Of a stretch of DNA of 64,000 nucleotides, positions 1 through 64,000 are shown piece by piece (position 1 is the first letter of the stretch; each line of letters begins with the position of its first letter). The position numbers were made by a program, and so were the translations under genes. Origin of the DNA: Ensifer adhaerens (GTDB lineage Bacteria > Pseudomonadota > Alphaproteobacteria > Rhizobiales > Rhizobiaceae); the NCBI RefSeq assembly GCF_013283195.1, contig NZ_JABEKT010000001.1, forward strand, positions 1,400,795 to 1,464,794, in the 5' to 3' direction. The notes beneath the pieces are model-generated. The model saw nothing but the letters and a program-made list of their open reading frames with translations. It was not told the DNA's origin and did not search any database.

Positions 1-74
1 GGGCCGGCCTCTGCCGTAGCATTGCCGATGGTGGTTTCGGGAATGCCCTCGTGCATGCAGCCGAGGACCCGTCT

Positions 75-755
75 TTACTGCGGGAAGAGCTCTGAAAAGG
101 CTTTCTCGCCGCTATCGGTGAAGCGGATGGCACGACTGTTGTTTTCGCGCTTTGCCCAGCCCTTGTCGATGAGCAGCGTCAACAGTGCCTCGCCGAGGGA
201 GCCCGCGAGATGCGAGCGCCGCTCGCTCCAGTCGAGGCAGGTCCGGCAGATCGGCCGGCGGGATTTCTTCAACGACGCGTAGTTGATGCCGAGCGCCTCG
301 ATGCGGATCTGGCCGGCATCGGTCAAGGCGAGATCGTCGCCTGTAACTTCGATCTGCCTGGCCGTAATCAGGCTGTCGAGCATGCGCACGCCGTAGTCAC
401 CGGCGAGGTGATTGTAGCAGACACGGGCCTTGCGCAGAGCCGGGTCCTTGGGCCCGGGGCGATGCCGGTTCATGCCGAGGCTCGCGGCAAATCCCATGAG
501 GTTTTCGAGCATCAGCCCGACCTCGTCTTCAGCCAATTGGTAGTAACGGTGACGGCCCTGCTTGCGCTGGGTCAAAAGCCCGCCGCTCTCGAGCTTGGAA
601 AGATGGGAACTCGCCGTCTGCAGCGTGATGCCCGCATGTCCGGCAAGCTCGGTCGGCGTCAATGCCCGCCCGCCCATCAGGGCGGTCAGCATGTTGGCGC
701 GCGCGGGATCGCCGATCAGCGAACCGATGAGAGCGATGTCTGGACCTTCTTTCAT
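75..755 (-). CDS. ArsR-type winged-helix transcriptional regulator
   Basis: A 226-aa protein with an N-terminal ArsR-like winged helix: the stretch GDPARANML leads into a helix-turn-helix around TPTELAGHAGITLQTASSHL (about residues 30-55) and a basic wing (KQGRHRYYQL). The C-terminal half (about 100-226) has CRTCLDWSERR, often seen in this long ArsR subgroup, and could be a sensor region. The frame stays open to 851, but ATG 755 is preferred because the conserved N-terminus starts there; the longer form would run into the divergent gene. It probably represses itself and the NIPSNAP gene starting at 835. The ligand is unknown. DNA binding is secure from the family; the regulated pathway is inference. 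Confidence 0.85.
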   Translation of the reverse strand: MKEGPDIALIGSLIGDPARANMLTALMGGRALTPTELAGHAGITLQTASSHLSKLESGGLLTQRKQGRHRYYQLAEDEVGLMLENLMGFAASLGMNRHRPGPKDPALRKARVCYNHLAGDYGVRMLDSLITARQIEVTGDDLALTDAGQIRIEALGINYASLKKSRRPICRTCLDWSERRSHLAGSLGEALLTLLIDKGWAKRENNSRAIRFTDSGEKAFSELFPQ

Positions 756-756
756 A

Positions 757-774
757 CTTCGATGGTAGTCGAAG
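757..774. promoter_or_regulatory. Candidate ArsR operator palindrome
   Basis: Perfect inverted repeat CTTCGA-N6-TCGAAG immediately upstream of the regulator start codon (755) and within the 79-bp divergent intergenic region. Position and symmetry fit an autoregulatory operator. Binding is inferred. Confidence 0.5.
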
Positions 775-834
775 CATTGAGGGTCGGCAAGCGGGCATAG
801 TGGCTCATCGAAACGCGTCAACGAGGAGCCCCAA

Positions 835-1155
835 ATGATCACCTGTTTCATCCGTTACGAAATCGACCCCTTCAAAAAAGAGGAGTTCGCTGCCTATTCC
901 CGCACTTGGGGCGAGGTCATCCCACGCTGTGGCGCCGATCTCATCGGCTACTTCGGCCCGCACGAAGGATCGGCTACAACGGCCTACGGCGTCTACAATG
1001 TCGAAAGCCTTGCGGCCTACGAGGCCTATCGCGCCCGGCTCCTTGCCGACCCCTTGGGCCGCGAAAACTATGCCTTCGCGCACAAGGAACGGTTTATCCT
1101 CAATGAGAACCGCATTTTTCTGAAGAACGTTTCGTCGCCCGTTGGAGGGGAATGA
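835..1155 (+). CDS. NIPSNAP family protein
   Basis: A 106-aa protein of the NIPSNAP ferredoxin-like (dimeric alpha/beta barrel) fold. The N-terminus ITCFIRYEIDPFKKEEF and the following EVIPRCGADLIGYFGPHEGS are characteristic of this family, as is the later LLADPLGRENYAFA. Length is normal for the single-domain bacterial form. No catalytic residues are assigned in the family; members are associated with small-molecule oxidation or membrane trafficking, so function is unknown. The ATG is preceded by GAGGAGCCCCAA, a good ribosome binding site. It ends 4 nt before the next gene start and is divergent from the ArsR regulator, so co-regulation with the downstream monooxygenase-like gene is likely. 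Confidence 0.85.
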   Translation: MITCFIRYEIDPFKKEEFAAYSRTWGEVIPRCGADLIGYFGPHEGSATTAYGVYNVESLAAYEAYRARLLADPLGRENYAFAHKERFILNENRIFLKNVSSPVGGE

Positions 1156-1159
1156 GCTT

Positions 1160-1507
1160 ATGATCGCCGTTATTTTCGAAGTGCTGCCGGCCGAAGGCTG
1201 TCGCGAGACCTATCTCGGCATCGCCGCCGACCTGCGCCCGCTGCTCGATGGCATCGACGGATTCATCTCGATCGAGCGCTTTCAAAGCCTCGCCAATCCC
1301 GACAAGGTGCTGTCGCTGTCGTTTTGGCGCGATGAGGACGCTGTTAAGGAATGGCGCAACGGCGCCGAGCATCGCGCCGCCCAGGAGGCGGGTCGCAATG
1401 GCGTCTTTGCCGACTACCGCCTGCGCATCGCATCGGTCGTGCGCGACTACGGCCTAAACGAGCGGCATCAGGCGCCGAGCGACAGTCGCGCCTTCCACGC
1501 CGCTTGA
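1160..1507 (+). CDS. Antibiotic biosynthesis monooxygenase (ABM) domain protein
   Basis: A 115-aa protein with one ABM-type dimeric alpha/beta-barrel domain. The core is IAVIFEVLPAEG at the N-terminus, IDGFISIERFQSL in the middle and LSLSFWRDEDAVKEWRN, the usual strand-helix pattern with the W-R-D-E turn. Such proteins act as cofactor-free monooxygenases, haem-degrading enzymes or small stress proteins; the subtype cannot be fixed here. The frame opens at TTG 1142, inside the preceding gene, but ATG 1160 has GGAGGGG 11 nt upstream and is preferred. It forms a two-gene unit with the NIPSNAP gene; both have the same fold, which suggests a shared substrate class. Confidence 0.8.
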   Translation: MIAVIFEVLPAEGCRETYLGIAADLRPLLDGIDGFISIERFQSLANPDKVLSLSFWRDEDAVKEWRNGAEHRAAQEAGRNGVFADYRLRIASVVRDYGLNERHQAPSDSRAFHAA

Positions 1508-1578
1508 CGGCCCTCGGCAGGCGAAGCGATTGGCACCGCATCGTTAATTCGGATTTTTTCTGGCGGCCTTCAGGCTTT

Positions 1579-1600
1579 GGTAACCATCTTCGGTAACCAT
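1579..1600 (+). promoter_or_regulatory. Tandem CtrA-like boxes upstream of ccrM
   Basis: The 9-mer GGTAACCAT occurs twice, 13 bp apart, 45 bp before the ccrM ATG. Each copy matches 7 of 8 bases of the alphaproteobacterial CtrA octamer TTAACCAT. CtrA control of ccrM is known in Caulobacter; that these are the sites here is inference. Confidence 0.5.
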
Positions 1601-1611
1601 AAGCTCCATAG

Positions 1612-2775
<1,164 letters not shown>

Positions 2776-2849
2776 TCAACCAGTTCCGCCAGGTCCTTCG
2801 AAAGCGCTCTGACCGGTTTTTGTACCTTCAGTCCCGGAAGGAACGCTTT

Positions 2850-2884
2850 AAAACGCCCGGAAGCCGAAAGGTTTCCGGGCGTTT
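2850..2884. terminator. Bidirectional Rho-independent terminator
   Basis: Inverted repeat AAACGCCCGGAA...TTCCGGGCGTTT with a short loop containing CCGAAAGG, lying between the convergent ccrM and NTF2-like genes. A-rich and T-rich flanks make it usable on both strands. Confidence 0.8.
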
Positions 2885-2899
2885 GTATTTTTGGATTTG

Positions 2900-3259
2900 T
2901 CAGTCGTCGTCGAAAACCTCGATCGCGACGATCCGTCCTTCACTGTCGAAATGAAGAAGCTCGACACCTGAACGCTCTACCTTCTCGCCGGTCTTGGCGC
3001 TCGTTGCCGTCAGATGCCACTTGGCCCGCGCCGACGAGGGCGAAAGCGTTTCGATCACGCTGTCTTCAGCCACCTGATCCGGATAAACCAGAAAATAGTC
3101 GCGAAAGGCGGAGACGATTGCGGCTCGTCCGGAAAGGGCGCCGACGCCGTTTGAGACATAACGCGCATTCGCGGCGAAAGCGTCGCCTATCGACTGAAAG
3201 TCGAGCGCGTTGATCGCCGCATGGTAGCGTGCGGTCAACGCGGAGGGATCGAGGGACAT
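2900..3259 (-). CDS. NTF2-like / SnoaL-fold protein
   Basis: A 119-aa protein of the nuclear-transport-factor-2-like superfamily. It begins with a long helix (LTARYHAAINALDFQSIGDAFA), then ARYVSNGVGALSGRAAIVSAFRDYF, the helix-strand arrangement of the SnoaL cone fold. It ends in a beta-rich half with SAKTGEKVERSGVELLHFDSEGRI. Members are ketosteroid-isomerase-like enzymes or small-ligand binders, and the catalytic set is not conserved enough to name a reaction. It is the last gene of a minus-strand cluster after mutY and a HAD hydrolase, 15 nt downstream of the latter, so it is probably co-transcribed. Confidence 0.75.
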   Translation of the reverse strand: MSLDPSALTARYHAAINALDFQSIGDAFAANARYVSNGVGALSGRAAIVSAFRDYFLVYPDQVAEDSVIETLSPSSARAKWHLTATSAKTGEKVERSGVELLHFDSEGRIVAIEVFDDD

Positions 3260-3274
3260 TGCGACGACCAGGGA

Positions 3275-3892
3275 TCAGCGCTGAATGCCATAGGCGGCGA
3301 GATCGGCTTTCAGCTTTTCCGGGTCGGTGAAATGCACTGCATGCCAGCCGGCCAGACGCGCGCCCTCGACATTGGGCATACTGTCGTCGATGAACAACGT
3401 CGCCGGCGGATCGAGATCGAAGGCGCGGGCGTGGGTCTCGTAGATCGCCACATCCGGCTTGATCAGGCCGACGTCGCCCGACACGGTGACGCCGCGCGGC
3501 ATCGTCAGGAACGGATAGAGCTGCTGCGCCTCGCGGAACGTGTCGGATGCGAAGTTGGTCAGCATCGTCACGTCGCGCCCTTCGGCAATCAGGTTTTCCA
3601 TCAGGGAAACCGTTTCGACATAGGCGTGCGGCACCATCTCCTGCCAATGCTTGCGGAAGGCGCGGATATGCTCTTCGCGTTCGGGATGGTCCTTGATCAG
3701 CAGCGCTTCCGCTTCCTCCCAGGAACGGCCGCGGTCCTGCTCGATGTTCCAGTCGTGGGTGCAGACATTGGCGAAGAACCACTGCCGCTCTGCCTCGTCG
3801 GGAATGATGCGGCTGAAGGGCAGGTTCGGGTCGTAGTGGATCAGCACCTTGCCGATGTCGAAGACGATGTGGCGGATTTCGATGCTGCTCAT
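3275..3892 (-). CDS. HAD-superfamily hydrolase (subfamily IA, YihX-like)
   Basis: A 205-aa HAD phosphatase. Motif I is FDIGKVL with nucleophile D12; the usual second Asp of DxD is Gly, as in YihX-type sugar-phosphate phosphatases. Motif II is MLTNFAS, the motif III Lys lies in GLIKPDVAIYE, and motif IV is LFIDDSMPNV. A helical cap lies between motifs I and II (about 25-90). An upstream GTG-type extension to 3937 exists, but ATG 3892 has AGAGGAACAGGTC before it. It lies 22 nt after mutY. A house-cleaning phosphatase role next to a DNA-repair glycosylase is plausible but not shown by the sequence. Confidence 0.85.
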   Translation of the reverse strand: MSSIEIRHIVFDIGKVLIHYDPNLPFSRIIPDEAERQWFFANVCTHDWNIEQDRGRSWEEAEALLIKDHPEREEHIRAFRKHWQEMVPHAYVETVSLMENLIAEGRDVTMLTNFASDTFREAQQLYPFLTMPRGVTVSGDVGLIKPDVAIYETHARAFDLDPPATLFIDDSMPNVEGARLAGWHAVHFTDPEKLKADLAAYGIQR

Positions 3893-3914
3893 GACCTGTT
3901 CCTCTTTAAACGTC

Positions 3915-5003
3915 TCAGCGCTCGGCTTTGAAGGCATCCGGGATCGCCTGGGCGATCGCTTTTTTCATAACCGTCGGCAATGCCTGGGCTTTCAGCGACG
4001 AGACCGGCTCCCACCAGCCGTCGTTTCCGGTTTCGGCGCGCGCGACATTGGCCCGGTAAACCGACAGGCGCAACTCGAAATGCGTGAAGACATGGGTGAT
4101 CGTGCCGCAGTCTTCCCAGGTAGCCGCAAAGGGCTGCGCTGCGACCGACGTGTCGCCGTCCTGCCGCGCGGTCCAGGCGGTGCCGGGCACTTCGGTCATG
4201 CCGCCGAGAAGGCCGGTTTCGCCGCGCTTGCGCAGATAGACCGTGTCGCGGGCATCGATCGCCACGAAGGCGGCGCCGAGCCGGAGCGGCTTGTCCTTCT
4301 TCTTCGCCTTGCGTGGAAAGGTCTCGGGATCGGCAACAGAAAGCGCCAGACAGTGTGGCCGGAACGGACAGAGCGAACAGGCCGGGCGCTTCGGCGTGCA
4401 GATCGTTGCGCCGAGATCCATCATCGCCTGGGCAAAGTCGCCGGGCCGGTCGGCAGGCGTCAGGGCGGCGACGAGACCGCGCATTTCCGGCTTTGCCGCT
4501 GGCAGCGGCGTCTCGATCGCATAGAGCCGCGAGATCACCCGTTCAACATTGCCGTCGAGCACAGCGCTCTGGCGGTTGAAGGCGATGGCGGCAACGGCTG
4601 CGGCGGTATAGTCGCCGATGCCGGGCAGGGCCTTCAGCCCTTCCTCCGTTTCGGGGAAGCGACCGCCATGATCGCGCGCCACGGCCTCGGCGCATTTCTT
4701 GAGGTTGCGGGCGCGGGCGTAATAGCCGAGCCCCGCCCAGGCCTTCATCACGTCCTCATTGTCGGCGGCGGCGAGATGTTCGACCGTCGGCCACAGGGTG
4801 AGGAACTTTTCGAAATAAGCCTTCACCGCCTGCACAGTCGTCTGCTGCAGCATGACCTCCGACATCCAGATATGGTAGGGATTGGCAACCACGCCGTGTC
4901 GCGCCATCGACGGCGAAACCCGCCACGGAAGCTCGCGGTGGTGCCGGTCGTACCATTCAAGAATGAGCGGGGCGGCCTTCGCCGCCGTGATCGTATTGTC
5001 CAT
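3915..5003 (-). CDS. mutY: A/G-specific adenine DNA glycosylase MutY
   Basis: A 362-aa base-excision repair enzyme that removes adenine mispaired with 8-oxoguanine. The catalytic Glu is E49 in SEVMLQQT. The helix-hairpin-helix is LPGIGDYTAAAVAAIAF (126-142). The catalytic Asp is D150 in VLDGNVERV. The [4Fe-4S] cluster ligands are C202, C209, C212 and C218, with the canonical X6-X2-X5 spacing. The C-terminal NUDIX-like domain (about 240-360) recognises 8-oxoG; it has GETGLLGGMTEVPGT and THVFTHFELRL. Length is normal. It is the first gene of the mutY-HAD-NTF2 cluster and is divergent from the DUF721 gene. Confidence 0.97.
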   Translation of the reverse strand: MDNTITAAKAAPLILEWYDRHHRELPWRVSPSMARHGVVANPYHIWMSEVMLQQTTVQAVKAYFEKFLTLWPTVEHLAAADNEDVMKAWAGLGYYARARNLKKCAEAVARDHGGRFPETEEGLKALPGIGDYTAAAVAAIAFNRQSAVLDGNVERVISRLYAIETPLPAAKPEMRGLVAALTPADRPGDFAQAMMDLGATICTPKRPACSLCPFRPHCLALSVADPETFPRKAKKKDKPLRLGAAFVAIDARDTVYLRKRGETGLLGGMTEVPGTAWTARQDGDTSVAAQPFAATWEDCGTITHVFTHFELRLSVYRANVARAETGNDGWWEPVSSLKAQALPTVMKKAIAQAIPDAFKAER

Positions 5004-5096
5004 GATTTGCCGGAGGTTCCTTTTCCAGCGTATACTTGGCGAAGGCGAGCCGGCGCATCAAGGCTCAATCGACATTGCATACAGAAAGTCGCGTTC

Positions 5097-5603
5097 GTGA
5101 GTGAACAGAAGTCCCGCCGGGGTGTGATCCAGATCGCAGAGGTGGCAAATGGGCTGATCGATCCGGTGCTCGCCAAGCGCGCCGGCATCAACACCATGTT
5201 GCTCGGCTCCTGGGACGAGATCGCCGGCGCTGATTTCGCTGACTGCACCCGGCCGGAAAAGATCGCTTGGCCGCGCCGCGCATCGGAAATTGCCGGCGAG
5301 GGCGGGCACCAGCCCGGCGTCCTCACGGTCGCTTGCGAGGGCGCTCGGGCGCTGTTCCTGACCCATGCCCAAGGCGAGCTGATCCAGCGCATCAACGGCT
5401 TCTTCGGCTTTTATGCGATTGGCCAGCTGCGGATCGTGCAAAAGCCGGTCTCGCCGCCGCCCAAACGCAATCGCACGCCGCGCCCGCTGACCGGCGAGCC
5501 GGCCCGCAAACTCGAAACCATGGTCGAGGGCATCGAAAGCGAGGAACTGAAGGCGGCACTGCGGCGGCTGGGGACTGCGGTGATGTCGCCGCGACGGCGC
5601 TGA
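5097..5603 (+). CDS. DUF721 (DciA-like) protein
   Basis: A 168-aa protein with a DUF721 domain. The N-terminal helix IQIAEVANGLIDPVLAKRAG is followed by LGSWDEIAGADFADCTRPEKI, the typical W-xx-IAG segment. A strand region then holds LTVACEGARALFLTHAQGELIQRINGFFG, the KH-like part. A Pro/Arg-rich tail (about 120-168) follows. DciA-type DUF721 proteins load the replicative helicase in bacteria lacking DnaC; that role is inferred here from fold only. No ATG fits. GTG 5097, with AGAAAG upstream, is chosen because homology begins there; the open frame continues far upstream without coding character. It is divergent from mutY. Confidence 0.85.
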   Translation: MSEQKSRRGVIQIAEVANGLIDPVLAKRAGINTMLLGSWDEIAGADFADCTRPEKIAWPRRASEIAGEGGHQPGVLTVACEGARALFLTHAQGELIQRINGFFGFYAIGQLRIVQKPVSPPPKRNRTPRPLTGEPARKLETMVEGIESEELKAALRRLGTAVMSPRRR

Positions 5604-5827
5604 CGTGCGTCGTCATCTCCGGGATTCGTTCCCTGCTCCTTGGGCTCTTGTCATTCAGCATGGCGTCATCGCAACAGCGCCCCATGCCATTGCGCGACAT
5701 GCTTTGAGCTCGCACCATCAGCCGGTCACAATTCTTTGAATTCTGTTGAGAAGCTGCCCCTTGCCGCCCTGCGCGCGGCAAGATATCGAATCCGCACTGC
5801 AATTCCCTCCGAACACGGGTAAAATTC

Positions 5828-6661
5828 ATGTCCGCTTCCGCAATGAACCTCTCCAAGCGCCTGCTCAGCGGCGTTGCCATCGCGACTGTCGCTCTCGTGC
5901 TTGCTGCCTGCAGCGACGAGAAGAAGGAGCAGGCTTCGGCGACCCCGACCGAAACCACGGAAACGGCCGCCAAGACCGACGCCAAGCCAGCCGACGCCAT
6001 GACCACTGCTTCGACGACAGCTGCTGCGACCACGGAAGCCAAGCCGGCCGCAACCGAAGTCGCCCAGTCGACGGCCGCGCCGGCAGCCAAGGTCGAGCTT
6101 CCCTCGTCGGAAGGTTCCGTCGACACGGCCAAGCTGATGGAGCCAGGCGCCTTGCCGGAAATGGCGATCGGCGAAGCCAACGCGCCGGTCACGATCGTCG
6201 AATACATGTCGATGACCTGCCCGCATTGTGCCGCTTTCCACAACAACACCTTCGAAGCGATCAAGACGAAGTATGTCGACAGCGGCAAGGTTCGCTTCGT
6301 TCTGCGCGAATTCCCGTTCGATCCGCGCGCGGCTGCCGCCTTCATGCTGGCGCGTTGCGCGCCCGAGGGCCAGTATTTCCCGATGATCTCGATGCTGTTC
6401 AAGCAGCAGCAACAGTGGGCAGCCGCCCAGAACGGCCGCGATGCATTGCTGCAGATGTCCAAGCTTGCCGGTTTTACACAGGAGAGCTTCGAGTCCTGCT
6501 TGACGAACCAGAAACTTCTGGATGATGTGAACGCAGTTATGCAGAAGGGCGCAAAGGACTTTGGCGTACAATCGACGCCGACCTTCTTCGTCAATGGAGA
6601 GCACTATTCTGGGGATATGTCGGTTGACGTCATGTCGGCCCTCATCGACAGCAAGCTCTGA
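5828..6661 (+). CDS. DsbA-family thiol:disulfide oxidoreductase, probable lipoprotein
   Basis: A 277-aa thioredoxin-fold oxidoreductase. Residues 1-28 form a lipoprotein signal ending in the lipobox VLAAC (lipidated C28). Residues 29-90 are a low-complexity Ala/Thr/Pro/Lys linker. The DsbA-like domain (about 105-277) has the active site C131-P-H-C134 in SMTCPHCAAF, a helical insert, and the cis-proline loop QSTPTFFVNG. It should oxidise periplasmic cysteines while anchored to a membrane. Lipid anchoring and a long flexible tether are less usual than soluble DsbA. It precedes smc, with an intervening terminator. Confidence 0.93.
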   Translation: MSASAMNLSKRLLSGVAIATVALVLAACSDEKKEQASATPTETTETAAKTDAKPADAMTTASTTAAATTEAKPAATEVAQSTAAPAAKVELPSSEGSVDTAKLMEPGALPEMAIGEANAPVTIVEYMSMTCPHCAAFHNNTFEAIKTKYVDSGKVRFVLREFPFDPRAAAAFMLARCAPEGQYFPMISMLFKQQQQWAAAQNGRDALLQMSKLAGFTQESFESCLTNQKLLDDVNAVMQKGAKDFGVQSTPTFFVNGEHYSGDMSVDVMSALIDSKL

Positions 6662-6680
6662 TCCTTCGCTTTTCCTGAAA

Positions 6681-6714
6681 ACGGGCGACGGCAGCAGCCG
6701 TGCGCCCGTTTTTT
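6681..6714 (+). terminator. Rho-independent terminator after the DsbA-family gene
   Basis: ACGGGCG and CGCCCGT arms, with an inner ACGGC/GCCGT stem and a T6 run at 6709-6714, 20 bp after the stop codon and 49 bp before smc. It separates the two transcription units. Confidence 0.85.
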
Positions 6715-6763
6715 ATGCCCGATGGTCGGGTGACGAGGGGCGTTTCGCGCCAGCGTCTACCGC

Positions 6764-9700
6764 ATGAAGTTCAACAAGCTTCGCCTGCTCGGCTTCAAAT
6801 CCTTCGTCGAACCCAGCGAATTCATCATCGAGCGCGGTCTGACCGGCATCGTCGGCCCGAACGGCTGCGGCAAGTCGAACCTCGTCGAGGCCCTGCGCTG
6901 GGTGATGGGGGAAAACTCCTACAAGAACATGCGCGCGTCCGGCATGGACGACGTGATCTTTTCTGGCTCGGGCAATCGCCCGGCGCGCAACACCGCCGAA
7001 GTCGGCCTCTATCTCGACAACAGCGATCGCACCGCACCTGCCGCTTTCAACGACAGCGACGAAATCCAGGTGACGCGCCGCATCGAGCGCGAGCAGGGAT
7101 CGGTCTACAGGATCAACGGCAAGGAAGCGCGCGCCAAGGATGTGCAGCTGCTGTTTGCCGACGCCTCCACCGGCGCCCGTTCGCCGTCGATGGTCGGCCA
7201 GGGCCGTATCGGCGAATTGATTTCCGCAAAGCCGCAGGCACGCCGCCAGCTTCTCGAAGAAGCGGCCGGCATTTCCGGTCTGCATTCGCGCCGGCACGAG
7301 GCCGAGCTGCGGCTGAAGGCTGCCGAGACCAATCTCGAGCGCCTCGATGATGTCACCTCGCAGCTCGAAAGCCAGATCGAAAGCCTGAAACGCCAGGCCC
7401 GCCAGGCCAACCGCTTCAAGATGTTGTCTGCCGACATCCGCAAGCATGAGGCGATCCTGTTCCATATCCGCTGGGTCCAGGCCAAGGAGGCCGAGGCCGA
7501 GGCGACCAGCCAGCTCAACCAGGTGACGGCGCTGGTTGCCGAAAAGGCGCAGGCGCAGATGCAGGCGGCCAAGGATCAGGCGATCTCCAGCCTGAAGCTG
7601 CCGGAACTGCGCGAGAACGAGGCGAAGCTTGCCGCCGCTTTGCAGCGTCTGCAGATCGCCCGGTCGCAGCTGGAGGAGGATGCCGGCCGCATCCTGCGCC
7701 GCCGCGACGAGCTGCAGCGCCGTCTGGCGCAACTGGCCGAAGATATCGCCCGCGAGGAGCGCCTGGTCGCCGACAATGCCGGCATCATCGCCCGCCTCGA
7801 CGAAGAGGACGAGGAACTGCGCGAACTCTTGGCCGAGGCGGACGACCGGGCAAGCGAAGCCAGGGAGCGGCTGGAAGAGGCGAATGAAAAGCTGTCCGCA
7901 AGTGAAGCCGACCTCAGTCGGCTGACGGCGGAGCGTGCAGAGGCGCAGGCCGGCCGCAACCAGCTCGAGCGTGCGCTGCGCGATCTCTCGGAGCGGCAGG
8001 CGCGGCTGGCGCGCCAGCTTTCCGACCAGGCCCGCGATCTCGACGAACTCGACCGGCAGATGTCGACGCTGCCCGACCCGCACGAAAAGCAGGGTCAGGT
8101 GGAAGTGGCCGAGGCTGCGCTTGAAGAGGCCGAGGCGAATGTCGCCGATATCGAAGAGGCGCTTGCCGAAACCCGTCGCGCCGAGGCGGAAGCCCGCCCG
8201 CCGGTCGATCGGGCAAGGGCCGTTCTCAACGGTATCGAGACCGAGGCGCGCACCATCCGCCGCATGCTCGAAGCGGCCGGCGGTGGCGACTACCCTGGTG
8301 TCGTCGAGGAGATGAAGGTCGATCGCGGTTTCGAGACGGCGCTGGGAGCAGCCCTTGGCGACGATCTCGATTCGCCGCTCGATAGCGCCGCTCCCGCCCA
8401 TTGGCGCACCCCGGGCGACCAATCCGATGACGCCGCATTGCCGCCGGGCGTACGCTTGCTGATCGAGCACGTTCGCGCGCCGCAGGCACTGACACGCGCC
8501 CTGAGCCAGATCGGCCTCGTCGACAGCGAGGCCGAGGCCGAGCGGCTGATGCCGCTGTTGAAGCCCGGCCAGAGCCTGGTGACGAAGCAAGGTTCGGTCT
8601 GGCGGTGGGACGGCCATGTGACCGGATCCGAGGCGCCGAGCGCTGCGGCGCTCAGACTCGCCCAGAAGAACCGCCTCGCCGAACTTGATGCCGAAGCGGA
8701 CGACGCCGGCGAGGCGCTGCGCCGTGCCGAGGCTGATCTTGCCGCAGCCGGCTCGCGCATCCGCGCCGAGGACGAACGGTTGCGGCTTGCCCGCGACGCC
8801 CAGCGCATGATCACCCGCCAGCTGGGCGAAGCCCGCGATGCGCTGGCCGCCGCCGAGCGCGCATCCGGCGATCTCTCGCGCCGCCGCGCCGTTGTTGCTG
8901 AAACTAAGAGCCAGCTCGAAAACCAGCTCGAAGAAGTTGCCGAACAGATTGAGACGGCCAACGACGCGCTTGCCGATGCGCCCGATCTCTCCGAACTCGA
9001 ACTGAAACTGCGCACGCAGACGGCAGATGTCGCAACCGACCGCGCAGCGGTTGCCGAAAGGCGCGCCGCTCACGATGGTCTTGCGCGCGAGAATGAGGCG
9101 CGCCAGCGCCGGATCGCGGCGATTGCAGGTGAGCGCCAGACCTGGAAGGCGAGAGCCGCCAGCGCCGACGAACATATCGCCACACTCAGGGACCGTGAGG
9201 CCGAAGCCCGCGAAGAGGTCGAAGACCTGATGGACGCGCCCGACGAGTTCGAGGACAAGCGGCGCGCGCTGATGAGCGAACTGCAGAAGGCCGAGGCTTC
9301 ACGCCGCGAGGCGGCCGACATCCTGGCCGAGGCAGAGGGCCGCCAGCGCGAGGCCGACCGCATGGCCGCAACCGCACTTTCGGAGCTGGCGGAATCGCGC
9401 GAAAAGCGCGGCCGCGCCGAGGAGCGACTGGTGTCGGCTCGCGAGCGTCGCGTCGAGATCGAGGCCCGCATCCAGGAGGCGCTGTCCTGCGCCCCGCACG
9501 AGGTGATGCGCCTGACCGGACTTGCCGTCGACGAGGCGTTGCCGGACATGCGCAATGTCGAGCGTGAACTGGAACGGCTGAAGATCGAACGCGAGCGCCT
9601 CGGCGCCGTCAACCTGCGCGCGGAGGAGGAGCAGAAGGAGCTTTCCGAGCGGCTGGCCCTGCTCCTGAAGGAGCGCGACGACGTCATCGAGGCGATCCGC

Positions 9701-10225
9701 AAGCTGCGCAGCGCCATCCAGAACCTCAACCGCGAGGGGCGCGAGCGGCTGATCGTTGCCTTCGACGTGGTCAACGCCCAGTTCCAGAGGCTTTTCACCC
9801 ATCTCTTCGGCGGCGGCACGGCCGAACTGCAATTGATCGAGAGCGACGACCCGCTCGAAGCGGGTCTCGAAATCCTCGCTCGCCCGCCGGGCAAGAAGCC
9901 GCAGACGATGACGCTGCTGTCGGGTGGCGAGCAGGCGCTGACGGCGATGGCGCTGATCTTCGCCGTCTTCCTCACCAATCCGGCGCCAATCTGCGTGCTC
10001 GACGAAGTCGATGCGCCGCTCGACGACCACAATGTCGAGCGCTATTGCAACCTGATGGACGAGATGGCGGCTTCGACCGAAACCCGCTTCGTCATCATCA
10101 CCCACAACCCGATCACCATGGCCCGCATGAACCGCCTGTTCGGCGTCACCATGGCGGAGCAGGGCGTATCCCAACTCGTGTCCGTCGACCTGCAGACGGC
10201 AGAGCGGCTGAGGGAAGTGGTTTAG
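6764..10225 (+). CDS. smc: Chromosome segregation ATPase SMC
   Basis: A 1153-aa structural-maintenance-of-chromosomes protein, the core of the Smc-ScpAB condensin. The N-terminal ATPase half carries Walker A GPNGCGKSN at 31-39. The C-terminal half carries the ABC signature LLSGGEQALT near 1051-1060 and Walker B ICVLDEVDAPL near 1076-1086. Between them are two long Glu/Arg/Ala-rich coiled coils (about 170-500 and 650-1000) and a central hinge (about 505-640). Length is normal. ATG 6764 opens the conserved MKFNKLRLLGFKSF. The coiled-coil codon bias creates very long open frames on the opposite strand here; they are not genes. Confidence 0.97.
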   Translation: MKFNKLRLLGFKSFVEPSEFIIERGLTGIVGPNGCGKSNLVEALRWVMGENSYKNMRASGMDDVIFSGSGNRPARNTAEVGLYLDNSDRTAPAAFNDSDEIQVTRRIEREQGSVYRINGKEARAKDVQLLFADASTGARSPSMVGQGRIGELISAKPQARRQLLEEAAGISGLHSRRHEAELRLKAAETNLERLDDVTSQLESQIESLKRQARQANRFKMLSADIRKHEAILFHIRWVQAKEAEAEATSQLNQVTALVAEKAQAQMQAAKDQAISSLKLPELRENEAKLAAALQRLQIARSQLEEDAGRILRRRDELQRRLAQLAEDIAREERLVADNAGIIARLDEEDEELRELLAEADDRASEARERLEEANEKLSASEADLSRLTAERAEAQAGRNQLERALRDLSERQARLARQLSDQARDLDELDRQMSTLPDPHEKQGQVEVAEAALEEAEANVADIEEALAETRRAEAEARPPVDRARAVLNGIETEARTIRRMLEAAGGGDYPGVVEEMKVDRGFETALGAALGDDLDSPLDSAAPAHWRTPGDQSDDAALPPGVRLLIEHVRAPQALTRALSQIGLVDSEAEAERLMPLLKPGQSLVTKQGSVWRWDGHVTGSEAPSAAALRLAQKNRLAELDAEADDAGEALRRAEADLAAAGSRIRAEDERLRLARDAQRMITRQLGEARDALAAAERASGDLSRRRAVVAETKSQLENQLEEVAEQIETANDALADAPDLSELELKLRTQTADVATDRAAVAERRAAHDGLARENEARQRRIAAIAGERQTWKARAASADEHIATLRDREAEAREEVEDLMDAPDEFEDKRRALMSELQKAEASRREAADILAEAEGRQREADRMAATALSELAESREKRGRAEERLVSARERRVEIEARIQEALSCAPHEVMRLTGLAVDEALPDMRNVERELERLKIERERLGAVNLRAEEEQKELSERLALLLKERDDVIEAIRKLRSAIQNLNREGRERLIVAFDVVNAQFQRLFTHLFGGGTAELQLIESDDPLEAGLEILARPPGKKPQTMTLLSGGEQALTAMALIFAVFLTNPAPICVLDEVDAPLDDHNVERYCNLMDEMAASTETRFVIITHNPITMARMNRLFGVTMAEQGVSQLVSVDLQTAERLREVV

Positions 10226-10371
10226 GCGGTCGCTCGAATTCGAGAATGAGGCCGCCCGTTCCGTCGGTTGCCCCCGTGTCATTCCAAGTGTCGACGTAAA
10301 CGGACTTGGTGTCGACTTTCCCTCGGCGATGCGCGATGGGCTCAGCTTTCAACGCAAGCATACATTCCACT

Positions 10372-11421
10372 TCATGCCGCTTTTCTAAGCTCGATGCCGC
10401 GGTGTTCTTCGCGCCAGGAGGAGGGGCTCTTGCCGGTGACGCGCAGGAACTCGCGGTTGAAGTTGGATTTCGTCAGGAAGCCCGCCTCGAAGGCGATCTG
10501 CGTGATCGCCTCATTTGTCTTCTGAAGCAGCCGGCAGGCTTCCTCGACCCGATAGTTGTTGACGTATTGCGAGACGCTGATGCCGTGGATGCGGTTGATG
10601 GCGTTGGAAATACGCCGCGCCGGTACGCCGAGCTTGCGCGCGATCCGCGAGAGGTTGAGTTCGAGATCCTTGTAGAGCGCCTTCTTGTGCATCAACGCGT
10701 CGATGCTCTGCACGATTTGTGCGTCCTCTTCGCTTGCACCGCGCTCTTCGGGCAACGGCTCTTCATCCTGCCGTTCGCTGTCTGTGGATGTGTCGAAGCT
10801 GGCGATCGAGGCGGCGGATCCAAGAATGAGCAGGGCGAGCACGTTGCCGGCCGCAACGATCGCGCCGGAATAGGCGCCGCCGTTGCGTGTCTGGTCAAAA
10901 CCGATAGCGACGTCGCTGAGGGCAGACGCGACGAGCGCCCATCCGGTGATCTGCAGCGAGCGGTATGATCGAAGCACACCGTCGAGGCGGGACGTGACCA
11001 ATGCGTTCGGCCCAAGCCGCGCAAGCCACAGCAAAGCAGTGCCGTAACCGAGAAAGAACAGGATAATCGCGGTGCCGACTGCATCTCGCCAGGCAAACAT
11101 CATCACCCCGACGATGAACGCCGGCAGGAGATGCCAGCCGATGTGCCTCAGGCGTGGCTGGCTGTCGCTTGCAAGGCTGCTGAAACAGACCCAGGCGAGC
11201 GCCGCGTTGAACGTCGCAAGCATCGCCTGAGCCGGCAGGATGGCGCGGATGTCGTAGCCCCACCGGATGCCGATCAGCACGGATTGCAGCGCATAGGCGC
11301 AGACGAGCAGGAGGAACAGGCGTTGCTCGAACGTCATGGTCTCGTCCCGTTGCGACAGCATGCGGACGATCACGATCGTCAACAGGAGGGAGACGACGAA
11401 GGGTAGCGGTACAAACAGCAT
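10372..11421 (-). CDS. Membrane-bound AraC-family regulator with seven TM segments
   Basis: A 349-aa protein. About residues 1-215 contain seven hydrophobic segments, starting MLFVPLPFVVSLLLTIVIV and ending in VLALLILGSAASIA. A charged linker follows (about 220-240). A C-terminal AraC-type double HTH (about 250-345) contains ISVSQYVNNYRVEEACRLL and ITQIAFEAGFLTKSNFNREF-type helices, closing with the family signature F-x3-TGKSPSSWR. A membrane-tethered one-component regulator is therefore expected. The frame stays open up to 12042, but that part lacks coding character and would overlap the divergent secreted-protein gene, so ATG 11421 is chosen. The signal is unknown; the divergent gene at 11581 is the obvious target. 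Confidence 0.85.
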   Translation of the reverse strand: MLFVPLPFVVSLLLTIVIVRMLSQRDETMTFEQRLFLLLVCAYALQSVLIGIRWGYDIRAILPAQAMLATFNAALAWVCFSSLASDSQPRLRHIGWHLLPAFIVGVMMFAWRDAVGTAIILFFLGYGTALLWLARLGPNALVTSRLDGVLRSYRSLQITGWALVASALSDVAIGFDQTRNGGAYSGAIVAAGNVLALLILGSAASIASFDTSTDSERQDEEPLPEERGASEEDAQIVQSIDALMHKKALYKDLELNLSRIARKLGVPARRISNAINRIHGISVSQYVNNYRVEEACRLLQKTNEAITQIAFEAGFLTKSNFNREFLRVTGKSPSSWREEHRGIELRKAA

Positions 11422-11580
11422 GGGCGGATGAATTCTTCGGAGGAGGTGTTGACGCTGCGATGATGCCCTCGATTGCGTTCGTGGTCGACCCGAAACGCGA
11501 TCAAGGTCGCGGCTGGGGTCGATTTCAGGCGAGCTGTTCCCGTCCGGCGATGGTGCCGGATCCAACGAACGGAGCGTCAC

Positions 11581-12291
11581 ATGTCGATCGCACTGCCTGC
11601 AATGGTCCTTGCCCCCATCTTTCTCGTCGCCATGGCGAGCACCGCCGAGACGTCGGCGACCGACATCGATATCACCGGTGTCACGGCAATTGTTGCGAGC
11701 GGCGAGGCAAGCGCAATCGAACTCACCAGCGACGAGAGCTTGCCCTACAGTGCGTCGGTCGAGAGCCGTCGTTCCGGCTGGTTTGCGCCCTTCTATTCCA
11801 GCTGGTTTTACAGCGACTGCGTATCGCAAACACGGATGCGTGTCGAAGGCACCACCCTCTACGTCGACGTGGCGGCCCCGTCCTGGCCGGAACTGGAGGA
11901 GTGCAAGACCCAGTTTCGGGCTAACCTCAAACAGGGAGCATCGGTCTCTATCGAGCAACCGGCGTTTCAAGCCAAGCTCAAGGGGGAGTTTTCGCGTGTC
12001 GCGCTCAAGGGCAAGGCGGCGGATGTTTCGATCGACGGGCACGTCGGACAGGTCAGGCTCGACGTAGAGGCCCTGCGGGCGCGGCTCATCTACGGGAAGA
12101 CCCTGAAATCAGAGACAGTCGAGATCTCCGGAAAGGCGCTCGATATTCATCTTGGCTTCGATGCGGCAAGTTTGATCGATTATCAGGTGACGGCGACGGC
12201 GTCCTGGGTCGACAGTTCGCGAACGGCCATCCCCGGCGCCAAGCCACAGGTTCGCATCAAGGGGGAGATGGTACGAGCGACGATCCGCTGA
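11581..12291 (+). CDS. Secreted beta-rich hypothetical protein
   Basis: A 236-aa protein with an N-terminal signal peptide (LPAMVLAPIFLVAMASTAETSA, cleavage probably after about residue 22). The rest is dominated by short alternating hydrophobic strands such as VTAIVASGEASAIEL, VALKGKAADVSIDGHV and VEISGKALDIHLGF, resembling the repetitive beta-solenoid of DUF2807/DUF4097 adhesin-like domains. There are two Cys residues (SDCVSQ and EECKTQ). ATG 11581, with GGAG about 10 nt upstream, is selected; the frame upstream is not coding-like. It is divergent from the seven-TM AraC regulator, which suggests control by that protein. Envelope or surface localisation is inferred; no enzymatic motif is visible. 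Confidence 0.7.
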   Translation: MSIALPAMVLAPIFLVAMASTAETSATDIDITGVTAIVASGEASAIELTSDESLPYSASVESRRSGWFAPFYSSWFYSDCVSQTRMRVEGTTLYVDVAAPSWPELEECKTQFRANLKQGASVSIEQPAFQAKLKGEFSRVALKGKAADVSIDGHVGQVRLDVEALRARLIYGKTLKSETVEISGKALDIHLGFDAASLIDYQVTATASWVDSSRTAIPGAKPQVRIKGEMVRATIR

Positions 12292-12428
12292 GCCGCGGCT
12301 CGCGACGCCTTGCACTCGATTGTCGCAAAAATGATGCGCTGCAGCATAAATCTTCGGCGGGTGCATTTCCAGGCCGAAGCATATACTGTAAATCGTCACA
12401 AAAGACTGTTTCTGGGTGGAGAGCAGGC

Positions 12429-15095
<2,667 letters not shown>

Positions 15096-15404
15096 GGCGC
15101 GGCAACGGCTCACGCTGTTGCCGTCGTGCAACGGAAGGGCGTCTTCAGTATCGCCTTGACATTTCCTGGTTGCAAAGTGCGGGCCAACGGTTCATGACGC
15201 ACACCGTTCGCACGGCATATTGTCGGGCGGGCAGGTGTCGGCCATGCATGACATGGCCATTTGTTCAGAACGGGAGCGGAAAATGACGCAGAGCATTTCC
15301 TTACGCCCCTTGGGGCTTCGTGGCTGATCAGCGTTGATGCGCTGGTGAGACCCGTCCTGCCGGCCATCGCGCCGGTTGCTTGACCCTGTTCTGGAATTAT
15401 TTTC
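15096..15404 (+). other. Leader region upstream of rtcB-prfH
   Basis: A 309-bp stretch without a convincing gene. It starts with a GCGTGAG/CTCACGC inverted repeat overlapping the end of ppdK (15089-15114). A perfect -35 hexamer TTGACA sits at 15156-15161, but no good -10 follows at standard spacing. A 14-codon frame beginning MTQSISLRP opens at 15283 behind GGGAGCGGAAA and ends at 15327; it could be a leader peptide or chance. No RtcR-type activator gene or clear sigma54 promoter was seen. Confidence 0.4.
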
Positions 15405-16613
15405 ATGGGCACTCATCTTGGGGACTCCGTCCCCGAAGGCGGCGCGCGCAATGCGACCGTCACACACTATTTCACCGCCGGCTGCTGGATAGAAGGCGCG
15501 GCAATTCATCAACTGCGAGAAGTCTCGGCGCTCGCCGGTATGATTTCCGTCGCCGGCTTTCCGGATCTTCATCCTGGAAAATACGGGCCGGTCGGCATGG
15601 TCGCTCTTTGTGAGCGGCTTTACCCGCAATTGATCGGCAACGATATCGGTTGCGGCATGTCGTTCTTTGAGCTTTCCCTGCCGCTGCGCAAGTTCAAGGT
15701 CGAGAGGGCGGCCGAAGAGTTGCGCGGAATGGAGCAGATCGATCCGGGCGACCTGGCCGGACGGCTCGCGGAACATGATCTCTCGTCAGATATGTGCCCG
15801 CATTCACTCGGCACGATCGGCGGAGGCAACCATTTCTGCGAGATACAGGCCGTCGACGAAATGCTGAATGACGATACCGGAGGCCTCATCGATCGCCAGA
15901 AGCTCTATCTCCTGGTTCATTCCGGCTCGCGTTCGGCGGGAGCGGATCTCTTCGGCCAAACGCTTGATGCAGCCACAACGCTGCGCGACGGCATGGCTGC
16001 AGATTCGCTTGCTGCCAGGCAGTGGCTGGCACGAAGCGCCGACTGCGTGCGATGGGCGTCGCTCAACAGGCAGATGGTCGCCGAGCGTGCGGCCCAGGCG
16101 TTGCGTGCCGACGTGACGCTTGTTGCCGACGTGCCGCACAATCTGGTGCGAAGCACATCGGCCGGCTTTCTGCACTACAAGGGTGCGGCGGCCATCGGCG
16201 AAGGCACCGTTGCTCCGATCGCCGGCTCGCGCGCCACGAGAAGTTATCTCGTGCGGGCGCTGGCCGGCGCAGTGGCCTCCCATTGGGGAATTTCGCACGG
16301 CGCCGGGCGCAAGTATGACCGGAAGGCCATGCATGGCCGCGCCGGCGCGAACCGATCCGAGCGTGATGCCCTTCGTCTCAACGGCTGGGGCGGCGTTGCC
16401 ATCTGTGACGATCGCGACCTGCTGATCGAGGAAGCCGCGAGTGCCTACAAGGATGCGGCGAAAGTCGTCGGCGATCTCCAGGCATTCGGGCTCGTAGAAC
16501 CGCTCGCCGCCATGAAGCCGCTGGTGACCTACAAGAACGTCCAGCGGCAGGCGGTCGACTGGGACAAGGCAAAACGGGAGCGGATGACGATGAGGAGGAT
16601 GCGCCGTGGGTGA
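15405..16613 (+). CDS. rtcB: RtcB-family RNA ligase (PrfH-associated, RtcB2-like)
   Basis: A 402-aa RNA ligase of the RtcB family, joining 2',3'-cyclic-phosphate or 3'-phosphate ends to 5'-OH ends with GTP and Mn2+. Visible active-site elements: D80 and C83 in GNDIGCGM, N142-H143 in GGGNHFCE, H172 in HSGSRS, H245 in DVPHN, and H298 of the guanylylated motif SHGAGRKYDR. All metal-binding and nucleophile positions appear intact. The protein is shorter than archaeal RtcB and of the divergent type usually paired with PrfH. It overlaps prfH by 8 nt, showing translational coupling. The pair is proposed to reseal rRNA (or tRNA) cut by ribotoxins and to free the stalled ribosomes. Confidence 0.93.
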   Translation: MGTHLGDSVPEGGARNATVTHYFTAGCWIEGAAIHQLREVSALAGMISVAGFPDLHPGKYGPVGMVALCERLYPQLIGNDIGCGMSFFELSLPLRKFKVERAAEELRGMEQIDPGDLAGRLAEHDLSSDMCPHSLGTIGGGNHFCEIQAVDEMLNDDTGGLIDRQKLYLLVHSGSRSAGADLFGQTLDAATTLRDGMAADSLAARQWLARSADCVRWASLNRQMVAERAAQALRADVTLVADVPHNLVRSTSAGFLHYKGAAAIGEGTVAPIAGSRATRSYLVRALAGAVASHWGISHGAGRKYDRKAMHGRAGANRSERDALRLNGWGGVAICDDRDLLIEEAASAYKDAAKVVGDLQAFGLVEPLAAMKPLVTYKNVQRQAVDWDKAKRERMTMRRMRRG

Positions 16614-17223
16614 GGTGATGCTCTTTCTGACTGCGGGCAACGGTCCAGTCGAGTGCCGCATCGCCCTTGCCGCGCTCATCGATATCCTTTCCAGGGAAGC
16701 AAAGACGAGCGGCTGCAGCTTCGAGGAGACCCGTGGCGGTCAACCCGATGCGTTCGGTCCGAAGTCGGCCGTGGTGACGGTGTCCGGCAAGATGGCGGAG
16801 CAAATGGCCGAGACCTATTGCGGTACGGTCCGGTTTGTCTTCAAGAGCCCGGTGCGCAAGGGCCACCAACGTCAGAACTGGTTTGTCGGCGTTCGGCGCC
16901 TCGATCCTTGCGTCGATGCGGCCGTGGTGCCGACGATCGAGCACAAGGACTTGCGCTTCGAGACATTGCGGGCCGGTGGACCTGGTGGCCAGCATCAAAA
17001 CACCACCGACAGCGCGGTGCGGGCGACGCATGTGCCAAGCGGTATCACCGTTGTCTGCCGGGAGGAGCGATCGCAGCATCGCAACAAGGCAACCGCAATC
17101 CGCAGGCTTCAGAGCATTCTGGAGCTCATAGCGGCCGATCATGAAGAGCAGGAAAAAGCAGCCTTGTTCGTAGCCAGCAAGCAGTTGGAGCGTGGCAATG
17201 CGGTGAAGACGTTCCGGCTCTAG
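16606..17223 (+). CDS. prfH: Peptide chain release factor homologue PrfH
   Basis: A 205-aa release-factor-like protein. The catalytic GGQ tripeptide is at 127-129 within RAGGPGGQHQNTTDSAVRATH, followed by the domain-3 basic stretch SQHRNKATAIRRL. The N-terminal ~100 residues replace the codon-recognition region of RF1/RF2; no PxT or SPF codon-reading motif is evident. PrfH is known to hydrolyse peptidyl-tRNA on ribosomes whose 16S rRNA is nicked in the decoding centre, after which an RtcB-type ligase can repair the rRNA. GTG 16606 overlaps rtcB; ATG 16618 is a possible alternative start. Confidence 0.93.
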   Translation: MGEVMLFLTAGNGPVECRIALAALIDILSREAKTSGCSFEETRGGQPDAFGPKSAVVTVSGKMAEQMAETYCGTVRFVFKSPVRKGHQRQNWFVGVRRLDPCVDAAVVPTIEHKDLRFETLRAGGPGGQHQNTTDSAVRATHVPSGITVVCREERSQHRNKATAIRRLQSILELIAADHEEQEKAALFVASKQLERGNAVKTFRL

Positions 17224-17298
17224 CTATGCGACTGTGCAGCCCGGGCGCCGAGCGTCCGGGTCGCGCGTCTGCAGCTATCGAGATGCGGCCGCCGCGGT

Positions 17299-17571
17299 TC
17301 AATTCGCCTGCACGACAACCGGGCGCGCGATGACAACAGGGCGGTTCCAGCCCCACATCATCGCATCGTTGTTGTAGCGGAAGGCGCGCGACTCGGCGCG
17401 GCGGTCAAGCTCGATGCGCTGCAGGCAGGTGGCAAATGCGTCGGTTCCTCGACGGAAGCCGTAGGAGGCGCAAGTATTGCCATCGGCGGCACGCCGCTCT
17501 TCCGGGGTCATCGTCTGGCAGGCCGCAAGCAAAAGCCCGACGGCGCAAAGGGTCAGCAGTTTGGTCTTCAT
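17299..17571 (-). CDS. Small lipoprotein
   Basis: A 90-aa protein with a lipoprotein signal (MKTKLLTLCAVGLLLAAC, lipidated Cys at 18). A short mature part follows, with EERRAADGNTCASYGF and a basic amphipathic segment. The rest holds two further Cys in CASYGFRRGTDAFATCLQ. The tail is hydrophobic (WGWNRPVVIARPVVVQ). A start at 17580 sits almost on top of the AGGAGG motif; ATG 17571, with about 10 nt spacing, is the better choice. Small lipoproteins of this CASYGF...ATC type are frequent in Rhizobiales; function unknown. It is convergent with prfH. Confidence 0.8.
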   Translation of the reverse strand: MKTKLLTLCAVGLLLAACQTMTPEERRAADGNTCASYGFRRGTDAFATCLQRIELDRRAESRAFRYNNDAMMWGWNRPVVIARPVVVQAN

Positions 17572-17938
17572 TATATTCATGCCTCCTGAGCGGATGCAGA
17601 TCGGCTCGGCGAAAAACCGTCTTTGATTGTGCCCCAACCGCATCCTTGTCAGGAGGTCGGACACACCAAGTCGCTCAGCTCTTTACCGCCGCCTGCAGAA
17701 CAGAGCTCTGCCGCATGGCGGGCTGTCGTGTCCACCCTGATTTTTTCGGGTATTGCCATGAAGACCAGCAGGGCGGTTCGTGCGATCGCCGGCCGAGGCG
17801 TCGGCGCAACGCTAGGCCAAACGCCGGAGTTCAGGCGTGCGCGCCCCACAAGGATCTTGCATTCACGATTCAATCGCATGGAAACATGATGAGCCTGTCG
17901 GCGGCCAGCCGTCAATCCGTTTCCGTACACCTCGATGT
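17572..17938. other. Intergenic region, nothing assigned
   Basis: A 367-bp interval between two minus-strand genes. It contains the lipoprotein ribosome binding site (AGGAGG at 17582-17587) and no frame with a credible start, ribosome binding site and coding character on either strand. No clear terminator was seen. Confidence 0.4.
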
Positions 17939-18328
17939 TTACATTCGCTCGAGCACGCCGACAAAGGATTCGGCAAAGCTTTTCAGGTCCTGGGTGCTTT
18001 CGCCGGGATGCTCAAGCCGGATCGTCGAGCCTTCTTCCTCAAGGCAGACGAACAGGATCGGCGAGGTATCGCCCTCAGTCTCGCCGAGGCGCAGGACGGC
18101 GATGCTCAGGCAGTCCTCGATCAGGCCGGAAGCCGGCAAGGCAAAGAGAAACTCGCCGCCGACATTGTCGGCGACCGTCCGAATGAAAGCGGTGAAATCA
18201 TCCTTGCTGCCGGAGAAACCGTCGAGGGAAAGCTCAAGCTCCAGCAACGCCATCGGTATGCCGGCGTCAGCCGGTGAGGGCGGTGCGGCGTGGGTGGCAG
18301 TTGCCACGGCTGCTTGCGATGCGACCAT
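17939..18328 (-). CDS. Hypothetical protein
   Basis: A 129-aa protein with no family recognised. An Ala-rich N-terminus (ASQAAVATATHAAPPSPADAG) is followed by an acidic alpha/beta-looking domain containing ALLELELSLDGFSGSKDDFTAF, FLFALPASGLIEDCLSIAVL and SPILFVCLEEEG. No signal peptide or TM segment is evident. The ATG is preceded by GGAGAG at good spacing. The pattern of alternating hydrophobic residues and plausible codon use support a real gene. Neighbours (a small lipoprotein and a DUF1499 gene) give no functional clue. Confidence 0.6.
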   Translation of the reverse strand: MVASQAAVATATHAAPPSPADAGIPMALLELELSLDGFSGSKDDFTAFIRTVADNVGGEFLFALPASGLIEDCLSIAVLRLGETEGDTSPILFVCLEEEGSTIRLEHPGESTQDLKSFAESFVGVLERM

Positions 18329-18588
18329 GATGTCTCTCCGTCCTGCCGTGCTGGATCACTTCCCAGACGTCGGCCATTGCCTCCGGTTGACTGTTCCCTG
18401 CGGCCTTTGCCGCCGTGCGGGCATATTCGTAATGTCTGATAGGTGGTTAACGAGAATGGCGATTTTGCGGCAATGCTCCTGACGCGCCCACCCCATGCCT
18501 CCTTCTCGATTCTATTGCCTGTTTTCACGGCCCCGGCCATGGTCTAAGAATGCGGATCTGTTTCGATGCAGGGGATTGATTCCGTTAC

Positions 18589-19497
18589 ATGATGGTCCGG
18601 TACGAGCGCCCCTATTCCCATGCCGCCCATTGGGCGCGCCGCTTTGCCCGCATCGCCTTTGCGATCTTCGCCCTGTCCCTGGCTGCGCATCGGTTCGGCC
18701 CGTTGACGACACCGCACTTCCTCGGCCTGGTCGGCCTTTCCGGTGCTTTCGCCCTACTTGGCGTCCTGCTTGCCATCGTCGGGCTCGCGCGGCTTTGGCA
18801 GGTCGCCGCGATCGGCGGGCTCGCCTCGGCTTCGGCGCTTGTCTATGCCGCGCCGCCCCTCGGTTTTATCGGCTTCGGTGCCGCGCAATACCTGACCCGT
18901 CCAGCGATCTATGATGTCAGCACCGATACGGTGACGCCGCCACCCTGGCTGAAAGTACCGCAGACGGAGGAAAGCTGGTTGAAGCGTAAGCCGACCGTCA
19001 CTCTCGAAGATCGTGAAGCGCAGATCGTCGCCTATCCCGGCCTGACCGGACGACGTTACGACGGCGCACTCGACCGTGTTTTCCAGGGCGTGCGCAACGT
19101 CGTCGAGAAAACGCGCGTCGGGATTACGCAGGAACTCGGCGTCGAAAATACCCGCGCCGATCTCGAGGATCTGGCGGTCCGGCCGAATGCCGGGGCGGAC
19201 GCCACTGCCGAACCGGAGAATGTACCCGTGCCGGAATCGCGGCCGGAAATCGCGCTCGAAGGCGCCATTCCGGGACGGCGTTCCAGCGATGTCGTGCTTC
19301 AGGGTGAATGGCGTACTCTGATCGCCGGTTTTCGTTTTGACGTGCTGATCCGCCTGCGCGAAGAAGCGGAAACGACCTTCGTCGACCTGCGTGTTGCCTC
19401 CCGCTACGGCCAGCACGACCTCGGCATCGGCGCCGCCTTCGCAGACCAGTTCCTGCGCGCTCTCGATGCCGAGCTGCTCGGCATTGCCGGCGACTGA
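18589..19497 (+). CDS. DUF1499 membrane protein
   Basis: A 302-aa protein. Three hydrophobic segments in the first ~105 residues (FARIAFAIFALSLAAH, LVGLSGAFALLGVLLAIVGL, AAIGGLASASALVYAAPPLG) anchor it in the inner membrane. The soluble remainder is DUF1499: YDVSTDTVTPPPWLKVP, a variable acidic/proline linker (about 195-225), then GFRFDVLIRLREEAETTFVDLRVASRYGQHDLG, the conserved C-terminal part containing the R-S-R-x-G-x-x-D-x-G-like motif. Function is unknown; family members are widespread in alphaproteobacteria and plants. The start uses the first of two tandem ATGs. Confidence 0.85.
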   Translation: MMVRYERPYSHAAHWARRFARIAFAIFALSLAAHRFGPLTTPHFLGLVGLSGAFALLGVLLAIVGLARLWQVAAIGGLASASALVYAAPPLGFIGFGAAQYLTRPAIYDVSTDTVTPPPWLKVPQTEESWLKRKPTVTLEDREAQIVAYPGLTGRRYDGALDRVFQGVRNVVEKTRVGITQELGVENTRADLEDLAVRPNAGADATAEPENVPVPESRPEIALEGAIPGRRSSDVVLQGEWRTLIAGFRFDVLIRLREEAETTFVDLRVASRYGQHDLGIGAAFADQFLRALDAELLGIAGD

Positions 19498-19522
19498 TCA
19501 GGACAAGACCGGCCCGAACGCC

Positions 19523-20167
19523 TCAGCCGTGCATGAGGGCGCCGAGATCGTCGGACTTGGGAAGCATTTCCCTCATGATCGGCGCTGTCGGCTGGTCCGC
19601 TGGCTTGAGCCAGCCGCGATAACGTACGATCAACCCGGTCATTGGACTTTCGACCTCCACATGGAAGTGAAACAGGCCGTCGCGATCCTCCTCGAAGGTC
19701 CGCCCGCACGGTGCAAGAAGTGCGGGAAGCGGGAGGCCGAGGAAGGACCAGCCTCGAACCCCCAGGTGCAGGCGGTTTTCTTCGGGCTCCAGGGCGCAGA
19801 GGATGCGAAATGGCCCGAAATGCTCGGCGAGCAATCGTTCCTCGCGGCCTTCCACTGGCCGCTGTGAGCTGCGCAGAACCTTGTCGCCGAAGCGCCGGGT
19901 CCACACCTCGCGACCATCGGCGCATGCGAAGCGGATCTCCACTGGGACATCCTCCCCGGCCGCGGGAAAACCGGCGATAGAGGCTGCGAGACGGGCAAAT
20001 GGCCCCCGGCCGCGTTCGACGACCGCACGTCCCCTGAATGTGGCGTTTCCCTCCGACATCTCGTGCAAGCAGCGGATCGCTGAGGGCAGGCGATCCCAAT
20101 CCTTGCCGAGAATCTGTCGGTAGAGGCTTTGCCGATGAACCAGACGTTCCGCCGCTTTGCTCTTCAT
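19523..20167 (-). CDS. DUF4166 domain protein
   Basis: A 214-aa protein matching DUF4166. It starts with a helix and the motif ILGKDWDRLPSAIRCLH. Next come TFRGRAVVERGRGPFARLAASIAGFP and VPVEIRFACADGREVWTRRFGDKVLRSSQ, all landmarks of the family. A C-terminal beta region contains RLHLGVRGWSFLGLPLP. The reaction is unknown. ATG 20167 overlaps the preceding DCC-family gene by 4 nt (ATGA), showing translational coupling; an extension to 20314 would run inside that gene. In other bacteria DUF4166 is often attached to an NAD-binding epimerase-like domain, which is absent here. Confidence 0.85.
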   Translation of the reverse strand: MKSKAAERLVHRQSLYRQILGKDWDRLPSAIRCLHEMSEGNATFRGRAVVERGRGPFARLAASIAGFPAAGEDVPVEIRFACADGREVWTRRFGDKVLRSSQRPVEGREERLLAEHFGPFRILCALEPEENRLHLGVRGWSFLGLPLPALLAPCGRTFEEDRDGLFHFHVEVESPMTGLIVRYRGWLKPADQPTAPIMREMLPKSDDLGALMHG

Positions 20168-20616
20168 GCGATGAAGCGCCCGCGCTCTTCCGCTGATGGT
20201 ACCATGCAGGTCTGGCGGCGCCCGGCGATCCGGTAACGGTTTCTCGCAACGAGATCGTAAAGCGGATCGCGAAGGGCGGCAGGCAGGATACGGCAGATGT
20301 TTACCAGCGACCACGGCAGGCCAAGACCTGCAAGCGTGCGGATCGATCCGTCGGACTTGAAGCGCGCGATGCCGTTCTCGATCAGGATGTTGCTCTCATA
20401 GTTGCGGTCATCAAGGCCGTAATGCCGATAGAGCGCCCGGCCGAGCGGCGACTGCGCCGTCAGGTAGCGATAGCGCGCCTGCCGGTCGTGGCGTAGCATG
20501 AAGCGCACCCAGCCCGAGCAGAAGATGCATTCGCCGTCAAAGACGATCACCGGGCGATCGTCGGGAAAGTCCGGCACCGACGCATCGTTGCGGTAGCCAT
20601 GGGGTTGCTGTCGCAT
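20164..20616 (-). CDS. DCC-family thiol-disulfide oxidoreductase-like protein (DUF393)
   Basis: A 150-aa DUF393 protein named for its DxxCxxC signature, here FDGECIFCSGW with C30 and C33. Further family features are the HDRQARYRYLTAQSPLGRALYRHYGL segment and the YESNILIENG strand, then LPWSLVNICRILP. It is probably a thioredoxin-like redox protein acting in the cytoplasm; no signal peptide is seen. It begins 2 nt after the MBL-fold gene and overlaps the DUF4166 gene by 4 nt, so all three should be co-translated. The physiological substrate is unknown. Confidence 0.88.
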   Translation of the reverse strand: MRQQPHGYRNDASVPDFPDDRPVIVFDGECIFCSGWVRFMLRHDRQARYRYLTAQSPLGRALYRHYGLDDRNYESNILIENGIARFKSDGSIRTLAGLGLPWSLVNICRILPAALRDPLYDLVARNRYRIAGRRQTCMVPSAEERGRFIA

Positions 20617-20618
20617 GG

Positions 20619-21542
20619 TCAGCCGGCACCTCCGGGCGCCAGCCGGTAGTCGCCAAACAGGGAAGGCGGCCCGTCGGTCTCGACACGCCCCTGTTCGACC
20701 AGGTCTTCGAGGTGCGCCAGCACGGAAAGGGCGGCCGCGCCATGCAGTCGGACGTCGGTCGTGGCGTAGATCACCTTGACCATGTCGGGGATCTTGCCGT
20801 CGCCTGCACGCACGCGCTCAAGCACCGCACGTTCGCGCATCCGGCGGTGGGCGCGCAGCCCCCTGAGGAATGAGGCCGGTTCGACGACGGGGCCACCGTG
20901 CCCGGGCAGATAGAGCCGGTCGTCGCGCCCAAGCAGCTTTTCCAGCGAGGCCATGTAGTCCGCCATGGCGCCATCCGGCGGCGCGACGATCGTCGTCGCC
21001 CAGGCCATGACGTGATCGGCGGAAAAGACAGTGCCGGTGCCCTCGAGCGCAAAGGCCATGTGGTTGGCGGTGTGGCCGGGGGTGGCGAGCCCTGTCAGTA
21101 CCCAGCCGTCGCCTTCGATCCGCCCGCCATCGGCAAGGACGATGTCGGGCGAAAAGTCCATGTCGGAACTTTCGGCGAAGGGGTTGATCTCGCCTTCATG
21201 CAAGGGGCGGGCGGCCCGGTGCGGCCCTTCGCCGACGATCGTTGCGCCCGTCGCCGCCTTGAGCCGCTGTCCCAGCGGCGAGTGATCGCGATGGGTGTGG
21301 CTGACGGCAATGTGGGTCACTTCCCGGCCCGCAAGCGCCGTCATCAGCGCCTGGAAATGCGCTTCGTCGTCCGGGCCGGGGTCGATCACCGCCACCGAGC
21401 GTCCGCCGACGATATAGCTGTTGGTGCCGTGGAAGGTGAAGGGGCCGGGATTGTTGACGGTGATGCGCTGCACCCCGTCGGCAACGGTCACGGCCTCGCC
21501 ATGAGCCGGCTTGAAGTCGAGATCGAAGTCGGGGCCTTGCAT
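20619..21542 (-). CDS. MBL-fold metallohydrolase
   Basis: A 307-aa metallo-beta-lactamase-fold hydrolase of the glyoxalase-II/LACTB2 type. Metal ligands are seen in SHTHRDHSPLG (H82, H84, D86, H87), PGHTANHMAF, FSADHVMAW and LPGHGGPV. The N-terminal half has NPGPFTFHGTNSYIVG and VIDPGP. A C-terminal winged-helix-like tail (about 240-300) resembles that of LACTB2-type proteins. ATG 21542, with AGGAAAAG before it, is preferred over a GTG at 21563 that would overlap the cupin stop. It is the second gene of a four-gene operon. The substrate could be a thioester or a nucleic acid and cannot be decided from sequence. Confidence 0.88.
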   Translation of the reverse strand: MQGPDFDLDFKPAHGEAVTVADGVQRITVNNPGPFTFHGTNSYIVGGRSVAVIDPGPDDEAHFQALMTALAGREVTHIAVSHTHRDHSPLGQRLKAATGATIVGEGPHRAARPLHEGEINPFAESSDMDFSPDIVLADGGRIEGDGWVLTGLATPGHTANHMAFALEGTGTVFSADHVMAWATTIVAPPDGAMADYMASLEKLLGRDDRLYLPGHGGPVVEPASFLRGLRAHRRMRERAVLERVRAGDGKIPDMVKVIYATTDVRLHGAAALSVLAHLEDLVEQGRVETDGPPSLFGDYRLAPGGAG

Positions 21543-21559
21543 GCGTCTTTTCCTGGCCT

Positions 21560-21856
21560 TCACTTGTATTCGATCTCGATGAAGGACATCGACTCGCTAC
21601 CGGCATTGACGACATTGTGCGCCATGCCGGCCTCGCGCCGGTAGGCAGCACCCTTGGCGATATCCACCCGGCGGCTACCGCCTTCTTCTTCCAGTAGGAA
21701 CTGGCAATCGGTCATCGGCACGACGACATAGCCGAGGCCATGGACATGGTGGCCGGTATCGGCGCCGGGCTCGAAGTCCCACCTTGTAATGCGCACCACC
21801 GCGTCGTCGACAAGAATGCTGGGCACGGCAGGGGGGCGGGCGCGAAACTGGCTCAT
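21560..21856 (-). CDS. Small cupin-domain protein
   Basis: A 98-aa single-domain cupin. The metal-binding motif 1 is GHHVHGLGYVVVPM, and motif 2 falls around GAAYRREAGMAHNVVNAG. The N-terminus contains DDAVVRITRWDFEPGADTG, usual for small conserved-barrel proteins. No extra domain is present, so a catalytic role cannot be assigned. ATG 21856 has GGAG 7 nt upstream; the longer frame to 22003 is not supported. It heads the operon cupin-MBL-DCC-DUF4166 with a 17-nt gap to the next gene. Confidence 0.83.
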   Translation of the reverse strand: MSQFRARPPAVPSILVDDAVVRITRWDFEPGADTGHHVHGLGYVVVPMTDCQFLLEEEGGSRRVDIAKGAAYRREAGMAHNVVNAGSESMSFIEIEYK

Positions 21857-22070
21857 AGAGGTCTCCATTCGCGCCGGAGAATAGGAGGGGACGATGGCGA
21901 AGGGAAGGGCGCTTCGGCACCAGATGCCGGCCTTTCGCCGAAGGCGAGAAGGATGCGCGTGAACAAAGCCGAACAAAACCGCGCAAACCGCAAACTTAAT
22001 CATTGTGACGCGGCACGACCTTTGATAATCAGGCGCTCGATTTGGCGAGTTTATATTTCGTCAACTCCGT

Positions 22071-22145
22071 TGGGGCGTCGCCAAGCGGTAAGGCACCGGT
22101 TTTTGGTACCGGCATTCCCAGGTTCGAATCCTGGCGCCCCAGCCA
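22071..22145 (+). tRNA. tRNA-Gln (anticodon TTG)
   Basis: A 75-nt cloverleaf with encoded CCA. The acceptor stem TGGGGCG pairs with CGCCCCA, followed by discriminator G and CCA. The anticodon stem is CCGGT/ACCGG with loop TTTTGGT, giving anticodon TTG. The T-arm is CCAGG-TTCGAAT-CCTGG. Confidence 0.97.
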
Positions 22146-22351
22146 TATTTTTCCTTCAGGCAGTGCTCAGCGTTCTTTCGTGTCCCGATTGCCATGTCCG
22201 GCATGGGGCCGGTCGCTGTTGGTGCCCTGGCCCATGCCGGAAACAAGCATGATCGTTTCAGAGTCGTCAGGCCGCGCTGTGCGGATCGTTCGCCTTCATC
22301 GGCGCGCGGCGACAGTCACTCGCTCCGTCCGCTCTGCGCCGCCGAAACAGA

Positions 22352-22379
22352 AAACCCGCCAATGGATGTTGGCGGGTTT
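22352..22379 (-). terminator. Rho-independent terminator of the minus-strand lipoprotein gene
   Basis: AAACCCGCCAA and TTGGCGGGTTT arms with a 6-nt loop. On the minus strand the stem is followed by TTTTCTGTTT, 30 bp after the stop codon at 22410. Confidence 0.75.
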
Positions 22380-22409
22380 CGAATGTCTGTCGTCTGACGC
22401 GCTCGGCAA

Positions 22410-22847
22410 TCAGCTCGCCGGCGTTGCCGGCTTTTCCTGCTTGGCGCCGCCGAGGAATTCCTCGCACCAGCTTGGGCCGTCGGCGCGCTTGTGGTCGCCG
22501 AGGAGGCGGATTGAGCGGATGACGTAGTCGGAAGAGACTGTCAGCTGCACCGAGCAGCTCAGATACTCCGTGCGGGCTGAGGCAATCCGTTTGCCGCGCT
22601 TGCCGTCCTTGCCGGTTTCATACTGGGCCGGGACCTTGCGGGTCTTGTAGCCGCCCTTCCAGTTGTAGACGGTGGAGCTGCCGCTTTCGACGTCGGAGAG
22701 CGGAGGGCCATACTGGGCAAAGAAGGCGCCGGCCGGCTGACCGAGCCAGCGGGATTCGACCGCGTTTCTCGAAATCCCCGTCGTCGTCGTGGTGCAGCCT
22801 GCGAGCGCAAGCGCGAGGCCTGCCACCGTCATCATGCGGAAGTTCAT
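22410..22847 (-). CDS. Putative lipoprotein, BamE/SmpA-like
   Basis: A 145-aa protein with a lipoprotein signal ending LALAGC (lipidated C18). The mature part has ESRWLGQPAGAFFAQYGPP, a turn with STVYNWKGGY, then SCSVQLTVSSDYVIRSIRLLGD, an arrangement like the small BamE/SmpA-type domain. This resemblance is by pattern only. Two further Cys may form a disulfide. ATG 22847 is chosen over an upstream frame because the signal peptide begins there and AAGGGA lies before it. Location in the outer or inner membrane is inferred. Confidence 0.7.
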   Translation of the reverse strand: MNFRMMTVAGLALALAGCTTTTTGISRNAVESRWLGQPAGAFFAQYGPPLSDVESGSSTVYNWKGGYKTRKVPAQYETGKDGKRGKRIASARTEYLSCSVQLTVSSDYVIRSIRLLGDHKRADGPSWCEEFLGGAKQEKPATPAS

Positions 22848-23244
22848 GTTTTCGTCCCTTTGGCTCTCGTTCGGAAATAGGCATGGCGCGCAGGCCTCAA
22901 TCCCCTGAGTTTGCGCGCTTTCCGCTGAGCCTCTAGCGCCAAAAGCCTGCAAAGAAAATCCGCTGTCTGCATTCTATTTCAGGAAAATGCGAAGCGTTGC
23001 AGAAAGGCCCTACCTGGCCCCACAGCCTCACGGCAACGTGAACGGTTGGAGCCGATTCACGCCTCTTCGCCCGCCGCCATGAACATGGGAAAGGTTGCGA
23101 CACAGCGATTCGAACAACTCGTCTTGAAAGCGCTGGAAAGCGCTGGCGCGCAATGCCTTTGGTGCGGCGTTCGCGCTGTCTTCGTGCTGATGCGCGGGCG
23201 CGATTTGCTCCGATGCGTCCGGCGAGGGGGCTCTGCTGCTCGGC

Positions 23245-23718
23245 CTATTCACCGATCAGCTTGCAGCCGATCTTGGTAGCGCTCCCGGCGATCGCCTTCA
23301 GCGGGCCGTCGTAGACATCGCAGTCGAGCAGGTTGTCCGGGCCGCTGCGACGGGCGGAGTAGACGTTGATGTTGACGAGGGGCTCGCCGTCCTTGACCCA
23401 GTGCAGCCGTGTTTCGATATCGCCCTTGCCGGGAATAGCCACCATGGCCGGTTCGCCGTCACGTTCGGTCCTGTCTTCACCGAGATCGATCATGCCGATC
23501 TGATCGGCGTGCTCTTCGGCGCCCGGCGCCGGCTCGCCTGAATAATAGGCCGCAATCACGATCCCTTCCTTGAGCGCCTGGAGCTTGCTCGCGGCGGCTT
23601 GTGAAAAGGACAGATCCACTTCGAAGCCCCAAGGGGCCGCAATATCGGCACCTGCCGTGCCGGGCACCAGGCCGGCAACGACGATCGCGGCAAGCGAAAC
23701 AGAACGGATCGGCGGCAT
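23245..23718 (-). CDS. Secreted hypothetical protein
   Basis: A 157-aa protein with an N-terminal signal peptide (IRSVSLAAIVVAGLVPGTAGA, predicted cleavage after about residue 23). The mature part has FEVDLSFSQAAASKLQALKEGIVIAAYYSGEPAPGAE. A beta-rich segment follows with IDLGEDRTERDGEPAMVAIPG and VNINVYSARRSGPDNLLDCDVYDG. Two Cys lie near the C-terminus (LDCDV and IGCKL). No recognised family; likely periplasmic. ATG 23718 has AAGGAG 7 nt upstream, which supports the start. It is upstream of and divergent from tRNA-Pro. Confidence 0.7.
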   Translation of the reverse strand: MPPIRSVSLAAIVVAGLVPGTAGADIAAPWGFEVDLSFSQAAASKLQALKEGIVIAAYYSGEPAPGAEEHADQIGMIDLGEDRTERDGEPAMVAIPGKGDIETRLHWVKDGEPLVNINVYSARRSGPDNLLDCDVYDGPLKAIAGSATKIGCKLIGE

Positions 23719-23992
23719 TGACGTACTCCTTGGCGATGGCGGGCAAGCACCTGAAGCCGGCGTATTAGACAAGCAACACAGACAGTCCCCGTCAAGGGGC
23801 GTCTCGATCGGCAGCGATCATCGTCCGTTCTGGCCGATATTTGGTTTGCCGGCGGTGTCGAACAGGAGGCGGATCGCTGTTCGCGTCTCGGTTTTCCACT
23901 GGTCCTGCTCTTTATTGTCGTGACCGTGAATGTTTTTCGCAATAGGCGCTTGTGCAATCCAAATGCCTGTTCTATAGAGGCGCCGCTGGTCA

Positions 23993-24069
23993 CGGAGTGT
24001 AGCGCAGTCTGGTAGCGCACCACGTTCGGGACGTGGGGGTCGCAAGTTCGAATCTTGCCACTCCGACCA
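23993..24069 (+). tRNA. tRNA-Pro (anticodon CGG)
   Basis: A 77-nt tRNA with encoded CCA. The acceptor stem CGGAGTG pairs with CACTCCG, followed by discriminator A and CCA. The anticodon stem is CCACG/CGTGG with loop TTCGGGA, giving anticodon CGG. The T-arm is CAAG-TTCGAAT-CTTG. The gene-poor scar described next begins directly downstream. Confidence 0.97.
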
Positions 24070-24266
24070 GCTAAATCAATCCCTTAATTCCCCATTTGCC
24101 CGGATCGCATTTCGATGCGGGGCAATTGCGTGCCTTTTCAAGGCACGTAAGCCGCTGCCTTGCAAAAGGCTGGTCTGGCACGCGGAGAAGCTGCTCAAAA
24201 TCCTGCTCAGGCCGCCGATCCGCCTTCTCACTCGACATTCTCTCCAGGCCGTGATGGAGTAGGGCG

Positions 24267-24684
24267 CGCACTTGTCGATATCGATGCCTGGAACGAACGC
24301 GGCTATACCGCCCGGATCACCGACCTCTTGCAGAGCCGCTCATTCGAATTCTTGGATCAGGATGTCTTGAATGTGGCTGCCGATGGCGACTTCGTGCAGC
24401 TTGCCGACCAATGGAATGCGCGAAAGGGATGGGACGACTATTCCAATGCCTCCATCGTGCATTTCACGCACGCCAAGCCAAACACGCAAGAATGCCTGCA
24501 CCCGGAAAAGGCGACCTTCTTGGAGTACAGAAGACATACGCCCTGGCGGAAAGACCAGGCTTCAGACAAGGCGCGACAGGCGCATTCGGACACTGATGCT
24601 TTCAGTCAGGAAAAAGTGGCAGCGATTCTGGGCCGCTTCCGGGTTCGGCGCGCCCAGCCGCGTCGATTAGGCGAGCCAGTCTGA
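24267..24684 (+). pseudogene. Truncated family-8 glycosyltransferase remnant
   Basis: The translation from about 24267 reads ALVDIDAWNERGY, then SFEFLDQDVLNVAADGDF, DQWNARKGWDD, SIVHFTHAKPNT and RRHTPWRK. These are in the order of the C-terminal half of LgtC/RfaJ-type family-8 glycosyltransferases (D-x-W, LDQDxLN, WN, HF-x-KPW). The N-terminal half with the nucleotide-sugar site and DxD motif is absent; the frame upstream (24160-24266) does not resemble the family. The coding part keeps an open frame to a stop at 24682. It lies 200 bp downstream of tRNA-Pro, so it may be debris of a past integration. A functional short protein cannot be excluded but is unlikely. Confidence 0.65.
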
Positions 24685-24729
24685 CAAGTGCCGGCAGGAC
24701 TGCTGCCAGCAATATCTCGGCCAGATCGC

Positions 24730-24909
24730 TCAGCCCTGCTTTTCCAGAGCCCTGAGGACGGACTGGCCGATTGCCTGCGCCTGCAGCATCGAGGAAAAGT
24801 TGCCCTGCGCCGGGTGGGTGACGCCGCGATACTTTACGACAAAGCACCATTTGCCATTCGGGCGCTTTTCGATAGTCACGGCCGTTTCCGGTTTTTTGTC
24901 CGCGGTCAT
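24730..24909 (-). CDS. Small hypothetical protein (59 aa)
   Basis: A 59-aa protein with a near-ideal ribosome binding site (GGAGACGAAG directly before the ATG). The sequence begins MTADKKPETAVTIEKRPNGK, continues with WCFVVKYRGVTHPAQG and ends in an Ala/Gln-rich amphipathic helix, SMLQAQAIGQSVLRALEKQ. The alternation of a short beta-hairpin (VTIEKRPNGKWCFVVKY) and a C-terminal helix suggests a small folded domain. No TM segment, no signal peptide and no recognised family. It stands alone within the gene-poor segment after tRNA-Pro. Confidence 0.65.
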   Translation of the reverse strand: MTADKKPETAVTIEKRPNGKWCFVVKYRGVTHPAQGNFSSMLQAQAIGQSVLRALEKQG

Positions 24910-25736
24910 CTTCGTCTCCTTGCGATCCTGCGCGTCGTCGCGCCAGACCTGCCTGATATCCGCATGTCGCGGCTGATGTCCAGTTGCGTCTCGTTTGTGT
25001 CGGCTGTCTGGTCGTTATCGACACAATTTTGCGACCTTCGGCGGATCTTTTTGGAAACGTGTCGAAGCACCCGGCCTGACGACAAGCGCGTCATGCGTTC
25101 ACAGGAATGCACGAGGGACACTCGAACACTTTGATTCCGGAAGATCTTATCCGCCTTCAGTGATTCCATTTGCAAACAGGATGCTCTGGACAGCCGTCAT
25201 CGCGCCAAGGAGCAGAGTTTTGAAGGCAGTCGCATCGACCAGCGTTCAGCATCCGCTGATCAGGAATCCTGTCGCGAATGACCGGAGAGGGCTCGCAAGG
25301 GCCCTGTTTGTCGTGCGATCAAAGTCTGGAAGGAGCTGTGGTCAGGCGGACTGTCCCACGACGTTTGGAAACGGTGAAACAGCCCTATCGGTCATCATGA
25401 TCGACGCGCCAACTTACAAATGCATCGGCATATTTAAACCCTCAAATTTTATGGCCGCAGCTCAAGGTGAAGCAATTGCAAGCGGTGTGCTGTTTCGGCA
25501 CAGGTCGGTGCGGCAGACGGGTTGAGTGCGGTCATCCGAGTGATGCCATCTCGCGGAACGGCGGGAGCCCGCGATGAAGCATGCTTCAGGCGCGGAGGCC
25601 CGGAACCGCATGCGCGCCTTGTGATCGCGCCAATTGCTGTTCAATTGGAAACGGCTTGTTCACCCGGTGCTGTCTTATCGGAGTGAACAACAAAGGCGAT
25701 ATTGCCTTCAGCAATCGTTCTCTCCGTGAGGCTCAG
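24910..25736. other. Gene-poor interval, nothing assigned
   Basis: More than 800 bp lacking a supportable gene. Open frames exist on both strands, but they lack ribosome binding sites and their translations have no coherent secondary-structure pattern. Base composition is less GC-rich than the flanks, notably around 25400-25460 (ATATTTAAACCC, CAAATTTTATGG). No repeat of the tRNA-Pro 3' end and no transposase fragment was recognised. Confidence 0.45.
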
Positions 25737-25880
25737 ATGTTGAAGGAACCGATATTCACATTCCGCGAGATCGCCATATGGTCCGCCATTCTCGGTAGCG
25801 TGGTCGGGTACCAGCTTTGGCAGCACGCCGATCCCGCACCGCTGACGATGGTGCTTCCGAGCATCGAGCAGCGGTCGTGA
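25737..25880 (+). CDS. Small single-TM hypothetical protein (47 aa)
   Basis: A 47-aa protein beginning MLKEPIFTFREIAIW, with one likely TM segment (IAIWSAILGSVVGYQLW) and a short C-terminal tail PLTMVLPSIEQRS. The ATG has GTGAGG 6 nt upstream. The hairpin at 25881-25937 lies directly after the stop and could terminate it. No family recognised. It could be a small membrane regulator, or a chance frame in a gene-poor region. Confidence 0.45.
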   Translation: MLKEPIFTFREIAIWSAILGSVVGYQLWQHADPAPLTMVLPSIEQRS

Positions 25881-25937
25881 TTGCCGCATCATTCCTAAAT
25901 CGAAATCGATTAAGGGAAGAAAACATGCGGCAATTTT
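25881..25937 (+). terminator. Long-loop hairpin with T run
   Basis: TTGCCGCAT (25881-25889) and ATGCGGCAA (25925-25933) form a perfect 9-bp stem with a 35-nt loop and TTTT after it. It starts directly after the stop of the small TM gene. The loop is long for a terminator. Confidence 0.4.
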
Positions 25938-25961
25938 AAAGGGTTACAGCGCTTGTCGGTA

Positions 25962-26156
25962 TTACTCCTCCGGCATGCCGTTGCGCCGAGCGGCCTGAAG
26001 CAACTCGATCTCGCCGGCCGTCGGGCCGAACTGGCCCTGAAGCCTTCGTGTTTCCTCCGCGTCGAGCCGGTACTTCCGCGCGAAGGCCTCGATCGTCACG
26101 GCCCGCCCAAGAAAGCCACGGCGCGGCGCGTCCTCTCGTTCATGGTCCAGCATCAT
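25962..26156 (-). CDS. Small conserved-type hypothetical protein (64 aa)
   Basis: A 64-aa charged helical protein. It contains EREDAPRRGFLGRAV, then TIEAFARKYRLDAEETRRLQ and a C-terminal GEIELLQAARRNG. The central part reads like a helix-turn-helix-sized segment (IEAFARKYRLDAEE), but the protein is too short to assign. The start has an excellent ribosome binding site (AAGGAGGAACAGCC, then tandem ATGs). Its promoter would face away from cysN. No function is assigned; possibly a small DNA-binding or regulatory protein. Confidence 0.7.
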   Translation of the reverse strand: MMLDHEREDAPRRGFLGRAVTIEAFARKYRLDAEETRRLQGQFGPTAGEIELLQAARRNGMPEE

Positions 26157-26251
26157 GGCTGTTCCTCCTTCCCGGTCCATGGAAAGTAGGGCAGCAGTCA
26201 ATTTCGGAAAGATGCGTTGGCGCAATTCAGCGAGGCGTCGTGCAGATCGGT

Positions 26252-26280
26252 CGAAAAGAAAAGGGCCCTCGTGGGCCCTC
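26252..26280 (-). terminator. Rho-independent terminator after cysN
   Basis: On the minus strand, AGGGCCC-ACGA-GGGCCCT followed by TTTCTTTTC, about 25 bp downstream of the cysN stop. Confidence 0.75.
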
Positions 26281-26303
26281 TTCTGGTCGTGGGTGACTGC
26301 AGG

Positions 26304-27809
26304 TCAGCCGTCGATCGTGTCGATGATCTCACTCGCCTTGCCTGCGCTGACGCGGCGAACTTCAGCATCTTCACGCCGAGCCGCAAACAGTTCGGTTGCC
26401 ATCAACTGGTCGGCAAGATCGGCCGGCAGCGACAGGATCACGCGTGCGTCTTCCGTATGGATGCCGCCAAGCGCTGAGCGTTTGGCCGTGATCATGCCGC
26501 CGGCCACCGTGTTGTTGGTGTCCGGGTCGATCAGGATGAAGGCGCCAGTCGTCCGGTTCTGCTCGTAAGGGTCGAAGATCGCCTGTTCGTCGAAGGCCAG
26601 GTGAACCTTGCCGATGGCGTTCATCGGCAGCTGCTCGGCCGGTTCCCACTTGCCGGTCTTCAGATCCAGCTGGCTTGCTGGCTGCACCTGGACACGTTGG
26701 CGGCGGCTGCCGCTTTTCAGCCAGTAGCGCTTGCCCGGCTGGATGCCGTCCGCCTGCAGCGCAACGATCTGGGCGTCGAAGGCAAGGCCCGTCAGCGGCT
26801 GGCTGTCGATGGCGACGATCATATCGCCACGCGAGACATCGACCTGGCGGTCGAGCACCAGCGTGATGGCGTCGCCCGCCACCGCCGCATTGCGCACGAG
26901 ATCGAAGGTGACGATCTTGGTGACATTGGCGACCATGCCGGAGGGCAGGATGACGACGCTGTCACCCGGCTTCACCGAGCCGCCGGCAACCGTTCCCTGA
27001 TAGCCGCGGAAGCTCTCGCCTGGACGGGATACACGCTGCACCGGCAGGCGGAAGCCGACCGTCTGGGACGAGCGTGTCGTCGCCAGTTCAAGCACTTCGA
27101 CCAGTGTGGGGCCGTCGTACCAGGGCATGGAGGCGCGGCCGTCGTAAACGACGTTCTCGCCCTTCAGCGCCGAAAGCGGAATTGCCGTGACCTGACGCAC
27201 GCCAAGCGACAGCGCCAGCTCACGAAACTCGTGGCTGATCTGGTCGAACCGGGCACGATCGTAGTCCGTCAGGTCGATCTTGTTGACGGCCAGGACGAAC
27301 TGCTTGATGCCCATCAGCGTCGCGATGGTCGCGTGGCGCCGGGTCTGCTCGAGCAGGCCGACACGGGCATCGACCAACAGCACTGCGAGGTCGGCCGTCG
27401 AGGCGCCGGTTGCCATGTTGCGGGTGTACTGCTCGTGGCCGGGCGTGTCGGCGACGATGAACGAGCGCCGGTCGGTTGAGAAGTAACGATAGGCGACATC
27501 GATGGTGATGCCCTGTTCGCGCTCGGCCTGAAGACCGTCGAGCAGCAGTGCGAAGTCCGGCAGGCCAAGGTCGTTCTGCTTGCCGCTGGAATCACGTCGC
27601 AGTGTTGCCGCCTGGTCTTCCTTGACCGCCTTGGTATCCCAGAGCAGTCGGCCGATCAGCGTCGACTTTCCGTCGTCGACCGATCCGCAGGTGATGAGGC
27701 GAAGGGGACGACTGTCGCGCGTGGCGCGCGCCGTTTCGGAGGCCGGAAACGCCAGAACCTGGCCGGCTGCGTCTTCCTGAACGGCATTCGCGGTTGCTGG
27801 TGCGGTCAT
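26304..27809 (-). CDS. cysN: Sulfate adenylyltransferase subunit 1 (GTPase)
   Basis: A 501-aa GTPase subunit of ATP sulfurylase, which drives adenosine-5'-phosphosulfate formation with CysD. The GTP-binding motifs are G1 GSVDDGKST at 42-50, G3 DTPGHEQY and G4 NKIDLTD. Translation-factor-like beta-barrel domains follow (about 250-430). There is no C-terminal APS-kinase (CysC) domain, unlike the NodQ-type fusion, so its product feeds the APS reductase CysH. The start overlaps the cysD stop (TGATG), showing tight coupling. The ~30-residue N-terminal tail before RLITCGSVDDGKS is longer than in enterobacteria. Confidence 0.97.
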   Translation of the reverse strand: MTAPATANAVQEDAAGQVLAFPASETARATRDSRPLRLITCGSVDDGKSTLIGRLLWDTKAVKEDQAATLRRDSSGKQNDLGLPDFALLLDGLQAEREQGITIDVAYRYFSTDRRSFIVADTPGHEQYTRNMATGASTADLAVLLVDARVGLLEQTRRHATIATLMGIKQFVLAVNKIDLTDYDRARFDQISHEFRELALSLGVRQVTAIPLSALKGENVVYDGRASMPWYDGPTLVEVLELATTRSSQTVGFRLPVQRVSRPGESFRGYQGTVAGGSVKPGDSVVILPSGMVANVTKIVTFDLVRNAAVAGDAITLVLDRQVDVSRGDMIVAIDSQPLTGLAFDAQIVALQADGIQPGKRYWLKSGSRRQRVQVQPASQLDLKTGKWEPAEQLPMNAIGKVHLAFDEQAIFDPYEQNRTTGAFILIDPDTNNTVAGGMITAKRSALGGIHTEDARVILSLPADLADQLMATELFAARREDAEVRRVSAGKASEIIDTIDG

Positions 27810-28762
27810 CAGAAATATCCTTCGCGTTTTTTCTTTTCCATCGAGCCGGATTGGTCACGGTCAATGGCGCGGCCCTGGCGTTCGGATACGGTCGCGGTTT
27901 CAAGTTCGGAGATGATGTCGTCGAGTGATGTCGCTTCGGAGCGGATGGCGCCGGTCAGCGGGAAGCAGCCGAGCGTGCGGAAGCGGATCACTTCTTCGCG
28001 CCTGGTTTCATCCGGCAAAAGCTCGAGACGCGGGTCTTCGGCAAGGATCATCATGCCGTCGCGTTCGACGACCGGGCGTTTCTTGGCGAAATAAAGCGGC
28101 ACGATCGGAATGTCTTCGGCCTGGATGTAGCGCCAGATGTCGACCTCGGTCCAGTTCGACAGCGGGAAGGCGCGCACGCTCTCGCCCTTGCGCACCATGC
28201 CGTTGTAGACGTTCCAGAGCTCGGGGCGCTGGTTGCGCGGATCCCAGCGGTGGTCGGGGGTGCGGAACGAGTAGATGCGTTCCTTGGCGCGTGAGGCTTC
28301 TTCGTCGCGCCGGGCGCCGCCGAATGCCGCATCGTACTGGCCGGCGTCGAGCGCCTGGCGCAGGGCCTCGGTCTTCATGATGTCGGTATAGAGCGCCGAA
28401 CCGTGGCTGAACGGCGTGACGTTTTCCGCAGCACCGCGCGGATTGACGTGCTCGATCAGGTCGAGGTCGTAGCGCTTCACGATCTCGTTGCGAAACGCGA
28501 TCATCTCTGCAAACTTCCAGCCGGTGTTGACGTGCAGCAGCGGGAAGGGGACGCGACCGGGATAGAAGGCCTTGCGCGCCAGGTGCAGCAGCACCGAGGA
28601 ATCCTTGCCGATCGAGTAGAGCATGACAGGGCGATCGAACTCGGCGGCCACTTCACGGAAGATGTGGATCGCTTCGTTTTCCAGCGCCTTCAGATGCGGA
28701 TCAAGCGGCGGCTTGGTGCTCTGCGGGTTATGCAGTTCCGTTTCCGGATGGGTAAGGGGCAT
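27809..28762 (-). CDS. cysD: Sulfate adenylyltransferase subunit 2
   Basis: A 317-aa catalytic subunit of ATP sulfurylase. The PP-loop is [17 protein letters not shown]. Further landmarks are [34 protein letters not shown] (the family [15 protein letters not shown] signature), [11 protein letters not shown] and [12 protein letters not shown]. Length is slightly above the enterobacterial form. It sits 45 nt downstream of cysH and overlaps cysN by one base, so cysH-cysD-cysN form one operon for sulfate assimilation. Confidence 0.97.
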
Positions 28763-28807
28763 TTCAGTCTCCGGGAGGATCTTGTCTTTTGAGGAGCGCG
28801 CCTGCCC

Positions 28808-29563
28808 TCAGGCGGCGCTGCTCGTGTTCGGGATGGTTGAGGTGGTTGCCTCGGGGACGTGGAGACCGCATTCGCGCTTCTCGTCGTTCTCCCACCACCA
28901 GCGGCCGGCCCGTTCGGGCTCGCCCGGCTTGATGGCGCGGGTACAGGGCTCGCAGCCGATCGAGGGATAGCCTCGGGCATGCAGCGGGTTCACGGGAACG
29001 CCATTCGCGGTAACGTAGGTACGGATGGTTTCGATGTCCCAGTCGGCGAGCGGATTGATCTTGATGAGGCCGCGCTCTGCATCTGCTTCGGCAAAGGGCG
29101 TCGTTGCCCGGTTGCCGGACTGGCCGCGGCGAAGTCCTGTCACCCAGTAGCTGGCGCCCTCGAGTGCGCGCGCAAGGGGTTTAAGCTTGCGGACGTCGCA
29201 ACAGGCATGCCTGGCTTCGACGCTGTCGTAAAAGCCGTTGGCGCCGTACTGCGCGGCATAGGCGTCGACATCGGCGCTCTCCGGGTGAAAACGCTTGATC
29301 AGGATACCGTAGGTCTCTTCCGTCTTGTCGATCAGCGCCACGGTTTCGTTGAAAAGGCGGCCCGTCTGCAGCGTTGCGACGTCGATCGAGAGATCGTTCT
29401 TGCCGATGACGGCGGTAATCACCTGATCCTCGATACCGAGCGACGTGGTAAAGACGGCGCGACCTTCAAGCTCGGCGACGAACGCGAGACGTTCCGCGAG
29501 GTCCAGGCCTTCAAGCGCTTCGTTCAAAGCTTTTGCGGTGGCATCGAGGGGTGACGTGGTCAT
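28808..29563 (-). CDS. cysH: Assimilatory APS reductase
   Basis: A 251-aa reductase giving sulfite from adenylylsulfate. The CC/CxxC pairs that ligate a [4Fe-4S] cluster are present (C121-C122 in HACCDVRK and C204/C207 in IGCEPCTR), marking an APS-type rather than PAPS-type enzyme. The catalytic Cys is C232 in KRECGLH. N-terminal landmarks are FTTSLGIEDQVI and LQTGRLFNET. ATG 29563, with AGGA 8 nt upstream, is preferred over an in-frame TTG at 29581. The absence of CysC in CysN fits the APS route. First gene of the operon. Confidence 0.96.
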   Translation of the reverse strand: MTTSPLDATAKALNEALEGLDLAERLAFVAELEGRAVFTTSLGIEDQVITAVIGKNDLSIDVATLQTGRLFNETVALIDKTEETYGILIKRFHPESADVDAYAAQYGANGFYDSVEARHACCDVRKLKPLARALEGASYWVTGLRRGQSGNRATTPFAEADAERGLIKINPLADWDIETIRTYVTANGVPVNPLHARGYPSIGCEPCTRAIKPGEPERAGRWWWENDEKRECGLHVPEATTSTIPNTSSAA

Positions 29564-29582
29564 GGCTGCGTCCTGTTCCAAC

Positions 29583-29594
29583 TATTCAGGAATA
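29583..29594. promoter_or_regulatory. Palindrome near the cysH start
   Basis: TATTC-AG-GAATA, perfect 5-bp arms, about 20 bp upstream of the cysH ATG. A repressor site here would cover the leader. The cognate regulator is unknown. Confidence 0.35.
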
Positions 29595-29698
29595 TCGCAG
29601 CCGCACGTGAGAAGGGACAGAAATAGCGGTTTCTAATGCTGGGCGTTTGGAGCAAATCTGCCTCTCAGATCGAAAAGCAGCGAAAAACGCAAGGTAAA

Positions 29699-29713
29699 CT
29701 AGTAATTTACTAG
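29699..29713. promoter_or_regulatory. Perfect palindrome upstream of cysH
   Basis: CTAGTAA-T-TTACTAG, 7-bp perfect arms in an AT-rich patch about 140 bp before cysH. Possible activator or repressor site of the sulfur operon. Confidence 0.4.
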
Positions 29714-29754
29714 ACTTTATACTTGCCTTGGCGCCGTTGGCCCGGCCATTACAT

Positions 29755-29782
29755 GAAAAGCGCGGGCCTTTCGGTCCGCGCT
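29755..29782 (-). terminator. Rho-independent terminator after the chemoreceptor gene
   Basis: AGCGCGGGCC and GGTCCGCGCT arms (one G-T pair), TTTC loop, and a TTTT run on the minus strand, 30 bp past the stop codon at 29811. Confidence 0.8.
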
Positions 29783-29810
29783 CCAATCGGTGGTTGGGTA
29801 TTCGCGCCGG

Positions 29811-31724
29811 CTAGAATTCTGCCCAGCCCTTCTCCTGTTGGGCCGCAGGGCTGCGATAGGCGGCGGCAAGCCTGCGGTTGAGCGTGCGTGCTGGCGAAGA
29901 GGCTGCCTGCTCGACGGAGGGGGATCCGACGAGATGCACCGGATGCGTCTGGCCGTTGCCGGTCTTGAAACGCATCAGGAGATCGTTGAGCGCACCGGCC
30001 TCCCGAGCGAGGCTATGGCTTGCAGCCGTTGACTGCTCCACCATCGCCGCATTCTGCTGGGTGCCCTGGTCGATCGAGTTGACCGCCGTGTTGATCTGCT
30101 GGATTCCGGCCGACTGTTCGCGGGCGCTTTCGACGATGGCCGTCACATGGGCGCTGATTTCCTGCACCTCTGCAATGATGCCCTCCAGTGCCGCTCCGGT
30201 CTCGCGGACCAGGCTGACGCCGGATTTGACCTGGGCGCCGGAGGTGGCGATCAGCACCTTGATCTCCTTGGCGGCCTGGGCCGAGCGCTGGGCGAGTTCG
30301 CGTACTTCCTGGGCGACCACGGCAAAACCCTTGCCGGCCTCGCCGGCGCGAGCAGCCTCGACGCCGGCATTCAGCGCCAGGAGGTTCGTCTGGAAGGCGA
30401 TGTCGTCGATAACGCCGATGATGCTGGAGATCTCTCGCGAAGAGGCCTCGATGCCGCTCATGGCGGTGACGGCGTTGCCGACGATTTCGCCGGATTTTTC
30501 CGCCGCTCCGCGGGTTCTGGTGACCAGACTTCCGGCTTCCTCGGCGCGCCGGCTTGCGTCGGCGACTGTCGTTGCGATCTGGTCGAGGGCAGCGGCCGTC
30601 TCCTCGACGGAGGCTGCCTGCTGTTCGGTCCGCTTCGATAGGTCACCCGCCGCCGAGCGGATTTCGCTGGCGCCGGCATTGATGCTGCGGGCATTGTCGC
30701 CGACGGAGCGCAGGGCATCTTCCAGATTGCCGACCGAACTGTTGAAGTTGGTGCGAAGTGCGTCGAGCCGCTCGGCAAGCGGCGTGCGGATACGATAGGT
30801 CAGGTCGCCTTCGGCAAGGCGGTCGAGCCCGAAGGCCAGCGCTTCGACGGCCGCTTGCACTTCCGCAGTTTCCCTGGCCTTTTGTGCCTCGCGCTGTTCG
30901 CGCTCGCGCTCCGAAAGCGAGCGGCTTGCCTCCGCGTCCTGTTCCAGTCTTTGGCGTTCAAGCGCATTGTCGCGGAATACGGCGACGGCGCCTGCCATCT
31001 GGCCGATTTCATCCCGCCGCCCTTCACCGTAGATCAATGTCTTGAGGTTGCCGGCGGCAAGCTGCCGCATCGCTTCGCGCAGCTTCGAAAGCGGGCGGAA
31101 AAGTCCGGAGATGACGAACCACACCGTTGCTGCGAGTGTGGCGAGTGCGAGGCCGGCTATCACCGTTTGCCAAAGCGTCAGGGTGTTCTTTTCGGTGATC
31201 GCTGCCCTGAGTTCGGTGTTTGCCACGGACAGCTGCAACTTGATCAGTTCGCTGATCGGCACGGCGAGGGGATCGACCGCGGGATAGAGCCGGGCATCGA
31301 CGAAGCGCTCGAGTTCCGCCTTGTCCTGGCGATCGAGGATCTGCATGAGCGCGCGGATCGAAGCGTCGCTTTCCACCCGTGCACTATCGAAGCTCTCCGC
31401 GAGCGTCTTTTCCTCCGGCGTCAACCTGGTCGCCTCGTAGGCGCGCCATTGCGTGTCGATCGTGGAAAGGGCTGCCGTGATCGCTTCTTTGCCGGCGCCC
31501 CAGCCGAGGGCGTTGCTGCGCACCTTGTGGGTGGTGTCGACGATCTCGACCGCATACATGTCCGACACTGTCTTCAACTGATCGACTGGCACCAGTCGAT
31601 CGGCAACGATGGATTCTGTGCGCTTGGAAATCGATGTCATCGCATTGAATGCCGTGACGATCATGACCAGCATGGCCACGGCGAGCAGCGACAAACAAAT
31701 AAGCAGGCGTGCTTTGATTGTCAT
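29811..31724 (-). CDS. Methyl-accepting chemotaxis protein
   Basis: A 637-aa chemoreceptor. TM1 is [20 protein letters not shown] near the N-terminus. A ~160-residue periplasmic four-helix-bundle sensor follows, then TM2 ([21 protein letters not shown]), HAMP ([20 protein letters not shown]), a second HAMP-like stretch, and the cytoplasmic hairpin with [29 protein letters not shown]. The C-terminus ends in GWAEF, an xWxxF pentapeptide of the CheR/CheB tether type. ATG 31724 replaces a longer frame to 31877 because TM1 begins there. The ligand is unknown. It stands alone, without che genes nearby. Confidence 0.95.
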
Positions 31725-32118
31725 GGAAACGCTCTTCGGTTGCCCGCAAGGCAAATTCGTCCTCGTCCGATGACTGCGGACGTACCGCTTGGACATCAGT
31801 TGGCGTGCTTGCCTTGGCAAGGGAGATGACGATGGTCCGATGGAGCACGCAAAATCTTTGCAGCCGATTGCCGTCATGGCACATCCGCCAAGCGTTCACT
31901 CCGTCTGATATAGACATAACAGGTGGAGATTAAAAATGGCTAAATTTTAAGCTGTTGAATAGCGCTTGTGCAACCATCGGTTCGTGACTTGCGGCGAGGC
32001 CGACTGTCGGGCTGCCGAACGCTGCCCTTCGCTCAAGATTTGTTGAACGACAGATGCTTTCGCCTCGGGAACTTCGGGTTCAATCTCCAGGTCTCCAAGG
32101 CAAATGAAGGAGTGGCCG
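31725..32118. other. Divergent intergenic region
   Basis: About 390 bp between the chemoreceptor and the DUF6152 gene. It should hold two divergent promoters; no clear palindrome or riboswitch-like fold is visible. A four-codon frame ATG GCT AAA TTT TAA at 31936, after GGTGGAGATTAAAA, is probably accidental. Confidence 0.35.
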
Positions 32119-32508
32119 ATGTTCGTGTTCTTTCCTCGCCGCGTTCTTATCGCAAGCATGGGGGTGATGCTTCTGGTTTCCGGCGCCTACGCCCATCATG
32201 GCTGGTCCTGGGCCGAAGCCGACCAGATCGAGCTGTCAGGCACGATCCGCGAAATCTCGATGGCACCGCCGCACCCGACGCTCCAAGTCGAAACCGAAAA
32301 GGATGGACTGTGGCGTATCGAATTGGGCAATCCCAGGCAGACGGAGCGCTCTGGCTTTGTCGAAGGTGTTGCCAATGTCGGCGATCAGATCGTCGTTCTC
32401 GGCAATCGCTCACTCGATCCGGCCGAAAAGCGCCTAAAGGCGGTCCGCGTCAGCATCGGCGGCAAGACCTTTGACATCTATCCGGAACGCATCCGGACCG
32501 GTGGATGA
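32119..32508 (+). CDS. DUF6152 secreted protein
   Basis: A 129-aa exported protein. The signal peptide (FFPRRVLIASMGVMLLVSGAYA) is followed by the family start HHGWSWAEADQIELSGTIREI. Next comes a small beta-barrel with PPHPTLQVETEKDGLWRIELG and VVLGNRSLDPAEKRLKAVRVSIGGKTFDIYPERI. Cleavage would leave two N-terminal histidines, which could bind a metal. ATG 32119 has AAGGAG 6 nt upstream; the frame opens further upstream at 32104. It overlaps the next membrane gene by 4 nt, so the pair works together. The role (metal or small-molecule handling) is inference. Confidence 0.85.
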   Translation: MFVFFPRRVLIASMGVMLLVSGAYAHHGWSWAEADQIELSGTIREISMAPPHPTLQVETEKDGLWRIELGNPRQTERSGFVEGVANVGDQIVVLGNRSLDPAEKRLKAVRVSIGGKTFDIYPERIRTGG

Positions 32509-32984
32509 GCGCGGCCGAGTTGCTTGAAGCGATCGCGGCCTGGCCACTTGCATCGGCGATGCGTCGATCCGCGATCCTCTATCTCGTCGTCAACGCGGGA
32601 CACATCCTGGCGATCGCGCTTCTGGTCGGTGCGATTGTGCCGCTGGACCTGCGGCTGCTCGGTTTTTTCGGCAACACTTCGCTGGAAGTGCTTGGCCCCT
32701 TCCTCTCGCGCGCAGCCGCAGTTGGTCTGGCCCTCGTGGTCGTAACCGGCTTCTGCCTCTTCAGCGTGCGACCGGCGGCCTATGCGGGCAATCCGGCATT
32801 CCTCATAAAGCTGGCATTGCTGGCGGTTGGAGCAGTCAATGCCATTCTCCTGCAATCGAGCGACGCTTGGCGGACGGTTGCAGCTGGCGGCCCGATCGCA
32901 GGTACTGTGCGGCTGGCCGCCGGAATTTCCCTGCTCGTCTGGCCCGGCGCTTTGCTGGCCGGCCGCTGGATCGGCTTTCTTTGA
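32505..32984 (+). CDS. Four-TM membrane protein, DUF6644-type
   Basis: A 159-aa integral membrane protein with four TM segments (AILYLVVNAGHILAIALLVGAIV, AAAVGLALVVVTGFCLF, AFLIKLALLAVGAVNAILL, TVRLAAGISLLVWPGALLAGRW). A conserved N-terminal SAMRRSAILYLVVNAGHI contains a membrane His. It resembles DUF6644/DUF2214 proteins that accompany DUF6152 genes. The ATG overlaps the DUF6152 stop (ATGA), so both are translationally coupled. No transport motif is seen. Confidence 0.75.
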   Translation: MSAAELLEAIAAWPLASAMRRSAILYLVVNAGHILAIALLVGAIVPLDLRLLGFFGNTSLEVLGPFLSRAAAVGLALVVVTGFCLFSVRPAAYAGNPAFLIKLALLAVGAVNAILLQSSDAWRTVAAGGPIAGTVRLAAGISLLVWPGALLAGRWIGFL

Positions 32985-33099
32985 AACAGGCGATCACTAA
33001 TTTTTTTGCGTGCAAAGCCGCACCGGCAGCGGGCCGGTGGCGGTCGCATGGTCGAGATCGTAGCGGCGATGGCGCGCAGATGACGCCATCGAACAATCC

Positions 33100-34749
33100 C
33101 TATCTGTCGCTGACGGCCCAGCGCGGATTGACCCACGGCTCCTGGTTGGACCGGGCAAGCGGCTGCTTGCCGAGGATGTGGTCGGCGGCCTTTTCGCCGG
33201 TCATGATCGACGGGCTGTTGAGGTTGCCGTAGGTCACGTGCGGGAAGATCGAGCTGTCGGCGACGCGCAAGCCATCGACGCCGATGACGCGCGTCTCCGG
33301 GTCGACCACGGCCATCAGGTCGTCCTTGGCGCCCATCCGGCAGGTGCCGCTGGGATGATAGGCGCTTTCCAGATGCTCACGCAGGAAGGCGTCGATCTCG
33401 TCGTCCGTCTGCACCTTCTCGCCCGGCTGGATTTCCGGCCCACGATACTGGTCGAAAGCCTGCTGGCCGAAGATCTCGCGGGTGAGGCGCACGCAGTGGC
33501 GGAACTTCTCCCAGTCTTCCGGGTGGCTCATATAGTTGAAGCGGATGACCGGGTCGGCCATCGGGTCTGACGACCGAAGCGTGACGTTGCCGCGCGATTT
33601 CGACAGGTTGTAGCCGACATGCACCTGGAAGCCGTGGCTCTTCGCCGCCGCCTTGCCGTCGTAGCTGATGGCGACCGGCAGGAAGTGATACTGGATGTCG
33701 GGCTGTTTGACGCCCGGCGCCGAGCGCAGGAAGGCGCAGGCCTCGAACTGGTTGGAGGCGCCGAGGCCGCCTTTCGACAGCAGCCACTGCGCACCGGCAA
33801 CACCCTGCCAGAACCATGGCAGCCAGGAATAGAGCGAGACCGGCTTGGTCGAGACCTGCTGGAAATAGAACTCCATATGGTCTTGCAGATTGGCGCCGAC
33901 GCCGGGTCGATCGACCTTGACCTCGATGCCCATGTCCTTCAGGTGCTGCGCCGGCCCGATGCCCGAAAGCATCAGGAGTTTCGGCGAGTTGAAGGAGGAG
34001 GCCGAGACGATTACCTCGCGGTTCGCCTTTACGATCTCGATCTTGCCGCCGCGCTCGATCTCGACGCCGGTCGCCCGGCCGTTTTCGATCACCACCTTGC
34101 GGGCAAAGCAGCGCAGCAGCGAAACGTTCGGCCGCTTCATCGCCGGCCGGAGATAGGCGTTTGCCGCCGACCAGCGGCGGCCCTGCCAGACGGTCTGCTC
34201 CATCAGGCCGAAGCCTTCCTGCTTGGAGCCGTTATAGTCGTCGGTCAGTTCGAAGCCGGCCTGCTTGCCGGCCTCGATGAAGGCGTGAAACAGCGGGTTT
34301 TTCACCGGCCCGCGCTTGACGTGCAACGGCCCGTCGGTGCCGCGCCAGCCGGCCTCGCCGCCGTGAGAATGCTCCATGCGCTTGAAGTAGGGCAGCACAT
34401 CCGCATAGGCCCAGCCGCGTGCGCCAAGATCCTCCCAGCGGTTGAAGTCCTCGGCGTGGCCGCGAACGTAGACAAGGCCGTTGATCGAGGAGGAGCCGCC
34501 GATGACCTTTCCGCGCGGCGCGGTGATGCGCCGGTTATTAAGGTTCGGCTCGGGCTCGGAATGATAGCCCCAGTTGTAGCGATCCATGCTCATCGGCCAG
34601 GCAAGCGCTGCCGGCATCTGGATGAACGGCCCGATATCAGAGCCGCCATATTCGAGCACGAGCACCGAATGCTTGCCATCCTCCGAGAGACGGTAGGCGA
34701 GCGCCGAACCGGCCGAGCCGGAGCCGATGATGATGTAATCTGCCTGCAT
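33100..34749 (-). CDS. betA: Choline dehydrogenase
   Basis: A 549-aa GMC-family flavoprotein oxidising choline to betaine aldehyde. FAD binding is through [15 protein letters not shown] at the N-terminus. Further GMC landmarks are [14 protein letters not shown] (signature 1) and [17 protein letters not shown] (signature 2). The catalytic His is in [12 protein letters not shown], and the C-terminal motif is [20 protein letters not shown]. Length is normal. Last gene of the bet operon, separated from betB by a 206-bp repeat-bearing spacer. The membrane-associated electron acceptor is inferred from the family. Confidence 0.97.
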
Positions 34750-34789
34750 AGTCGTGCTCTTTCTTCTACCTGGCTGCCAGCGGCATGCC

Positions 34790-34950
34790 CCTCATCCGCA
34801 CGGTGAGGGATGCGCCCCTCATCCGGCTGCCGCCACCTTCTCCCCGCTTGCGGGGAGAAGGGACGTTGACGCACCGTTTCAGGGACTCTCGAACTCTCGT
34901 GTGGCAAGTCCCCTCTCCCCGCCTGCGGGGAGAGGGTGAGGGGCAAGCCC
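34790..34950. repeat. Rhizobial palindromic intergenic repeat (RIME-like)
   Basis: Two related palindromes, TTCTCCCCGC-TT-GCGGGGAGAA (about 34838-34859) and CTCTCCCCGC-CT-GCGGGGAGAG (about 34912-34935). They are flanked by outer GCCCCTCA/TGAGGGGC arms (34814-34821 and 34937-34944). This is the look of the mosaic intergenic elements common in Rhizobiaceae. It lies between betB and betA inside the operon, where it could form a large mRNA hairpin. Confidence 0.8.
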
Positions 34951-34955
34951 CAATC

Positions 34956-36419
34956 TCAATACGGCGCCTGCACCGGGCTCATCCCGACATAGACGGTCTT
35001 CAACTCGCTGTAGTGGTTGAGCGCCGCCACGGAATTCTCGCGTCCGAAGCCGGATTGCTTGGAACCGCCGAAGGGGATCTCGACCGGGCAGAGATTGTAG
35101 GTGTTGATCCACAGCGTGCCGGCCTCCAGCTGGTCGACCACCCGATGGGCGCGGGTGATGTCGGCGGTAAAGACGCCGGCCGACAGGCCAAATTCGGTGG
35201 CATTGGCGCGCGCGACGACCTCGGCCTCGTCGTCGAAGTCGAGCACGCACATCACTGGGCCGAAGATTTCCTCGCGCGCGATTGTCATGTCGTCCGTGAC
35301 GTCGGCGAAGACGGTCGGCTGGATATAGGTGCCCTCGGCGCTCACCGCGTTCGGGATGCCGCCGCCGGTGACGAGACGCGCGCCTTCTGACTTGCCCTTT
35401 TCGATATAGGAGAAGACCTTGTCGCGTTGTGCGCCCGACACCATCGGCCCGAGCTGGGTCGCCTCATCCATCGGGTCACCGATGATGATCGCTTCGGTGC
35501 GAGCCTTGAGGCGATCGAGGAACGCGTCCTTGATGCCCTTCTGCACGAAGACGCGGGTGCCGTTCGAGCAGACCTGGCCGGTGGAATAGAAGTTGCCGAG
35601 CATGGCGCCGCCGATGGCACTTTCGAGGTCGGCGTCTTCGAACACGATCAGCGGCGACTTGCCGCCAAGCTCCATCGTCACATGTTTGAGTTCGGCGGCG
35701 GCAGCACCCGCCACCTTCTTGCCGGTCGGCACCGAACCGGTCAGCGAAACCTTGGCGACGTCAGGATGGTTGACCAACAGCGGTCCGGTGGTGCGGTCGC
35801 CCTGGATGACGTTGTATAGGCCCTTCGGCAGGCCGGCCTCGATCAGGATTTCCGCGATCTTCAGCGCCCCGAGCGGGGTGTTTTCCGACGGCTTGAACAC
35901 CATGGCGTTGCCGGCGGCAAGCGCCGGCGCGCCCTTCCAGCAGGCGATCTGCTGCGGGTAGTTCCAGGCGCCGATGCCGACGCAGACGCCTAAGGGCACA
36001 CGCTTGGTGTAGGCGAAGTCGCCGCCGAGGGGGATGTAGTCGCCGTTGAGCGCGGTGGCGATGACGCCGCCGAAGAACTCGAAACTATCGGCGCCCGATG
36101 TCGGGTCGGCGACGATCGTTTCCTGGATCGGCTTGCCGGTGTCGAGCGTCTCGAGTTCGGAAAGCTCGCGGTTGCGCTCGCGCATGATCTCGGCGGCGCG
36201 CTTGAGGATGCGGCCGCGCGCCGTCGGGCTCATGGCGGCCCATTCCGGCTGGGCGCGCTTGGCAGCGGCAATCGCCTTTTCGACGATCGCGGGCGTTGCC
36301 GCGTGCAGCCGGGCGATCACTTCGCCGGTTGCCGGATAGATGCTCTCGATGACGGTGCCGGCGGTGTCCTCGACATATTCGCCGTCGATGAAGTGCGAGG
36401 CTTGCGGTTGGGCTTTCAT
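34956..36419 (-). CDS. betB: Betaine-aldehyde dehydrogenase
   Basis: A 487-aa aldehyde dehydrogenase making glycine betaine from betaine aldehyde with NAD(P)+. The catalytic Glu is E250 in TMELGGKSP and the nucleophile is C284 in [12 protein letters not shown]. The cofactor region contains [28 protein letters not shown]-type residues and [12 protein letters not shown]. Length is normal for BetB. Starts 1 nt after the betC stop on the same strand, consistent with one transcript. Confidence 0.97.
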
Positions 36420-36420
36420 G

Positions 36421-37956
36421 TCATTCTCCCCGCGGATAGCGTTTGGATTCCTCGAGATTGTCGAGGTTCATATGGTTGCGCATGTAGCGCTCGGATGCCT
36501 TTTGCAGCGGCTGGTGGTCCCAGGGGTAATAGGCGCCGTTTCTCAGTGCCTCATAGACCACCCAGCGCCGGGCCTGGCTTTCGCGCACGGCGGCATCGAA
36601 GGCCTCCATGTCCCAGTGGGCGGCGCACATGTCCTGGAATGCCTGCAGCGTTGCCGAGTGCACTGGCGTTTCGGGATTGGCGGCGATGTTGTTCAACTCC
36701 AGCGGGTCGGCCTCGAGATCGTAGAGCTGATCCGGGTCGAGTGCGCAGTGGATGTATTTCCATTTGCCTTCGCGAATGGCGACCAGCGGTGCGTAGGAGC
36801 CTTCCGCCGCATACTCCATCAGCACCGGCTCGGTGCGCTCCTCGCCGTTGATGGCAGGCACCAGGCTGATACCGTCGGTCCAGGGCTTCACCTCGTCCAT
36901 CGAGATGCCGGCAAGGTCGCAAAGCGTCGGCGTTACGTCGAGGTTTGACGTCGGAGCAAGGTGCAGGCCGGGCGTCACGCCGGGGCCCGCCACCATCAGC
37001 GGCACGCGGGCCGAGCCCTCGAAGAAGTTCATCTTGAACCAGAGGCCGCGCTCGCCGAGCATGTCGCCATGATCCGAGCAGAACAGGATCAGCGTGTTGT
37101 CGCGCATCCGGGTGCGAGTCAGCGTGTCCAAGAGTTCGCCGACCTTCTCGTCGAGATAGGAAATATTGGCGAAATAGGCGCGCCGCGAGCGGCGGATATT
37201 GTCTTCGGTGAGGTCGAAGTTGCCGTAGTCGCAGGAATGCATGATGCGCTTCGAATGCGGGTCCTGCTTTTCCTCCGCCAGCATGCCGACCTCTGGCAGA
37301 AGATGCTCGCAACCCTCGTAGAGATCCCAGAATTTCTTGCGTGCGACATAAGGGTCGTGCGGATGGGTGAAGGAGACGGTGAGGCACCACGGGCGGCGGC
37401 CTGCATCGTCGTTTTCGCGCGACAGCTGGTAGAGCTTCTGATTGGCGAGGAAGGCGACCTCGTCGTCATATTCCATCTGGTTGGTGATCTCGGCGGTACC
37501 GGCGCCGGTGACCGAGCCGAGATTGTGATACCACCAGTCGATGCGCTCACCGGGCTTGCGATAATCCGGCGTCCAGCCGAAATCGGCGGGATAGATGTCG
37601 GTCGTCAGCCGCTCCTCGAAACCATGCAACTGATCCGGCCCGACGAAATGCATCTTGCCTGATAGCGCCGTGTAATAGCCGGCGCGGCGCAGGTGATGGG
37701 CATAGGTCGGGATCGACGACTGGTATTCTGCGGCGTTGTCATAGACGCGGGTGCGGCTCGGCAGCTGCCCCGCCATGAACGAGGCGCGGGCTGGCGCGCA
37801 AAGCGGCGAAGAGGTGTAATTGTTGCGAAAGCGGGCGGAGCGCGCGGCAAGGGTCTTCAGGTTCGGCGCATGCAGGAAATCCGCCGGGCCGTCGGGAAAG
37901 AACTTTCCATTCAGCTGGTCGACCATGATGATCAGGATGTTCGGTCTGGCGGTCAT
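36421..37956 (-). CDS. betC: Choline-sulfatase
   Basis: A 511-aa type I sulfatase hydrolysing choline-O-sulfate to choline and sulfate. The formylglycine motif is C53-A-P-A-R in [13 protein letters not shown]. Further family features are the N-terminal metal site [29 protein letters not shown] and [12 protein letters not shown]. The C-terminal region with [14 protein letters not shown] is typical of choline-sulfatases. Start overlaps the betI stop by 4 nt. Presence of betC in the bet operon lets the cell also use choline sulfate as a source of S, C and N. Confidence 0.97.
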
Positions 37957-38555
37957 GCGGGCCGTCCTTGGCGGTAGAGCTGGTCGAGATGCGAGGTGAC
38001 ATAGTCTTCGGTCAACGCGATCGAGGCTTCGATGCCGATCGGCGCGGAGCGCAGACTCTGGCGGATGTAAAGCCCGTCGATCATCGCAGCTGCGCCTTCC
38101 GCAATGCGTTCCGCGTCATCGACGGGGCAAAGGACTTTCAGGTTCGCCACCAGGTTGGAGCGCAGCCGCCGGGCATAGACGACGAGGAAGCGGCGCACGT
38201 CCTCCGAACGCTGGGCTTCGGAATAGAAGGCGAGCCATGCAGCAATGGTGTCGGGCGCAAACTGGCTTGCCTGGAACGAGACGCGGATCAGAGCGCTCAG
38301 TTTTTCGCGCGGCGCTGTCGCCGCATTCAGCGCCGTCACCGTATCGTCGCGCAGCTGCCTTAGAAGGCTACGCACGGTCTCGATCAGCAATTGCTCCTTG
38401 CTGCCGAAATAGTGATGCGCAAGGGCGGGGGAGACGCCAGCACGGCGGGCGATGTCGGACATGGTGACGGCAAGCGTGCCCTGATCGCCGATCACGCGCA
38501 GCGCCGCGTCCACCAGCGCCTTTCGGCGCACCGGTTCCATTCCGACCTTGGGCAT
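37953..38555 (-). CDS. betI: Choline-responsive repressor BetI
   Basis: A 200-aa TetR-family repressor of the bet operon. The HTH (about residues 10-56) has LAVTMSDIARRAGVSPALAHHYFGSKEQLL. The C-terminal ligand domain contains FYSEAQRSEDVRRFLVVYARRLRSNL and ends in RQGRPA, like known BetI. It begins the betI-betC-betB-betA unit. The palindrome 33 bp upstream (38588-38607) is the expected operator. Choline relief of repression is known for the family. Confidence 0.95.
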   Translation of the reverse strand: MPKVGMEPVRRKALVDAALRVIGDQGTLAVTMSDIARRAGVSPALAHHYFGSKEQLLIETVRSLLRQLRDDTVTALNAATAPREKLSALIRVSFQASQFAPDTIAAWLAFYSEAQRSEDVRRFLVVYARRLRSNLVANLKVLCPVDDAERIAEGAAAMIDGLYIRQSLRSAPIGIEASIALTEDYVTSHLDQLYRQGRPA

Positions 38556-38587
38556 CTGTCTCTCCCTTGACGATCGTTAGTTTATTT

Positions 38588-38607
38588 TTGATTGACTCAT
38601 CAATCAA
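38588..38607. promoter_or_regulatory. BetI operator palindrome
   Basis: TTGATTGA-CTCA-TCAATCAA, perfect 8-bp arms, 33 bp upstream of the betI start and within the AT-rich promoter region. Position and sequence fit the BetI box. It also faces the HdeD-type gene at 38701. Confidence 0.8.
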
Positions 38608-38700
38608 TAAAAAACTTGGACGTTTTTGCTTTCTTTTTGCAGAGAAATCCGGCTCAATCCGATGGTGGCGTTCTGGATAGTCGAAGGACTGGAGGTTGAA

Positions 38701-39249
38701 ATGACCTATGCATTCGATCCGGCTGGCAAGGCGGCGGTTGCCGGCAAATGGGGATGGTTCGTCGCGCTCGGCGTGCTCTTGATCATGTGCGGCGGTCTTG
38801 CCTTCGGCAACCTGCTGATGGCGACGGTGGCTTCGGTCTATTACGTCGGACTGATCATGCTGATCGGTGGCCTGTTCAATCTCGCCCACGCCTTCCAGGT
38901 CAAGGGCTGGGACAGTGTGCTCTATTGGGTCCTGAGCGGCGCCTGCTACGCCATTGCCGGGCTCTTCGCCTTCATCAATCCGGTGCTGGCCTCGTCGGTC
39001 CTCACTGTCCTGATGGCCATAGCGTTGATCGTCGCCGGTTGCTTCCGCATCTGGGTCAGCTTCAAGCTGCGGCCGATCCAGGGTTGGGGATGGGTCGCGC
39101 TTGGCGGTCTGGTGACGCTTGTCGCCGGTCTCATCATTGCCGCCGGTTGGCCGGTCAACAGCTTGTGGATCCTCGGCCTGTTCCTGGCGGTGGATCTGGT
39201 GATGCAGGGTCTGTCGCTGATTGCCTTCGGGGTCCTGGCGAAGGCCTAG
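38701..39249 (+). CDS. HdeD-family membrane protein (DUF308)
   Basis: A 182-aa integral membrane protein with six TM segments, among them WFVALGVLLIMCGGLAFG, VYYVGLIMLIGGLFNLAHAF, LVTLVAGLIIAAGW and LWILGLFLAVDLVMQGLSLIAFG. These show the repeated G-x-LNLAHAF/GxxxLxxG pattern of HdeD/DUF308 acid-resistance proteins. ATG 38701 has GGAGG 6 nt upstream. Its promoter region is shared with betI. It overlaps the tail of the convergent TetR gene by 4 bp. The physiological role is unknown. Confidence 0.88.
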   Translation: MTYAFDPAGKAAVAGKWGWFVALGVLLIMCGGLAFGNLLMATVASVYYVGLIMLIGGLFNLAHAFQVKGWDSVLYWVLSGACYAIAGLFAFINPVLASSVLTVLMAIALIVAGCFRIWVSFKLRPIQGWGWVALGGLVTLVAGLIIAAGWPVNSLWILGLFLAVDLVMQGLSLIAFGVLAKA

Positions 39250-39827
39250 GCTCCCTGCCTGCCGCCGCTCTCAAGAAGCGCTGAAAGCAACGCGAACATG
39301 TCGGCGCGCAGATCGGCAAGCTCGCCCGTCGCGAGCGCTTCCAGCCCGATCAGGGCGCCGTAGAGAATTTTCGCGCCGCTTCGGCTTGAGGTGGCGGAAA
39401 AGCCGCATCGCGCAAACAGTTCAGCGACATAGGCGAGCCGCCGCTGGTCGACGGCCTTGAGTACAGCCGCAGCGGCGCTGTCGTAACGCGCCCATTCGCG
39501 GATCGCACCTTCCGTCCGCACGCCACCATAAGCGAGGTTGCGATCATCGGTGGCAGCCTCCACCAGCAGCCTCAGTTGTTCGAGCCCCAACCCGTCGTTC
39601 GCTTCGACATCGGCGATGATGGCATCCGTGGCTTGGCCGGCCCAGTGTTCCAGCATCTGCGCCTTGAGATCGGGCACATCCTTGAAATGCCAGTAGAACG
39701 AACCTTTGCTGACCTTCAGATCGCGCGCGATCGCCTCGGCCCTGATCGCCTGCACGCCGCCCGAAGACAGCGCACGGAAACCCGCCTTGATCCAGTCTTC
39801 GCCTGAAAGAGGTGTTTTCGTCGTCAT
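39246..39827 (-). CDS. TetR/AcrR-family regulator
   Basis: A 193-aa TetR-family protein. The N-terminal HTH (about 10-55) is WIKAGFRALSSGGVQAIRAEAIARDLKVSKGSFYWHFKD-like. The remaining C-terminal helices form the ligand/dimerisation domain (about 60-190). ATG 39827 opens the recognisable TetR part, and the frame to 39965 has no support. Two identical palindromes lie in the intergenic region shared with the divergent membrane gene at 39913, so it most likely represses both. The effector is unknown. Confidence 0.92.
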   Translation of the reverse strand: MTTKTPLSGEDWIKAGFRALSSGGVQAIRAEAIARDLKVSKGSFYWHFKDVPDLKAQMLEHWAGQATDAIIADVEANDGLGLEQLRLLVEAATDDRNLAYGGVRTEGAIREWARYDSAAAAVLKAVDQRRLAYVAELFARCGFSATSSRSGAKILYGALIGLEALATGELADLRADMFALLSALLESGGRQGA

Positions 39828-39836
39828 GTCGCACCC

Positions 39837-39889
39837 ATACGCCACCGTATTGACTCGTGCAATGGTCGCACCTACATACGCTGCCGTAT
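39837..39889. promoter_or_regulatory. Twin TetR operators
   Basis: ATACG-N4-CGTAT occurs at 39837-39850 and 39876-39889, centres 39 bp apart. The two copies flank the promoter hexamers and lie 10 bp from the TetR start. Confidence 0.7.
39850..39878 (+). promoter_or_regulatory. Sigma70-type promoter of the membrane gene at 39913
   Basis: TTGACT (39850-39855), 17-bp spacer, TACATA (39873-39878). Each hexamer touches one of the twin TetR operators, so repressor binding would block the polymerase. Confidence 0.65.
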
Positions 39890-39912
39890 GGTGAGTTTTT
39901 GGAGACGAGATC

Positions 39913-40314
39913 ATGAATCGTTGGCTTCTTTCGGCAGCAGCAATTTCCCTTCTGACCACGGGCATTCATGTGCTGGCGGGCGGACCCGATGTGCACGATC
40001 CGTTGCTTGCCATCGATATGCCGCCGGTGCTCAAGGTCTATGTGTCGCTGCTTTGGCATGCGACGTCGGCGGTTCTTGCTATCAACAGCGTCGCATTGCT
40101 TTGGGCATCGATCAGCCGCCGATATCGCGAGGCGCTCACCGGTGCCGTCGTCGCGCAATATCTCGGCTATGCCGGCCTCTTCATCGGCTACGGGCTCGCC
40201 TATGTCGGGACGCTCTGGCAGACGCCACAGTGGGCCGTGTTCCTGCTGATTTCCGCTCTCGCTCTGGTGGGCTTGCGTTCCGCGCCGTCGGACTTGAGCC
40301 GGCTGGCCGCCTGA
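39913..40314 (+). CDS. Four-TM hypothetical membrane protein
   Basis: A 133-aa membrane protein with four hydrophobic segments: RWLLSAAAISLLTTGIHVLAG, LWHATSAVLAINSVALLWA, VAQYLGYAGLFIGYGLAYVG and WAVFLLISALALVGL. His residues in TGIHVLAGG and LLWHATS lie in or near the membrane. No family could be named. The ATG follows the promoter and operators directly. With the DUF3995 gene 35 bp downstream it probably forms a TetR-repressed pair of small membrane proteins. Confidence 0.75.
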   Translation: MNRWLLSAAAISLLTTGIHVLAGGPDVHDPLLAIDMPPVLKVYVSLLWHATSAVLAINSVALLWASISRRYREALTGAVVAQYLGYAGLFIGYGLAYVGTLWQTPQWAVFLLISALALVGLRSAPSDLSRLAA

Positions 40315-40348
40315 GTGCGGTGGCCCCAACCTTGCGAGGGAGGATAAG

Positions 40349-40786
40349 TTGGTCGCACTTGTGTCTGCTTCGGCAATTTGCCTTGTTCTTTCGGTGATAT
40401 CAGCCCTTCACGCCTATTGGGCATATGGTGGACTCTGGCCGGGCTGCGATGAAGCGTCGCTCGTGAAGACCGTAATTGGCGCGCCCGGCCTGGAGACCAT
40501 GCCGCCCACGGGATTGACGATGGCGGTCGCACTCCTGATCTTCATTGCCGGCCTTTTGCCGCCGATGTTCGTTTCGGGTGTGCCATCGGGCCCGCCGGCG
40601 AACCTGGTGTGGACGGGGATGGTGGTTCTCGCGACAATCTTTCTTGTCCGTGGCAGTCTTGCGTTCCTGCCCATCTTCCGCAGGCGTCATCCGCAGGAGC
40701 CGTTCGCGACGCTCGATCGGCATATCTACGGGCCTTTGTGCCTGCTCATCGGTGCCGCCTATGTCATCGTTCTCGCTTCCGTCTGA
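40349..40786 (+). CDS. DUF3995 membrane protein
   Basis: A 145-aa protein with four TM segments. The family motif ALHAYWAYGGLWPG is near the N-terminus, and LDRHIYGPLCLLIGAAYVIVL lies at the C-terminus, matching the DUF3995 pattern. The start is TTG 40349, supported by GGGAGGATAAG directly upstream; no ATG fits. The role is unknown. Likely co-transcribed with the upstream four-TM gene under the TetR regulator. Confidence 0.8.
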   Translation: MVALVSASAICLVLSVISALHAYWAYGGLWPGCDEASLVKTVIGAPGLETMPPTGLTMAVALLIFIAGLLPPMFVSGVPSGPPANLVWTGMVVLATIFLVRGSLAFLPIFRRRHPQEPFATLDRHIYGPLCLLIGAAYVIVLASV

Positions 40787-40986
40787 ATCTGTTGCGAGGC
40801 ATTTTCGGCAATTTCGGAAAACTTGATGAAACCACTGATTTTATTAGGAAGTTCGACAATGACCGGTGCTGGTGAAGCTGTCACATAGCTTTCATCAAAG
40901 CTTCATATTGAGGAAAGACTTCGTTGACCGTTGGCCGCCATCCTGCGGCCGTCCCATCGTCCGTTCTCAATCTTCTGGAGCCCGGC

Positions 40987-42783
40987 ATGTCCGCCGCCCC
41001 CGCCGAAATTCTCTCGCTTCGCCGGTTCGGCGACGACCAGATCGTAACGCTTGCTAAGCTTGTGATCGAAAGCGCCTTCCAGCCGATCGTCGAGGCGGCA
41101 ACCGGGGCCGTCTTCGGCTACGAGTCGCTGATGCGCGGCTTTCAGAAGCTGGGCTTTGCCTCGCCGCTCGAATTGCTCGACAAGGCGGAGGAGGCCGGCC
41201 AGCTGCTGGCGCTGGAGCATATGGTCAACAGCCGTGCCGTGGCCGCCTTTGCAACGTTGCCGGAGTTTTCGACCCGTACGCTGTTCCTGAACTTCGATTC
41301 GCGCCTGGTCGGCGGCGAAAACGCCATCGTCGAGCGCCTCGTCAATCATCTGAAGCGCGCCAACATCGCGCCGTCGTCCCTGTGTTTCGAGCTGTCGGAA
41401 CGTTTCGACAGCGGCAAGATGCCGGATTTTTCGGCGCTGGTGCGCGAACTCCGGCTCGCCGGCTTCAAGCTGGCCATCGATGATTTCGGCGCCGGTTTCA
41501 ACGGCTTGAAGCTGCTCTGCGATCAACCCGTCGATTACGTGAAGATCGATCGGCATTTCATTTCCGGTATCGACGCCGATGCGCGCAAGCGTCACCTCGT
41601 GCGCCACACCGTCAACACCGCGCATGTGCTCGGAACCAGAGTGATCGCCGAGGGCGTCGAGACTGAAGCGGAGTTCCAGACCTGCCGCGATCTCGGCTGC
41701 GACCTGTTACAGGGCTATTTCATCGCCCGGCCGACGACGCACTTAAGTGAATTGCAGCCGACCTATCCGCACCTGGCCCTGAACGGCGGCGGCCACCGGT
41801 CGTCGGCCACGCTCGACAGCATCCTCATCCGCAAGCAGATCGAACAGTTGCCGGCGGTGCGCGAAAGCGATGAGCTCGAATCCGTCTTCGATCTTTTCCG
41901 GTTGAATCCACGGCAGGCCTTCTTTCCGGTGCTCAACGCCAATGGCGAGCCACGCGGCATCCTGCACGAGTACCACGTCAAGGAGATGATCTATCACCCC
42001 TTCGGCCGCGACCTCCTGAAGAACCGGCTCTACCAGCGCCGCATCTCGCATTTCGCAAGCCCCGCGCCGATCGCCGATCTCGATACGCCGGCCGACGAGA
42101 TGCTGAAGATCTTTGCCGGCATGGACGGCAGCGACTGCGTAATCCTGACCGAGAACATGCGCTACGCCGGCATCCTGTCGGCATCGTCACTGTTGAAGAT
42201 CATCAATGAGAAGCAGCTGAAGACGGCGCAGGAGCAAAACCCGCTGACCGGGTTGCCCGGAAACCGCGCCATCCGCGATTACGTTCAGGATGCGATCCTC
42301 GACGGTGATCAGCCCCGCTATTTCTGTTACTGCGACTTCGACAATTTCAAGCCTTTCAACGATACCTACGGTTTCCAGAAGGGCGATCTGGCAATCACGC
42401 TTTTCGCAGCCCTGCTGCGGCGGCACTTCATCGGCGAGGAAAAATTCCTCGGCCATGTCGGCGGCGACGATTTCTTCGTCGGCATCAGCGGCTGCACCGT
42501 CGACGAGTTGCAGGCCGTTCTTCACCGTCTGCTGGACGATTTCGCTTCCGACGTGCGCCAGCTTTACCTGCCGGAGCATCAGGCCGAGGGGCGCATCAGC
42601 GGTCATGGCCGCGATGGCACGGCCAAGGATTTTCCGCTGATGCGCTGTTCGATTGCCGTTCTCGGGCTGCCGGAGGGCTTCGTCTTCTCGGATGGCCAGG
42701 CCGTCAGCGCCCGCATCGCCGAAATCAAGTCCCGCGCCAAGGCCAGCCCCGGCGGGCTTGTTCTGGAGGCGCTCGGCGTCTGA
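40987..42783 (+). CDS. EAL-CBS-GGDEF cyclic-di-GMP signalling protein
   Basis: A 598-aa cytosolic protein. The N-terminal EAL domain (about 20-250) has E46-S-L, NFDSRL, CFELSER, AIDDFGAGF, VDYVKIDRHF, VIAEGVETE and LLQGYFIARP. All metal-binding and catalytic positions are conserved, so it should degrade c-di-GMP. A CBS-pair segment follows (about 270-415). A C-terminal GGDEF domain has GGDDF at 492-496, a variant active site. The reversed order (EAL first) is less common than GGDEF-EAL. No TM segment or signal peptide. ATG 40987 has GGAG about 7 nt upstream; the frame extends to TTG 40924. Confidence 0.93.
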   Translation: MSAAPAEILSLRRFGDDQIVTLAKLVIESAFQPIVEAATGAVFGYESLMRGFQKLGFASPLELLDKAEEAGQLLALEHMVNSRAVAAFATLPEFSTRTLFLNFDSRLVGGENAIVERLVNHLKRANIAPSSLCFELSERFDSGKMPDFSALVRELRLAGFKLAIDDFGAGFNGLKLLCDQPVDYVKIDRHFISGIDADARKRHLVRHTVNTAHVLGTRVIAEGVETEAEFQTCRDLGCDLLQGYFIARPTTHLSELQPTYPHLALNGGGHRSSATLDSILIRKQIEQLPAVRESDELESVFDLFRLNPRQAFFPVLNANGEPRGILHEYHVKEMIYHPFGRDLLKNRLYQRRISHFASPAPIADLDTPADEMLKIFAGMDGSDCVILTENMRYAGILSASSLLKIINEKQLKTAQEQNPLTGLPGNRAIRDYVQDAILDGDQPRYFCYCDFDNFKPFNDTYGFQKGDLAITLFAALLRRHFIGEEKFLGHVGGDDFFVGISGCTVDELQAVLHRLLDDFASDVRQLYLPEHQAEGRISGHGRDGTAKDFPLMRCSIAVLGLPEGFVFSDGQAVSARIAEIKSRAKASPGGLVLEALGV

Positions 42784-42835
42784 CGCGTGGATCGGCAAAC
42801 ACGTTGCCGTCGGCAGTCAGTGCCGCCGCGCCAAT

Positions 42836-43423
42836 TTAGTCCTGGGTTTTCGGCAGGCGGTGGACGAGGTAGTCGCGCATCTGGGCCAGTGCGATGTCGC
42901 GTGTCAGTCCTTCCGATTGCAGCCCGAGCCGCAGCCACAACCCGTCGATCAACGACGTAATGGCAAGCGCCACAGCTTCGCACTCGCCCGCCGGCAGGAT
43001 GTGCGTCAGTGCTGACAAGAGGTTGGAGCGCATCCTCGCGTGAATGATCGTCTGAATCCGCGCCAGTTGCGGTTCGCGCGGTACCTCGGCGCAAAGCGAA
43101 AGCCAGGCATGGCAGACGGAAGGTTGAAAGAAGCGTTCCTCGAAATTGGCCTCGATGATCGCGTGCAGCCGCTCGAGAGGGGTCCGTGCGCCATGCAGCC
43201 TCTCGACCACGGCTTCCTTCAAGGAAGCATTCGCCTCGCGCATGGCATGCTCGAAGAGTTCCTGCTTGTTGGCAAAATAGTGCAGCACGATACCCTTGGA
43301 GGCGCCGGCATGCGTCGCCACTTTCTCCAGGGTCGCCCCGGCCATTCCCTCTTTCTGCAAGACCTCGAAGGCCGCCCGCCGCAGCTCGCGGCGCCTGATC
43401 TCGCTGATCTTCGTCAATCGCAT
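42836..43423 (-). CDS. TetR regulator, BetI-like
   Basis: A 195-aa TetR-family repressor of the BetI type. The HTH is ATLEKVATHAGASKGIVLHYFANKQELF. The C-terminal domain has HAWLSLCAEVPREPQL and SLIDGLWLRLGLQSEGL, which align by eye with BetI. It starts 83 bp from the divergent choline/betaine-binding gene, with a perfect palindrome in between. It is a second BetI-like protein about 4.5 kb from betI, so distinct choline-related control is likely. Confidence 0.88.
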   Translation of the reverse strand: MRLTKISEIRRRELRRAAFEVLQKEGMAGATLEKVATHAGASKGIVLHYFANKQELFEHAMREANASLKEAVVERLHGARTPLERLHAIIEANFEERFFQPSVCHAWLSLCAEVPREPQLARIQTIIHARMRSNLLSALTHILPAGECEAVALAITSLIDGLWLRLGLQSEGLTRDIALAQMRDYLVHRLPKTQD

Positions 43424-43477
43424 GCATTTTCCCCCAAGTGATTCTCACATTGACAAACTTTCCGGGAAGATCAATTG

Positions 43478-43493
43478 TTGACCCATGGGTCAA
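43478..43493. promoter_or_regulatory. Operator palindrome between BetI-like regulator and binding protein
   Basis: TTGACCC-AT-GGGTCAA, perfect 7-bp arms, 12 bp upstream of the binding-protein ATG. It shares the TTGA/TCAA ends with the BetI box at 38588 but has a different core. Confidence 0.65.
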
Positions 43494-43505
43494 TTTAAAG
43501 TCCGA

Positions 43506-44462
43506 ATGGACAAGATGGGGATGGCGATGCTGTATCTGAAAAGCCTGATATCTGCCGCGGCTTTGTTGACCGCCACGAGCTCCGCCTTTGCGGGTGAGCC
43601 GCAAGCATGCAAAAGCGTGCGGTTGGCGGAGCCGGGCTGGAACGATCTGGCCTTTACGACCGGCGTCGGGCTGAGCCTGCTGAAGGCGCTTGGATATGAG
43701 CCGGAAAGCAAGCTTCTCGGCATCGACGTCATCTACACGAGCCTGCGCAGCAAGGATCTCGACGTCTTTCTCGGATACTGGGATCCGGCGATGGTGGCCT
43801 ATTACAAGCCTTACCGGGAGGACGGTTCGGTCGAGACGGTGCGAACCAATCTTGAGGGGGCAAAATACACCTTTGCCGTTCCCGATTACGTCTGGGATGC
43901 GGGCGTCAAGGATTTTTCGGATCTGAAAACCTTTGCCGACAGGTTCGAAAAGAAGATGTATGGCATCGAGCCGGGCTCCAATCAGCTTATGCTCGATGCG
44001 ATCAAGGATCCGGATCTTGGCCTGGCAGGCTGGGAAGTGGTTGAGTCGAGCGAGCAGGGCATGCTGTCCGAGGTGACGCGCAAGGTTCGCGACAAGGCCT
44101 TCATCGTGTTCCAAGGCTGGGCGCCGCATCCGATGAACACCGTGTTCACGGTGAAATACCTGACGGGTGGCGACACCTTCTATGGTCCGAATTTCGGCGC
44201 CGCGACGGTGGCTACCCAGGTCCGCAAGGGGTACCTGCAGGAATGCCCGAACGTCGCCCGACTGCTGAACAACCTCGTTTTCGATGTCGATTTCGAGAAC
44301 CGCGGCATGGGCTACCTGATGAATGACGGCCTGTCGCCCGACGAGGCAGGGGTCAAGTCGATTAGGCAAGAACCGCAGCGTCTCGAAACATGGCTCGCGG
44401 GCGTGACGACCTATGACGGGCAGCCGGGGCTGGCGGCGGTCAAAGCCGCGCTCGGTCTTTGA
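43506..44462 (+). CDS. Choline/glycine-betaine-type substrate-binding protein (ChoX-like)
   Basis: A 318-aa periplasmic binding protein of the OpuAC/ChoX family. The signal peptide (LYLKSLISAAALLTATSSAFA) is followed by CKSVRLAEPGWNDLAFTT. Aromatic box residues are visible in GWNDL, LGYWDP, YVWDAG and FQGWAPHPMN, as in choline-binding ChoX. The start may be ATG 43506 or ATG 43515; ATG 43485 lies in the palindrome and is unlikely. No permease or ATPase gene follows; an alpha/beta hydrolase does. It may serve a transporter encoded elsewhere or act as a sensor. Divergent from the BetI-like gene. Confidence 0.9.
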   Translation: MDKMGMAMLYLKSLISAAALLTATSSAFAGEPQACKSVRLAEPGWNDLAFTTGVGLSLLKALGYEPESKLLGIDVIYTSLRSKDLDVFLGYWDPAMVAYYKPYREDGSVETVRTNLEGAKYTFAVPDYVWDAGVKDFSDLKTFADRFEKKMYGIEPGSNQLMLDAIKDPDLGLAGWEVVESSEQGMLSEVTRKVRDKAFIVFQGWAPHPMNTVFTVKYLTGGDTFYGPNFGAATVATQVRKGYLQECPNVARLLNNLVFDVDFENRGMGYLMNDGLSPDEAGVKSIRQEPQRLETWLAGVTTYDGQPGLAAVKAALGL

Positions 44463-45319
44463 GCGTGATTGACCAGCAGTCGTGGGTGACCGCCAAGCGG
44501 CGGATGGAACTGCCCGGAGGCAGGCAGTTCGCCTATGTCGATCACGGGCGGGGGCCGGCACTCCTTCTGTTACACGGTTATTCCGATACCAGCCGCAGTT
44601 TTTCGCTGACCGCTCCATCCTTGGACGGATATCGCCTGATCATTCCGGACCTTGGCGGGCACGGTGGCTCGATGCCCACGGAAGGGCTGTCGGTTGCCGA
44701 ACTCGCCAGCGATGTCGATCGTCTGGTCGATCGGCTGGCCGTTCCCGAATATGCGCTTGTCGGCCATTCCATGGGCGCGATGGTTGCTGTCGAAATTGCC
44801 GCCCGTCGACGGCAGGCGGTCCGCGCAGTCGTCCTACTCTCGGGGAGCCTCAAACCGGACTTCGGCCCAAGGACGGATGTCGCCCGAGCGATACGTGCCC
44901 TCAAGGACCCGCTTGGCGCCGACGACGCCTTCTTCGATCGCTGGCATGCCTGCAGCCAGCCGGTCGACACGGCGTTCCTGATGTATCTGCGCCGCGAAGC
45001 AGCAGCCATCCCGACAAGCACTTGGCGTACGCTCCTGGATGCGCTCGCAGAGACGGACCTTACGTCGCGTGCGGCGCAGGTCAGGGCGCCGGTGCTGTGC
45101 ATCGCGGGAGCACAGGATCCGCTTTTTGACGTCGGCCATCGGCAAGTTCTTGCAGAAACCTTCGCCTCTGTCCGCTCGATCACGCTCGAAGGCCACGGCC
45201 ACAACCCGCATTGGGAAAACCCGGCCGAGGTCGCGGCGCTGGTCCTTTCGTTTCTCGGCGACGAAGGCGGCTGGCCCGGATCGACATCGGACCTTTCCGC
45301 GACGCATGCGCGGCGCTAG
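44459..45319 (+). CDS. Alpha/beta-fold hydrolase
   Basis: A 286-aa serine hydrolase. The oxyanion motif is LLLLHGYSDTSRS and the nucleophile elbow is VGHSMGAMVA. The catalytic Asp is in AGAQDPLFD and the His in GHGHNPHWENP. A lid-like segment is at about 140-190. Start is uncertain: TTG 44459 overlaps the previous stop (TTGA), GTG 44465 and ATG 44504 are alternatives; coupling favours the first. Placed behind a choline/betaine-type binding protein, it could cleave a choline ester or related compound, but that is context only. Confidence 0.88.
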   Translation: MSVIDQQSWVTAKRRMELPGGRQFAYVDHGRGPALLLLHGYSDTSRSFSLTAPSLDGYRLIIPDLGGHGGSMPTEGLSVAELASDVDRLVDRLAVPEYALVGHSMGAMVAVEIAARRRQAVRAVVLLSGSLKPDFGPRTDVARAIRALKDPLGADDAFFDRWHACSQPVDTAFLMYLRREAAAIPTSTWRTLLDALAETDLTSRAAQVRAPVLCIAGAQDPLFDVGHRQVLAETFASVRSITLEGHGHNPHWENPAEVAALVLSFLGDEGGWPGSTSDLSATHARR

Positions 45320-45350
45320 GTATGGCGCGTGAAACTTGAAAGGTTGCGCC

Positions 45351-46352
45351 ATGCCGATTCCGTCTGAAATGACCTTCGTCGATCTTCCGTCCCCCGGTGG
45401 TCCGGAGAATATGCAGCTGAAGACGGGACCGTTGCCGACGCTCAAGCCGGGCGACATTCTTCTGCGGGTCGAGGCCGCGGGCATCAACCGGCCCGATGTG
45501 TTGCAGCGCAAAGGCGATTACCCGCCGCCGCCCGGCGCAAGCCCCATTCTCGGGCTGGAGGTCGCCGGTGAAGTGGTGGCGCTCGGCGAAGGCGCACAAG
45601 GTTTTTCCATCGGCGACAAGGTTTGCGCGCTCGCCAATGGCGGTGGTTATGCCGAATACGCCGCGGTGCCGGCAACCCAGGCGCTTGCCTGGCCGAAAGG
45701 GTATGACGCGGTGAAGGCGGCGGCATTGCCGGAAACCTTCTTCACCGTCTGGGCCAATGTCTTCGATATGGCCGGCCTGAAAGCCGGGGAAACCATCCTC
45801 ATCCACGGCGGCTCGAGCGGCATCGGCACCACAGCGATCCAGCTGGCAAAAGCCCTTGGCGCAGAGGTCTTCGTCACTGCCGGCAGCACCGAGAAGTGCC
45901 GCGCCTGCGAGGCGCTCGGCGCGAAACGGGCGATCAATTATCGCGACGAGGACTTCAAGGCGATGGTGCTTGAGGAAACCGGCGGCCGGGGCGTCGACGT
46001 TATCCTCGATATGGTCGGCGGCCGCTACTTCGATCGCAACATCGCTTCGCTTGCCAAGGACGGCCGCCTCTCGATCATCGCTTTTCTCGGCGGTGCCAAG
46101 GTCGAGGCGGCCAACATCGCCCCGATCCTGACGAAGCGGCTGCACGTCATGGGTTCGGCACTCCGCCCACGCACGGCGTTGGAGAAACAGGCGATCCGCG
46201 ACGGGCTGCTGGCATCTGCCTGGCCGTTGCTGGAAGCGGGAAAGGTGGCGCCCGTCATCCACGCGGTGCTGCCGTTCGAAAAGGTGGTAGATGGGCACCG
46301 CATGATGGAAGAGGGCGATCATATCGGCAAGATCGTCATGATGATGCGCTGA
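45351..46352 (+). CDS. NAD(P)H-quinone oxidoreductase (zeta-crystallin/PIG3-like)
   Basis: A 333-aa medium-chain dehydrogenase/reductase without the structural zinc loop. The N-terminal GroES-like part has [30 protein letters not shown]. The Rossmann part has [25 protein letters not shown] and [17 protein letters not shown]. The C-terminal part has [24 protein letters not shown], typical of quinone oxidoreductases of the PIG3 type. ATG 45351 has AAAGG 8 nt upstream. It may be co-transcribed with the preceding hydrolase (31-bp gap). The physiological quinone is unknown. Confidence 0.92.
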
Positions 46353-46436
46353 CGTACGACCTTCGTCGACCTTGCAATCCCGCGAAAATCACCTACCTTG
46401 GAACTATCGGTAACGAACAGAAAGGAAGGTGATCCA

Positions 46437-46508
46437 ATGTCTAATGAGATTTCGGTCGTCGTGACAGGCATGGGAGAGGTGAACACGTCGAGGCAATCTT
46501 CGACCTGA
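46437..46508 (+). CDS. Candidate 23-aa mini-gene with extreme Shine-Dalgarno
   Basis: A 23-codon frame (MSNEISVVVTGMGEV...) preceded by AGAAAGGAAGGTGATCC. That differs from the complement of the 16S rRNA 3' end only by one extra A. A rhizobial-type promoter (CTTGCA-N16-CTACCT, 46371-46398) lies 40 bp upstream, and a terminator follows at 46561-46598. The transcript would be about 190 nt. It could be a small protein, a leader peptide or an RNA whose ribosome site is the point. Nothing in the peptide resembles a known family. Confidence 0.4.
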   Translation: MSNEISVVVTGMGEVNTSRQSST

Positions 46509-46560
46509 TCCCCGCCTTCCTTCGGGTCCCAAACCCGGGCCAGCCACTTGGCCAAAACTC

Positions 46561-46598
46561 ATGGAAAGGGTCGCCTCGCGCGGCCCTTTTCCATTTTT
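46561..46598 (+). terminator. Rho-independent terminator of the mini-gene transcript
   Basis: ATGGAAAGGG pairs with CCCTTTTCCAT (one bulged A), with an inner CGC/GCG stem and a T5 run at 46594-46598. Confidence 0.7.
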
Positions 46599-46621
46599 GG
46601 CCACCGCGTCCGTGAACGCCC

Positions 46622-47037
46622 TCAGCCGTTGGCGGCTACCGCGTCACGGATCTGCAGCCAGGCACTCGGTTCGCGGTCGACGAATTCCTCTTGAATGTGC
46701 CTAAGCACCTTCCGTTGCCCGGAAAAGGGCACCATTCGAACAGCTTCGTCGCAACCCGGTCTCCACCTCCTCCTCGACCTCGCGCAGTGCCGCCTGCCAG
46801 GCGGTTTCGCCCGCCTCGATCGCGCCGGCGATCTGGCACCCTTTGCCCGCCAGGGATCCGTTGCGGCGCAAAAGGAGAATCTGGTGGGCGTCACCCGCTT
46901 CGCGCACGATGACGGCACAGACGGCAAAGGTTCTGATCGGAATTTCATACCTTGGGAAGTCCTTGTCGCAATGGCGGCGGGACCATGCAATTGCCCATCG
47001 AGATCCTCGACTGCGTTCCGGTCTGATATCCCAGGGA
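46622..47037 (-). pseudogene. Degraded NUDIX hydrolase gene
   Basis: Reading the minus strand, one frame gives RYEIPIRTFAVCAVIVREAG, ILLLRRNGSLAGKGCQIAGA and the NUDIX box region GAIEAGETAWQAALREVEEEV. It then fails just after VETGL. The matching C-terminus (FSGQRKVLRHIQEEFVDREPSAW and the stop at 46622) continues in another frame, with the intervening middle part of the domain missing. No ATG opens the N-terminal part in frame. So at least one frameshift/deletion and loss of start are visible. It lies directly downstream of the DUF3750 gene on the same strand. A sequencing error alone would not restore the missing middle. Confidence 0.7.
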
Positions 47038-47047
47038 ATGAGTGCCG

Positions 47048-47785
47048 TCAGATGCCGAAACGCCCGAGTGCCGGGATCTTGATCCCGGGTCTGGCAATGT
47101 CGAGACCGGCGACGAGGCCGAAGAAATGCAGCTCCAGGCCGCTGCGCATGCCCGCCGAAATACCCGCAAGGCCATAGAGCGTTGCATGCAGGTCGCGCCC
47201 ATCGGCGTCGATCTGGAACAGTTTTCCCTCCGGCAGGTAATCTCGACCGACAGCATCCGGCGGCAGCACCGCATTGAGCTCCGGTACCGAACGCAGCACA
47301 TGGGCAACGAAGGTGTTGGAATTCGGCCCCGGCCAGATCCGGTAGCCGCCGGCCGACGAATAGGGGTAGGCAGCGATCGCCGCTTCGATCTTGGGGATCA
47401 GTCTGTGGGCCTCGGCACCGCTTGCGGTCGCAACCAGCCGTGGCTCGTTCGAGTACCAGCGGGCATCCGCCGGATAGGCGTTCCTGCGGATCGGCTTGCC
47501 CCAGCCGACCTTGTCGTAGCGGTCATAGGCCTGAGCACCCTGTTCCTTGGTGACGATCCAGGCGTGGCTGGCGACGGCTCCTTTGAGGCCGCCCGTGGCG
47601 GCGGAGAAGATATAGACTGCCGCATCCGGGCTTTGTGCGGGCGTCGGCAGGATGCCTGCCGACGACCAGTCGGCGTCTCGCCAGCTCTGCGGGCGCTCCT
47701 TCATGTACCACCATCCGGCCGAGGCGAGCGCCGGCAAGAGATAGATCACCAGAAAGGCGGCAACGAGCCTGCGGACGAATTTCAT
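47048..47785 (-). CDS. DUF3750 protein
   Basis: A 245-aa protein of the DUF3750 family. The N-terminal TM or signal anchor is FVRRLVAAFLVIYLLPALASAGWWY. The conserved body is AAVYIFSAATGGLKGAVASHAWIV, GWGKPIRRNAYPADARWYSNEP, YPYSSAGGYRIWPGPNSNTFVAHVLR (with the characteristic PGPNSNTF) and a C-terminal GLVAGLDIARPGIKIPALGRFG. Function is unknown; the NSNTFV motif suggests a papain-like or LD-peptide-like pocket but this is speculation. ATG 47785 is chosen over a longer frame. It precedes the NUDIX pseudogene. Confidence 0.85.
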   Translation of the reverse strand: MKFVRRLVAAFLVIYLLPALASAGWWYMKERPQSWRDADWSSAGILPTPAQSPDAAVYIFSAATGGLKGAVASHAWIVTKEQGAQAYDRYDKVGWGKPIRRNAYPADARWYSNEPRLVATASGAEAHRLIPKIEAAIAAYPYSSAGGYRIWPGPNSNTFVAHVLRSVPELNAVLPPDAVGRDYLPEGKLFQIDADGRDLHATLYGLAGISAGMRSGLELHFFGLVAGLDIARPGIKIPALGRFGI

Positions 47786-47857
47786 GAAAGCCCCGGTTTC
47801 CTGTTGTTCGATTCCTGCTAAATGCATGCACCAATCTAGGAAATTTGAGGGCAAGGC

Positions 47858-48865
47858 ATGTCGAATCCCGTTCTCGTCGAAGTCACCCGCGGCAATCTGG
47901 TCGAAAGCCGCCACCGCGGTCTGGTTATTGCTGTCGACGGTGATGGCCGGACGATCTTTTCGCTGGGGGATACCGACGCCGGCGTGTTCCCGCGGTCAGC
48001 CTGCAAGGCGATGCAGGCGCTGCCACTGATGGAAAGCGGCGCGGCCGATGCCTACGGCTTCGGCAACAAGGAACTGGCGCTTGCCTGCTCCTCCCATTCG
48101 GGCGAGCCGGAGCATGTGGCGTTGGCCGCAAAAATGCTGGCTGCCGCCGGCCGCGACGTCTCGGCGCTCGAATGCGGCGCTCACTGGTCGTCCGACCAGA
48201 AGACGCTGATCGGCCAGGCGCGCTCCATGGAGGCGCCGAGTGCGCTTCACAACAATTGCTCCGGCAAACATTCCGGCTTCGTCTGCGCCTGCTGCCATTC
48301 CGGCACCGAGGTGAAAGGGTATGTCGGCTATGATCACCCGCTGCAGCAGGAAATCCGCGGCGCCATGGAAAGCCTTACAGGCGCCGTCCTCGGCCGCGAC
48401 AATTGCGGCGTCGACGGCTGCTCGATCCCGACCTATGCGGTTCCGCTGAAGGGCCTTGCACATGGTTTTGCCAAGATGGCGACCGGCGTCGGCCTCGCGC
48501 CCGAGCGCGCCCGCGCATCGAAGCGGCTGATCGAGGCCTGCATGGCCGAGCCATTCTACGTTGCCGGCACCAAGCGCGGCTGCACGCGGCTGATGGAAAC
48601 GGCGCCCGGCCGGATCTTCGCCAAGACCGGTGCCGAAGGCGTGTTCTGCGCCGCAATTCCGGAGATGGGCATTGCCATCGCCGTCAAATGCGAGGACGGC
48701 GCCACCCGCGCTGCCGAGGCGATGGTCACTGCGACGCTTGCCCGCTTCTTCCAGGACGAGCCTGAAGTTCAGGCCGCGCTGATGGCGCAGGCCAACCACA
48801 CCATGAAGAACTGGAACGGCATCGCGGTCGGCGACGTCAGGGTGACGGACGCCTTCGCCGCCTGA
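47858..48865 (+). CDS. L-asparaginase, rhizobial class 3 type
   Basis: A 335-aa asparaginase of the Rhizobium etli ReAV (class 3) type, unrelated to EcAII. It has the two Ser-Lys pairs and metal site of that class: S47/K50 in PRSACKAMQ, S79 in CSSHSGEPEH, C134 and K137 in NNCSGKHSG, and DNCGVDGCSIPTYAVPL with a further Cys. Positions are one less than in ReAV. It hydrolyses L-asparagine to aspartate and ammonia in the cytoplasm. Length is normal. ATG 47858 opens the conserved MSNPVLVEVTRG. Stands alone between convergent and divergent neighbours, with a terminator after. Confidence 0.95.
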   Translation: MSNPVLVEVTRGNLVESRHRGLVIAVDGDGRTIFSLGDTDAGVFPRSACKAMQALPLMESGAADAYGFGNKELALACSSHSGEPEHVALAAKMLAAAGRDVSALECGAHWSSDQKTLIGQARSMEAPSALHNNCSGKHSGFVCACCHSGTEVKGYVGYDHPLQQEIRGAMESLTGAVLGRDNCGVDGCSIPTYAVPLKGLAHGFAKMATGVGLAPERARASKRLIEACMAEPFYVAGTKRGCTRLMETAPGRIFAKTGAEGVFCAAIPEMGIAIAVKCEDGATRAAEAMVTATLARFFQDEPEVQAALMAQANHTMKNWNGIAVGDVRVTDAFAA

Positions 48866-48883
48866 GATTCACAGGCTTGGAAG

Positions 48884-48915
48884 CGCGCGGGCAAGGAAAC
48901 GGCCCGCGCGTTCTT
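48884..48915 (+). terminator. Terminator after the asparaginase gene
   Basis: CGCGCGGGC and GCCCGCGCG arms, 9-nt loop, TTCTT tail. Starts 18 bp past the stop. The T run is weak. Confidence 0.65.
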
Positions 48916-48947
48916 GCAGACGTTGCGCAGCCAATCGTGCTCCGCCC

Positions 48948-49700
48948 TCAGGCGGGCAGCAGCGTCACGCCCTTGTCGCGATAGGGCTTGAGGGCATCCT
49001 CATTCATGCCTTCCGGCACGATCAGCCCGGCAATGTCTTCCACATTGGCGACGTGATGAGGTGAAGCCGCGCCGAATTTTTCGGCGGTGGCCACGACGAA
49101 GGTCTCCGCCGCCTGTGCGAGGATCGCGCGCTTGACCGCTGCCTCTTCATAGTCGCCGGTCGAGAACCCGTGCACCGGATGGATCGCGGTGACGCCCAGG
49201 AAGAACATGTCGACGCGGATAGCGGCAATCGTTGCGACCGCGGCTGCACCTGTCGCCACCATTGAGTGTTTGTAGAGCCTGCCGCCGATCAGGATCACCT
49301 CCGCCTCGTGCCGTTCGAGTTCGGCCGCGATCGTCGGGCTGTGGGTGACGATCGTCAGCCGCATTTCACGCGGAAGCGCCCGAGCGATTTCGGCGTTGCT
49401 GGTGCCGCCGTCGAGAAAGATCGTTTGTCCCGGTGTGACAAGCCCAGCCGCCCTGCGCCCGAGCCGGCGCTTGACGTCGCCGGCAATCTCCTGTCGCGCG
49501 GCAAAATCCGGCAGGGCAGGGACGAGCGGCAACGCGCCGCCATGCACCCGCTGCAGCAGCCCTTCGGCCGCCATCTCCCGCAGGTCGCGGCGGATTGTAT
49601 CTTCGGAAAGCTGCAGCTCGTCTGCCAGGCGCTTGGCGACGATCTCCCCGTCGCGGTTCAGCCGCGCCGAAATCAGCGCTCGTCTCTGTGTCGTCAGCAT
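48948..49700 (-). CDS. DeoR-family transcriptional regulator
   Basis: A 250-aa DeoR-type repressor. The N-terminal winged HTH (about 1-57) has RLADELQLSEDTIRRDLREMAAEGLLQRVHGGAL, the DeoR signature. The C-terminal sugar-phosphate-binding DeoRC domain has IFLDGGTSNAEIARAL, IVTHSPTIAAEL, ILIGGRLYKHS and VDMFFLGVTAIHPVHGF. It is divergent from a small nucleoside-related gene. The shared 94-bp region holds four 10-bp-phased half-sites (49722-49756). The effector is likely a phosphorylated sugar or nucleoside. Confidence 0.93.
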   Translation of the reverse strand: MLTTQRRALISARLNRDGEIVAKRLADELQLSEDTIRRDLREMAAEGLLQRVHGGALPLVPALPDFAARQEIAGDVKRRLGRRAAGLVTPGQTIFLDGGTSNAEIARALPREMRLTIVTHSPTIAAELERHEAEVILIGGRLYKHSMVATGAAAVATIAAIRVDMFFLGVTAIHPVHGFSTGDYEEAAVKRAILAQAAETFVVATAEKFGAASPHHVANVEDIAGLIVPEGMNEDALKPYRDKGVTLLPA

Positions 49701-49721
49701 TCATTTCGCTCCTTGACTCTT

Positions 49722-49775
49722 CACGATATTGCACGAATTATCACGAATATTCCAGAATTATCTGGATATATCGTG
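49722..49775. promoter_or_regulatory. Helically phased DeoR half-sites
   Basis: CACGA at 49722, 49732 and 49742 and CCAGA at 49752, exactly 10 bp apart, plus inverted TCGTG at 49771-49775. A TTGACT hexamer is at 49713-49718. It sits between the divergent DeoR gene and the gene at 49795. Confidence 0.6.
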
Positions 49776-49794
49776 CAAAAATGAGGAAGAAATC

Positions 49795-50166
49795 ATGTTG
49801 ATCCTGATTGCAGGTCCCTATCGCTCGGGCACCGGTGATGACCCGGCCAAGATGGCGGAGAATTTGAAGCGATTGGAGGAGCCGTCCCATGCCCTGTTCA
49901 GGGCCGGCCATGTGCCGATGATCGGCGAATGGGTGGCGCTGCCGGTCTGGCATGCGGCGGGTGGTGCCAGGATCGGCGACGACCTTTACGAAGAGATCTT
50001 CCATCCCGTCGCAGGACGGCTGCTGGCGCTCTGCGATGCCGTGCTGCGCCTTCCGGGCGACAGCAAGGGCGCGGACAACGATGTGCGCATTGCCCGCGAG
50101 CGCGGCATTCCGGTCTACTACAGTCTGCAGGATGTACCCGGCTGCGGTGAGGCCCGTGTCGCCTGA
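49795..50166 (+). CDS. DUF4406 / nucleoside 2-deoxyribosyltransferase-like protein
   Basis: A 123-aa protein with the fold signature of nucleoside 2-deoxyribosyltransferases: ILIAGPYRSG at the N-terminus, FRAGHVPMIGEWVALPV, then LALCDAVLRLPGDSKGADNDVRIARERGIPVYY, with the D-A-V-LRLPG-S-GA pattern. DUF4406 members bind nucleotides or deoxyribosyl compounds; catalysis here is not certain. ATG 49795 has GAGGAAG upstream. A terminator follows. Divergent from the DeoR regulator, so likely its target; that pairing suggests sugar- or nucleoside-linked induction. Confidence 0.8.
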   Translation: MLILIAGPYRSGTGDDPAKMAENLKRLEEPSHALFRAGHVPMIGEWVALPVWHAAGGARIGDDLYEEIFHPVAGRLLALCDAVLRLPGDSKGADNDVRIARERGIPVYYSLQDVPGCGEARVA

Positions 50167-50175
50167 GTGAAGACG

Positions 50176-50202
50176 GCCCCGGTGGGCATGTTCCACCGGG
50201 GC
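50176..50202 (+). terminator. Hairpin terminator after the DUF4406 gene
   Basis: GCCCCGGTGG-gcatgtt-CCACCGGGGC, perfect 10-bp stem followed by TTCAGTT, 10 bp past the stop. The T tract is poor. Confidence 0.6.
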
Positions 50203-50281
50203 TTCAGTTGCCGGGACGCAAGTTGCAAGCGCGCCTCTCAACGGCTTGGCCACGCACGTTCCGATATGCGGGAAGGCGTGG

Positions 50282-51013
50282 CTATTCGTGCACGTGCGGT
50301 TCGGCGACGAAGGTCAGCGTTGCCGTCAATCCCTTTTTGTCGGCGGCGGTGTCGCCGTCGAGCGGAATGGCGTGGCTGACGGCGAGAATGTTGACGCCGG
50401 CATTGCGCAGCGTCACTTCGGCTTCGCCCTTCGCGTCCGTTTTTTCGGAAAGGAGTTCCGGTAGTCCGGCGTAATCGATGGTGATTTCCTTGCCTTCGAG
50501 CGGCTTGCCGTCAAGCAGCAAGCGGACGCGAAATTTTTCGCCCGGCTTCAGTCCGATCGGATTGTCGAGCGGCACGATCTGCAGCGGTTGGGCCGGGAAG
50601 GCCGGCATGTCGCCATGCACATGCACGAGCGCGATGCTGTATTTCACCGAGTGGCTGGCCTGCTTGGCGCCAGGAACTTCGCTTTTCGGCTTGTTGACCC
50701 ATTTGCCGTCCGCACCTTCGCTCCAGTAGCCGTTGTCGAATTCAAGCGCGAGCAGGGCCGGTTCGCCGTCAAGCTTCAGGAGCGCATGGGTTCCGGCCGC
50801 CTCGATGGTGACAGGCAGGGCCTTGCCGTCCTCGCCGAGCGCGGAAACGGACTTCACTTTTGCCGGATCATAGGCTTCGTCGGCGGGCCCGTGGCCGTAG
50901 ATCACGGCAAGATCACCCCAGCGCTCGCCGATCCAGGCGCCATGTGCAAATGCCGGCGTGGCGGCGGTGGCCAGCAGGCCGGCGGCAAGCAGGGAGGAAA
51001 TGAAGGTCTTCAT
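50282..51013 (-). CDS. DUF4198 periplasmic protein
   Basis: A 243-aa exported protein. A signal peptide (TFISSLLAAGLLATAATPAFA) precedes HGAWIGERWGDLAVIYGHG, the start of the DUF4198 domain with its N-terminal His. Further parts: ALLALEFDNGYWSEGADGKW, HSVKYSIALVHVH, a KPGEKFRVRLLLDGKPL beta domain, and a C-terminal tail PHVHE. The His-rich ends suggest metal binding; the family includes nickel/cobalt- and zinc-linked proteins. ATG 51013 has GGAG 7 nt upstream. A Zur-like palindrome lies 18 bp before the start. Confidence 0.85.
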   Translation of the reverse strand: MKTFISSLLAAGLLATAATPAFAHGAWIGERWGDLAVIYGHGPADEAYDPAKVKSVSALGEDGKALPVTIEAAGTHALLKLDGEPALLALEFDNGYWSEGADGKWVNKPKSEVPGAKQASHSVKYSIALVHVHGDMPAFPAQPLQIVPLDNPIGLKPGEKFRVRLLLDGKPLEGKEITIDYAGLPELLSEKTDAKGEAEVTLRNAGVNILAVSHAIPLDGDTAADKKGLTATLTFVAEPHVHE

Positions 51014-51030
51014 GAGCAACTCCGAAAATA

Positions 51031-51045
51031 TGTTATAACGTAACA
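51031..51045. promoter_or_regulatory. Zur-like palindrome
   Basis: TGTTA-TAACG-TAACA, 18 bp upstream of the DUF4198 gene. The wider GTTATAACGTAAC core resembles alphaproteobacterial Zur boxes. No zur or znu gene is in the window. Confidence 0.55.
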
Positions 51046-51152
51046 ACAACGTTCTATTGAAGTTGGATTTGGCTTGTCAACCGTCGCGACTTCATTTCTT
51101 CTGCGGCAAGAAAGACGGCGTGATGGTCGCACCGAATGGCAAGGAGAGTAAC

Positions 51153-51773
51153 GTGCTGAAATTGTTCTACACCCCGGGAACCTGTTCGCTGGCCTCGCAC
51201 ATAGCGCTCGAAGAGACCGGCATCGACTACAGTGCCGTTCCGGTCGATTTTTCCAAGGCGGAACAGACCAAGCCCGACTATCTCGCGGTCAACCCGAAAG
51301 GACGCGTCCCGGCACTGGTCACCAATCGCGGCACGATTACCGAGACCCCGGCGATCCTGACCTACATTGCCCAGAGCGTTCCGCAGGCGAAGCTCGCACC
51401 GCTTGACGATGCCTTCGAATTTGCGCGGATCCAGTCCTTCCTCAGCTACCTCTGCTCGACCGTGCATGTCGCCCATGCCCACGGCCGCCGCGGTGCGCGC
51501 TGGGCGGATGACCCGACGGCGCACGAGGCGATGAGAGCCAAGGTTGCCTCCAACATGACGGATTGCTTTCAGCTGATAGAGACCACTATGCTTGCCGGCC
51601 CCTTCGTCGCCGGCGAAACCTACTCGATCGCCGACCCCTATCTCTTCACCATCGCCGGCTGGCTCGAGCCGGATGGCGTCGACCCGGCGCGGTTTCCGAA
51701 AGTTCTCGATCACCGCAACCGCATGACGCAGCGGCCGGCGGTTGCCCGGGTTCTCACGGTCCTGAAAGACTAG
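51153..51773 (+). CDS. Glutathione S-transferase family protein
   Basis: A 206-aa GST. The N-terminal thioredoxin-like domain has LKLFYTPGTCSLASHIALEE (with the catalytic Cys/Ser region TCSLA) and NPKGRVPALV. The C-terminal all-helical domain contains FVAGETYSIADPYLFTIAGW with the N-capping box (S-IADPYL). GTG 51153 is selected because AAGGAG lies 6 nt before it and GSTs of this type start LKLFY; ATG 51123 would add a non-family leader. Divergent from DUF4198. Substrate unknown. Confidence 0.9.
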   Translation: MLKLFYTPGTCSLASHIALEETGIDYSAVPVDFSKAEQTKPDYLAVNPKGRVPALVTNRGTITETPAILTYIAQSVPQAKLAPLDDAFEFARIQSFLSYLCSTVHVAHAHGRRGARWADDPTAHEAMRAKVASNMTDCFQLIETTMLAGPFVAGETYSIADPYLFTIAGWLEPDGVDPARFPKVLDHRNRMTQRPAVARVLTVLKD

Positions 51774-51883
51774 GTACGGGGCGAGCGTCCAGCAAGTCTC
51801 TCGGGCAGGTCGAGCGGGGGTTCGTCCGCCCAGGCGACGAACTCTTCATAGCTGATCTTATCGTCGATAATGGCGCGGACGAT
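51770..51883 (-). pseudogene. Possible remnant of a small protein gene
   Basis: A 37-codon minus-strand frame reading IDDKISYEEFVAWADEPP, LDLPERLAGRS, with its stop overlapping the GST stop. Directly before it is TGA, and an ATG is one base out of frame, so a single-base indel could have separated start and body. The peptide looks protein-like, but evidence is thin. Confidence 0.35.
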
Positions 51884-51926
51884 TCATGAGGAGCCTGAAA
51901 CAGAAGTGGGCGGGATAGGATAGGCC

Positions 51927-52220
51927 ATGAGTTGGAAGTTTGATCAAGCACCGAACGCTGCCTGCGTTACCTGTCGTTCGGTCATGGAGGGGCGGCCAGT
52001 TCTCGTCGCAACGCACTATAAAGATGACCATTCGTGGGGATTTACCGACGGGGCGCCGGGCAACATGGCGAAGGCGCTCGTGGTCGCAATGTCAGAGGTC
52101 GTAGATGGTCACCCTGACCTTGATGAGATAGCCAGCCTTCCTCCGGGATGGTCAGCAACGCGCGCCTCGGTTGGTGAGCCCTGGTTAAAGCAACAGGACG
52201 ATTGGAACTCGGTAACTTAG
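51927..52220 (+). CDS. Hypothetical protein
   Basis: A 97-aa protein. It starts MSWKFDQAPNAACVTCRSV and has GRPVLVATHYKDDHSWGFTDG, then KALVVAMSEVVDGHPDLDEI and LPPGWSATRASVGEPWLKQ. The pattern of DDHSWGF and LPPGWxAxR is reminiscent of small conserved proteins seen beside mobile or immunity genes, but no family is certain. A Cys pair CVTC could be redox-active. No signal peptide or TM. GGATAGG lies before the ATG. Confidence 0.65.
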   Translation: MSWKFDQAPNAACVTCRSVMEGRPVLVATHYKDDHSWGFTDGAPGNMAKALVVAMSEVVDGHPDLDEIASLPPGWSATRASVGEPWLKQQDDWNSVT

Positions 52221-52283
52221 GGCCAATCGCATCCGACCAATCTTTTTTCAGTTTATGGGTATGCGGCCTAGGACATCACCCGA

Positions 52284-53210
52284 CTACATCAACATGTAAT
52301 CCTTCGGTTTCGGCAGTTCGGGCAGATCGGTTTCACCCAGCGCTTCGCGCAGATTGATCTCGATCGTGTCGGCAAGCGCCACGATCGGCAGGTCGTTCGG
52401 CAGTGTACCGAACGGCTCCTCCAGTTCGTCGCCAAGCGCGTCGAGGCCAAAGAAGGTGTAGGCGACGAGCGCGGTGACGAACGGCGTCGCCCATCCGAGT
52501 GCGTCGGCAAAGCCGAAGGGCAGCAGGAAGCAGAAGAGATAGGCGGTGCGGTGCAGAAGCAACGTGTAGCCGAAGGGAACCGGCGTGTTGCGAATGCGTT
52601 CGCAGGCGGCAAGCATCGCCGACATGCGCCCGACCGTGCTGTCCAGCATCATGAGCTGAATATCACTGATCCTGTCAGTGGCGCGCAGCTCCGCTAGAAT
52701 AGCGCCGATTTCGCGCAGCAGCAGGTCGGGGGCGTTTCGACTGGCCTTGTAGGCTGGCAGCAGATCTGCCGGCAGCCTTTTCAGCGGCTTGTCGGGGTGA
52801 CTGCCCGGACGCAGGTGGCAGACCAGCGTCTGTGCAAAGGCGATCGCCAGATTGAGCAGGCGTGTGCGGGCGTTGTTTTCGCCGACTGTTCCATCTGCAC
52901 CGAGGACCAGCGTCTGGCGGGCAAGATCGCGGGAGACGAAAATCAGCTGCCCCCAATCCTTGCGGGCCTCCCACCAGCGGTCGTAGCAAGCATTGTTGCG
53001 AAAGCCGAGAAACACCGAAAGGGCGATACCGAGCAGCGCGAACGGTCCGCTGTTGACGCTCGGCACCATGGCCGGAAAGGCCTGGTGCGACCAGACGACG
53101 CCGGCAGAGAGCGCAAAGACGAACAGGACCTGCGGGAAGATCCGCTGGATGACCGAACCGCGCAGGATGAAGAAGAGCTTGAGAAGGCTTGGGCGGTCGC
53201 GAACGATCAT
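52284..53210 (-). CDS. Bestrophin-family (UPF0187) channel protein
   Basis: A 308-aa membrane protein of the bacterial bestrophin family, probably an ion channel. N-terminal MIVRDRPSLLKLFFILRGSVI leads to TM segments (IFPQVLFVFALSAGVVWSH, FALLGIALSVFLGFRNN), with the family motif SVFLGFRNNACYDRWWEARKDWGQLI. Two further TM segments are HRTAYLFCFLLPFGFADALG and FVTALVAYTFFGLDALGDELEEPFG, followed by the conserved NDLPIVALADTIEINLREALG tail. ATG 53210 is used; the long upstream frame is not coding-like. Ion selectivity is not predictable. Confidence 0.92.
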   Translation of the reverse strand: MIVRDRPSLLKLFFILRGSVIQRIFPQVLFVFALSAGVVWSHQAFPAMVPSVNSGPFALLGIALSVFLGFRNNACYDRWWEARKDWGQLIFVSRDLARQTLVLGADGTVGENNARTRLLNLAIAFAQTLVCHLRPGSHPDKPLKRLPADLLPAYKASRNAPDLLLREIGAILAELRATDRISDIQLMMLDSTVGRMSAMLAACERIRNTPVPFGYTLLLHRTAYLFCFLLPFGFADALGWATPFVTALVAYTFFGLDALGDELEEPFGTLPNDLPIVALADTIEINLREALGETDLPELPKPKDYMLM

Positions 53211-53462
53211 TGTCGGGCACCTGTGCGGCAAGGATTGAGCATCGGTATAGCCGGCACGCAAAAATTGGAAGAGAGCGCGATGTCGCTCTGTGCTCGGAAC
53301 GGCTCCTTGCCGAAGCTGCACGACTTGAACGAGTGGTTCGTCTGCCGCGGCCTTCATCGGCCTCTGTGCTGTCGCGTCGGCCTCCTGAAAAACGTTGAAG
53401 CGCCGTGTCGGCAGTCGACCACTCCACCCGTCCTTGATGAGAGGAACGAAGAGGAGGCCGAA

Positions 53463-54041
53463 ATGCGCAAGGTTGTTGCCGGCATGCAAATGACCATCGA
53501 TGGCATGATCGATGGTCCCGATGGTTATGCAGACTGGGTGGATTCCTGGTCGGATACGTTTGATCTGTTGCCCGAAATCGATGCCTGCGTGCTCGGAAGC
53601 GGCATGTACGAGGGCTACGAGCACTATTGGAGCGCGATCAAGGCAGACCCGCACAGCCCGCTCGAACTGAGCGGCAACCTCCCAACTTCGGAGGAGATCG
53701 AATATGCCGATTTTGCCCTGAACACGCCGCACTATGTGCTGTCCAATACGCTCGACGGCGTGCGTTGGGCGAACACGACGGTGCTGCGCGACGCGGGCGA
53801 GATCGATGTCTTGCGGCGCAAGCCCGGCAAGACGATCTATATCGTCGGTGGCGCACGGACGGTGTCCGGCCTGCTCGACCGGGGCACGATCGATGAATTG
53901 CGCCTGACGATCCATCCGTTGGTCGTGGGGGAGGGCAAGGCACTGTTTGCAACGGTCGCGCAGCGGCATCGTCTGCAGCTCAACGAAGCGAAGTCGCGTT
54001 CCGACGGAACGGTCAGCCTCGTCTACAGCGTCGGCAAGTGA
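53463..54041 (+). CDS. Dihydrofolate reductase family protein (RibD C-terminal-like)
   Basis: A 192-aa protein with the RibD C-terminal/DHFR-like fold. N-terminal MRKVVAGMQMTIDGMIDGPDG resembles the start of this family (KVVxGMxxTLDGxI). Further: DACVLGSGMYEGYEHYWSAI, IYIVGGARTVSGLLDRGTIDELRLTIHPLVVGEGKALF, the family hallmark. ATG 53463 has GAGGAGGCCGAA before it. Likely an NADPH-dependent reductase of unknown substrate. Divergent from the bestrophin gene. Confidence 0.9.
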   Translation: MRKVVAGMQMTIDGMIDGPDGYADWVDSWSDTFDLLPEIDACVLGSGMYEGYEHYWSAIKADPHSPLELSGNLPTSEEIEYADFALNTPHYVLSNTLDGVRWANTTVLRDAGEIDVLRRKPGKTIYIVGGARTVSGLLDRGTIDELRLTIHPLVVGEGKALFATVAQRHRLQLNEAKSRSDGTVSLVYSVGK

Positions 54042-54136
54042 CCGTTCGCGCCGGTCGTCTCGACGGGGCAAGTGTTTCTGCGATGTAGCGTGGGCGTCAT
54101 TTCTCGATTAACAGCGGGGCTGATCTGCAGTGTCTG

Positions 54137-54685
54137 ATGCGACGAGGTGTCGATTTGCCCCCGCCTATCAAGGTCGAGTTGTTGCCGCATGATCCGCGAT
54201 GGGTGGAGAGCGCGGCTCTGGAAGGTGATCTCTTTGCGGCGATCATCGGCTCGTGTCTGGTGGCCATGCATCACATTGGCTCTACGGCCATTCCGACGAT
54301 CCGCGCAAAACCGGTCCTCGACCTGGTTCCTGTTGTCACCGATCTGCAGGCGCTCGACGACGGCCGCCGTGAAATCGAGGCGCATGGCTACGAATGGTGG
54401 GGCGAGCTTGGGCTGCCCGGTCGCCGCTATTGCACCAAGAGCGACCCGGCGACTGGACGCCGGCTCGTTCAACTGCATTGCTATGAAGACGGTTCGCCGG
54501 AGATCGAGCGCCATCTCGCCTTCCGTGACTATCTGCGCAGTCATCCGCAGATCGCTGCCGCCTATGATCGCGAGAAGGCCCGGTGCCGGGATCTTCACCC
54601 CGAGGATTCCCACGCCTATAGCGATTGCAAGGACGCCTGGATCAAGTCGATCGAGGCACAAGCCTTGGCGTGGCGCCGCGCTTGA
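54137..54685 (+). CDS. GrpB family protein (UPF0157)
   Basis: A 182-aa GrpB/UPF0157 protein of the nucleotidyltransferase-like fold. The motif HHIGSTAIPTIRAKPVLDLVPVV is the diagnostic block. It is followed by GYEWWGELGLPGRRYCTK and HCYEDGSPEIERHLAFRDYLRSHP with the ERHLAFRDYLR signature. Function unknown; some homologues are fused to dephospho-CoA kinase, which is absent here. ATG 54137 is the first good start. Confidence 0.92.
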   Translation: MRRGVDLPPPIKVELLPHDPRWVESAALEGDLFAAIIGSCLVAMHHIGSTAIPTIRAKPVLDLVPVVTDLQALDDGRREIEAHGYEWWGELGLPGRRYCTKSDPATGRRLVQLHCYEDGSPEIERHLAFRDYLRSHPQIAAAYDREKARCRDLHPEDSHAYSDCKDAWIKSIEAQALAWRRA

Positions 54686-54723
54686 GGGGCAAGGCGGTTG
54701 GTGCTGCCCGTCGCAAGCCTGAG

Positions 54724-55110
54724 CTATGCGGAAAAGTCGGCTGACAGTTTGCGCGGTGCTTTTTCCCGCCAGGCGGCGATCAGCCTCTGGGTCAGGCTGG
54801 CGTCGTCAATCGCTTGAAGGTGCACCAGCATCGCCGGCCATCCCTTGTAGTGATCGGTTTCGAAGAAGAGGGCGGGATCGAGTTCGAGCAGCATTTCCTT
54901 TTCCTCGAGCGCGCACATCACCACGAGGGTTTCGGCATCCTTCATGCGCACAAAACTCTTGCCCTTCACCAGCAGAGCCGGGGTGCCATAGGAGGTCCCG
55001 AGCGACACCTCCGGCAGGCCGGTGCGTTCGGCGAGCTTCACGACGCGGGCAAACGGTCCGTCGAGGTCAGCGACTGGCATGCCGTCGTGCGCGGCGGGTC
55101 GGTGGCTCAT
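54724..55110 (-). CDS. MmcQ/YjbR family protein
   Basis: A 128-aa YjbR-like protein with a DNA-binding-type double-wing fold. Typical landmarks: EVSLGTSYGTPALLVKGKSFVRMKDAETLVVMC, and the C-terminal AWREKAPRKLSADF. The D-x-YKGWPAMLVHL stretch is family-typical. Function unknown. ATG 55110 overlaps the stop of the small gene upstream (ATGA), which shows translational coupling and fixes the start. Convergent with grpB. Confidence 0.88.
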   Translation of the reverse strand: MSHRPAAHDGMPVADLDGPFARVVKLAERTGLPEVSLGTSYGTPALLVKGKSFVRMKDAETLVVMCALEEKEMLLELDPALFFETDHYKGWPAMLVHLQAIDDASLTQRLIAAWREKAPRKLSADFSA

Positions 55111-55316
55111 CGACCACCTGTCGGCGCGCAATCGCAGTTGCACTCCGCCGCCTTCGGCCACGGCCACCCGGGAAAAGGCAGGTCGCCGAGTTCGCGCCCG
55201 TCCATGCGTTCGAGATCGGGATGTCGCAACGGATCGCGCGCCCAGGAGAGCAAGGCGTCCTGGCGGGTATCGGTCAAAAATCGAGTCGGTTTCAACAAGG
55301 AGAAAATCTTCAGCAT
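55107..55316 (-). CDS. Small hypothetical protein coupled to MmcQ/YjbR gene
   Basis: A 69-aa protein starting MLKIFSLLKPTRFLTDTRQD, with ALLSWARDPLRHPDLERM and DGRELGDLPF. The M-x2-REL-x-DL segment recalls the DUF1127-like small-protein motif. A C-terminal CNCDC cluster could bind a metal. AAAGGAT precedes the ATG. The 4-nt overlap with the downstream YjbR gene argues that it is translated. Divergent from the LysR regulator. Confidence 0.7.
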   Translation of the reverse strand: MLKIFSLLKPTRFLTDTRQDALLSWARDPLRHPDLERMDGRELGDLPFPGWPWPKAAECNCDCAPTGGR

Positions 55317-55406
55317 GGCGGACCATCCTTTCGATGTTTCCGAGCATCCGCCTGTTTGGCCAAAGTTTCAATTGAGATTGCCGAGAGGGCGATTTAGAAA
55401 AACTAT

Positions 55407-56348
55407 ATGAAGGAACTGAATGCCATTCATCTGAACGGCTTGCGCGCGGTCGAAGCGGCCGGTCGGCTTGGCTCGCTGGCGGCTGCCGCCGAGGAATTGG
55501 CGGTGACCGCGGGGGCCGTCAGCCAGCAGATCGCCAAGACCGAGGCGCAGCTCGGACGCATCCTGTTCGAGCGCACGCCGCGCGGGCTGGTCCCCACGGA
55601 TTTCGGCCGGCTGTTGCTGGCGCGGCTGAGCAGTGCCTTCGGCGAGCTCGCCGAGGCTGTTGCCCTGGCGCGACGGCGGGATGAATCGGTGTTGACGATT
55701 TCCGTTGCTCCAGTCTTCGCCGCACGCTGGCTGGTCTACCGGCTCAACCGTTTCGCCGAGCGCCATCCTGATATCAGGCTGCGCATCGACGCGACCACGA
55801 GGCTGGTCAATCTCGATACGTCCGATGTCGATGTCGGCATACGCGTCGGTGAGGGGCGCTGGCCCGGGGTCAAATCGGAATTGTTGCTGGAGCAGGAAGT
55901 CTTCCCGGTTTGCTCGCCGGCGATGGCGGAGAACCTGCGCGAGCCTGCAGATATTCTAAAGATCCCGGCCGTCATCGACGGCCATTCGATGTTCTCCTGG
56001 GAGGTCTGGCTGCGCGAGGTCGGGCTTTCCGGTGCCGAACTGGGGGTGCGTCATACCTTCAACGAGGCCTCGCTGGTCCTCGATGCGGCGATCGCCGGGC
56101 AGGGGGTCATGCTCGCCTGGCAGACGCTTGCCGGTTTCGCCGTGACCGAAGGCAGCCTCGTCGTTCCCTTCGGCATCCGCGCCAGAACCGGTTACGGCCA
56201 CTATTTCGTCAGCTCGCCTTCGAGGCGCGAGAGCAAGGCCACGACCGCCTTCAAGCGTTGGGTTCGCGACGAGGTCGAAGAGGGCATGCGACTGCTCGAC
56301 CTCAAGGCGCCACGTAGCCGTTTCAAGCCCGCGACGCCGAGAGATTAG
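55407..56348 (+). CDS. LysR-family transcriptional regulator (GcvA-like)
   Basis: A 313-aa LysR-type regulator. The N-terminal winged HTH (about 6-65) has GLRAVEAAGRLGSLAAAAEELAVTAGAVSQQIAKTEAQLG and FERTPRGLVPT. The effector domain (about 90-295) has SVAPVFAARWLVYRLNRFAERHPDIRLRI and GIRVGEGRWPGVKSELLLEQEVFPVCSP, as in the GcvA subfamily. Divergent from the small gene and YjbR gene, which may be its targets. Effector unknown. Confidence 0.93.
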   Translation: MKELNAIHLNGLRAVEAAGRLGSLAAAAEELAVTAGAVSQQIAKTEAQLGRILFERTPRGLVPTDFGRLLLARLSSAFGELAEAVALARRRDESVLTISVAPVFAARWLVYRLNRFAERHPDIRLRIDATTRLVNLDTSDVDVGIRVGEGRWPGVKSELLLEQEVFPVCSPAMAENLREPADILKIPAVIDGHSMFSWEVWLREVGLSGAELGVRHTFNEASLVLDAAIAGQGVMLAWQTLAGFAVTEGSLVVPFGIRARTGYGHYFVSSPSRRESKATTAFKRWVRDEVEEGMRLLDLKAPRSRFKPATPRD

Positions 56349-56384
56349 TGTCGCTTCAAGGGCGTGATGGTCGATGCCGTAAGC

Positions 56385-57044
56385 CTACGCGGCTTCCGTC
56401 GACCGAACCTCCATCATCGCCTTGAAGGCCGGGCGCGACTGGCAGCGCGCAAGCCACGCCGTGACCTTCGTGTGACGGTCGAACAGGTCCGCCTGGCTCA
56501 TGGCGTAGCGGAAGACCTCCGCCACGTTGAGGTCGGCAACGGTGAAGCGGTCTCCAACGATATGGTCGCGACCTTCGAGATGGCTTTCGAGAAAGGCGAA
56601 GGCCCTGCCCAATGCCGCGACCGCGGTCGCGATCTTGGCCCTGCCTTCATCATTGTTTTCGGTGCCGGCGTCGTGGGTGAGAATGATGCGCACGGCGTGC
56701 GGCTCGACTTCGGTCGCCGCCCACATCGTCCAGTTGCCCATCAGACCTTCTTCTCTGATGTCGGCTGGTGCAAGCGGTCCGCCATACTTGCGGGCGAGAT
56801 AGAGATTGTTGGCAAGGGATTCCGTCAGAACAAGGCCATCGTCTTCGATCGCCGGGATCAGGCCCATCGGGTTGACGGCAAGGAAGCTTGCCGATTTGGT
56901 GTTGATGGGCGCGTCGTCCGCCAGCGGATCGGCCAGCCGATAGGACTGCTTCACGGGAACAGACTTGAAGGGAATGCCCAGCTCTCCCGCCATCCAGTAA
57001 TTGCGCGATGCGCGCGAGCGATAGACGCCATAGATCGTCAGCAT
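56385..57044 (-). CDS. Glutathione S-transferase family protein
   Basis: A 219-aa GST. The thioredoxin-like domain has [22 protein letters not shown] (catalytic Ser region YRSRASR) and [32 protein letters not shown]. The helical C-terminal domain contains [18 protein letters not shown] with the N-capping box. ATG 57044 has GGAGGAGGAAAC upstream; a longer frame is less likely. Convergent with the LysR gene. Distinct from the GST at 51153. Substrate unknown. Confidence 0.92.
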
Positions 57045-57252
57045 GTCCGGTTTCCTCCTCCGTTTTTCCTCCTCCGTCTTAGGCAAACACGGGCCGCACA
57101 AGAAGCCGCAGGCGTTGATATCCGCCATGAAATCTTTTGATGAAACGATCGGTGCGGCGCCTTGGCCGCTTGTCTTTCAAGCCTTTGCGCTCTAGCAATC
57201 CCAACAACGATCGGGGGCTTGATTGACGCGACAGCGGCGAGAATGGGTAAAG

Positions 57253-57618
57253 ATGGATCTGCCAGCACGCATCCTGTGCGCGCTGATCCTCGTCTTTTCC
57301 GTCCTGGCCCAGCCGCCGGCGGGCGCTTCCATGCCGGTCATGCCGGAGATGGCAGCCTATGTGCTGCCGGACGGATCGTTTGCCGACCTCTGCCTGACCG
57401 GTCATGCTGCGCAAGATGGCAAGGGCCGCACCAGCAGCCATGCGTGCCAATCCTGCTGCCTTGCCGCCCCCGTGGCCCTGCCGACGCCACAGGCATTTCA
57501 GGGCAGGTTCTCTTCCGGAATCTTTGTGCGCTCCTCGCTGGCGGCCGAGCTTCTGCTCGCCCGACCGGTGCTTTTGGCTGGCCTCGGACCGCGCGCGCCT
57601 CCACAATTCCTCGCCTGA
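57253..57618 (+). CDS. DUF2946-like secreted protein
   Basis: A 121-aa protein. N-terminal signal/TM (ARILCALILVFSVLAQPPAGAS), a central Cys-rich motif SSHACQSCCLAAP, and a hydrophobic C-terminal ALLARPVLLAGLGPRAPP-type tail. The H-x-C-x2-C-C motif and size match DUF2946-type proteins often located beside PepSY or metal-uptake genes. ATG 57253 is preferred to ATG 57223 because the signal peptide starts there. The next gene, a PepSY-TM protein, is 158 bp away. A metal or haem link is an inference. Confidence 0.65.
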   Translation: MDLPARILCALILVFSVLAQPPAGASMPVMPEMAAYVLPDGSFADLCLTGHAAQDGKGRTSSHACQSCCLAAPVALPTPQAFQGRFSSGIFVRSSLAAELLLARPVLLAGLGPRAPPQFLA

Positions 57619-57776
57619 TCTGCGCCTGAAGGGGTGAGCGGAAGGCAGCGACACCGACGCCGAGAGCATCTCGGTGGGCCTGGTCGCTTCCGGAGCCGGC
57701 TCAGCCACTACATCCACACTTCAAGCAAGGGGCAAGTCGCTGGCTCTTCATGCCGGCCCTTACCCGGGGGACACCC

Positions 57777-59153
57777 ATGACGACCGCATCTCTTTCCGGC
57801 TCCGCGCGACTGCCTGATGTCGCCGAGCGCGGCATTTCGCTCTATCGCGCCATCTGGCGCTGGCACTTCTTCGCCGGCCTTCTGGTTATTCCGTTCATGA
57901 TCAGCCTTGCCGTCACCGGCGGGCTCTACCTCTTCAACGACGAGATCGATGATACGCTGTTTGCCTACCGCAATATCGTTCCGGTCGGGGAGGCGCCGCT
58001 GCAGCCCTCGGTGATCGTTGCCAACGCTGTCGAGGCAGTGCCGGGCAGTGCTGCGGTCGCCTATCGCACGCCTGGTGGCGCCGACCGGTCTGCACGCGTG
58101 ACCGTGGGTGTTGGCGCCGGCAGGATGATGGTCTACGTCGATCCTTATACCGCCGACATTCTTGACATGGTCGCCCCGAGCGACGAGTTCAACCGGGTGG
58201 TCGAGAACCTGCACAGCCTGGATTTTTTCGGCAAGCGCGTCGAAATCATCATTGAAATCGTCGCCGGCTTTGCGATCCTGCTCGTCTTTACAGGCGTCTA
58301 TCTCTGGTGGCCGCGGCAGCAGACCGGTGGCGTGATCACCGTTCGCGGCACGCCGGCGCGACGCGTGTTCTGGCGCGACCTGCATGCGGTCACCGGCATC
58401 GCCTCGGCGCTTTTGATCGTCTTTCTCGCCTTCTCCGGCCTTCTCTGGTCCGGCTATTGGGGGTCGACGGTCAATGGCAAGCTGACGGCGGCCGGCCTCG
58501 GCTACCCCGCCCAACTCTGGGACGACGTTCCGACTTCCACCAAGGTGTCGACCGACGTGCTTTCCAAGGCCGGCTGGCTGGTGGAAAACGCGCCGGTGCC
58601 CCTGTCGACCACGGATGGCGCTTCGGTCCCTTCCATCGGGATCGACAGGGCCGTGGCGATTGCCGATGAGGCCGGCATGCTGCCCGGTTATGAACTGGCC
58701 ATTCCCGGCGACGAGGCCGGCGTCTATACCGCAGCCATCTTTCCGGCCGACCTTTCGCGCGAACGCACGATCCATATCGATCAGTACTCCGGCAAGCCGC
58801 TGGTCGATATCGCCTTTGGCCAGTACCCGCCGCTCGGCAAGGCGATCGAGTGGGGCATCAACGTCCACAAGGGGCAGGAATGGGGGCTGTTCAACCAACT
58901 GCTGATGCTCACGACCTGCCTTGCGATCATATTCGTATCGGTTTCGGCGGTCGTCATGTGGTGGAAGCGACGCCCAGCCGGACGCATCGGCGTGCCGCCG
59001 ATGCCGCCGCGCCGTAGCATCTACGCGGGATTGTGGCTGATGGCGCTGCTGTTCGGGCTCGCTTTTCCGCTGACCGGTATCGCGATCGTCGTGATGATCG
59101 TCGTGGACCAGGCACTGATGCTGTTTGCGCCAATGCGCAGGGTCCTGTCCTGA
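57777..59153 (+). CDS. PepSY-associated transmembrane protein
   Basis: A 458-aa membrane protein of the PepSY-TM family. TM1 is WHFFAGLLVIPFMISLAVTGGLYLF, with the motif IWRWHFFAGL. A PepSY-like periplasmic part follows, then IIIEIVAGFAILLVFTGVYLWWPRQQ, FWRDLHAVTGIASALLIVFLAFSGLLWSG, and a C-terminal TM bundle (LLMLTTCLAIIFVSVSAVVMWWKRR, LWLMALLFGLAFPLTGIAIVVMIVVDQ). Conserved His in WRWHFFAG, RDLHAVTG and INVHKGQ may bind haem or metal. Often linked to siderophore or iron reduction. ATG 57777 is selected. It follows the DUF2946-like gene. Confidence 0.92.
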   Translation: MTTASLSGSARLPDVAERGISLYRAIWRWHFFAGLLVIPFMISLAVTGGLYLFNDEIDDTLFAYRNIVPVGEAPLQPSVIVANAVEAVPGSAAVAYRTPGGADRSARVTVGVGAGRMMVYVDPYTADILDMVAPSDEFNRVVENLHSLDFFGKRVEIIIEIVAGFAILLVFTGVYLWWPRQQTGGVITVRGTPARRVFWRDLHAVTGIASALLIVFLAFSGLLWSGYWGSTVNGKLTAAGLGYPAQLWDDVPTSTKVSTDVLSKAGWLVENAPVPLSTTDGASVPSIGIDRAVAIADEAGMLPGYELAIPGDEAGVYTAAIFPADLSRERTIHIDQYSGKPLVDIAFGQYPPLGKAIEWGINVHKGQEWGLFNQLLMLTTCLAIIFVSVSAVVMWWKRRPAGRIGVPPMPPRRSIYAGLWLMALLFGLAFPLTGIAIVVMIVVDQALMLFAPMRRVLS

Positions 59154-59317
59154 TTTGGCGTGGGGCGGCTCGCGCCGCCCCATCTTTCCGGCTATGCTAG
59201 TGCCAGATGCAACCTCCGCACGTTTTTTCTTGTGTTATTTAGGGAAGGCTAACCTTTGGCCGCCTATCGTGGGTTGGGGAAGACGGACGATCTCGACACT
59301 GCTTCCGGAGGCCTTAC

Positions 59318-61651
59318 TTGGCGAAGAACACCTCCCGCAATCCGCGTTACGCTGCCCTCAATGCGGGCGGCAACGAGAATACGCGTCGCCTGATTGACGC
59401 GAGCACGCGTTTGGCCGAAGAAATGAGCCGGATCTTTCCCGCCGACCCCGATATTGCCGACCGGCACTATTGGCTGGAAACCATCATCAACCATGTACCG
59501 GATTACATCTACGCCAAGGATACCGACGGCCGTTTCCTCATTGCCAACCAGGTGACTGTCGCCGACAACGGCTTGGAATCGCTTCGCGATATCATCGGCA
59601 AGACCGATTTCGATCTGCATCCGCAGCATTTGGCCATGGCCATCGCCGAGGTGGAACGCCGGGTGATCGAAACGGGCGAGCCAATCTTTGGGATTGAAGA
59701 GCGTGCGATGGTCACCAAGGGCCGCGATCGCTGGCTGATGACCTCCAAGGTGCCGTTGCGCAACAAGAGCGGCAAGATCGTCGGCATCGTCGGCGTATCG
59801 CGCGACATCTCCGACCGAAAGGCGGCGGAACGCTTGCTCGAAGGTCAGGCGCACCTGCTGGAGATGATCGCCAATGGCCGGCCGCTCGACGAATTTTTCC
59901 GCGAACTGATCTTGCTGATCGAGGCGCTTATCCCTCGCATTCGCGGTTCGATCCTGATGCTGTCGCCTGATGGTCACCGTCTGCTTCACGGTGCGGCCCC
60001 GAATCTCGACGAAACCTATTGCGGCATGATTCACGGCGTGGAAATCGGCCCAAAGGCGGGTTCCTGTGGCACCGCCGCTTGGCGCGGCGAACAGGTGATC
60101 GTCGCCGATATCTTCGAAGATCCCCTCTGGGAGGATTATCGCGAGATCGTCCGACCCTACGAATTCCGGGCCTGCTGGTCGACGCCGATCCATTCTCGCG
60201 AGCGAAAGGTGCTCGGCACCTTTGCGCTGTACTCCGAGGCCGTGTGCGTTCCAGACGAGCAGCAGAAGGAACTGATCGCCATGGCCGCCCACCTGGCGGG
60301 CATTGCGATCGAGCGCAAGCAGGCTGAAGACCGCATCAGCTTCATGGCGCACCACGACGCGCTGACCGGCTTGCCCAACCGGGCGCTGTTCGAAGAGCAG
60401 GTCGCCGAAGCGCTTGAAGCGCTGCGTGGGACGGGGCAGTGGGCGGTGCTTGCCTTCCTCGACCTCGACAACTTCAAGCTCGTCAACGACACGCTCGGCC
60501 ATGCGGCGGGCGACGAACTGCTCAAGGTGACTGCCACGCGCATGCGCGCATCGGTGCGCAAGTCTGACATGGTCGTGCGGGTCGGTGGCGACGAGTTCAT
60601 CCTTCTTCTGAATGGCCTGCCCTGCGAGCGGGATGTCGTGCTTGCACGCCTTGAAGATATCCGGGCCGCAATCGCTGCTCCCATGCAGATCAACGGCCGC
60701 GGGCTGCAGGTCTCCTGCAGCATGGGCGTCGCCTGTTTTCCCAACCAGGGAAAGACTGTCGGCGAGTTGCTCGCCAACGCCGATATGGCGATGTATCGGG
60801 CGAAGGAGCTCGGCCGTAACAATCTGCAGGTCTTTACCGAGGAGATGGCAGACAAGGCCCACGAAAAACTGCTGAAGCAGGCGGAGCTGCGCCAGGCGAT
60901 CGCCCAGGACGAGTTTCTGCTGCATTTCCAGCCGCAGGTAAATCTCGAGACCGGTCGGGTCTTTGCCGCCGAAGCGCTGCTTCGCTGGCGGCATCCCGAG
61001 CGCGGCATGATTTCGCCGGGCGATTTCATTCCGCTGGCGGAGGAGACCGGGCTGATCGTGCCGATCGGCGATTGGGTGCTGCGCGCCGCTTGCCGTCAAT
61101 GCAAGGCCTGGCATGACGACGGGCTGCCGTTGCTGATCGTCAGCGTCAACGTCTCCGCACGACAGTTCCGCGAGCGAAACTGGGCGGCGCATGTCGCTGC
61201 CGTTCTCGCCGAGATCGGCCTCGATCCGCGGTTCCTGGAGTTGGAACTGACGGAGAGCCTGATCATGCAGGACGTGCCGGGTGCATTGGCGACGATGCAT
61301 GAGCTGGAGGCAATCGGCGTGCATCTGGCGATCGACGATTTCGGCACCGGATATTCAAGCCTTAGCGCGTTGAAACGGTTTCCCGTGCGTCGCCTGAAGA
61401 TCGATCGTTCCTTCGTCGAGGACATTCCAGCCGATGTCGACGACAAAGCCATTACGGCGGCGATCATATCGCTGGCGCAAAATCTCGGCCTCAGGGTTAT
61501 TGCCGAAGGGGTCGAGACCCAGGCGCAGGTAGATTTCCTGCGCCACAGCGGTTGCGACGAGATCCAGGGCTATTTCTTCAGCCGCCCGCTCGCATCCGCC
61601 GACTTCGAGGCGCTGTTGCGCCAGCCCGCCATGACAGCAGATGCTCCTTGA
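59318..61651 (+). CDS. PAS-GAF-GGDEF-EAL cyclic-di-GMP protein
   Basis: A 777-aa soluble signalling protein. PAS (about 48-170; HVPDYIYAKDTDGRFLIANQ, ISDRKAAERLL). GAF (about 185-335; SCGTAAWRGEQVIVADI, FRACWSTPIHSRERKVLGTF). GGDEF (about 345-500; intact GGDEF at 423-427). EAL (about 520-765; E552-A-L in AEALLRWRHPERG, ELTESLI, AIDDFGTGYSSL, IAEGVETQ). Both catalytic domains look intact, so net activity depends on the sensors. Start is TTG 59318 with GGAGG 6 nt upstream. No TM. Independent gene. Confidence 0.95.
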   Translation: MAKNTSRNPRYAALNAGGNENTRRLIDASTRLAEEMSRIFPADPDIADRHYWLETIINHVPDYIYAKDTDGRFLIANQVTVADNGLESLRDIIGKTDFDLHPQHLAMAIAEVERRVIETGEPIFGIEERAMVTKGRDRWLMTSKVPLRNKSGKIVGIVGVSRDISDRKAAERLLEGQAHLLEMIANGRPLDEFFRELILLIEALIPRIRGSILMLSPDGHRLLHGAAPNLDETYCGMIHGVEIGPKAGSCGTAAWRGEQVIVADIFEDPLWEDYREIVRPYEFRACWSTPIHSRERKVLGTFALYSEAVCVPDEQQKELIAMAAHLAGIAIERKQAEDRISFMAHHDALTGLPNRALFEEQVAEALEALRGTGQWAVLAFLDLDNFKLVNDTLGHAAGDELLKVTATRMRASVRKSDMVVRVGGDEFILLLNGLPCERDVVLARLEDIRAAIAAPMQINGRGLQVSCSMGVACFPNQGKTVGELLANADMAMYRAKELGRNNLQVFTEEMADKAHEKLLKQAELRQAIAQDEFLLHFQPQVNLETGRVFAAEALLRWRHPERGMISPGDFIPLAEETGLIVPIGDWVLRAACRQCKAWHDDGLPLLIVSVNVSARQFRERNWAAHVAAVLAEIGLDPRFLELELTESLIMQDVPGALATMHELEAIGVHLAIDDFGTGYSSLSALKRFPVRRLKIDRSFVEDIPADVDDKAITAAIISLAQNLGLRVIAEGVETQAQVDFLRHSGCDEIQGYFFSRPLASADFEALLRQPAMTADAP

Positions 61652-61832
61652 TCCGCGCCGTTGCACGCGCCGTGTTGCCATCGGAAACGTGATCCGACGT
61701 TTGCTGACACAAGCCTCGTTCCAGCCGTAGATGCCAGCATTCTTACATTGGGCGGGTCTGCGCGAATCGTTTCGTTAATCAATTTCGTGCAGCACTCCAG
61801 TTCGTCGCCGCACTCAAGCCTTTCAGAGTTCG

Positions 61833-62621
61833 ATGTCCTCTTCAGTCATTTTTTCCCGCCGCCAGTTCCTCCGCACATCAGGCATCGCGCTTGCTTCTGC
61901 AGGTCTTGCAAGCTGTACGTCCTCGATGAACACCGACCGTTTCCGTCAGGAAACCGCGCCGGTGTTCCGCAATCCTGCTCTTGAGGGGCGTTGGGTCGAT
62001 CCGCGTGCCGAGGGCATTCTGGAAGGCCCGATCGGTGAAGGCCCGCAGCCGACCGGTCTGCCGCCCCAGAGCGCCTATTATGGCGACATCTATGCTGCGG
62101 TCGACGATGGCGGTTATCAGATCCCGGCCGTGCCCTACCGCCAGATCGACGCGCGGTTTTATCGGCAGGAAGTCAGCGATCCCTTTGGCGAGCGCCCGGG
62201 CACCATTGTCGTCGATACCGGCGACCGGTTCCTCTATCTGATCCAGCCGGGTGGCAGCGCGCTGCGCTACGGTGTCGGTCTCGGTCGCGAGGGCTTTGCC
62301 TGGAATGGTCGTGGCGTCATCCAGTGGAAGGCAAAGTGGCCCCGTTGGACGCCGCCCGATTCGATGATCGCCCGTCAGCCGCAACTGGCGAAATTTTCCG
62401 CCGGCAACGGCGGCATGGCGCCGGGGGTCAACAACCCGCTGGGTGCCCGCGCGCTCTACATCTTCCAGAATGGGCAGGATACGCTTTATCGCGTGCACGG
62501 CTCGCCCGAATGGAAGTCAATCGGCAAAGCCGTGTCGTCCGGCTGCGTGCGCATGCTCAACCAGGATGTCATGGATCTCTACGATCGCGTGCGCGGCAAG
62601 GCGCCGATCCTCGTCGTCTGA
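61833..62621 (+). CDS. L,D-transpeptidase (YkuD/ErfK)
   Basis: A 262-aa L,D-transpeptidase. The N-terminus has a twin-arginine-like SRRQFLRTSGIALASAGL and a lipobox GLASC (C28), so it may be a Tat-exported lipoprotein. The YkuD domain (about 125-262) starts at TIVVDTGDRFLYLIQPGG. The catalytic block has H222 in VHGSPEWK and C238 in SSGCVRM. It forms 3-3 cross-links or anchors lipoproteins to peptidoglycan; rhizobial genomes carry many paralogues. Length is normal. Confidence 0.94.
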   Translation: MSSSVIFSRRQFLRTSGIALASAGLASCTSSMNTDRFRQETAPVFRNPALEGRWVDPRAEGILEGPIGEGPQPTGLPPQSAYYGDIYAAVDDGGYQIPAVPYRQIDARFYRQEVSDPFGERPGTIVVDTGDRFLYLIQPGGSALRYGVGLGREGFAWNGRGVIQWKAKWPRWTPPDSMIARQPQLAKFSAGNGGMAPGVNNPLGARALYIFQNGQDTLYRVHGSPEWKSIGKAVSSGCVRMLNQDVMDLYDRVRGKAPILVV

Positions 62622-62769
62622 TCCGCTATTGCGTACCGCGCGTCAAAATAATTCGGATGCCCGATCTGCGGCATCCCGGTTTGCTGTGACGCACGCAGAC
62701 TGAGCCTCATGATCTGCACGCTACTCAAGGCCTGAATTCAGGTGGTGGGCCGCTCCGCAACGACGGCGA

Positions 62770-63246
62770 TCAGTTTTCGCTCTCGCTGGACGAGAGCCGT
62801 CGGGCCAACTGGTGCAGGGATTCCCGAATCTCTCCGGCTTCCTCCAGGCTGCAACCCGATGCCTTGCCGATATCCGCCAGAATACCGAAGGCCTCCGTCT
62901 TGAGCTCACGGCCCTTGTCGGTCAGGCTGACGATCACCTGCCGTTCGTCGCCAGGATCCCGTAGGCGAGCGACATACCCTGCCGCCTCCAGCCGTTTGAG
63001 GAGAGGGGACAGTGTTCCCGAATCCAGCCCGATCTCCTCGCCGATCCGCTTGACCGTCATCCCGTCCTGTTGCCAGAGCGCCAGCAGCACGAGATATTGC
63101 GGGTAGGTGAGGCCGAAACGATCGAGCAGCGGTTTGTACGCGCGCGTGAAGGCGTGGGCGGCAGAATAGACGGCAAAACAGAGCTGTTTGCCGAGCGTCA
63201 GCGCTTCGTCGGGGATCGCTTCGAATGGTGCCGCTTTCGTCGTCAT
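62770..63246 (-). CDS. ohrR: MarR-family peroxide regulator OhrR
   Basis: A 158-aa MarR-type repressor. The redox-sensing Cys is C23 in GKQLCFAVYSA, at the OhrR position. The winged HTH holds LTYPQYLVLLALWQQDGMTVKRIGEEIGLDSGTLSPLLKRLE and the wing DPGDERQVIVSLT. It is divergent from ohr with AT-rich palindromes in between, the standard arrangement. Oxidation of C23 by organic peroxide releases it from DNA (established for the family). ATG 63246 rather than 63288 is chosen. Confidence 0.95.
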   Translation of the reverse strand: MTTKAAPFEAIPDEALTLGKQLCFAVYSAAHAFTRAYKPLLDRFGLTYPQYLVLLALWQQDGMTVKRIGEEIGLDSGTLSPLLKRLEAAGYVARLRDPGDERQVIVSLTDKGRELKTEAFGILADIGKASGCSLEEAGEIRESLHQLARRLSSSESEN

Positions 63247-63284
63247 TCCCGTATTGTCGCAAATTTGGGTCGAAAATGCAATTT

Positions 63285-63321
63285 GCAAAATTAATTTGCG
63301 TACAATTTAATTTTGCGATAC
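63285..63321. promoter_or_regulatory. OhrR operator region
   Basis: GCAAA-ATTAA-TTTGC (63285-63299) and TACAATTTAATTTTGC (63301-63316), adjacent AT-rich imperfect palindromes between ohrR and ohr, resembling TACAATT-type OhrR boxes. Confidence 0.7.
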
Positions 63322-63363
63322 ACGTTCTCCATCGACATTGAAACCGCACAGGAGACCCCGCCA

Positions 63364-63786
63364 ATGCCCATTCTCTATCGTACCACAGCATCCGCAACTG
63401 GTGGCCGCGCCGGCCAGGCCAAGAGCGCTGATGGCGTTCTCGACGTCACGCTGACCGTGCCGAAGGAACTGGGCGGCGACGGCGCCCGCGGCACCAACCC
63501 TGAGCAGCTTTTTGCCGCCGGCTATTCCGCCTGCTTCCTCGGCGCGCTCAAGTTCGTCGCTGGCAAGGAGAAGGTAAAGCTTCCCGAAGATACCACCGTG
63601 ACGGGCACGGTCGGCATCGGCCCGCGCGAAGATGGCACCGGTTTCGGTATCGACGCTGCACTCGAAATCTCGTCGCCGGGCGTCGACAAGGCGGTGCTCG
63701 AAGACCTCGTCCAGAAGGCACATATCGTTTGCCCCTACAGCCACGCGACCAAGGGCAATATCGACGTCAAGCTGACGGTCGCCTGA
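63364..63786 (+). CDS. ohr: Organic hydroperoxide resistance protein Ohr
   Basis: A 140-aa thiol peroxidase reducing organic hydroperoxides, in the cytoplasm. The two catalytic Cys are C57 in [10 protein letters not shown] and C123 in [14 protein letters not shown], both with family context. N-terminal [17 protein letters not shown]-type sequence and [12 protein letters not shown] are typical. Regulated by the divergent OhrR. ATG 63364 has GGAG upstream. A strong terminator follows. Confidence 0.97.
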
Positions 63787-63810
63787 GACCTGCTCCCATC
63801 CGGAAGTAAC

Positions 63811-63843
63811 AAAGCCCGGCGGGTTGGTTCCCGCCGGGCTTTG
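63811..63843 (+). terminator. Rho-independent terminator after ohr
   Basis: AAAGCCCGGCGGG and CCCGCCGGGCTTT, perfect 13-bp arms with a 7-nt loop and a TTTGCTGTTTTT tail, 24 bp past the stop. Confidence 0.85.
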
Positions 63844-63902
63844 CTGTTTTTCAATGACGGGGAGGGAGCGCGCGCCGTTTCCCGAACATGCCTGCGGCAG
63901 TA

Positions 63903-64000
63903 TCAGGCCTTTTTCAGGAATTCGGTACGCAGCACCAGTCCCTTGATCTTTTCGACCCGGCACTCGACTTCGTCGGGATTGTCGGTGAGCCGGATGCCCT
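63903..64000 (-). CDS. 3' end of a conserved-type hypothetical gene (partial)
   Basis: Minus-strand frame entering from the window edge and ending at TGA 63905-63903. The visible C-terminus reads GIRLTDNPDEVECRVEKIKG, then LVLRTEFLKKA, with strong coding character. Upstream residues lie outside the window. No family is named; it is convergent with ohr. Confidence 0.6.
   Translation of the reverse strand, partial: GIRLTDNPDEVECRVEKIKGLVLRTEFLKKA

Follow-up and report, generated by a model that had tools for sequence, protein, structure and literature searches.

Our analysis of the 64-kb stretch of DNA presented above (64,000 nucleotides; hereafter the window) points to a compact module of two divergently transcribed genes, one encoding a membrane-embedded AraC regulator (P0001) and the other an exported beta-helix protein (P0002). 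From computation only, we consider it likely that this module works as a one-component membrane sensor that has an operator of its own and controls, besides itself, a single envelope cargo. In the proposed mechanism, the seven-helix domain of P0001 would lie in the inner membrane in an N-out/C-in orientation, and P0001 would probably sense its signal inside or at the membrane, since it has almost no periplasmic loops. Its cytoplasmic AraC domain would bind a tandem 44-bp operator in the intergenic region, and P0001 would control its own gene and switch the divergent P0002 gene, whose product would work in the periplasm or at the cell surface. Multi-helix membrane receptors mostly pass their signal on to partners; in this case receptor and transcription factor appear to be one protein. 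For soil and plant-associated bacteria, such a switch looks like an economical means of converting a membrane signal straight into transcription, and relatives seem to employ its DNA sequence for other envelope genes too.

The features of the locus are collected in Table 1. The ORF list and the sequence of the window place the two start codons 159 bp apart; the ATG of P0001 is conserved among relatives, and the start of P0002 was taken as the ATG at 11581. A 556-aa ORF with a GTG start at 12042 was rejected as the regulator, because it extends through P0002 and relatives have an MLFVPLPF-type start. The pair is flanked by what we take, from the sequences, to be an smc-like gene and a pyruvate phosphate dikinase-like (ppdK) gene, and the nearest named relatives are Ensifer oleiphilus (96%) and Sinorhizobium sp. 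A49 (94%), by which the window would probably belong to Ensifer/Sinorhizobium. An Rfam search of the window returned two tRNAs and nothing else, and a scan limited to sigma-70-type promoters found none around the gap. Elsewhere in the window (15405-17223, plus strand), an RtcB-family RNA ligase gene overlaps a peptide chain release factor H (prfH) gene, an RNA-repair/ribosome-rescue pair in which TIGR03073 and TIGR03072 each score above their cut-offs.

Table 1. Coordinates of the features of the P0001/P0002 locus in the window.
Feature	Position	Strand	Basis
P0001, membrane-embedded AraC regulator, 349 aa	10372..11421	-	Pfam, AlphaFold2, hydropathy
AraC double helix-turn-helix of P0001, about residues 252-342	10396..10668	-	Pfam, structure alignment
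Predicted seven-helix membrane domain of P0001, residues 1-215	10777..11421	-	hydropathy, AlphaFold2
Divergent intergenic region, 159 bp	11422..11580	none	
Conserved 44-bp element, proposed operator of P0001, two direct repeats 22 bp apart	11467..11510	-	61 bits
P0002, putative exported beta-helix protein, Toastrack-like predicted fold, 236 aa	11581..12291	+	predicted structure
Probable signal peptide of P0002, about residues 1-21	11581..11643	+	by eye
Cys80-Cys108 span of P0002	11818..11904	+	invariant in 66 aligned rows

The initial annotation had described the regulator as seven hydrophobic segments fused to a full AraC double helix-turn-helix (HTH), a description that our analysis upholds in both its parts. 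P0001 has seven non-overlapping 19-residue segments with a mean hydropathy above 1.3 (residues 1-19, 35-53, 66-84, 93-111, 115-133, 156-174 and 188-206), and hydropathy averaged over 56 family members gives seven segments at identical places. At a stricter cut of 1.6, four segments are left in P0001, shuffling of residues 1-215 yields a mean of 2.9 segments and a maximum of 5, so that hydropathy by itself is not decisive. Seven are also predicted by the AlphaFold2 model (pLDDT 88, pTM 0.64), at residues 6-23, 31-56, 59-84, 99-110, 112-134, 149-180 and 185-215, followed by the HTH. The output domain matches HTH_18 (E 5e-21, 75.2 bits against a gathering cut-off of 33.6) and HTH_AraC (E 2e-7, 31.2 bits against 26.6), and known AraC structures align to residues 231-349 with Z up to 15.1. 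We infer that the N-terminal domain is inserted in the membrane, with a predicted N-out/C-in topology because K and R are commoner in loops 1, 3 and 5 of the family (means of 2.6, 2.7 and 3.5) than in loops 2, 4 and 6 (0.2, 0 and 0.7); the acidic residues also carried by loops 1, 3 and 5 (1.8-2.1) and the acidic linker past helix 7 (5.9 D+E versus 1.2 K+R) count against this orientation.

The membrane domain of the family carries conserved PL.F and GxRWGY motifs. No Pfam 7TM family, including 7TMR-DISM, matched at E<=0.1 in the four membrane domains scanned, where the one match was ACR_tran (0.01, in one member), and a profile of the domain found no relative among PDB sequences (best E 0.83). 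The predicted helix bundle can be superimposed by VIA on GPCRs of several classes with Z up to 14.6 (204 residues, 4.2 A), on a scale where scores short of about 13 may reflect helical bundles in general. Foldseek gave E 0.02 or worse and there is no sequence link; the likeness may be one of helix arrangement, and we neither adopt nor dismiss it as homology. A few regulator frames of the family appear broken or split, by an internal TGA or into separate pieces (G249:C2:75158-75774, G212:C49 and G231:C60).

Neither of the two outcomes that the initial annotation had named as refuting its reading was observed: multiple helices are predicted, as described above, and regulator and P0002 genes co-occur in relatives. 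At the genus level, P0001 orthologs (at least 87% identity) are present in 6 of 16 genomes and P0002 (at least 82%) in the identical 6. In 297 family-level genomes, P0002 was found at 24 places in 23 genomes, and at 20 of these places it is divergent from a regulator at up to 400 bp; the exceptions are G216, G325:C5 and G146:C5, which have no adjoining regulator, and G108, where the arrangement is convergent. The P0002 homologs at the first three (L254-L256) are diverged and have no element above 10 bits nearby, and the gene at the fourth (L237, G108:C2) is a distant P0002-like gene. Among the best 80 named P0001 relatives, which were chosen by rank of similarity to P0001 and thus lean to the P0002-paired branch, 75 have P0002 in divergent position, three have a divergent hydrolase (L159, L177 and L184) and two have neither (L183 and L185). 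Across the phylum, membrane-domain matches occur in 22 of 398 genomes and P0002 matches in 3, P0002 thus being narrower in spread than the membrane domain. As judged from these sequences, the pair and its candidate operator are conserved in many Hyphomicrobiales loci, far beyond chance. If P0001 and P0002 were functionally unrelated neighbours held together by shared regional ancestry alone, one would expect what is seen within the genus, where the surrounding genes are conserved too. Among the 80 relatives, however, smc- or ppdK-like sequence is found in the flanks (up to 3.5 kb) of just two and is missing from 78, whereas 75 keep the pair, and the 44-bp element is shared; plain synteny was rejected on these counts, and unrelated adjacency is already largely refuted and extremely improbable.

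The candidate operator emerged from an unsupervised motif search in 55 dereplicated intergenic regions (of 76), which returned a 20-bp motif with a log-likelihood of 782, against 105-107 in four shuffled sets (25 EM starts for the real set, 8 for each shuffled one). In its full 44-bp form, the element is present in all 76 P0002-regulator intergenic regions, with best sites of 33-62 bits, 55 of these regions having trained the matrix. Its end lies 34-49 bp before the regulator start in 65 of the 76 (range 34-301), and it begins 45-105 bp from the P0002 start in 71. Mean column similarity at the 22-bp repeat lag is 0.63, versus 0.14-0.47 at the other lags tested; each 22-bp repeat shows some inverted symmetry, and the halves of the window element agree at 13 of 22 bases. 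Direct-repeat sites about two helical turns apart suit AraC proteins. In the window, the only further site above 12 bits is the element's own reverse-strand shadow (27 bits), and eleven stretches of 5 kb lacking the element score at most -24.8.

Sixty-three held-out loci gave an independent view of the element: 50 exceed all 189 shuffles, 36 score at least 20 bits and 30 at least 30 (L254-L257, scanned with no site above 10 bits, were kept out of this set). The 13 that do not exceed the shuffles comprise eight loci where regulator and hydrolase are tail-to-tail, together with L218, L237, L238, L244 and L245. The region upstream of the hydrolase in the eight tail-to-tail loci lay outside the sequence behind this count. 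In five of the eight it scores higher than any shuffle (-10.1 at most), though only weakly, at -6.8 to 12.7 bits, and with one repeat, not two; by eye, seven of the eight (L286 and L288-L293) contain one inverted-repeat unit of the GACCT...AGGTC kind, and this single palindromic unit may be a simpler form of the operator. At L182 (4588-4635), the element before the hydrolase is itself nearly palindromic, scoring 52.9 and 48.5 bits on the two strands.

In the 7.07-Mb genome, a strict pattern allowing up to three mismatches finds the window site only, and a looser 25-bp core pattern has two exact sites, in the window and at C12:121331, each beside a family regulator; the looser pattern was written after the second site had been seen and, at two mismatches, finds five further places, against none for a control pattern. 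A wide regulon in this genome was rejected on these counts. The gene at C12:121331-122395 (L033 in genome G000) is a paralogous seven-TM AraC regulator with 43% identity to P0001, divergent from an alpha/beta hydrolase gene and sharing the operator core, and cross-talk between it and the window module is possible. One might object that some other conserved transcription factor binds the 44-bp element and that P0001 acts elsewhere. The two exact core sites both adjoin a family regulator, the element was not found beside six other AraC loci of the genome (of 18 AraC genes listed; scores at most -23.9), it stays with the regulator family through changes of cargo, and its tandem repeats suit an AraC protein, all of which makes this alternative very unlikely. 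We thus favour P0001 as the protein that would bind the element and as a probable regulator of its own gene.

The initial annotation had envisaged one sensor for one envelope protein. A candidate operator adds to that picture, whereas the restriction to a single protein does not extend to the family, other branches of which have a hydrolase or an ABC exporter instead of P0002. Outside the P0002 branch, many regulators have as their neighbour an alpha/beta hydrolase gene, which is divergent, tail-to-tail or downstream and is of the PETase/PAF-AH/DLH type in the three scanned in Pfam and possibly exported, as judged by eye from the N-terminus. P0002 and a hydrolase stand in tandem at nine P0002 loci, eight of them named Phyllobacterium, and at four P0002 loci (L109, L117, L139 and L182) a second element of 38-53 bits precedes a separate hydrolase gene. 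At 14 loci (L212-L215, L217, L219-L222, L224, L225, L227 and L232, with extensions L259-L274, and L185), the element is found on the far side of the regulator, with 19-35 bp between it and the start codon of a gene for a membrane-fusion protein, HlyD-type by Pfam in one case and alike by eye in the others. The six exporter loci examined further have an ABC ATPase and/or FtsX-like permeases after this gene; at the one scanned, L271, they resemble LolD and LolCE/MacB, below the equivalog cut-offs. The spacing of 19-35 bp between element and start looks more like repression of the exporter operons.

These rearrangements bear on what the element controls. In the 21 loci where it precedes a hydrolase or exporter gene and the regulator start is not on its other side, the stronger strand is opposite the cargo gene in 18 (the exceptions being L182, L267 and L273), and this near-constant orientation points to the cargo gene as a regulated target. 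The regulator tree follows cargo: over the 137 regulators of the tree, there are 8 changes of cargo label, compared to at least 42 in 500 label shuffles, labels having been set by hand for 127 of the 137, with ten regulators lacking an assigned cargo left out and the split regulator of L215 off the tree. The survey behind these figures covered a hand pick of 56 (L198-L253) from 110 regulator places in family-level genomes, with 20 P0002 pairs and three loci seen earlier; 31 of the 110 places were left out, 27 of them the weakest-scoring.

The divergent partner looks exported. In 74 of 75 P0002 homologs, the beta domain is preceded by a hydrophobic stretch that comes after a start codon; a lipobox-like motif is found in 6 and an AxA motif only in 43 more, all by crude rules. 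The two cysteines are invariant in the 66 aligned rows (window P0002 and 65 of the 75 homologs) and probably form a disulfide. The annotation's guess of an adhesin-type beta-solenoid was borne out as regards the fold: the structure prediction that it called for gives an almost all-beta model (pLDDT 88), whose best Foldseek match is 4QRK (E 2.1e-7, with a TM-score of just 0.42). VIA-align against the PDB gives Z 14.1 for 4YGU, 13.1 for 4QRK and 12.2 for 4OPW (rmsd 3.0-3.2 over 155-165 aligned residues), within a Z 12-14 group that also contains 3LYC, 3PET, 3JX8 and 3LJY; below it come a chain of the Legionella Dot/Icm complex (7MUC, 11.2) and then matches of Z 6-7 such as antifreeze proteins. 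The likeness is one of overall fold to the right-handed beta-helices of 4QRK and 4OPW. By sequence, none of the DUF4097, DUF2807 and DUF2154 Pfam models matched at E<=0.1 in 20 P0002 family members, and the family profile recovered no relative from the PDB sequences (E 0.68 at best), nor any Toastrack sequence at E<=1. Sequence membership of DUF4097/DUF2807 was thus rejected, and since none of the Pfam models match we call P0002 Toastrack-like in fold and not a Toastrack member. Identification as an LmeA-like phospholipid-binding protein (PF11209) was also discarded, at 16.7 bits against a cut-off of 27.3; this model reaches E<=0.1 in 4 of the 20 members, with 1.6e-4 at best.

What P0002 does in the envelope can be read in other ways. 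It could serve at the surface as an adhesin or matrix protein whose expression responds to a cue from a surface or a host, with envelope stress irrelevant. Among its best structural neighbours, several have PDB titles such as 'putative adhesin' or 'putative cell adhesion protein', and many hosts are, by name, soil and plant bacteria. PDB titles are, however, annotations and not tested functions, others among these neighbours read 'putative pectinase' and 'putative lipid binding protein', the lipobox-like motif in 6 of 75 homologs equally fits an envelope-anchored protein, and where other cargoes take its place they are an enzyme and an exporter; we regard an adhesin role as unlikely. Somewhat less unlikely, though still short of our preferred reading, is that P0002 takes part in sensing, docking on the membrane domain of P0001 and holding it inactive, or reporting damage, until envelope stress titrates P0002 away, in a feedback loop. 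The tight divergent pairing and the correspondence between regulator tree and cargo would agree with such a role, and PMC11237479, in the parts available to us, puts forward Toastrack domains as platforms for protein interaction when membrane stress is signalled; related regulators, on the other hand, adjoin a hydrolase or exporter without P0002, and the family as a whole thus does not need it. We therefore keep to P0002 as a cargo that P0001 would switch.

Three cargoes under one operator type provide a natural route to the signal. Because they are a Toastrack-like protein, a PAF-acetylhydrolase/PETase/DLH hydrolase and a LolCDE/MacAB-like exporter, the likeliest signal may be a membrane disturbed by lipid-like or amphipathic compounds, a suggestion that we make tentatively. 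It is just as speculative that these proteins form a family of membrane-embedded transcription factors, possibly with a GPCR-like bundle, that serve interchangeable envelope modules through one operator and would be a one-component counterpart of the Lia/Psp stress responses in alphaproteobacteria. The likely DNA site of P0001 can be read directly from genomes, and the module, including the sign and direction of any control, could thus be tested with two genes and a reporter.

LiaX is a Toastrack member. Ravi et al. (2024) unified DUF4097, DUF2154 and DUF2807 under the name Toastrack, with 4QRK and 4OPW among the examples, tied the domain to membrane-stress systems and argued that it is intracellular (PMC11237479, in the parts available to us); by word count, 'AraC' is absent from the main text of that paper. 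Like Toastrack proteins such as LiaG, YvlB and 4QRK/4OPW, P0002 is a predicted beta-helix, but unlike them it has no Pfam match (20 members), looks exported and has an invariant Cys pair. The module would link a one-component sensor to a Toastrack-like fold, which has until now been treated together with Psp/Lia systems. Our search of the open-access literature, main texts only, found no account of the alphaproteobacterial regulator family, its operator or the Toastrack-like link.

The kind of regulator is already known, in the form of AraC regulators with 6-7 TM beside secreted-enzyme genes. The initial annotation had called the module little-described, which is apt provided that it is not taken to mean undescribed: membrane-bound one-component AraC-type regulators with 6-7 TM (Sde_2491, 2495, 2928 and 3858) were tabulated in 2008 for Saccharophagus degradans 2-40, adjoining cellulase, glucosidase or cellulose-binding protein genes (PMC2386152, in the part available to us). 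P0001 resembles them in its seven or so predicted TM segments, its AraC output and the position of its gene beside one for a predicted exported protein, a likeness of architecture; organism and cargo differ, and that study, in the part available to us, relies on adjacency and names no operator (PMC2386152). With classical AraC/XylS regulators such as AraC, ToxT and RhaS, P0001 shares the double HTH and would share direct-repeat sites about two turns apart, but it has a seven-helix membrane domain instead of their soluble ligand/dimerisation domain. Regulators of the ToxR/CadC type have a single TM segment, a winged HTH and a large periplasmic domain; P0001 would, like them, be a one-component regulator touching DNA from the membrane, but with seven predicted TM segments, an AraC HTH and almost no periplasmic part.
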